NCBI GenBank assembly: GCA_001303705.1
Contig: LJUI01000016.1
Location: forward strand, 1 to 28,212
Length of the DNA stretch: 28,212 nucleotides
Reading direction: 5' to 3'
Source: a candidate division TA06 bacterium SM23_40
Lineage (GTDB): Bacteria > LJUI01 > SM1-40
The number at the start of each line of letters is the position of its first letter. Within the stretch, counting starts at the first letter, position 1. Position numbers and translations under genes: made by a program. The notes under the pieces were generated by a model, which was not told where the DNA came from, ran no database searches, and was given only the letters and a program-made list of their open reading frames with translations. Shown one piece after another: positions 1 to 28,212 of the stretch.

Positions 1-221
1 TCCGAGGCCACCACGATCGCCTTGGCCCAGAAATCGAGATCGCGGTTCCCATCACCGGTGTACACACCCTCGCCGACCAGCACAGTATCCCCATCGAAGG
101 CGGCATCGATGCCGCCCTGGATTGTCGGATACTCTATCGGAACGTGCAGCACAAACGCCGGAGCAGTCACGGATACCCCGACGCACAAGACTGCACAGCA
201 CAACCACGCTAATGCTCTCAC
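1..221 (-). CDS. Secreted right-handed beta-helix protein, N-terminal part (runs off the window)
   Basis: Seventy-three codons are visible, from a GTG at 221 to the window edge. A strong Shine-Dalgarno sequence (GGGGGAGG) lies just upstream, which decides the GTG start. The first ~23 residues (VRALAWLCCAVLCVGVS...) form a hydrophobic signal peptide. They are followed by EYPTIQGGIDAAFDGDTVLV and VYTGDGNRDLDFWAKAI, the standard opening of parallel beta-helix exoproteins. The same opening occurs in the two downstream-numbered paralogs (697-1887 and 3172-3699), so this is the third member of a tandem family. It should be exported by Sec; no enzymatic function can be inferred. The C-terminal domain shared by its paralogs would lie outside the window. 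It appears to have its own promoter at 416-445. Confidence 0.85.
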   Translation of the reverse strand, partial: MRALAWLCCAVLCVGVSVTAPAFVLHVPIEYPTIQGGIDAAFDGDTVLVGEGVYTGDGNRDLDFWAKAIVVAS

Positions 222-415
222 GGCCTCCCCCTTCCCTCAGACTGCGCTCCCCGGTCAGAGATCGAGCATGAGTCCGACACTGCTTCGGAGCGGGAACCCG
301 GTACTTCGCGCCGCATACCCGACGGGCAGAATCGGACATACTCCAGGCCGAGGCACGACCGAATCGATCCTCGAACGGCACGCCACCCACATGGCAGACC
401 GTCATGTTCATTGCT

Positions 416-445
416 ATCCTATCATAACATGGCCACCCATGTCAA
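416..445 (-). promoter_or_regulatory. Sigma-70-type promoter for the first beta-helix gene
   Basis: On the minus strand, TTGACA (445-440) is followed by an 18-base spacer and TAGGAT (421-416). The -35 box is perfect and the -10 box matches at 4 of 6 positions. Transcription would start near 409, leaving a leader of about 190 bases before the GTG at 221. A 14-base repeat (448-461) sits 2 bases upstream of the -35 box. Confidence 0.5.
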
Positions 446-447
446 GG

Positions 448-566
448 TCCCGTACGTGCCCGTGTAAAGACAAACTAGAAATCCCCGGTTCTTGGCAAAA
501 TAGAAATGTCCTGTTTTGCCCCAATACGACATTATCACTTCGCTGTTGCAGATCCCGTACGTGCCC
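448..566. repeat. Direct repeats with a hairpin between them; possible mobile-element end or operator cluster
   Basis: The 14-mer TCCCGTACGTGCCC occurs at 448-461 and again at 553-566. Between the copies are an inverted repeat, GGCAAAA (494-500) / TTTTGCC (514-520), and two copies of TAGAAAT (476-482 and 501-507). The second 14-mer is itself bracketed by GTTGCA (545-550) / TGCAAC (569-574). Closely spaced short repeats like this resemble the multi-site termini of IS21-like elements or an operator array, but no transposase is present and the identification is only inferred. The rest of the 222-696 gap holds the promoter at 416-445 and the terminator at 602-631; nothing else is recognised. Confidence 0.4.
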
Positions 567-601
567 ATTGCAACCCGTCTCAGAGAAAATCTCCCCCACA
601 G

Positions 602-631
602 AAAACGAGAGCCCCCACAGCGGGAGCCCTC
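602..631 (-). terminator. Intrinsic terminator after the second beta-helix gene
   Basis: On the minus strand GAGGGCTCCC (631-622), loop GCTGT and GGGGGCTCTC (616-607) form a 10-base-pair stem with two G-U pairs. GTTTT follows. It lies about 65 bases after the stop codon at 697. Confidence 0.6.
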
Positions 632-696
632 ATTTCGATCTCGATCATTTGCTCAATGCCAGAGATGAAACTCTCGTTCTCGATTGCGGGGGAGCC

Positions 697-1887
697 TCAC
701 CAGACGATCTGCTCCTCCCCGCTGGACGATGCTGGCTCGTGCACGGTGAACCAGATCGTATCCTCGTCCCACACTTCCTCCGGGAATCCCGCGCTGGCCG
801 AGAGACGCCATGTGCCCAGCGGAGTCTGCCACGGTACGTTGTACCGTTGGAGCGTCTGCCAGGAGGAGTTCGCCGCGAAGGTCGTGTACGCCGGACCCTG
901 CAGCGGATTATGCGGCCACGGCTCCCCTTCGGGTGTCCACAGCTCGACGATCCCCCAGCAGGACTTGGGTTCATCGTGGCAGTTCACGACGCTGTACAGC
1001 ACTCTCCAGCGGTCTCCTGCGGCGACGGACTTCGATTCCGGTGTCACATAGACCACCAGCTCCTTCGACTGGTCGAAGAAGAGCGCACCCATGTCGCCCC
1101 GCGTACTATCAGGATCAAGGGAATCAGGATGGCCTGCATCGATGCTGGGTGAGGGCCAGAGCAGGCGTACGTCCCGTCTTCCGACCCGCACGAACATCGG
1201 ATCCTCGTCCAGGTTCCCGAGCCCCGTCCAGCCGCCCTCGACGTTGCTGTAGGTGACGATGGGCTCACTGCTCAGATCCACGTGGATACTGCTCCCCGTC
1301 CCTGCCTGGTTGTTCCAGACGATGCTGTTGAAGACCGTAGGGTAGGAGTGATAGAAGCAGACTATCCCGCCGCCTTCGTCAGCCTGGTTCCCCCCAATGG
1401 TATTGCTTGCGATGATCGGGTCAGAGGCAGTACAGGCGATTCCCCCGCCATAGTACGCCACATTCCGAACGATCACATTGCCGACGATCGTCGGCGAAGA
1501 AGCCAGGGCACATCGAATCCCTCCCCCGCCGCCAGGAAACCACCCGTTCGTGATCGTGAACCCCTTTATCACTGACTCCGGACCCTCTCCACGTGTGAGG
1601 TAGAAGGCACGGTGGGGATCGGAGCTGTGACCTTCACAATCGATGATCGTTGCCTCCGGTCCGTTCTCCGACATGACCACGATCGCCTTGCCCCAGAAGT
1701 CGATATCGCGGTTTCCGTCCCCCGTGTACATACCATCTGCCACGACTACAGTATCACCATCGACCGCGGCATCGACTCCCGCCTGGATGGTGGGATACTC
1801 GCTCGGTACACTGAGAACGAATGCCGAGAGATCGAGACACAGCCCGAGCACCATACCAACACCTGCGATAATCGCCAACGTCCTCAC
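697..1887 (-). CDS. Secreted right-handed beta-helix protein with shared C-terminal domain
   Basis: This gene encodes 396 residues from a GTG at 1887, preceded by GGGAGGGAG 6-8 bases upstream. Longer in-frame starts up to 2064 would add an arginine-rich, non-signal-like extension. Residues 1-25 form a signal peptide. Residues 30-57 carry the opening YPTIQAGVDAAVDGDTVVV. Residues ~110-200 hold repeated N-x4-GGGI-x-C turns of a parallel beta-helix. Residues ~211-270 contain YSNVEGGW, LDEDPMF and SIDAGHPDS, the usual end of such helices. From ~279 the ~105-residue C-terminal domain found in the neighbouring subtilase and carboxypeptidase begins, followed by a short acidic tail. No catalytic residues are evident; such helices usually bind or cleave polysaccharide or act as surface adhesins. 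The gene may be co-transcribed with the gene 177 bases upstream and ends at a clear terminator. Confidence 0.88.
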   Translation of the reverse strand: MRTLAIIAGVGMVLGLCLDLSAFVLSVPSEYPTIQAGVDAAVDGDTVVVADGMYTGDGNRDIDFWGKAIVVMSENGPEATIIDCEGHSSDPHRAFYLTRGEGPESVIKGFTITNGWFPGGGGGIRCALASSPTIVGNVIVRNVAYYGGGIACTASDPIIASNTIGGNQADEGGGIVCFYHSYPTVFNSIVWNNQAGTGSSIHVDLSSEPIVTYSNVEGGWTGLGNLDEDPMFVRVGRRDVRLLWPSPSIDAGHPDSLDPDSTRGDMGALFFDQSKELVVYVTPESKSVAAGDRWRVLYSVVNCHDEPKSCWGIVELWTPEGEPWPHNPLQGPAYTTFAANSSWQTLQRYNVPWQTPLGTWRLSASAGFPEEVWDEDTIWFTVHEPASSSGEEQIVW

Positions 1888-2064
1888 TGTCTTTCTCCCT
1901 CCCCTTGCCCCTCGGGGACGTTCAGCCGGTCCTTCTCCCAGGAGAACCCGCTGTGAACCATCTCTATATCCCCTCCACAGCCCGAATCGCGCCCACAGCC
2001 CTCCACTTCGCCCCCTCCAGGCTTGCCAAGACAGGGTGGGGGCCGGAGCCCGTCTTCTATTCAC

Positions 2065-3066
2065 CTACGGCTCCACCACCCTGATAGTGAACCTGTCCGT
2101 GTCGTACAGCGTTGCCGGAGGAAGTCCGATGCCGGAGCGATATCCGTACGTGCCGGCCACCGCGGACAGAGGCACATCGTGAACGAGGTGGCGTTGCACC
2201 ACGGCCCCTGCCGGCAGGGTGTAGTGGTCCGGCCCCAGAACGGTCCGAGTGCCGCCGCCCGGCAGGACTGTCTCACTGAGCACCCACATCAATTCAGGCT
2301 GTGCCCAGCGGTTGATCACGGTGTATGTCACTCCGAGCTGCCCGCCGGCAGAGACCTGAGATGTGTCAGGCGTCAGATAGAGCGTCAGATAGTCATCCTG
2401 GTCGAAGAAGTACGCACCTATGTCGCTCCGCGTGCCGTCCCCATCGAGTGAATCCGGATGTCCGGCGTCGATGCAGAGCGACCCCCAGAGAAGTCGAAAA
2501 TCGCGTCGCTCCGCCAGGACGAAGAGCGGATCCACGTCGAGGTTGCCCTCGCCGGGCCACCCCCCCTCCACATCGCAGTATGTCACCACCGGATACGACT
2601 CGAACTCCGCTATGATCTCGTCAGCCTCATTGCCCCAAAGGACGGTATTATTGATGGCGGGCGAACTGAAGCCCCACGCGTAGAGGCCGCCTCCCAAGGA
2701 ATCTGCGGAGTTTGCAGTTATCGTATTTCGATTGATAGCAGGCGATGCGAACGAGAGGAGATACATCCCCCCTCCTAACAGAGAGCTGTTGCGGGCGATG
2801 ACATTGCGAGCGAACGTCGGAGACGCCGCGATGCACGAAACGCCGCCGCCATACCAGCCGCTGCTGTTGCCGACGATCCAGTTGCGCTCGATGAACGCCG
2901 CGGAGTAGTCGGCACAGAAGAGCCCACCAGCATCCACCTCCGATATGTTGCCCATTACCACGTTCCTGACGACGAGTGCCGGTGACCCCATGAGGCCGAT
3001 GGCGGCACCAGAGGCAGCGGTATTGGCCACGATCAGATTGTCTCTTATTTTTGGAGTAGAGTGCAT
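2065..3066 (-). CDS. Beta-helix protein, C-terminal part of a gene split by an in-frame TGA
   Basis: This is the distal half of one gene whose proximal half is 3172-3699. Both halves are in the same frame, and the frame is open from 3171 down to 2065, so only the TGA at 3174-3172 separates them. The coordinates given begin at the first ATG (3066), which has no good ribosome site, so independent translation is doubtful. The protein shows about six further beta-helix turns (GGGVSC, GGGMYL, GGGLYAW), then YCDVEGGWPGEGNLDVDP and CIDAGHPDS. It ends in the ~105-residue shared C-terminal domain: VSAGG, VLPGGGTR, LGP, VPLSAVAGTYGY, DTDRFTIRVVEP. It is either a recent pseudogene, a readthrough product or the result of a base error. 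Its C-terminal domain is intact and conserved, which argues against long decay. Confidence 0.75.
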   Translation of the reverse strand: MHSTPKIRDNLIVANTAASGAAIGLMGSPALVVRNVVMGNISEVDAGGLFCADYSAAFIERNWIVGNSSGWYGGGVSCIAASPTFARNVIARNSSLLGGGMYLLSFASPAINRNTITANSADSLGGGLYAWGFSSPAINNTVLWGNEADEIIAEFESYPVVTYCDVEGGWPGEGNLDVDPLFVLAERRDFRLLWGSLCIDAGHPDSLDGDGTRSDIGAYFFDQDDYLTLYLTPDTSQVSAGGQLGVTYTVINRWAQPELMWVLSETVLPGGGTRTVLGPDHYTLPAGAVVQRHLVHDVPLSAVAGTYGYRSGIGLPPATLYDTDRFTIRVVEP

Positions 3067-3171
3067 GCACGAGATGGCACCGCCGGTCGTCCCGTGGTTG
3101 CCCCGGAAGGTGTTCCGTTCGATGATCGGCGCTGAATCTTCGCAGCGGATCCCGCCGCCGCCACAGATCCC

Positions 3172-3699
3172 TCACGTGCCCAGAGCGGTGTTATTCAGGA
3201 ACAGGTTCCCCACGATGAGTGCCATCGACGTATCTGCACAGTAAATCCCGCCACCATGATAGGCCACGTTGTCCTCTAGGATGCACTCTGTAATCGTCGG
3301 CGAGGATCCTTCGCACAATATCCCCCCACCGAAATCATAGGTAAAGTACCCGCCCCTGATGCCGAGCCCCTGAACCACAGAAGATTCGCGCTCCCCCTTG
3401 TTGAAGTGGAACGCGCGATGCCAATCGGAAGGGGTCCCCTGGCAATCGATGACCGTGGCTTCGGGCCCGTTCTGGGAGGACACGAGGATCGCCTTCCCCG
3501 TGAACTCCAGGTCGCGGTTCCCCGTGCCGGTGTACACCCCGTCGGCTATGAGCACGGTATCCCCATCGACTGCCGCATCGATCCCTGCCTGGATCGTCGG
3601 CTCTTCGGCGGGCACATGGATGACGAGCGCCAAAGCGCCCGTGGTCGGCGTGAGTAACATTGTCAGGACAGCCAGAATCGACAACCGGTTTCTGTTCAT
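3172..3699 (-). CDS. Beta-helix protein, N-terminal part ending at a premature TGA
   Basis: This part has 175 residues from the ATG at 3699 (a GTG at 3702 directly precedes it; GAAGAGG lies just upstream). Residues ~1-25 form a signal peptide (hydrophobic run ILAVLTMLLTPTTGALAL). Then come PTIQAGIDAAVDGDTVLI and VYTGTGNRDLEF, nearly identical to the paralogs at 1-221 and 697-1887. The first helix turns are present (FGGGILC, YHGGGIYC). The frame stops after NNTALGT and continues without shift into GICGGGGIRC and the rest of the helix. In this turn the spacing between the conserved N and GGGI is about six residues longer than in the other turns. That places the stop within a small insertion. 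Transcription probably starts at the promoter at 3935-3963. Confidence 0.75.
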   Translation of the reverse strand: MNRNRLSILAVLTMLLTPTTGALALVIHVPAEEPTIQAGIDAAVDGDTVLIADGVYTGTGNRDLEFTGKAILVSSQNGPEATVIDCQGTPSDWHRAFHFNKGERESSVVQGLGIRGGYFTYDFGGGILCEGSSPTITECILEDNVAYHGGGIYCADTSMALIVGNLFLNNTALGT

Positions 3700-3934
3700 C
3701 ACCTCTTCTCGCTATCTTCGTGTTGGCGGCCAGCGCGGAACATCGCCAGACGACGATGAGCCGCTACCTCGTCCTCTCACTTCACAGACCCCGACAGGTT
3801 GCCGGAAGAGCCCGCTCCTACTGCCGCGCGCGCCTTTCGGGGCGCGAGCGCTCTGCTTGCTCCGGTTCAATCCTCGCTTCGATGAGGAACCGCGCCCACG
3901 GGCGATCCGGCTCCTCTGGCGCCCGCTTCACAGG

Positions 3935-3963
3935 ATTATACACAACTATCGTCGCGAGATCAA
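3935..3963 (-). promoter_or_regulatory. Sigma-70-type promoter for the split beta-helix gene
   Basis: Minus strand: TTGATC (3963-3958), 17-base spacer, TATAAT (3940-3935). The -10 box is perfect and the -35 box matches at 4 of 6. The start would be near 3928, leaving a leader of ~230 bases. It is divergent from the subtilase promoter at 4071-4100, so the 3703-4373 gap is a two-way control region. Confidence 0.55.
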
Positions 3964-4070
3964 GCACTATCTTCGTGTGCGCGCCCCGAGGGCCAGACCG
4001 CCGTTCGATCTGCGCGAAACGCGCTTTCTGGCAAAGGACGCTGGATGCGGTGGGCGCTGTGACTTCGGCG

Positions 4071-4100
4071 TTGACAATCGTGACGGATTGCTGCTATAAT
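4071..4100 (+). promoter_or_regulatory. Strong sigma-70-type promoter for the subtilase gene
   Basis: TTGACA (4071-4076), 18-base spacer, TATAAT (4095-4100): both boxes are perfect. Transcription would begin near 4107, about 267 bases before the ATG at 4374. Confidence 0.7.
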
Positions 4101-4181
4101 CCCTACCAGAGCCCCCTCCATTAACAACGCACCTGAGAAACGAACCCCGAAACGGCCCTCGCCCCGCCCATTTCGAGCCCT

Positions 4182-4281
4182 TCTCTATTGGTAGGAGCGG
4201 CTGTCACTCCGTTCCCCGTGCGGCGGACTCCACATACCAGGGAACACAGTCACTCATTTCCCTGTTCCCGCCAATAGGAGA
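4182..4281 (+). promoter_or_regulatory. Structured 5' leader of the subtilase mRNA
   Basis: A closing stem pairs TCTC-TATTGG (4182-4191) with CCAATA-G-GAGA (4271-4281, one bulged base). Inside it, GGGAACA (4240-4246) pairs with TGTTCCC (4263-4269). The fold ends about 80 bases before the ribosome site (AAGGAG, 4361-4366). It does not match any riboswitch consensus that I recognise. A role in translation or mRNA stability is inferred only. Confidence 0.35.
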
Positions 4282-4373
4282 TGGCATCCGCACGGTCTCT
4301 CCAGGTGAGGAGCAGAAGTCGGCAAGCCCTCGACGGACCAGGGCATCCACCGTCCAACAGAAGGAGTGTTCTC

Positions 4374-6257
4374 ATGAAACGAGCAGCGGTCATGAGCGGA
4401 GCTCTCGTAATGGTGATGGCGTTTGGCGCACTGGCATCGACCTCGTTCGTCGGCATCACCGCTCCCCTTCGCGAACAGATGGCGATGGTCAACTCAGACG
4501 AGCTGATACGCGTCAACCTGGTGATGACCAATCACCTCGACCCCGGATACCTGTCAGAACGCGCCGCCGGCATGAGCAAGGTCGAGCGACGCCGCTTCGT
4601 GCTGGATGAGCTCAAGAGATTCTCGGAGAGCTCCCAACGGGAAGTGCGGGGATATCTCGAGAAGATGGAAGCGTCGGGACACGTAGACAACATCCAGATC
4701 ATCTGGATGGCAAATGCGATCAACTTCGAGGCCACTCCCGCGGTGATCGAACGCCTTGCCCGTTTGAAGGGAGTGCGGAGCATCGACTGGGACGAGCCGT
4801 TCCCCCTCGAGACCCTCCTCGATCTGCCGGAGAAGACCCCGCACAGGGTGGGCGCTGGCGACCAGTATCTCTGGAACCTGGAACGGATCAGGGCCCCTGA
4901 GGTCTGGGATCTCGGCTTCACCGGACAGGGGGTCGTCATCGGCAACATCGACACGGGCACGGACTACAACCACCCCGATCTGGCTGACCACATCTGGATC
5001 AACGAAGGTGAGATTCCCAATAACGGGATAGACGACGACAACAACGGCTATATCGATGACTGGCGGGGGTGGGATTTCGTCAACAACGATAACGATCCCA
5101 TGGACCAGAGCGGCCACGGCACCAGTACCGCCGGGATCGCTGCCGGGGATGGAACCGGAGGGACCCAGACCGGCGTCGCCCCTGATGCCGAGATCATGAT
5201 CCTCCTGAGCGGCGGCGAGGGACCGGCCTGGGCGGCTGTCCAGTATGCCGCCGACAACGGCGCCGATGTCGTCACCAGTTCACAAAGCTACAAGTTCGGC
5301 TATCACCAGCCGGATTACGGCATGTTCCGCCAGATGGCCGAGTATGAACTGGCGGCGGGCGTCATCCATTCCAATTCGATCGGGAACCAGGGTGGCGATC
5401 CGGCGCACCCCATCCCCTGGAACATCTCCACGCCGGGGAATTGCCCGCCGCCGTGGCTTCACCCGGACCAGACGCTCATCGGCGGGCTGTCGTCGACACT
5501 CGGTTGCGGCGCAACCGACATCAACGACATCATCAAGAGCTACTCCGGGCGCGGGCCGGCTGCCTGGGAAGACATCCAGGCGTACTACCCATCCTATCCT
5601 CATCCGATGCCGCCAGAGTACTGGGACTACCCCTACGACAACGGGAACCAGATGGGTCTGTTGAAGCCCGACGTGAGTGCGCCGACCGACGTGACGACGA
5701 CGCAGCTGGGTGGCGGGTATACCAGCGGCTTCAGCGGCACATCCGCAGCCACCCCCCATCTCGGCGGTTCGCTCTGCCTCATGCTCTCTGCGGCGCCCTC
5801 TGCCACGCCTGCCATGCTCTGCGAGGCGATCCAGATGACGGCGCTCGATCTGGGTGCCCCGGGCAAGGATAACTTGTATGGTGCCGGAAGGATCGACGTG
5901 TACGAGGCAGTGCAGGCGCTCATGGTCGGCGCGGTCTCTCTCCAGCTGGCACCGGGAACCTCGTCAGTGCCGCAGGGCGGGACGTTTGAGATCGAGGTGA
6001 CGGCCACCAATAACACCGGTGAGGTGCAGGTGTTCGACGCGTGGGCCGACGTCGTTCTCCCGAACAGCAATCCCTATGGGCCGGTGGCAGGTCCCAGGAC
6101 AGTGACCCTCGGCCCAAACCAGACCCGGGTCCGGACAGTCACACAGCGGATTCCTTCGACTGCGCCGCTGGGAGCCTACACGTACTGCGGGAAGATCGGC
6201 ACCTATCCTGATGACGTTATGGATCAGGACTGCTTCGACATCGAGGTGACACCGTAG
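4374..6257 (+). CDS. Secreted S8 family serine peptidase (subtilase) with propeptide and shared C-terminal domain
   Basis: The protein has 627 residues. The ATG at 4374 is chosen because AAGGAG lies 7 bases upstream and a signal peptide follows at once (MKRAAVMSGALVMVMAFGAL); an upstream in-frame ATG at 4281 lacks both. Residues ~45-150 resemble an I9-type inhibitory propeptide. The catalytic triad is visible: Asp193 in NIDTGTDYNHPDL, His248 in QSGHGTSTAGI and Ser457 in SGFSGTSAATPH, with oxyanion Asn338 in SNSIGNQGG. An acidic insert at ~218-244 (GIDDDNNGYIDDW) looks like a calcium-binding loop. Residues ~521-627 are the C-terminal domain shared with the M14 protein at 7920-10385 and the beta-helix proteins. 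The product is an exported endopeptidase, probably matured by propeptide removal. It is a single-gene unit with its own promoter and a terminator at 6312-6358. Confidence 0.95.
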   Translation: MKRAAVMSGALVMVMAFGALASTSFVGITAPLREQMAMVNSDELIRVNLVMTNHLDPGYLSERAAGMSKVERRRFVLDELKRFSESSQREVRGYLEKMEASGHVDNIQIIWMANAINFEATPAVIERLARLKGVRSIDWDEPFPLETLLDLPEKTPHRVGAGDQYLWNLERIRAPEVWDLGFTGQGVVIGNIDTGTDYNHPDLADHIWINEGEIPNNGIDDDNNGYIDDWRGWDFVNNDNDPMDQSGHGTSTAGIAAGDGTGGTQTGVAPDAEIMILLSGGEGPAWAAVQYAADNGADVVTSSQSYKFGYHQPDYGMFRQMAEYELAAGVIHSNSIGNQGGDPAHPIPWNISTPGNCPPPWLHPDQTLIGGLSSTLGCGATDINDIIKSYSGRGPAAWEDIQAYYPSYPHPMPPEYWDYPYDNGNQMGLLKPDVSAPTDVTTTQLGGGYTSGFSGTSAATPHLGGSLCLMLSAAPSATPAMLCEAIQMTALDLGAPGKDNLYGAGRIDVYEAVQALMVGAVSLQLAPGTSSVPQGGTFEIEVTATNNTGEVQVFDAWADVVLPNSNPYGPVAGPRTVTLGPNQTRVRTVTQRIPSTAPLGAYTYCGKIGTYPDDVMDQDCFDIEVTP

Positions 6258-6311
6258 CGGATCGCAGAGTGTCACTGACTGACAGTTCACTGACTATCAG
6301 TGATGAATGAA

Positions 6312-6358
6312 ATGAGCGACCTCGCGGGATCCGCAGAACCGCGAGGTTGCTCATCTTT
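6312..6358. terminator. Bidirectional intrinsic terminator between convergent genes
   Basis: ATGAGCGACCTCGCGG (6312-6327) pairs with CCGCGAGGTTGCTCAT (6339-6354): 16 base pairs with one G-U/A-C position and an 11-base loop. The plus strand continues CTTT and the minus strand TTTCATTCATC, so it can end both the subtilase transcript and the convergent transcript from 7706. Confidence 0.65.
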
Positions 6359-6509
6359 CGGCGCGAGTATTGACCTGAGCGCGGCCTCTCAGTGCCCACA
6401 CCGGCTCATCTGTATGCGAACGGCCCCCCAATTGTCAGTTGCTGCATGCAGGAAACAGGACCGCCGGTGCGGCGGTCCTGGCAACGCAGACCCTCTTTCA
6501 ACCGCTGCC

Positions 6510-7706
6510 TCACTTCGCCTCGTCCAGAGAGAGATATGGGAGGGCCGGTATCCTGCCGCACATCACGCTGTACGGGCCCGAACCAGCCGTCCAGATAACG
6601 GGGATATGAGTTGCCTGGGCCGGCACGCTCGGCGGCACATTAGGATGACGACAGTTACTCTCCCCCGTCGAGACCGCGAGCGGCATGATGCTCCAGTTGT
6701 TACCGTTCCACACTTTGTAGCAGATCGCTCTATCGCTCGGACCGCCCATAACACGCGAATAGACGACATAGAGCGTCTCACCAGAGCGCGTCAGCATCGG
6801 AAGAAAGTTGTTGTTGCCCGGATTCTCATCAACCACCCGATACTGCCACTCACCTGTGCCTCCCGAAAAATGCTTCCACGCATGCCGGAGCAACCCCGAA
6901 TAGTCCGTATCCTGCCACACAAGATGAAACGTACTGTCCCCTACCACCGAAACGCTGAACTGGCGCGTGCATGTCCCCCAGTAGATCGTCGAATCCGCAT
7001 GCCCCACCCACTCAGACCCATCCCACCTGTAATACCGATACCCCTGCCCATCATACCAGATCACCGCCGCCGGCTTCCCCATATACTCAACTGAGCCGAT
7101 CCGCACGTTCGAATACCCCGTCTCGCGAACATACCCCGAATCCGCCGGCGTCACATACCAGCTCGCACCACCATCCGTCGACCGGTGATACCGCACATTC
7201 CCCACCGCCGAATAGGAGGACCGCGTGAACACCCACACCGTATCGCCACCACTAGAGGCCAGCAGTGACCCCCGTTTCCAGTGCCCGGGCGCCACCGTGG
7301 CGAGCGTTACGACAGTGCGCAGATCCCCATATGTCCGGGCCGGTGCATCCATCCGCCTGAAACGCTGCGTCTGGTCACCGGCCTCGGGAAATGTGAAAAA
7401 GAGGTTCGACTTATCGTCACCGGCCATCATCGCATGGTAGTCGAGCCAGTTGGCAATGGTAATCGAGTCGGGATCGAGGCCTGTCCAGGTCAGCCCGCCG
7501 TCGGTGCTCATCTTGAGATTGCCCTGGTGCCGGCCGAACAGAACCCACCACCAGTCCGGGTTTTTCTGCGACACGTGCACCTTGTGCCGCGGTATGCCCA
7601 GAGTGGCATTGGGATCACTTGTCGTGGCAATCAGAATATCCGACAGGCTCTGCATCGAGGTGAGACAAACGGCACAAAGAACCGATAGGACTATGGCACG
7701 CAACAT
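6510..7706 (-). CDS. Secreted Asp-box (BNR/sialidase-like beta-propeller) protein of unknown function
   Basis: The protein has 398 residues. The ATG at 7706 is chosen over 7739 because AGGAG precedes it and a signal peptide follows (MLRAIVLSVLCAVCLTSM). Two Asp-box motifs are visible, STDGGLTW (67-74) and STDGGASW (176-183). Further Trp-rich beta-strand repeats follow (AVIWYDGQGYRYYRW, FHLVWQDTDYSG, ICYKVWNGNNW). This matches the fold of sialidase-like propellers. The Arg triad and the Tyr/Glu pair of true sialidases cannot be assigned, so enzymatic activity is not claimed. It lacks the C-terminal domain shared by its neighbours and ends shortly after the last blade. The 213-base gap upstream shows no convincing promoter; it may be read from the M14 gene before it. 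Confidence 0.8.
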   Translation of the reverse strand: MLRAIVLSVLCAVCLTSMQSLSDILIATTSDPNATLGIPRHKVHVSQKNPDWWWVLFGRHQGNLKMSTDGGLTWTGLDPDSITIANWLDYHAMMAGDDKSNLFFTFPEAGDQTQRFRRMDAPARTYGDLRTVVTLATVAPGHWKRGSLLASSGGDTVWVFTRSSYSAVGNVRYHRSTDGGASWYVTPADSGYVRETGYSNVRIGSVEYMGKPAAVIWYDGQGYRYYRWDGSEWVGHADSTIYWGTCTRQFSVSVVGDSTFHLVWQDTDYSGLLRHAWKHFSGGTGEWQYRVVDENPGNNNFLPMLTRSGETLYVVYSRVMGGPSDRAICYKVWNGNNWSIMPLAVSTGESNCRHPNVPPSVPAQATHIPVIWTAGSGPYSVMCGRIPALPYLSLDEAK

Positions 7707-7919
7707 CTCTCTCTCCTGCGGAACACGTCCCTCCACCACCTACCCAGTTCACAGCTTCCGCAGAGCCCGCACACATGGCCTCATTCGGCCAGCGCTTTCA
7801 TCCTGACCAGCATCTCCGCTTCCCGGGAAATGGATCTTATCGCCACCTACGCCACTGCCCCGTACTCCATGGATCCCCGCTCAACGCCATGTCTGCTCGG
7901 CAGCACGCCGTGTCACGCG

Positions 7920-10385
7920 TCACTCTTCGACGACCGTGAACAGGAACGTATCGTCGTCGATAAGGTTATTCGGCGGCGTCCCTATCTGGGCCGTGTACCC
8001 ATACTCACCGAGCGGCGCGATCATCGGCACGTTGTGCGACACCGGCACCACCAGCACCTCACTGGGCTGAAGCGTCACCGGCACCGGGCCGAGCAGATAC
8101 CGTGTTCCGCCCCCCGGGAGCTGCACGAGGGTTCTCGCATAGAAACTCTGCATCTGCGTCGTCAGATTCGTGACAGTCGCAGTGTAGCTCAGAACCCCGC
8201 CTCGCGGCACGATCGTCACGTCCGGCGCTAGCTCGACCGTCGCGATCTGAGGAGCCGACACCTCGACGTCATCGATATGCCAGCCTTCCCGCACAACACC
8301 CTGATCACTCCCGAACCGGAACCTCAGTCTCACTGCCCCCATGTAATCGGACAGATCGAATACCGCCTCGCTCCAGTCATAGGCGCCGGAGTACAGCGGG
8401 GTACCGACGGGGAACGGGCCTGTAGTCCCGCGGGACGTGTAGGGGTACCCGCCCTCGGGTTCAACCTCTACCCAGTTCACGCCCCCATCGACGGTAATCT
8501 CGACGATGCCGCCATCGTAGGCTCGGCCGGGATAGGCCTCTGAGGTCTCGGCCTCCACCCAGTGCCACATGGTGAGTGTCGAATTGGGATCGAGGCCGAA
8601 CGGCGGGGTCATCAATCCCGCGTCGTCGAAATTGGAATAGGGACCGGTCCCCGTATCGCCGCACTTCCAGCTGTAGCTGCCGGCGGGGGTGTGGTTCCGC
8701 TCTGTGCTCAGATGCCACTCGTCGTTGAATCCCTGCGTGATGGCCTCGTGTGTCCAATCGCCGACACCTGCCTCCATATCGTCAGCGTATCCGGTTGTGA
8801 CGACCCATACCTCGAACGTATCGGTCCAGGCATGCCCGCCACTGGCGGTGATCTCGATAGCGATCGGCAGCGCATAGGGTACCGGCGTGGCGTGCGCGAT
8901 CTGGATGACAAACGGATCCGATGCGTTATTCCCGGTTCCGATCGGCGGGATATCCCCGAAGCTCGAGGTACCCTCGATCACCTCGAGGTACGGATCCCAC
9001 TCCGTGATCGTCCCTTCCACATTGTTCGCTTCAGCCATACCCGAGTTGCGGACCTTGACGATCAGATCTGCTACCTCCCCGGGATCGATCCGCATATTGG
9101 CATTGCCGCCGACTGTATCGTCAATGAGGTGGCCGTTGTAGTGCACGTCCACCGAACCCGCCACCCTCATCATGAACAGGTTCGCCCCCAGGTTCTCCTG
9201 GAACTGGCCGAGGATGGTGTTCGTGTCCGGCTGCCAGAATGCGCTCCCGACCTCATTGCTGAACCCGAAAATCTTGGGCTTCGTCGTCTGCTCTCCATAC
9301 TCGTAATCGATGCTGCCGCCGTTCACGAGGTAGAGGAGCTCCCACGGGGTCCCCGGGTCGTAGTTGTTCACCCTCGTCAGACTATCGGCCAGCTCGACAT
9401 ATATGTCGTGATCGGGCGTGTAGATATAGTCATAACCCCAGGGATAGAGACAGAGATCCCCGTAGCTGTGGTAGTCCTGGCAGAACGTGAACTCGTGGGA
9501 TTCCATCAGGTCGCGCATCGCCTGGGTCTCCGGCTCGGAGAACGGAGCGGGACCTCGATACGTCTCGCTCGACGGAGTCGGGCTGGAACCGATATTGTCA
9601 TAGCCCCACATGTACCCGTAGTTCCGATTGAGATCGACGCCGTAGATGCCGCCGCCGTTATCTCTCCTGTTCTTGCGCCACATACCGCTCGAGTATGTCT
9701 CGTTGTACACATAGCCATCGGGATTCACCACCGGCACAAACCAGACCTCTCTCGTGTCCACGATCTCAGTGATCTCTGGATTGATGCCGTAGTTCTCCAC
9801 GAGGTGCTCGATCGTATAGATGCAGATCGAGCAGCCGATCGGCTCGCGCGCATGATGGACACCGTCGAACAGCAACTCGGGCTCGTCAGGATCCTCGTAT
9901 GTCGGATCATCCGAGACCTTCATCGCCCAGAGGATACGGTCCTCCCAGGTACCTCCGATATTGATCTTCGGAGTGGTGATATCAGGATACGCCGCATGGA
10001 TCATATCGAGGGCGTCGATCATCTCCTGGTAGGTATAGTACGGGCCGAAGGCGATTCGGCCCGCCCCGAACTGCTTCTCTCGATGGGCCGCGAGGTCAGG
10101 GATCAATACCTCCACATCGAGGCCGAGCTCAGTCTCGAGAAATCTCACCTCCTCGGGCGTCGTCACGATCTCGACGTAGGTGCCTGCCTTGACCGTGGCG
10201 ATATCGAGATCGAGCAGCCTTATCTGCTGCACAACCTGTTCCATATAGTCCTTCGATTCCGGATAGACCCTGGCCAGCATCTGGGTAGCTGCAGCACCTG
10301 CTTCGGGCCTTGCCAGCGCAATGCCCAGCGCGCAGACGATGGCAAGTGCCAGCCCCTTCATAGATAGTGCCCGGACCGATCTCAT
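7920..10385 (-). CDS. Secreted M14 zinc carboxypeptidase with shared C-terminal domain
   Basis: The protein has 821 residues. The ATG at 10385 follows GGGGGAG and opens a signal peptide (KGLALAIVCALGIAL). Residues ~34-110 form a propeptide-like region. The catalytic domain spans ~115-410. Zinc ligands are His178 and Glu181 (GVHHAREP) and His306 (QDYHSYGD). Substrate-binding Asn253-Arg254 lies in DLNRNYGY, and the likely catalytic Glu is Glu378 (GFSNEVGS). Residues ~411-530 form a beta-sandwich (DPGEVADLIVKVRNSG). Residues ~534-710 resemble the jelly-roll found after M6/M14 exopeptidases (DDMEAGVGDW ... GWHIDDVEV). Residues ~717-821 are the shared C-terminal domain (VPRGG, QLPGGGTRYLLGP, VPMIAPLGEYGY, DDDTFLFTV). 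It is a tandem paralog of 10523-13609 and has its own promoter at 10458-10486. It probably removes C-terminal residues from extracellular peptides. Confidence 0.93.
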   Translation of the reverse strand: MRSVRALSMKGLALAIVCALGIALARPEAGAAATQMLARVYPESKDYMEQVVQQIRLLDLDIATVKAGTYVEIVTTPEEVRFLETELGLDVEVLIPDLAAHREKQFGAGRIAFGPYYTYQEMIDALDMIHAAYPDITTPKINIGGTWEDRILWAMKVSDDPTYEDPDEPELLFDGVHHAREPIGCSICIYTIEHLVENYGINPEITEIVDTREVWFVPVVNPDGYVYNETYSSGMWRKNRRDNGGGIYGVDLNRNYGYMWGYDNIGSSPTPSSETYRGPAPFSEPETQAMRDLMESHEFTFCQDYHSYGDLCLYPWGYDYIYTPDHDIYVELADSLTRVNNYDPGTPWELLYLVNGGSIDYEYGEQTTKPKIFGFSNEVGSAFWQPDTNTILGQFQENLGANLFMMRVAGSVDVHYNGHLIDDTVGGNANMRIDPGEVADLIVKVRNSGMAEANNVEGTITEWDPYLEVIEGTSSFGDIPPIGTGNNASDPFVIQIAHATPVPYALPIAIEITASGGHAWTDTFEVWVVTTGYADDMEAGVGDWTHEAITQGFNDEWHLSTERNHTPAGSYSWKCGDTGTGPYSNFDDAGLMTPPFGLDPNSTLTMWHWVEAETSEAYPGRAYDGGIVEITVDGGVNWVEVEPEGGYPYTSRGTTGPFPVGTPLYSGAYDWSEAVFDLSDYMGAVRLRFRFGSDQGVVREGWHIDDVEVSAPQIATVELAPDVTIVPRGGVLSYTATVTNLTTQMQSFYARTLVQLPGGGTRYLLGPVPVTLQPSEVLVVPVSHNVPMIAPLGEYGYTAQIGTPPNNLIDDDTFLFTVVEE

Positions 10386-10457
10386 CTTGTCTCCCCCTCT
10401 CCTGCACGGTGACATTCCAGTTCATCCCGGGATCGTCCTCCGCCCCGGGCGACTCCC

Positions 10458-10486
10458 ATTGTACACAATTTCATCGGGCCAGTCAA
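10458..10486 (-). promoter_or_regulatory. Sigma-70-type promoter for the first M14 gene
   Basis: Minus strand: TTGACT (10486-10481), 17-base spacer, TACAAT (10463-10458); each box has one mismatch. The start would be near 10451, leaving a short leader of ~66 bases that contains a CCCGGG ... CCCGGG inverted repeat. The promoter lies in the 137-base gap after the other M14 gene, so the two paralogs can be expressed separately. Confidence 0.6.
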
Positions 10487-10522
10487 GCTATCATTCTCCA
10501 GCCCGTAGGTCATGGTCGCCGC

Positions 10523-13500
10523 TCAGCGCCTCCCGCCGATGAGCACGATCTTCCGTATGGCCACGTCGTCCGAGGCCTCCAGCCGGCAGAGATAGATACC
10601 CGGAGCCACGGCACGACCCTGGCCGTCCCGGCCATCCCACATCACCTCACCCGGTCCGGCATCGACAAGGCCTTCCTGCAGCACGGCCACGAGCTGGCCA
10701 AGGGTGTTGTACAGACGGACAGAGACATGGGACCGACGGGGCAGAGAGTAGGCGATCCTGCACGTTCCGGGCGCCGGATTGGGATGACTCTGGCCCGCGA
10801 AGAACAGCGCCGGCCGGTCACCGCCACCAGAGCCTTCCCCTTCGGCGACTCCCGTGGTAGGAAGCCAGACGAGGATCCGGAACATGAGTGTGTCGCGCTC
10901 GGCCGTATCCGAGATGCCGTCCAGGCAGAACGATGTGTACACGACGCTGTACACACTCGTGGCGACACGCACGCCCGCCGAGCCGGAACTCAAAGGATAA
11001 ATGGGGCCGGGGATCCAGTAGAGGAAGGTCACCCCCGGGTCGACCGGATCGATCTCCTCAGCGAATGTCTGGGTGTTGGGCGGGCCCGAAAGATCCAGGA
11101 TCAGGCCGTCCCCGATTGTGTCCCCCGGCGCCCCCAGCAGTTGATCCCACCCGTTGTTGTATCCGACGTCAGCCTGCACGAAGTCCGCATGCATGTAGTC
11201 ATGATAGAACGCATTCGCCTGGGTGCCGCCTTGTGTCAGCGCGGTACCCAGTTGCTGTCCCGAGATGAAGAGATGGCCGCCATCGAGAAGGAAGCTGCGG
11301 AGCGCCTCCTGTTCCTGTTGGGCCGGCGCCCCTGCGGGGTAGATGGCGACGAGCTCACCACCCCCATACTGGCCCAGTGTGGCCTCATCGATCGGGCCGC
11401 GATAAAAAGCATTCCACATGTCGTGATCCACGCCGAGATTGTTGAGCGAACTGAGATAAGCATCAAGCGCCGGATAGATCGCTCGCGCACCGGGCAGCGG
11501 GTTCAGGTGCGCCACCAACCAGTCATTAACGAGATAGTGTTCGTAGACGATGCGCTCACCCTGCGCAAAGAACGAGAGCGAGGAGAAGCCGGCCAGGCTA
11601 TCGCCGTTCCCATCGTTTGCGAACTCGTCGCTCGCCGTGACATCCACATGAAAGTCCGATTCGAAAGAAGGCGACCAATAGCCACCGTAGGTACGGTCGT
11701 CCGGAAGTCCATCCCCGTGCGCTCCATCATCATACAGGGGAATCGTCGCGATGACCCCGCTATCCGGCGCTGCGATGGCAGCCTCCACATCCTGAAGGTC
11801 GCCGCCTTCCCAGATGGTCGTCGTGATCGTCACCTGGCCGCCTACCGTGCAGTAACGTGGCGTGACATCGACATCGAGGAACTCCGGCGGAAACTCGTCG
11901 CTCCCGACCACTGGAATGAGGAGGGTATCGCTGCCGACGGGCTGGTTAGCCGAATCCTGGAATTCGACCGCGAACCCCAATGTCTCACCGTCGGGACAGT
12001 CTGAGAGGACCTTGAACCAGTATGCTGGCACATCATATGAGTGCACGCCCGGGCCGACATCGCCGAATTCCATGTGTCCCATCGACCAGTCCACGCCCTC
12101 GAACGGTGCGACCCAGGGGCTATCGGTAGAGAGCGCAGCCGTCACGCCATCAGCCGGGCGGACGCTCTGGTTGTTCAGGTCGAGGCGGAGAAGGATATAT
12201 TCTCCCGGATCGACCTCGCCATCATCGTCTCCGATATTGTACAGATAGCTCTCGTCGCCCCCGGCGACTACGGTATACGCTTCTACTGTGAGGTCCGGAT
12301 CGAGATTTCCGGCCCAGCGGAGCATGAACAGGTTCGCTCCCAGATTCTCCTCACATTGTTCGATGATGATATTCGTATCCGGCTCCCAGAACCAGTCTCC
12401 CACCTCGTGGCTCACGCCGAAGATCTTGTTCTTGAAGATCTGCTCACCGTATTCGTAGTCGATACTCCCGCCATTGACGATATAGAGAACCTCCCAGAGC
12501 GTTCCATACTCGTACCCGTTGCCCACCGTGAGGCTCTCGGCGATCACGCGATAGAACGCGTCATCCTCGGTGTAGACGAAGTCGTACCCATACGGCAACA
12601 AGCACAGGTCGCCAAAGCTGTGGAAGTCCTGGGCGAAGATGAATTCGTGGGAGTCGATCAGACTCCGCATGGCCTGCGTCTCCGGCTCTGAGAACGCGTA
12701 TGGACCGCGGTAGGTCTCGTCTTCGGGATACGGGCTCGAGCCAAGGTTGTCGTATCCCCACATATATCCCCAGTTCCGATTGAGATCGACCCCATAGATC
12801 CCCCCGCCGTTGTCCCTGCGATTCTTCCGCCACATCCCGTCCGGCAACGTCTCGTTGTACACATAGCCGTCAGGGTTGACGACCGGCACGAACCAGGCCT
12901 CGCGCCCATCAACGATCTCGGTGATGTCGGGAATAAGGCCGTAGTATTGACAGAGATACTCAATGGTATGGAGACAGATCGAGCATCCGATCGGTTCACG
13001 TGCATGCTGTACACCATTGATCAGCACTTCCGGCTCATCCGGATCTTCAACTGTCGGATCGTCCGAGACCTTCATCGCCCAGATCGTTCTCCCCTCCCAA
13101 GAGGCGCCGAGATCGATCTTCTCCGTGGTGATGTCGGGGAACCGGGCATGGAGCGAGTCGAGCTCCTCCACCATCTCCGCATAGGTGTAGTACGGACCGA
13201 AATCAAACGGCATATAGCCGAATTGCTCCAGGCGATGAGCGGCGAGGTCCGCGATGACTACCTCAGCTACCGCCCCCCGGTCCTCCAGAGAGACGAGCTC
13301 CTCGCGCGTCGCGATAATGTCGACCCAGAGCTCAGGGTCGGTCCTGAGCGTGGCGATATCGAGGCCGAGCCGGAGGAACTCGCGCGCCTCCTCTCGGGAC
13401 TCAGGGTAGACTCTCAGCAACATCTTCGCCGGCTGGCCAGGAGAGAGGCTCTCACTCGACCCCGCCCGGCTCGTGGCTGGGCCAGCTGCTAACGAGACAG

Positions 13501-13609
13501 CCGCCGCCCCCAGCAGAATGACCAGCCCCACACACAAGGCTGGTCTTTTCAAAACGGACGGACCGTACCTACGATTCTTCGCGAATGTCACCGAGTTCCA
13601 AGGCTGCAT
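10523..13609 (-). CDS. Large secreted M14 zinc carboxypeptidase with FlgD-like/type IX-like C-terminal sorting tail
   Basis: The protein has 1028 residues from the ATG at 13609 (a GTG directly precedes it; AGGAGG lies 7 bases upstream of the ATG). The signal anchor at ~20-42 is ALCVGLVILLGAAAVSLA. The catalytic domain at ~138-435 closely resembles the neighbour's: His202 and Glu205 (GVQHAREP), His330 (QDFHSFGD), Asn277-Arg278 (DLNRNWGY), Glu402 (GVSHEVGD). Residues ~436-680 form beta-sandwich modules. Residues ~687-917 resemble a glutamine-amidotransferase-like or flavodoxin-like fold (FLLDGGHLFISGQQLG), without an evident nucleophile. Residues ~939-1024 are a FlgD-like domain with the classic order HPNP, IAYSLP, VRLYNTLGQLV, WDGRDGQGR, APGIYLCRL and a basic end. 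Such tails mark cell-surface or type-IX-secreted proteins in FCB-group bacteria. The neighbour's shared C-terminal domain is absent. Confidence 0.93.
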   Translation of the reverse strand: MQPWNSVTFAKNRRYGPSVLKRPALCVGLVILLGAAAVSLAAGPATSRAGSSESLSPGQPAKMLLRVYPESREEAREFLRLGLDIATLRTDPELWVDIIATREELVSLEDRGAVAEVVIADLAAHRLEQFGYMPFDFGPYYTYAEMVEELDSLHARFPDITTEKIDLGASWEGRTIWAMKVSDDPTVEDPDEPEVLINGVQHAREPIGCSICLHTIEYLCQYYGLIPDITEIVDGREAWFVPVVNPDGYVYNETLPDGMWRKNRRDNGGGIYGVDLNRNWGYMWGYDNLGSSPYPEDETYRGPYAFSEPETQAMRSLIDSHEFIFAQDFHSFGDLCLLPYGYDFVYTEDDAFYRVIAESLTVGNGYEYGTLWEVLYIVNGGSIDYEYGEQIFKNKIFGVSHEVGDWFWEPDTNIIIEQCEENLGANLFMLRWAGNLDPDLTVEAYTVVAGGDESYLYNIGDDDGEVDPGEYILLRLDLNNQSVRPADGVTAALSTDSPWVAPFEGVDWSMGHMEFGDVGPGVHSYDVPAYWFKVLSDCPDGETLGFAVEFQDSANQPVGSDTLLIPVVGSDEFPPEFLDVDVTPRYCTVGGQVTITTTIWEGGDLQDVEAAIAAPDSGVIATIPLYDDGAHGDGLPDDRTYGGYWSPSFESDFHVDVTASDEFANDGNGDSLAGFSSLSFFAQGERIVYEHYLVNDWLVAHLNPLPGARAIYPALDAYLSSLNNLGVDHDMWNAFYRGPIDEATLGQYGGGELVAIYPAGAPAQQEQEALRSFLLDGGHLFISGQQLGTALTQGGTQANAFYHDYMHADFVQADVGYNNGWDQLLGAPGDTIGDGLILDLSGPPNTQTFAEEIDPVDPGVTFLYWIPGPIYPLSSGSAGVRVATSVYSVVYTSFCLDGISDTAERDTLMFRILVWLPTTGVAEGEGSGGGDRPALFFAGQSHPNPAPGTCRIAYSLPRRSHVSVRLYNTLGQLVAVLQEGLVDAGPGEVMWDGRDGQGRAVAPGIYLCRLEASDDVAIRKIVLIGGRR

Positions 13610-13680
13610 CACCCACCCTCCTGGTCTGTGCCATGTGCGTCTGGTACGACGTGTGCGCGAGTGCCCATATCACTCGCGGG

Positions 13681-13702
13681 CGGCGAGACCCGCGTCTCGC
13701 CG
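13681..13702 (-). promoter_or_regulatory. Perfect hairpin in the leader of the large M14 gene
   Basis: CGGCGAGAC / GTCTCGCCG forms a perfect 9-base-pair stem with a 4-base loop (GCGG in the transcript). It lies midway in the ~218-base leader between the promoter at 13834-13862 and the start at 13609. No T-run follows on the minus strand, so it is unlikely to be a terminator; mRNA stability or translational control is possible. Confidence 0.35.
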
Positions 13703-13833
13703 GACAAACGGGAGCGCCTCCGCTCAACAGAGACCGCCCCCGTCTCACCGAGCATGAGATCTACGACCCGAGTCGGGCCGGCCACAATCCCTTATCAGCG
13801 GCGAAGAGCCCACTGTGCCGCGATCGGCCATGC

Positions 13834-13862
13834 ATTATGGCACATGAGGCACAGCTGGTCAA
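13834..13862 (-). promoter_or_regulatory. Sigma-70-type promoter for the large M14 gene
   Basis: Minus strand: TTGACC (13862-13857), 17-base spacer, CATAAT (13839-13834); each box has one mismatch. The start would be near 13827. The remainder of the 13610-14060 gap holds the hairpin at 13681-13702 and the terminator at 14000-14032; nothing else is seen. Confidence 0.55.
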
Positions 13863-13999
13863 GTGGATTCCGCCGGGATTGTGGGACGTGCGGACCGGAG
13901 TACAAGGAGACAGGCTAGATGTAGAATCTGGTCATCCGGACAGGACAGCAGTCACTCGCTGAGGGAACTCCTGCGCCAACCTGAGTTATGGGCGGGGTC

Positions 14000-14032
14000 A
14001 AACAGAAAGCGTTCGGCCGAACGGCCGAACGC
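14000..14032 (-). terminator. Intrinsic terminator after the HD-GYP response regulator
   Basis: GCGTTCGGCC (14032-14023 on the minus strand) and GGCCGAACGC (14018-14009) form a perfect 10-base-pair stem with loop GTTC. TTTCTGTTTG follows. It lies 28 bases after the stop codon at 14061. Confidence 0.75.
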
Positions 14033-14060
14033 CTGGCGTGCAAGCAGTATGATACGGGTG

Positions 14061-15710
14061 TCAACTCGAGACCTCGGCCGCCTCCACTGATTCCTCAACC
14101 TCCGACATCTCGTCGGCCGTGTCGCCGGCCGTGTCCCCGGACATAGATTGTGGTGACCACCCCTTGCGCTTCTTCTTCTCAGTTCGAATCAACCTCAGGA
14201 GAACCTCAACAACTCTGGGATCGAACTGCTTCCCGGATTCCGCAGTCAGCCTCGCACAGGTCTCCTCGCCGCTCATGCTCGGTCGATAGGAGCGATGAGA
14301 TGTGAGAGCGTCATAGGCATCGGCAACCTTCAGAATCCTCGCTCCGAGTGGAATGTCCTCTCCCCTCAGATGGTCAGGAAAGCCTTCCCCATTGTACCGC
14401 TCGTGATGGTGGCGGATGATGGGACGCACTCTGGCGAGGAACCGGATAGGCCTGATGATCCGTTCTCCGACGATCTGGTGCTTCTGTATAAGCGCGAACT
14501 CCTGAGGGGTCAGCTCCCCGTCCTTGGTCAACAGCTCATCCCGCAGGCCGATCTTGCCGATGTCATGGAGGATCGCCGCGTACTGAATCTCGCGCACCTC
14601 TTCCTTCGGCAGACCCATCTCGCGTGCGATCCACGTCGCACACTTGGCAACGCGCTCAGAGTGTCCCCTGAGATACGGATCCTTCGCCTCCGCGGCCAAG
14701 ACCAGCGCGAGCAGCGTCTCGAGGTAGCTCTTTCTCAGGTCTTCGAAGAGCGATATGTTCTGGAGGGCGATCGAAGCGGCGCCGCCGATCGTCGCCAGAA
14801 GCTCCAGATCCTTGTCACAGAGTGGCTTCTGATCGACCCTGTTGGCCGCACAGAGCAACCCGAAGTTCTCGTTCCGCCCGCGCAGGCAGACGCAGGCCAT
14901 GGACTCGGAGGTACCGCTCTCCTCATCGTTCAGCAACAGGGGCTGACCGTTCGTGACGACGTTGACGAGCGGATTGTCAGACATCTCAAGCCGCATACCC
15001 CGTTCGAGTCTACCCTCAAATCCACACACTAGTTTCACTACCAAGGAGCGCCCTTTCTCCTGAAGGAGCATGATTGCTCCGTCCCTCACTTCCAGGGTCT
15101 GAGTGACCTCCTCGAGCACGAGATGAAGGAGTCTCCCCAGGTCGAGCTCTTGGCATAGCCTGGTAGTGAGCTCCTTCAGCGCTGAGAGCTGCCTCAGCTT
15201 GCGAGCAAGCTGGCGATCCAGCTCTCTCTCCTTCTCCTCCAGGCGCTCACAGTTGTCTCGTAGCTTCTTGTTCATTTCCGTCAGATTCTCCACAAGCTCA
15301 GCTCGATCCTTCAACGACTTCCGGTATTCCAGGGCCTGCTGTACGACCTCCTTCACATCCTCGGCCTTGAACGGCTTTATAATGTAGTCGAAGGCACCAT
15401 GACGGAGCGCGTCAAGTGCCGACTCCAATGAGGCGTGTGCGGTCATCATCACCACAACAACATCTTCGTTGTGTTGTTTGATGACCTTCAGCGCCTCGGT
15501 GCCTGTCATGCCCGGGAGACGGATGTCCAAGAGGAGAACGTCCGGTGAGCCTGATTTGACGTGCTCGATGGCCTCCTCAGCGGAGGCCAGCTTGACAAGC
15601 CGAAGGCTTTCATCGGCACTGCTAAGCACGTTCACCAGGAGCTCGGCGAACGCTGTCTCATCTTCAACAACCACGACTTCTTGTGTCAAAACTTCCTGCA
15701 ACCGTTCCAT
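14061..15710 (-). CDS. Response regulator with receiver, GAF and HD-GYP domains (probable cyclic-di-GMP phosphodiesterase)
   Basis: The protein has 549 residues from the ATG at 15710. An ATG at 15740 is in frame, but it lies at or before the transcription start expected from the sigma-54 promoter at 15748-15762. Residues ~10-120 are a receiver domain with acidic pair Glu16-Asp17, phospho-acceptor Asp62 (LLLDIRLPG), Thr90 and Lys112 (IIKPF). Residues ~130-180 form a coiled coil. Residues ~185-325 are a GAF domain. Residues ~330-510 are HD-GYP: His382-Asp383 (AAILHDIGKIG), RHHHERYNG (433-441), GEGFP (441-445, Phe in place of Tyr) and VADAYDALTS. The family hydrolyses cyclic di-GMP, so phosphorylation should set cyclic-di-GMP level. 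The C-terminus is acidic and low in complexity. It is a single-gene unit directly downstream of the kinase/NtrC pair and ends at a strong terminator. Confidence 0.92.
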   Translation of the reverse strand: MERLQEVLTQEVVVVEDETAFAELLVNVLSSADESLRLVKLASAEEAIEHVKSGSPDVLLLDIRLPGMTGTEALKVIKQHNEDVVVVMMTAHASLESALDALRHGAFDYIIKPFKAEDVKEVVQQALEYRKSLKDRAELVENLTEMNKKLRDNCERLEEKERELDRQLARKLRQLSALKELTTRLCQELDLGRLLHLVLEEVTQTLEVRDGAIMLLQEKGRSLVVKLVCGFEGRLERGMRLEMSDNPLVNVVTNGQPLLLNDEESGTSESMACVCLRGRNENFGLLCAANRVDQKPLCDKDLELLATIGGAASIALQNISLFEDLRKSYLETLLALVLAAEAKDPYLRGHSERVAKCATWIAREMGLPKEEVREIQYAAILHDIGKIGLRDELLTKDGELTPQEFALIQKHQIVGERIIRPIRFLARVRPIIRHHHERYNGEGFPDHLRGEDIPLGARILKVADAYDALTSHRSYRPSMSGEETCARLTAESGKQFDPRVVEVLLRLIRTEKKKRKGWSPQSMSGDTAGDTADEMSEVEESVEAAEVSS

Positions 15711-15747
15711 CTTCTCTGTAACCTTCAGACCGCGACTCATCTCAAGA

Positions 15748-15762
15748 GCAACTATTGTGCCA
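15748..15762 (-). promoter_or_regulatory. Sigma-54 (RpoN) -24/-12 promoter
   Basis: The minus strand reads T-TGGCAC-AATAG-TTGC-T, an exact match to TGGCAC-N5-TTGC (TGGCAC at 15762-15757, TTGC at 15751-15748). The start would fall near 15736. This fits control by an NtrC-type activator such as the one encoded at 16072-17451. An inverted repeat GCCCTCG (15894-15900) / CGAGGGC (15954-15960) lies 145-210 bases upstream, where enhancer sites usually sit, but its role is a guess. Confidence 0.75.
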
Positions 15763-15969
15763 AAGTCGAGCCACCCGTGCGAGGGTCATGTGGGCGCCCC
15801 ATAAGCCCGGACTACCGCGATCTGCAACGCCAAAAAAATCAAAGAGTTGAGCCAACGGAATACGGGGCAGGGCGTGTATCCGAGTCGTTTATGGCCCTCG
15901 GTGCTGGTCACGAGATTGTCGCAAGAGTGTTGTGAGTTATCACCCAGACGAAACGAGGGCATAATTTGA

Positions 15970-15997
15970 GGGCGAATATCCAGCAGGATACTCGCCC
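15970..15997 (-). terminator. Hairpin downstream of the NtrC gene, possible terminator
   Basis: On the minus strand GGGCGAGTATCC, loop TGCT and GGATATTCGCCC form a 12-base-pair stem with one G-U pair. Only a weak T/A stretch (TCAAATTATG) follows. It lies ~75 bases after the stop at 16072. Confidence 0.45.
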
Positions 15998-16018
15998 ATC
16001 AGTTAGCCCGTCTGGGGG

Positions 16019-16039
16019 AAAAACCGCCCCGAATTGCGG
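16019..16039 (-). terminator. Weak intrinsic terminator after the NtrC gene
   Basis: On the minus strand CCGC (16039-16036), an 8-base loop, GCGG (16027-16024) and then TTTTT (16023-16019). The stem is short but the T-run is good; it lies ~33 bases after the stop at 16072 and may act with the longer hairpin at 15970-15997. Confidence 0.4.
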
Positions 16040-16071
16040 ATTTCTACTCAGCAGGGCAGCGCTCACGGCCG

Positions 16072-17451
16072 TTACAGAAGATTGTACTTCCTCATACGAT
16101 AGCGAAGGACGTCACGCGTAATATGAAGCAGGCGGGCCGCTTGCACCTGGTTGCCCTTCACCATTGCCAGCGCCTGGACGATCAGATCACGTTCCATCTG
16201 TTCTTTCATGGCCTCGAGCTCGACCCCCTTCGGTGTCAGGGTCACTCCCCCGAAGCTCACTTTGGTGGGGATACACCCTGAGAATATCTCAGGAGGCAGA
16301 TGTTCCTGATCGATCTCTGAGGCGGAGCAGAGAATCATTGCCCGCTCCACGACATTCCTCAATTCGCGGATGTTCCCGGGCCAGCCGTAGCCCAACATCA
16401 GCTGTTCGGCCTTCGGGCTTACACTGCTGACCCTCTTCCCCATCGCCTTGTTGAATTCCGAAATGAACGCCTTGGCCAGTATCAGTATGTCCTCTCTGCG
16501 CTCTCTCAGAGGGGGTAACTTGATACTGATAACCTTCAACCGGTAGTAGAGGTCCTCTCTGAAAGTCCGAGACTCCACAGCAGCCGCCAGGTCCTGATTT
16601 GTGGCAGTGATTATCCTGACGTCCACGGTGATATCGCGCACTCCGCCTACTCGTCGAATCCGCTTACTCTCGAGCACGCGCAGCAGCTTGACCTGCATCG
16701 GAATCGGAAGATCTGCGATTTCGTCGAGGAAAAGCGTTCCGCCGTCAGCGAGCTCGATGAGCCCCCGCTTGCGTTCTTTGGCATCGGTGAACGCTCCTCG
16801 TTCATGCCCGAACAGCTCACTCTCCATGAGACCCTGCGGGATCGCAGCACAGTTGAGTTCCATAAACGGCTTGCGCGCCCGCTTTGAGCGGTAGTGGATA
16901 GCGTTGGCGATTACCTCTTTGCCGGTACCGCTCTCTCCTTCGAGCAGCACTGAGGTGTCATCACTCGTCGCCACCCGTTCCATCAGCTCATAGATCTCCT
17001 CCATCTTGCTGCTCTGGCCGACGATGAAGTCGTACTGGAAGCGCTCCATCTGTTGACGCCTGAGCTCGCCGACCTCGCGCTTCAGTGTCTGAGTCTCGAG
17101 CGCCTTCTTTATCGTCAGCTTCAGCGCCTCCATATTGAACGGCTTGTTCACAAAGTCGTACGCGCCAAGCCGCATGGCCTCGACGGCGCTATCGATCGCA
17201 CCATAAGCCGTGAGCATTATCACTAGCTGATCGGCCTGTTTCTCCTTGATCTGCTTGAGCACAGAGAGGCCGTCTGTGTCAGGCAGCTTGAGGTCGAGCA
17301 GCACCAGATCAGGCGGATCCTCCTGGAACGCAAGCAATGCCTCGTTGCCGGTGGCGGCACACCGCGTGCCATAGTGACCATCTACGAGAGACTGCGTCAG
17401 GAACTTCCGTACGGCATCCTCGTCATCCACAATGAGAATCGTAGACTCCAT
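16072..17451 (-). CDS. NtrC-family sigma-54-dependent response regulator (variant GAFTDA loop)
   Basis: The protein has 459 residues. The start ATG at 17451 overlaps the kinase gene by 29 bases, which indicates translational coupling. The receiver domain (1-120) has acidic Asp9-Asp10-Glu11, phospho-acceptor Asp53 (LLDLKLPDTDG), Thr81 and Lys103. The AAA+ domain (~143-380) has Walker A GESGTGKE (172-179), the sigma-54 contact loop GAFTDA (219-224) and Walker B GGTLFLDE (237-244). Sensor and arginine-finger segments FREDLYYRL and GWPGNIREL are present. The C-terminal Fis-type helix-turn-helix spans ~420-459 (QVQAARLLHITRDVLRYRM). The loop is GAFTDA rather than the standard GAFTGA; the rest of the loop region is well conserved. 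It is expected to be phosphorylated by the adjoining kinase and to activate sigma-54 promoters, with the one at 15748-15762 as the nearest target. Confidence 0.95.
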   Translation of the reverse strand: MESTILIVDDEDAVRKFLTQSLVDGHYGTRCAATGNEALLAFQEDPPDLVLLDLKLPDTDGLSVLKQIKEKQADQLVIMLTAYGAIDSAVEAMRLGAYDFVNKPFNMEALKLTIKKALETQTLKREVGELRRQQMERFQYDFIVGQSSKMEEIYELMERVATSDDTSVLLEGESGTGKEVIANAIHYRSKRARKPFMELNCAAIPQGLMESELFGHERGAFTDAKERKRGLIELADGGTLFLDEIADLPIPMQVKLLRVLESKRIRRVGGVRDITVDVRIITATNQDLAAAVESRTFREDLYYRLKVISIKLPPLRERREDILILAKAFISEFNKAMGKRVSSVSPKAEQLMLGYGWPGNIRELRNVVERAMILCSASEIDQEHLPPEIFSGCIPTKVSFGGVTLTPKGVELEAMKEQMERDLIVQALAMVKGNQVQAARLLHITRDVLRYRMRKYNLL

Positions 17452-20400
17452 TTTTCACCGCCATCGTTTCAGGCTCATTCTCTAGTCTGTCAGTCACCGC
17501 GGTCGCTCCCGCATCCAGCTCCACTCGGAATGTCGTCCCCCGTCCCGGCTCGCTCACGACCTCAATCACCCCCCCGTGATCATCCACAATCCGTTGCGTC
17601 ACCGCGAGGCCAAGCCCTGTGCCGCCACGCTTCGTGCTGAAGAACGGATCGAAGACCTTCGGCAGATTCTCCGGCGAGATCCCCTTCCCCGTGTCCGATA
17701 TTTCCACGACAACGAGGTCCCGAGATTCACGGCTCTCTGGATGAATCGAAACCTTCAGGACTCCTCCTTCAGGCATGGCCTGCACTCCATTGAGCAGGAG
17801 GTTCAGATAGACCTGACCGATCTGCACCTCATCGCCTATAATCTCAGGGAGTTCCTCAGCATACGCCGTCTCCACCTGGATGTCTTGAGCCTTGATCTCC
17901 TGCTGCAGAAGGCAGAGCGTTCGCTTCGCCATCTCTCTCAGGTCCAGGGGAACAAGGTACAGAGGCGGCCGGTGGGCAAAAGATGTCAGGTCTCGGACGA
18001 TCCGATCAAGTCTCGATATCTCTTGAAGAATGAGTTGAGAAGCCTCCCGCCGGGCATCAGCCTTATCGAAGCTCTCCATCAGATACTCGACCCCCGTACT
18101 GATCCCGGCAAGCGGATTCTTGATCTCATGGGCCATCGATGCCGACATCTGCCCAAGTACCGCCAGCTGATCGGAGCGGCGCATCTTTTCTTCCATCGCC
18201 TTGATTTTTGTCAGATCCGTTATAATCCCGACCGCCCCCGTGATCTCCCCGTCCTCATCCCTCAGGATGGAAGTACTCATGCCAATGTCGACATGTGTCC
18301 CACCTTCGAGTATCACACGCGCCTCCCCACGCCGCACTTCGGTCCCCCGCTCCACTGCCTCCCGGAGATAGCAGCGAGCACCCGGAGCCAGCTTCACAAT
18401 CGAGTCGACAGGCCGTCCGACTACGTCCTCATCATCCTTGTGCAGGGCCCGCTTCACGGTTGCGTTGACCGAAGTCACGATGCCGTTCTCGTCTACAGTG
18501 ACGATACCACTCGGCATGTTCTCCAACACACTCCGGTTGAAGGCCTCCAGGGCACGCAGCTCCCGCACGGTATCGGTCGCAGAGTCATAGAGCGTAGCGT
18601 TCTTGAACGAGATCATGATCTGTCCCGCCAACTGCTGTATGACCCGCAGATCGTTCTCCTCGAACGCCGCCTTCTTCTCGCTAGCAACATCCAGAACGCC
18701 AATGACCTGGCCATCCTTTGTAAGCGGCACGGCCAGCTCCGACCTTATCGGTGAAGAGCATCCTACGAACCTCGGATCCCGCTCGACGTCGTTGACCATC
18801 AGAGGCTGGCCTGCGTGAGCGACCCAGCCCGTAATGCCTTCGCTCCGCACCTTCAAACGAAGACGCTCAACCTCCGGCTCGTCATATCCCCGGTGGGCCT
18901 TCACATAGAGCTCGTTCGCGCTCTCGTCGATGAGTAAGACAGCAACATGGGAGTATCCAAAGCTCCGCTGCATGATGTCCACGAACTGGTCCAAAAGGAG
19001 ATCGATGTTGAGCACCGAACTGATGGCCAATGCGACCTCACGCAGAGCAGTCAATTCCGCCACTCGCACCTTGGCCTCCTCGTACAACTCTGATTCGACG
19101 ATTGCAACTGCCAACTGATTCGCGAGCTGTTCGAGCATCTTCCGCTGCCCGGCAGGAAACCCGCCACTGGCGCGACTGCCGACGTCAAGCACTCCCACAA
19201 CCTTACTGTCGCGAATGAGCGGTATGGCCATCTCTGATTTCTGATGGTCATATGTACGCACACAACGAGCGTCAGTGGAGACGTCAGGTACAACCAGGGT
19301 CTCCCTTGCGTAGGCTGCCCAGCCAACCGCTCCATCGACACAGATTCTGAATCTACCGATCTCTGGGGGCTCCACACTTGGATCGTCGCTGCTAAAGCTC
19401 TTGAGATGTAGCTCACTTCTCTCCTCGTCGACCAGGAAGACCGTCGCATACATGAACCCGAAGGCTTCACGAATCACCGCCACGAGCCGCTCGAGCATCG
19501 GATCCAGATCGATCGTGGATGCAAGCGCCCTCGAGACCTCAAACAGCACCTCAAGTTGACGTTCGCGCCGGGTCTGGTTAGTGACATCCTCAGAGACGAT
19601 GACTGCCCCCTGCACCGCCCCACCCCTCTTCAACGGATATGAGGTGAAGTTCTCGGTGACTTCCGTCCCGTCCGGCCTCTCGGACTCGACCCCTCTCAGA
19701 ATTGTCTGCTCGCCCTCGCTCATGGTTCTCCGAACCGTCTCCATGCGTCCAGGGACGTTGAGCTGGGGCAGCAGGTCACTCAACTTCTTCCCGACCACAC
19801 TCTGCCCGTCCCAACCGTACCGCTGAGCCGCAGCCTCATTCACGCCCAGTATCCGCTCCCTACAGTCGATCACAATGATCCCATCCCTGATTGATGCCAC
19901 GATGGAATCGTTGAGATCCGTCAAATAGGCGATCTGCTCTGTGGCTTTCTTCTTCTCCGTGAGATCGACAGCAACCAGGATAAGCGCAGGCACTCCGCCA
20001 GCACCGGAACTGATTCGTGAAACGGAGAAGAGCACCGGGATGCTCTCCTCAGACTTTCTGCGGCAGACCACCTCGCCCTCCCACAGCTCCCCCTGCTCTG
20101 TCTGTGTCGTCATTTCGATGAATACTGACCTGCCGTCCTCTCCGAGAAGCTTCGCAATATGCTGGCCCATGAGTTCATCTGCTGAATAGCCGAATGTCGT
20201 CTCGCCCGCCTTGTTCACGAATGTTATCCGCCCGTTGACGTCTGTCGACAGGATGGCATCCCCTGCCTCCTTCACAATCGTTCCCAGGAACTTAGCCTCA
20301 TCGATAGTCTTCGTCTTGTCGGTCACATCCTCAATGATTACTGCCGCACTCACTATCTCCTTGAATTCATCACAAATGGGAGAAATGCTGACGTTGAGGA

Positions 20401-21760
20401 TCACCGGCCCAACGTTTCTCATCCTGTGGCGCCACCCGGTTACCGTCTTCACCTCGCCGGCGCTGAACACCTCGTCCAGCCAGCTGCCGAATCCCTCTTC
20501 CTCCATCGCCGGGAATTCCTCAAACACGTTCTTCCCGAGCACCTGCTGCCGCTCTATCCCGAATGCCCGCTCCAAGTACCGGTTCCACCCTGTTACCCTA
20601 TACTGCCGATCCACTACCATGATTCCGTTGGGTGCATGCTCAAGGATCTGTTCGTTGTATCCCTGTAGCACTGAAAGGAGCGAATAAGCCGATTCGAGTT
20701 CGCCCCGCTCCCTGCCAATCTTCTCGATCATATGGTTGAATGTACACCCCAATTCCTCGAACTCATCCCCGCTCCTTATGTTAACCCTCGCCGTGTAATC
20801 CCCCATAGCCACACGACGAGCACTTTCGCCAAGATCGGCTATCGGTCTGGAAATGATCTTCCGCATCAGTTGCCCTGACACGACCAGAAACAGCAAGGTC
20901 GACAGGAGAAGCAGTACACCGCCCGGTCTCGCGCCTTCGACCATCGCAAAGAGACCCGCCCGTCGACTTTCGAGCAGCAGCACCCAGTCGTGATGTCGGA
21001 GAGGCACGACCGTCGCAATCATGGGTTGACCGTCAGCCTCGTACGCCACAGCGGACTCCACCCCTCCCCGAATAGCGCCTTCGAACGCCTTCCCACGCTC
21101 CTCTCCGAGCCGACCGCTCAACCCCAGCACCTCTCCGCCCTGCACACCGAGCAACAGGTTACTCCCGGAAGGCAGTGGTTGATTCGCCAGCCACTGCGCG
21201 ATTCTTGTCGAGTCTAGAGACACGACAATCGCGCTCGCGCCGCCACGTGATGTCAGGACAGGCCGATCAAAACGACGCACAAGACGGCTCCATTGAGCCG
21301 AAGTGATCGCACCTGACGTCCTCCCATCGCCATCCAACGTGCCTGATCGCCCCGTGTAAGTCGCGGCCCAGGACAACGTCACTTCTTCTGACGTATCAGT
21401 CGCTGGATAGGAAAAGATCTGTCGTCCCTCGTCATCCACGATCGATACACGTGAGACGAACTTATCCCTGAAGAATGTGGGGCCAAGCGACTCCTGCAGT
21501 TGATCCTCCGCCAACTCCCCTCCCTCAAATGCGGAGGCGGTGCACTCCAGCCGAGTACGTACAACGGCCGTCCGGGTGTTCAACTGCTCGCTCAAGCTGC
21601 GAGCCAAAAGAAGCTGCGTCTCAGCAGCGTCTTGCGAGTAAGCACGCACGTTGACAACAACCAGAACGGCCTCGATGATCGCGACTGGAAGGACTGCCGC
21701 AACCAACCACCACAGCAGAAGCTTGCCTGCAAGTTTACTTCCCCAAGGCACAGTTCTCAT
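17423..21760 (-). CDS. Giant membrane-bound multi-sensor histidine kinase (HAMP, PAS and GAF domains)
   Basis: The protein has 1445 residues from the ATG at 21760. Transmembrane helix 1 lies at ~13-37, a Cache-like extracytoplasmic sensor at ~40-270 and transmembrane helix 2 at ~279-297. HAMP spans ~298-352. Three PAS domains lie at ~370-480, ~490-605 and ~612-730 (for example DAILSTDVNGRITFVNKAGE). GAF domains lie at ~740-890 and ~905-1058, and a fourth PAS at ~1070-1185. The dimerisation domain carries His1211 in MAHEIKNPLAG. The ATPase domain has the N-box around Asn1320/Asn1324 (LNLLLNGVQAMP), ISDTGKGI (1354-1361), FDPFFSTKRGG and TGLGLAV. It is an NtrB-like kinase with several sensory inputs; no heme- or flavin-binding residues can be assigned. 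It is followed by the overlapping NtrC gene and preceded, at 64 bases, by a small zinc-ribbon gene. Confidence 0.95.
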   Translation of the reverse strand: MRTVPWGSKLAGKLLLWWLVAAVLPVAIIEAVLVVVNVRAYSQDAAETQLLLARSLSEQLNTRTAVVRTRLECTASAFEGGELAEDQLQESLGPTFFRDKFVSRVSIVDDEGRQIFSYPATDTSEEVTLSWAATYTGRSGTLDGDGRTSGAITSAQWSRLVRRFDRPVLTSRGGASAIVVSLDSTRIAQWLANQPLPSGSNLLLGVQGGEVLGLSGRLGEERGKAFEGAIRGGVESAVAYEADGQPMIATVVPLRHHDWVLLLESRRAGLFAMVEGARPGGVLLLLSTLLFLVVSGQLMRKIISRPIADLGESARRVAMGDYTARVNIRSGDEFEELGCTFNHMIEKIGRERGELESAYSLLSVLQGYNEQILEHAPNGIMVVDRQYRVTGWNRYLERAFGIERQQVLGKNVFEEFPAMEEEGFGSWLDEVFSAGEVKTVTGWRHRMRNVGPVILNVSISPICDEFKEIVSAAVIIEDVTDKTKTIDEAKFLGTIVKEAGDAILSTDVNGRITFVNKAGETTFGYSADELMGQHIAKLLGEDGRSVFIEMTTQTEQGELWEGEVVCRRKSEESIPVLFSVSRISSGAGGVPALILVAVDLTEKKKATEQIAYLTDLNDSIVASIRDGIIVIDCRERILGVNEAAAQRYGWDGQSVVGKKLSDLLPQLNVPGRMETVRRTMSEGEQTILRGVESERPDGTEVTENFTSYPLKRGGAVQGAVIVSEDVTNQTRRERQLEVLFEVSRALASTIDLDPMLERLVAVIREAFGFMYATVFLVDEERSELHLKSFSSDDPSVEPPEIGRFRICVDGAVGWAAYARETLVVPDVSTDARCVRTYDHQKSEMAIPLIRDSKVVGVLDVGSRASGGFPAGQRKMLEQLANQLAVAIVESELYEEAKVRVAELTALREVALAISSVLNIDLLLDQFVDIMQRSFGYSHVAVLLIDESANELYVKAHRGYDEPEVERLRLKVRSEGITGWVAHAGQPLMVNDVERDPRFVGCSSPIRSELAVPLTKDGQVIGVLDVASEKKAAFEENDLRVIQQLAGQIMISFKNATLYDSATDTVRELRALEAFNRSVLENMPSGIVTVDENGIVTSVNATVKRALHKDDEDVVGRPVDSIVKLAPGARCYLREAVERGTEVRRGEARVILEGGTHVDIGMSTSILRDEDGEITGAVGIITDLTKIKAMEEKMRRSDQLAVLGQMSASMAHEIKNPLAGISTGVEYLMESFDKADARREASQLILQEISRLDRIVRDLTSFAHRPPLYLVPLDLREMAKRTLCLLQQEIKAQDIQVETAYAEELPEIIGDEVQIGQVYLNLLLNGVQAMPEGGVLKVSIHPESRESRDLVVVEISDTGKGISPENLPKVFDPFFSTKRGGTGLGLAVTQRIVDDHGGVIEVVSEPGRGTTFRVELDAGATAVTDRLENEPETMAVKNGVYDSHCG

Positions 21761-21824
21761 TTCCCGCGAGCGCCGTGTTCGTGGTCCAGTTCGATATTGC
21801 CAGGGTAAAGTACACCGGCAGCCG

Positions 21825-21971
21825 TCAGAGCCGCTTCCACTGTCTCTCTCTTGTGCCCTTCTTGACTACCTCCATTTTAATGCGACCACACCTGGGACAG
21901 ATCCACTTCCTCTTCTTGTGGTAACTCCGCTGACTAACCACCATCTTGGATCGACATCGCGGACAATACAT
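21825..21971 (-). CDS. Small zinc-ribbon protein, 48 residues
   Basis: The ATG at 21971 follows GGGTAGG. The product begins MYCPRCRSKMVV and has a second knuckle WICPRCGRIKM, giving CxxC (residues 3-6) and CxxC (25-28). This is the minimal four-cysteine zinc ribbon or rubredoxin-like knuckle pair. The rest is strongly basic (YHKKRKW, KKGTRERQWKRL), suggesting nucleic-acid or protein binding. It lies 43 bases after the TPR gene and 64 bases before the kinase, all on the same strand, so it belongs to the same transcript. I do not recognise a named family. Two intact CxxC pairs, a ribosome site and its place in the operon support a real gene. Confidence 0.7.
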   Translation of the reverse strand: MYCPRCRSKMVVSQRSYHKKRKWICPRCGRIKMEVVKKGTRERQWKRL

Positions 21972-22014
21972 CTGACCTACCCGACATCAGGCACGTTCCC
22001 CGGCTCCACTCATC

Positions 22015-22299
22015 CTATATCCCAACAATGCGATCAAGGTGCTCTCTGGCTGCCTCAAAGTCGCCCTTCATATCCACTGCCTTCTCGAACATCTGCCGTG
22101 CCTCATCGAGTCGGTTTATGCTTTCATACACGATGCCGAGGTTATAGTAGATGTCTGGATCATTCGGGGTGAGGTCGAGTGCCTCAGTATACTTCTCGAT
22201 CGCCTGCTCATAGCACTGATTCAAGAAGTAGAACTTCCCCATTTCGATCAGCTCTGTCACTTTTTTGACTCCGTTCTCCGGTTGTTCTTCCCCACTCAT
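22015..22299 (-). CDS. Small tetratricopeptide-repeat (TPR) protein
   Basis: The protein has 94 residues and no signal peptide. Two TPR units are clear: residues ~17-48 (MGKFYFLNQCYEQAIEKYTE, ending DLTPND) and ~49-82 (IYYNLGIVYESINRLDEARQ, then MFEKAVD), plus a capping helix (FEAAREHLDRIVGI). TPR helices normally mediate protein-protein contacts. The start at 22299 lies 12 bases after the ktrA stop. The ribosome site (GGTGAGGG) is unusually close to the ATG. Encoded between the potassium channel pair and the kinase, it could act as an adaptor, but this is inferred only from position. Confidence 0.85.
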   Translation of the reverse strand: MSGEEQPENGVKKVTELIEMGKFYFLNQCYEQAIEKYTEALDLTPNDPDIYYNLGIVYESINRLDEARQMFEKAVDMKGDFEAAREHLDRIVGI

Positions 22300-22311
22300 C
22301 CCTCACCGGTC

Positions 22312-23001
22312 CTATTCCAGATCCCTGAGCCTCTCGAGATCCTCCGATTTCCCGAGAAGTACGAGCAGATCTCCCTTCACCAGCTGCTCTTCCGAGGACG
22401 GTGCAACGACTACCTCTTCCGCGAACTCAGTGTCGCCCTTGCTGGTTATCCTGGGCACCTTCCTCTTGATGGCTACGACGCTTACGTTGTACTTGGGCCT
22501 GAGATCGATCTCTCTAAGTCGCCGTCCCTCATAGGCATGCGGAGCAACCAGCTCCAGCAGACTGTGGGTGGGCGACAGTTCAATATAATCCAAAATCCGC
22601 GGTGTTACAAGCCTCTGAGCCACCCTTATCCCCATATCTCTCTCCGGGAAGACGACGCGATCTGCGCCCACCTTTCTCAGGATCTTCCCGTGCATCGCGT
22701 TGAGAGCCTTAGCTATCACATGTTTGACGCCGAGCTCCTTGAGCTGCAGCGTTATCAGAATCGAGGCCTGGATATCCTCGCCAACGCTCACGACCGCAAC
22801 ATCGACATCCTGTATCCCGACCGACCGGAGCGCACGCTCCTCAGTGGCATCCAGCTGGACAGCCTGCGTGACAACGTCGGCCATGTCCGCGATCTTCTCC
22901 TCATCGCGGTCGATAGCGATCACCTGAGCACCGCGACTGGCGAGTGTCTCAGCGATGCTCATGCCGAAACGGCCCAAGCCAATGACGGCGAACTGTCTCA
23001 T
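22312..23001 (-). CDS. ktrA: KtrA/TrkA-type potassium uptake regulatory subunit (RCK domain)
   Basis: The protein has 229 residues. The ATG at 23001 is chosen over the GTG at 23007 because AGGG sits 6 bases upstream; the ktrB stop is 7 bases away. The N-terminal RCK/Rossmann domain has GLGRFG (8-13) and Asp31 at the end of the second strand (QVIAIDRDEE), which bind nucleotide. The C-terminal RCK_C domain spans ~145-229. The length matches single-RCK KtrA rather than the double-length TrkA of Escherichia coli. It is cytoplasmic: in the family an octameric ring gates the KtrB channel in response to ATP/ADP. It forms an operon with ktrB. Confidence 0.93.
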   Translation of the reverse strand: MRQFAVIGLGRFGMSIAETLASRGAQVIAIDRDEEKIADMADVVTQAVQLDATEERALRSVGIQDVDVAVVSVGEDIQASILITLQLKELGVKHVIAKALNAMHGKILRKVGADRVVFPERDMGIRVAQRLVTPRILDYIELSPTHSLLELVAPHAYEGRRLREIDLRPKYNVSVVAIKRKVPRITSKGDTEFAEEVVVAPSSEEQLVKGDLLVLLGKSEDLERLRDLE

Positions 23002-23008
23002 GTTCACC

Positions 23009-24406
23009 CTACCCTACGATGAATTTGCCCTCCGGCAAGCGGAAGAGGCCGGGACGCATCTGGGCCATGGCCATGCCGAGGGTGAGTGGCCCCACTCTTC
23101 CTGCCACCATTGTCAGGACGAGGATGACCTTGCCAAAGCTTGTGAAGTCTCTGGCAAGACTGCACGAGTTCTGCGAAAACGAACCCAGCGAGAGTCCTAC
23201 CGTGCCGAAGGCAGAGACCTCCTCAAACAGAACGCCGATAAGACCCTTCTGTTGCAGTGCTCCACGCTCACTGATGCACAGAGCGCCGACGCCGATTATC
23301 AGGATCACCATGCTTACCGTCACAAGCGCCAGCGTCCTCGAGACAGTCTCCTCAGATATTCGGCGATTCAGCATGATAACGTCTTTGTCTTTGCGTACGA
23401 GCGACTTAATCGTGTGAAGAAGGCACGCGAAGGTCGTGACCTTGATTCCGCCGCCGGTCCCGCCCGGCGCGGCGCCGATGAACATGAGCAGTATGATGAG
23501 ATACTGTGCGCCGTACGTGAACGCCCCGACTGATGCTGCAGAAAAGCCCGCTGTCCGCGGCGTTGCAGCCTGAAAGAATGAGACGACCCCCTTCTCCCAC
23601 CACGACAGCCCCCCCAGACCGTTGCTCCACTCAAGTGCCAGAATGCCGATAGTCCCCACCGCCAGGAGCAGCAATGTAGTCCGCAACACCAGACGTGTAT
23701 GGAGACTGAGCAATCGTACCGAGCGCCGAACCTTCACAGCATACACATTTACGATGACAATGAACCCGATGCCCCCGCATACGAAGAGGGCCGCCACAAC
23801 GAGGAGCACTACCGGATCTCTCGCGTAGCCCGCCAATCCCGTTGAGAACAGACTGAAGCCCGCATTACAGAATGCCGAGACGGCATGAAAGACGCCCAGC
23901 GCCGCTGCTCGAGGGAGGCCGATCCCATCGTACAAGAACTTTGCCGTAAGCGCGGCTGCTCCCATGCCTTCAAGAAGGACTGTCACTTTGAGGACACGGA
24001 CTGTGAACCTGCCGAGGCCCTCGAGTGTTAGCTGACCGCTCGACTGCTGAACGAGCAACCTCTCTCTGAGAGAGATGCGGCGCCGTCCGAGAAGTAATGC
24101 AAAAGCCGTGGCCAGAGTCATGTACCCGAGACCCCCGACCTGAATGAGGACCAGAATGACACACTGACCGAACGGCGAAAGATCGAACTGCGTGTCTCTG
24201 ACGATCAGACCTGTCACGCAGACAGCAGAGGTGGCCGTAAAGAGCGCCTCGACTGTCCCTGTGTCCTGAGCTCGCCCCGTCTCGCTCCACGACACCGGCA
24301 AGACGAGCACAGACGTCCCCACGGTAATCAGGGCCAGATAGCCGAGCAACACCACTCCGGCCGGTGTAACTTGCAGTTTTGGCGGTGACTTAACCGGCCC
24401 CCACAT
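23009..24406 (-). CDS. ktrB: KtrB/TrkH-family potassium uptake channel subunit
   Basis: The protein has 465 residues. The ATG at 24406 follows GGAGG; in-frame starts further upstream to 24508 would add an arginine-rich extension without a ribosome site. Four channel repeats with selectivity-filter loops are visible: TATSAVCVTG (~57-66), SAFCNAGFS (~177-185), AATPRTAGFS (~280-289) and VSAFGTVGLS (~397-406), each with its key glycine. About eight or more hydrophobic helices surround them, and GAAPGGTGGGIK (~311-322) marks the gating-loop region of the third repeat. The product is an inner-membrane K+ (usually Na+-coupled) transporter gated by KtrA. It is the first gene of a six-gene same-strand cluster driven by the promoter at 24655-24683. 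Confidence 0.94.
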   Translation of the reverse strand: MWGPVKSPPKLQVTPAGVVLLGYLALITVGTSVLVLPVSWSETGRAQDTGTVEALFTATSAVCVTGLIVRDTQFDLSPFGQCVILVLIQVGGLGYMTLATAFALLLGRRRISLRERLLVQQSSGQLTLEGLGRFTVRVLKVTVLLEGMGAAALTAKFLYDGIGLPRAAALGVFHAVSAFCNAGFSLFSTGLAGYARDPVVLLVVAALFVCGGIGFIVIVNVYAVKVRRSVRLLSLHTRLVLRTTLLLLAVGTIGILALEWSNGLGGLSWWEKGVVSFFQAATPRTAGFSAASVGAFTYGAQYLIILLMFIGAAPGGTGGGIKVTTFACLLHTIKSLVRKDKDVIMLNRRISEETVSRTLALVTVSMVILIIGVGALCISERGALQQKGLIGVLFEEVSAFGTVGLSLGSFSQNSCSLARDFTSFGKVILVLTMVAGRVGPLTLGMAMAQMRPGLFRLPEGKFIVG

Positions 24407-24654
24407 AAACCTCCGATCCGCCCATAATCGGCGCCGTGACCTCCCTTGTCGGTGCCAGAGGCCCGATCGATGTCCAGGGACGACATATTCCCAACTGAAG
24501 GCCGCCAAACGCCATCGGCCGAGGCCAGCACTCCGTGCATACCCGGGGCGTCATCCCCATTCTGCCCAGTGCCCGCTGTCCTCGGCCCCGCAGGAAAACT
24601 GGCTCACCCGGCTCTCAGACAGCCGCTTACCGCTCTCACCAGCGTCTTTTCCCA

Positions 24655-24683
24655 AATATACTTCACAATCCACGCATTGTCAA
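24655..24683 (-). promoter_or_regulatory. Sigma-70-type promoter for the ktrB-ktrA-kinase operon
   Basis: Minus strand: TTGACA (24683-24678), 17-base spacer, TATATT (24660-24655). The -35 box is perfect and the -10 box matches at 5 of 6. The start would be near 24648, giving a leader of ~240 bases before ktrB. The rest of the 24407-24878 gap holds only the hairpin at 24728-24764 and a small palindrome at 24775-24788. Confidence 0.65.
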
Positions 24684-24727
24684 GGCAACCGGAGCCCGCC
24701 CGAGCGCCGAAGCACCACCACAAGAGG

Positions 24728-24764
24728 GCCCCAGCTCAGGACAGGAAAATCCCTCAGCTGGGGC
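24728..24764 (-). terminator. Strong hairpin after the membrane HD-GYP gene, probable terminator
   Basis: On the minus strand GCCCCAGCTGAGG pairs with CCTGAGCTGGGGC: 12 of 13 positions pair, with one internal mismatch and an 11-base loop. CTCTTGT follows rather than a full T-run, so termination is likely but not certain. It separates the HD-GYP gene from the ktr promoter. Confidence 0.45.
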
Positions 24765-24878
24765 GTCCCAAGATCGCCAGAACTGGCGTTTCTGCTCTCT
24801 GACTTGCCGGTTTCCTACCCGCTTCCTCGATCAACCTCTCGGGTTCATCCGACCTCTGTACGAGAGGCCTCACCAAGC

Positions 24879-26390
24879 TCACCGCCGGGAGCCGGTCGGC
24901 ACATCCACCCTCACTTCTTCTTCCTCCTCCTCCTCCAGCGAACCTGGCTTCTGATCAGCTAGCGTCTCCTTCAAACATCCATCCGCGAACTCGCACCCGG
25001 CGCAGACGACCATCGTCTTGTATGCGCCGAAGCACCTGGGAACGCTGATCCCCCAGGTCTCCAGCCCTGCTCGCACCCGCGCACGAAGCATCGAGACCGT
25101 TCCGATCGGCCCCCCCTCCTTCTCCAGGGCCCGTACCAGGGCTTCGACTGCCTCCGAGTCGAATTGTGTCCCCGAGCATCGCCGCAGCTCAGCTACCGCC
25201 TCCTCGCGGCTGCGCGCCGGTTTGTATGGACGCGGAGAGGTCATGGCATCGTAAGCATCGGCCACAGCCAGAATCCTCGCCCCGAGAGGTATCTCAGTTC
25301 CGGCCAGCCCATCTGGATATCCGCTCCCGTCGAGACTTTCGTGGTGATGCCGTACGATAGGTATCTCCTTCCCGAATGAAGCCTTCTTGGCGAGTATCTC
25401 CGCGCCCGCTGCTGGATGGGCCTTGACAGCCTCGTATTCCTCGGTCGTGAGCCACCCCGGTTTAGTGAGGGTCGCATCTCTCGTCCCGATCTTTCCGATG
25501 TCGTGCACCAACGCTGCACGCTTAATTGTCTCGCCCAGCCGATAGCTGACCCGCAGTTCTCTGAGGATCATGTTTGTATAGTCGATCACCCGCTGCGAGT
25601 GTTTTTCGGTGTATCGGTCCTTGGCCTCGATCAGCTTGGCCATCAGAGCCAGGCTTTCCTCTTCACTCCGGCGCACCTCGACCTTATCCTGGAAGTGCAC
25701 ACGTATGAGAAGGAGAAACGGTATGGCCAAAGCCACAACCCAGGGACTCACTTCCAGGTACAGCCACGCCGCTGCCGCCCCGGCGATGGCCAGCACAACA
25801 TGACCAAGGGCCATGGATCGCCCGATCGCCCAAGCCTGCCAGAGGAAGGGGATGCGCTCGTGTAGCCTGACAGCTGTTGCCAGCAGACCGGTGTTCAGAA
25901 AGAAGTATACCAGTGCGCATAGGCCCAGCGGGATCAAGAACTTGGGAAAAGAATATGCAGATCCGGCCTCCTGAGCGATCTGGAACACCAGACCTGCAAC
26001 ACCCACAGAAACTACGAACTGGGAGAAATTGAAGGCTACGGCGAAGACAGAATCTCTAGTTCGGTACCCTTTCCTAAGCCACAACTGATGAACTGAGCCT
26101 ACAAACAACTCGCGAAGCACGACAAGCCACACAGCGGCACCCGGTCCCAGCACGATGATCGAAGCATATTCGGCCGCGAAACTGACAGATAGCCAAATAC
26201 CCGAGGGAAATCGACTTGGAAAGAACTCGGGAAAAGCAAGCAATATCCCCCAGAAGACAAATGCCTGCCAGTCAACGTCTCCCATCCGGGAGGTCAAATG
26301 CCACAAAACCAGAATGGCTACTCCCAGGAGGGCGACAGAGAATATCTTGGACGATTTGGGCAAATTGAGTGCGAATGGGCTCTCTGGCAC
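24879..26390 (-). CDS. Membrane HD-GYP phosphodiesterase with a C-terminal four-cysteine cluster
   Basis: The protein has 503 residues from a GTG at 26390 with GAAGG upstream. A TTG at 26447 is also in frame but has no ribosome site and lies only ~12 bases from the predicted transcript start. Residues ~15-230 hold about seven transmembrane helices, a MASE-like integral membrane sensor. The HD-GYP domain spans ~240-425: His296-Asp297 (AALVHDIGKIG), HHHE (348-351), canonical GSGYP (355-359) and VADAYDAMTS. Residues ~426-485 are an unusual tail with Cys453, Cys463, Cys466 and Cys472 (C-x9-C-x2-C-x5-C), which could bind zinc or an iron-sulphur cluster. A run of seven glutamates follows. It should hydrolyse cyclic di-GMP at the membrane. 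It is a single-gene unit with its own promoter. Confidence 0.9.
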   Translation of the reverse strand: MPESPFALNLPKSSKIFSVALLGVAILVLWHLTSRMGDVDWQAFVFWGILLAFPEFFPSRFPSGIWLSVSFAAEYASIIVLGPGAAVWLVVLRELFVGSVHQLWLRKGYRTRDSVFAVAFNFSQFVVSVGVAGLVFQIAQEAGSAYSFPKFLIPLGLCALVYFFLNTGLLATAVRLHERIPFLWQAWAIGRSMALGHVVLAIAGAAAAWLYLEVSPWVVALAIPFLLLIRVHFQDKVEVRRSEEESLALMAKLIEAKDRYTEKHSQRVIDYTNMILRELRVSYRLGETIKRAALVHDIGKIGTRDATLTKPGWLTTEEYEAVKAHPAAGAEILAKKASFGKEIPIVRHHHESLDGSGYPDGLAGTEIPLGARILAVADAYDAMTSPRPYKPARSREEAVAELRRCSGTQFDSEAVEALVRALEKEGGPIGTVSMLRARVRAGLETWGISVPRCFGAYKTMVVCAGCEFADGCLKETLADQKPGSLEEEEEEEVRVDVPTGSRR

Positions 26391-26465
26391 TGGCCAAATA
26401 CCTTCATCGCAAGTTCTCGACAGGACTCCGGACTCCAAAGGGGACAAAAGGACCGACGCCGGAAA

Positions 26466-26493
26466 ATCGTACCCTCCATGCCCTCCGTGTCAA
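26466..26493 (-). promoter_or_regulatory. Sigma-70-type promoter for the membrane HD-GYP gene
   Basis: Minus strand: TTGACA (26493-26488), 16-base spacer, TACGAT (26471-26466). The -35 box is perfect; the -10 box is only 4 of 6. The start would be near 26459, which favours the GTG start at 26390 over the TTG at 26447. In the 26494-26859 gap I see only short repeats: an inverted repeat CTGAGGT (26650-26656) / ACCTCAG (26666-26672), two copies of CTCAGAGG, and the hairpin at 26803-26830. Confidence 0.4.
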
Positions 26494-26802
26494 CCCCGCT
26501 GCCACGCCACTAACCACCACCCAAGCCAGGCCCCTGACCAGGGACCCACCTTCCACCGGCCCCGGCGGCCAGGATTAATGACAAGAGGGCGAAGAACACT
26601 CTATAAAGCTTAGCCAAACGGGATCGACCTCCTTCCGTAGATTCACTCCCTGAGGTAATCCGCTCACCTCAGAGGCAAATCGCTCCGCTCAGAGGTCCGC
26701 CCCGAGAGGTTTTTTCAGCTTCTTGATGAGCCGCGGGAGCAGTCCCAGATAACCCTCGCAAGTACCATGATCTCGAGTGTTCCTTTACCTCCATACAGAC
26801 GA

Positions 26803-26830
26803 TCGGCACCCTCACTCATGGGGGTGCCGA
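26803..26830 (-). terminator. Hairpin after the GAF sigma-54 activator gene
   Basis: TCGGCACCC / GGGTGCCGA forms a perfect 9-base-pair stem with a 10-base loop, 30 bases after the stop at 26860. No T-run follows on the minus strand (TCGTCTGTATGG), so its role as a terminator is tentative. Confidence 0.4.
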
Positions 26831-26859
26831 CTGAACTGAGCTCTCTGAAAGGATGACTC

Positions 26860-28212
26860 CTATGCCATCCCGTATCGCTTGAGCTTCTTGAGAAGACCCT
26901 GTCTTGATACTCCTAACTCTATGGCTGCGCGTGTCTTATTGCCACCGTGCTTGGTGAGGCTTCGCTCGATCATCTCGCGTTCGAGTTCCTGCAGGGCATC
27001 GACTAGCGTCAGCCTGGTCTGTTCTCCGTACAGGTCCCGTTCGACTTCACCGGCAGACGACCGGAGGCTCGGCGAGAAATCGCCCGGCTCGATCTCTTCT
27101 CTATCACCGCACAGTGCCGTAGCACGCTCGACCTCATGTCGCAGCTCACGCACGTTGCCAGGCCACGAGTAGTCCAGCATGACGCGCATGGCAGCTGTTG
27201 AGAACCTCCTCTTCGGGCCCTGAGAGTAGACTTGCAGGAAGTGTTCCGCCAGGAGCTGTATGTCTTCTCGTCTCGTCCGCAGTGGGGGGATCTCGAGACA
27301 GAGCGTATTCAATCGGTAGTACAGGTCTTCACGGAAGCGACCGGCTTCGACCTCGGCCCTCAGGCTCTTGTTCGAAGCAGAGATGAGACGTACATCCACC
27401 TTCCGGGTCTCAGTAGCACCAAGCGCCATGATCTCGCCAGTTTCGAGAACCCGCAGCAACTTCGCCTGTGTACCCGGGCCCATCTCGCTGACCTCATCCA
27501 AGAAGAGTGTCCCCCGGTGGGCCACTTCAAGCAGACCCCGTTTGTCCTCAACCGCGCCCGTGAATGCACCCTTCCGATGACCGAAGAGTTCGCTCTCCAG
27601 CAACGTCTCAGGAAGGGCAGCGCAGTTGAGCACCACAAACCGCTCGCCGCGCCGCTTGCTGTTATAGTGGATGGCTCGCGCGACCAGCTCCTTGCCAGTA
27701 CCGGTTTCGCCTTCGAGCAGAACGGGCATCGGCCTGTCCACGACTTTCAGGACAGTGTCCAGAAGATCAATCATGTTACGGTTCTGGGTGATGATGTTCC
27801 CGAACTGCGACCGTTCCTCGAGTTGACGGCGCAACAGCAGATTCTGCCTGATAAGCTCTTCATCCCGCATTGCCACCAGCTTGAGTGCAACCACTCCGGA
27901 GAACAGAATGAATGTCTCGAGATCGCGCTGACCGAACGCAGGGGGAGAATTCTCTTGCAGACGGTCGATGTATACGAAGCCGTCAACGGTGCCGTCAATC
28001 CCGACAGGAATCATCATCAGACTCGCGATTCTGTCCGCCCCCCCAGGGATCCCATGGAACCGCTCGTCCACACCTACCTGCGTGGAGATGATCGGTCGTC
28101 GCAGGGCAACCTCTTCGCCCTCGAGCGATCCGGTGAGCCACGTGAGAAGCTTCGATGCCTCCTCCTTTCGCAGCTGGTGGCTCTCGACAACTCGACACCC
28201 ATCCGCCTCAGC
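26860..28212 (-). CDS. Sigma-54-dependent transcriptional activator with GAF sensor domain (N-terminus outside the window)
   Basis: The frame is open to the window edge, giving 450 visible residues; a GTG at 28071 lies inside the GAF domain and is not the likely start. The visible N-terminal ~115 residues are the end of a GAF domain (VGIDGTVDGFVYIDR ... FGQRDLETFILFSGVVALKL). The AAA+ domain follows, with Walker A GETGTGKE, an intact GAFTGA sigma-54 loop, Walker B RGTLFLDE, FREDLYYRL and SWPGNVREL. The C-terminus is a Fis-type helix-turn-helix (NKTRAAIELGVSRQGLLKKL). No receiver domain is visible, so it is probably controlled by a ligand or partner sensed through GAF (an FHA domain may precede). 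In contrast to the NtrC protein at 16072-17451, its GAFTGA loop is standard. Confidence 0.92.
   Translation of the reverse strand, partial: AEADGCRVVESHQLRKEEASKLLTWLTGSLEGEEVALRRPIISTQVGVDERFHGIPGGADRIASLMMIPVGIDGTVDGFVYIDRLQENSPPAFGQRDLETFILFSGVVALKLVAMRDEELIRQNLLLRRQLEERSQFGNIITQNRNMIDLLDTVLKVVDRPMPVLLEGETGTGKELVARAIHYNSKRRGERFVVLNCAALPETLLESELFGHRKGAFTGAVEDKRGLLEVAHRGTLFLDEVSEMGPGTQAKLLRVLETGEIMALGATETRKVDVRLISASNKSLRAEVEAGRFREDLYYRLNTLCLEIPPLRTRREDIQLLAEHFLQVYSQGPKRRFSTAAMRVMLDYSWPGNVRELRHEVERATALCGDREEIEPGDFSPSLRSSAGEVERDLYGEQTRLTLVDALQELEREMIERSLTKHGGNKTRAAIELGVSRQGLLKKLKRYGMA

Follow-up and report, generated by a model that had tools for sequence, protein, structure and literature searches.

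A large family of RbmA-like C-terminal modules on putatively exported proteins of a candidate division TA06 bacterium

Here we report a family of about 105 C-terminal modules in the genome of candidate division TA06 bacterium SM23_40, recognized from four neighboring genes within a 28,212-nucleotide stretch of contig LJUI01000016.1 (hereafter, the window). The homology, copy number, position and fold of the module, its mutual exclusion with the type A sorting tail of the type IX secretion system (T9SS), the exchange of the two tails between homologous proteins, and the distribution of SprA and GspD among the carrier genomes are described below. The reading that we favor, with about even confidence, is that the module is a mobile RbmA-like Ig/FnIII domain that acts after export, on the cell surface or within the extracellular matrix, and not a T9SS signal; from these data we infer export of the module proteins, a ligand for the module, and retention through it. 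No Pfam or NCBIfam model covers the window tails, and no paper naming the module was found in the literature searched.

A tail shared by unrelated proteins

The initial annotation of the window had proposed that the tails of two beta-helix proteins, a subtilase and a zinc carboxypeptidase are alike, and the four tails indeed align over their full length with 15 invariant columns (Table 1). Pairwise Smith-Waterman scores correspond to z values of 10.9-30, and in 1000 shuffles of each pair the real score was never attained; on this sequence comparison the four tails are homologous. All four modules were located at the places that had been given for them, and the motifs V-P-x-x-A-P-L-G-x-Y-x-Y, I-G-x-P-P, D-x-D-x-F-x-F-x-V, and L-P-x-G...G-P are present. 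The main domains are unrelated, being assigned by Pfam to the beta-helix, S8, and M14 plus MAM families, and for the tails neither Pfam nor NCBIfam gave a match, in keeping with the earlier statement that no named sorting domain could be recognized. One gene model had to be amended, as an in-frame stop codon divides the gene of beta-helix protein 2.

Table 1. Protein-coding features of the window and their C-terminal domains
Feature	Positions	Strand	Evidence
Beta-helix protein 1; GTG at 1887 is the likely start codon; signal-peptide-like MRTLAIIAGVGMVLGLC	697..1887	-	
Module copy 1, tail of beta-helix protein 1	733..1065	-	Profile match; AlphaFold model
Beta-helix protein 2; gene interrupted by in-frame TGA at 3172-3174	2065..3702	-	
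Module copy 2, tail of beta-helix protein 2	2068..2394	-	Alignment and profile
S8 subtilase; signal-peptide-like start, C-terminal module	4374..6257	+	PF00082, E 3.8e-37
Module copy 3, tail of S8 subtilase	5931..6254	+	Alignment and profile
First M14 zinc carboxypeptidase; contains an InhA-like MAM domain and ends in the module	7920..10415	-	PF00246, E 1.2e-66; PF20773, E 4e-7
Module copy 4, tail of first M14 carboxypeptidase	7923..8246	-	AlphaFold pLDDT 97.2; RbmA best by VIA, Z 14.7
Neighboring M14 paralogue; FlgD_ig / T9SS type A-like tail in place of the module	10523..13612	-	
T9SS type A-like (FlgD_ig) tail of second carboxypeptidase	10526..10825	-	PF13860, 34.4 bits (above cut-off); TIGR04183, 21.2 bits (slightly under the 23-bit cut-off)

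The genome from which the window derives is a draft of 2.88 Mb in 189 contigs, with an estimated completeness of 90%. A profile built from the four tails matched 103 places in it at E <= 1, nearly all of them well under 1e-7, and a wider profile built from 54 copies matched 105 places at E <= 0.001. The profile search thus returned the many matches that the initial annotation had anticipated, and the family of four copies described there grew to about 105 across the genome. The module is about 108 residues long and is found as one clear copy per protein; no copy was detected on plasmids by tblastn. Among the 104 ORFs whose 3' end was seen, the module lies within 8 residues of the stop codon in 81, at 9-40 residues in 15, and farther away in 8. 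The C-terminal placement is thus a strong tendency and not the invariable rule that had been suggested: six of the eight copies located more than 40 residues from the stop are followed by another domain, namely an unnamed domain of about 205 residues in four beta-helix proteins, a C13-like peptidase in one protein, and FG-GAP repeats in one, and in SprA-positive relatives (see below) the module is penultimate.

Beta-helix proteins form the largest group of carriers (39 by motif), which also include M14, C25, C1, S8, PPAD-like, M1, Omp28, BNR, and FG-GAP proteins; the main domains fall into 26 BLAST clusters. By a heuristic call, a signal-peptide-like start is present in 64 of the 82 module ORFs with an intact 5' end, as compared with 72 of 170 other long ORFs used as controls, which agrees with the view that the carriers are exported.

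The module and the type A tail in one genome

The genome encodes T9SS components, including SprA (504.6 bits), a PorU sortase (631.5 bits) whose gene adjoins PorV, and further PorV-family genes; a search for PorP/SprF matched nothing here and likewise matched nowhere in the control. FlgD_ig (PF13860) was found at 67 places, all near a C-terminus, and 48 of the 50 tails that were scanned also match TIGR04183. As judged by these profiles, the FlgD-like tail corresponds to the established type A sorting domain of T9SS. The initial annotation had suggested that the module works beside this tail; within single proteins of this genome, the two never co-occur. Not one protein among the 105 module ORFs and the 67 ORFs with a FlgD_ig tail carries both, and no weak module match was detected in the latter. 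At the same time, the two tails are exchanged between homologous proteins: for 68 of 98 module proteins, the genome encodes a homologue that aligns over the main domain and ends in a type A tail, among them the C25 gingipain-like proteases and the two adjacent M14 proteins of the window, which are 51% identical across 555 aligned residues and end in different tails.

This pattern provides the best argument for an alternative in which the module is itself a C-terminal outer-membrane sorting signal that took the place of the type A tail on about 100 cargo proteins, either as a further class beside T9SS types A, B, and C or as a signal for another exporter. The exclusion is perfect in a genome that has SprA, PorU, and PorV; T9SS is thought to recognize several signal classes; and the module resembles the type A domain in that both are Ig-like sandwiches at the C-terminus of signal-peptide proteins, and within this genome the two occur on the same families. 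We nevertheless regard this alternative as rather doubtful, as the module differs from the type A tail in several respects. The type A tail carries as its motif E a conserved basic residue near the C-terminus (PMC11969387); K or R occurs within the last 8 residues in 97% of the type A tails versus 28% of the modules. The modules are acidic, with a mean net charge of -5.0 versus +2.9 for the type A tails. Each of the seven PorV-family loci has a type A-tail gene at a distance of 4 kb or less, although only 16.8% of the genome lies so near, whereas a module gene is that close to one of the seven, a number not below chance. The window tails gave no match to TIGR04183 or PF18962 or to the type B profile TIGR04131, and T9SS families are absent from the Pfam tally of 54 modules; on these profile searches the module is not a T9SS type A tail and is probably not a type B tail.

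Carriers with and without SprA

Forty other genomes were examined, none of them from the phylum of the window genome; among these, five clear copies were found in one (G024) and weak copies in four more. The named-genome carriers were found using the copy of a distant relative as the query, and include MAGs of Poribacteria, Desulfobacteraceae, Abyssobacteria, Desulfobulbaceae, LCP-89, and Calditrichaeota. Two types of carriers can be distinguished, with the reservation that the absence of SprA or GspD is that of a match in profile searches and that the completeness of most genomes is unstated. In the first type (G045 from LCP-89, G046 from Calditrichaeota, and G047), each genome has at least 136 copies, SprA is present, no GspD scores above the cut-off, and a short linker and then a type A tail follow the module in 46 of 47 sampled copies. 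In the second type (G024 and G041 to G044), there are 1-8 copies, no SprA match, and a GspD of the type II secretion system (T2SS) above the cut-off; no other folded domain comes after the module in any of the 18 sampled copies, four of which have an extension of about 20 residues. The window genome itself contains two secretins, both under the GspD cut-off, one in a pilM-N-O-P-Q-like cluster and the other beside pseudopilin-like genes.

Since the module is the last domain in the SprA-negative carriers, it appears to be used without T9SS, and the five carriers lacking SprA do not fit the expectation that one specific secretion gene set would accompany the family. Being alone at the C-terminus where SprA is missing and ahead of an ordinary type A tail where SprA is present, the module is unlikely to act as a type IX signal, and a type IX sorting role is not supported. 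A more far-reaching form of the same idea, in which an RbmA-like domain took over from the type A tail the sorting of about 100 exported proteins and two mutually exclusive C-terminal codes would operate on the same families in one cell of an FCB-like lineage, the only one of its phylum among the genomes examined, seems to us unlikely.

In a tree of 122 modules, the copies from SprA-positive genomes form one clade with three copies from the window genome (support 0.95), and 49 of the 54 sampled window-genome copies group with the terminal copies of SprA-negative genomes (support 0.87). The window genome is unusual in being T9SS-positive with about 100 mostly terminal-type copies and without the module-CTD tandem. 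Such a tandem is known from the gingipain RgpB, in which an Ig-like domain (IgSF) precedes the CTD (PMC4804311). The IgSF domain of RgpB lies directly upstream of a type A CTD and becomes the C-terminal domain of the mature protein, which is the position of the module in the SprA-positive relatives; however, it belongs to one protease family, whereas the module spans many main domains and is usually terminal in the window genome.

Fold, spread, and likely role of the module

AlphaFold models of two divergent tails, that of the first M14 carboxypeptidase (pLDDT 97.2) and that of beta-helix protein 1, the most divergent in the window (pLDDT 95.5), show the same eight-strand Ig/FnIII sandwich, as expected if the tails share one common beta-sandwich. 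RbmA of Vibrio cholerae was the best VIA match to both models among about 1000 chains (Z 14.7 and 13.8), superposing over 107 residues with an rmsd of 2.5 and 2.4 A; the next unrelated chains have Z 12.7 and 12.4. The family profile also placed RbmA first among PDB sequences (E 4.3e-7). Only 4 of 54 modules, however, have even a weak match to the RbmA-like FnIII domain PF22021 (best E 0.00039), and Foldseek alone placed other Ig domains ahead of RbmA. The fold by itself says little, because many Ig domains of glycosidases, complement proteins, and transglutaminases trail by just 2-3 Z units. RbmA is an exported protein that shares with the module the predicted Ig/FnIII sandwich, and its FnIII-2 domain binds Vibrio polysaccharide (PMC5605196); however, RbmA is a dedicated biofilm protein with a tandem FnIII pair forming a dimer, whereas the module is a single copy appended to enzymes and beta-helices. 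A similar Ig-like fold is found in the NEW3 or NPCBM-associated domain (PF10633) of extracellular bacterial and archaeal proteins and in CARDB (Z 12.2-12.3), but these families, unlike the module, are not defined by terminal position.

Such a generic fold with many weak relatives (PF10633 in 7 of 54 modules, best E 3.6e-5, and Big_2 in 3 of 54) might also suit a passive structural cap or spacer that spread by duplication and has no sorting or binding role. Whole-gene duplication does account for much of the expansion, since 58 of 95 nearest-neighbor modules share a main-domain cluster as compared with 22 when the labels are shuffled. The remaining 37 nearest-neighbor pairs, however, span different clusters at up to 56% identity, from which it follows that the module moves between unrelated proteins; the family would thus have spread by gene duplication together with module exchange. 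A domain that occurs once per protein, is nearly always terminal, and in this genome is never combined with a type A tail also seems too constrained for a spacer, and we consider a purely passive role improbable.

The resemblance to RbmA and the position that the module would constantly have at the mature C-terminus make retention at the surface or in the matrix the most economical role for the module. In the mechanism that we favor, the module would form the folded end of the exported protein after maturation and, by analogy with the FnIII domains of RbmA in Vibrio biofilms, would keep the enzyme or beta-helix protein that carries it on the cell surface or within an extracellular polysaccharide or protein matrix, without itself driving transit through the type IX translocon. 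In the SprA-positive relatives, removal of the cleavable type A tail would leave the module as the mature C-terminus, and in the carriers without T9SS the module would already be last. In the window genome, members of the same families would meet one of two fates, namely T9SS export and PorU attachment with the type A tail, or module-based retention. If the module acts after export, its absence from the 67 type A-tailed proteins needs a separate reason, because relatives combine both domains. Of the roles initially considered for the tails, anchoring or glycan attachment is therefore plausible and sorting is less likely.

It is highly improbable that the terminal position is an assembly artefact, with type A tails missing from the module proteins owing to frameshifts, contig breaks, or decay of the genes: the assembly is fragmented, one window copy has an in-frame stop, and several copies lie at contig ends, but 81 of 104 module ORFs end within 8 residues past the domain boundary, the module ends in the same way in bacteria without T9SS, and no type A tail lies within 600 nt downstream on the same strand of any module ORF.

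The module represents a large domain family without a name, with about 105 copies in one 2.9-Mb genome and at least 136 in each of three others, and its profile lets annotators mark the C-terminal regions of hundreds of exported proteins from phyla that have received little study. Within one genome, some members of a family have a type A tail and others the module, and such families also offer a natural experiment on the fate of exported proteins, the alternatives presumably being surface attachment via the type IX sortase versus retention through a matrix domain like that of RbmA. In some of the module proteins, choice-of-anchor Q or J regions (NCBIfam) lie upstream of the module; these models describe a domain that stands before an anchor, and the module occupies the place of the anchor. 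Regions of the Q and J types usually precede a sorting or anchoring signal.

An in-frame stop in beta-helix gene 2

The beta-helix repeats of this gene run in one frame on either side of an in-frame TGA (see the table below), and because the repeat frame is the same on both flanks, the stop is either a nonsense mutation or a consensus error.

Features discussed in this section
Feature	Position or locus	Strand	Location
In-frame TGA	window 3172-3174	(-)	inside beta-helix gene 2
Module-ended C25 gingipain-like proteases	L080, L081		contigs C152, C77
Beta-helix proteins with ~205-residue post-module domain	L062, L052, L038, L065		contigs C165, C89, C185, C42
T9SS genes SprA, PorU, PorV	L167, L141		contigs C101, C62

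Module context in other proteins

In both C25 proteases the module occupies the C-terminus in place of the type A sorting domain, and contig C10 encodes a homologue with a FlgD_ig tail. In the four listed beta-helix proteins, the module is followed by an unnamed domain (DYLIWEADPTPISGQPIMDALSALGRSSEFVEG...), for which a Pfam scan of one of the four gave no match. Modules of the Desulfobacteraceae MAG (L100, L118, L128, and L206) share a terminal extension of ~20 residues containing W-E-T-(R/T)...F, and the linker between module and type A tail in the LCP-89 genome contains a similar pattern, W..SGE.F.

Gene arrays and T9SS genes

On contig C117 (L039), some ten genes that carry the module lie in tandem, most of them encoding beta-helix proteins. 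Several contigs of the window's genome terminate within or close to such genes, as if their repeats had broken the assembly. According to a review, T9SS is confined to Bacteroidota; the window's genome, bearing SprA, PorU, and PorV, is the sole representative of its phylum among the genomes examined.
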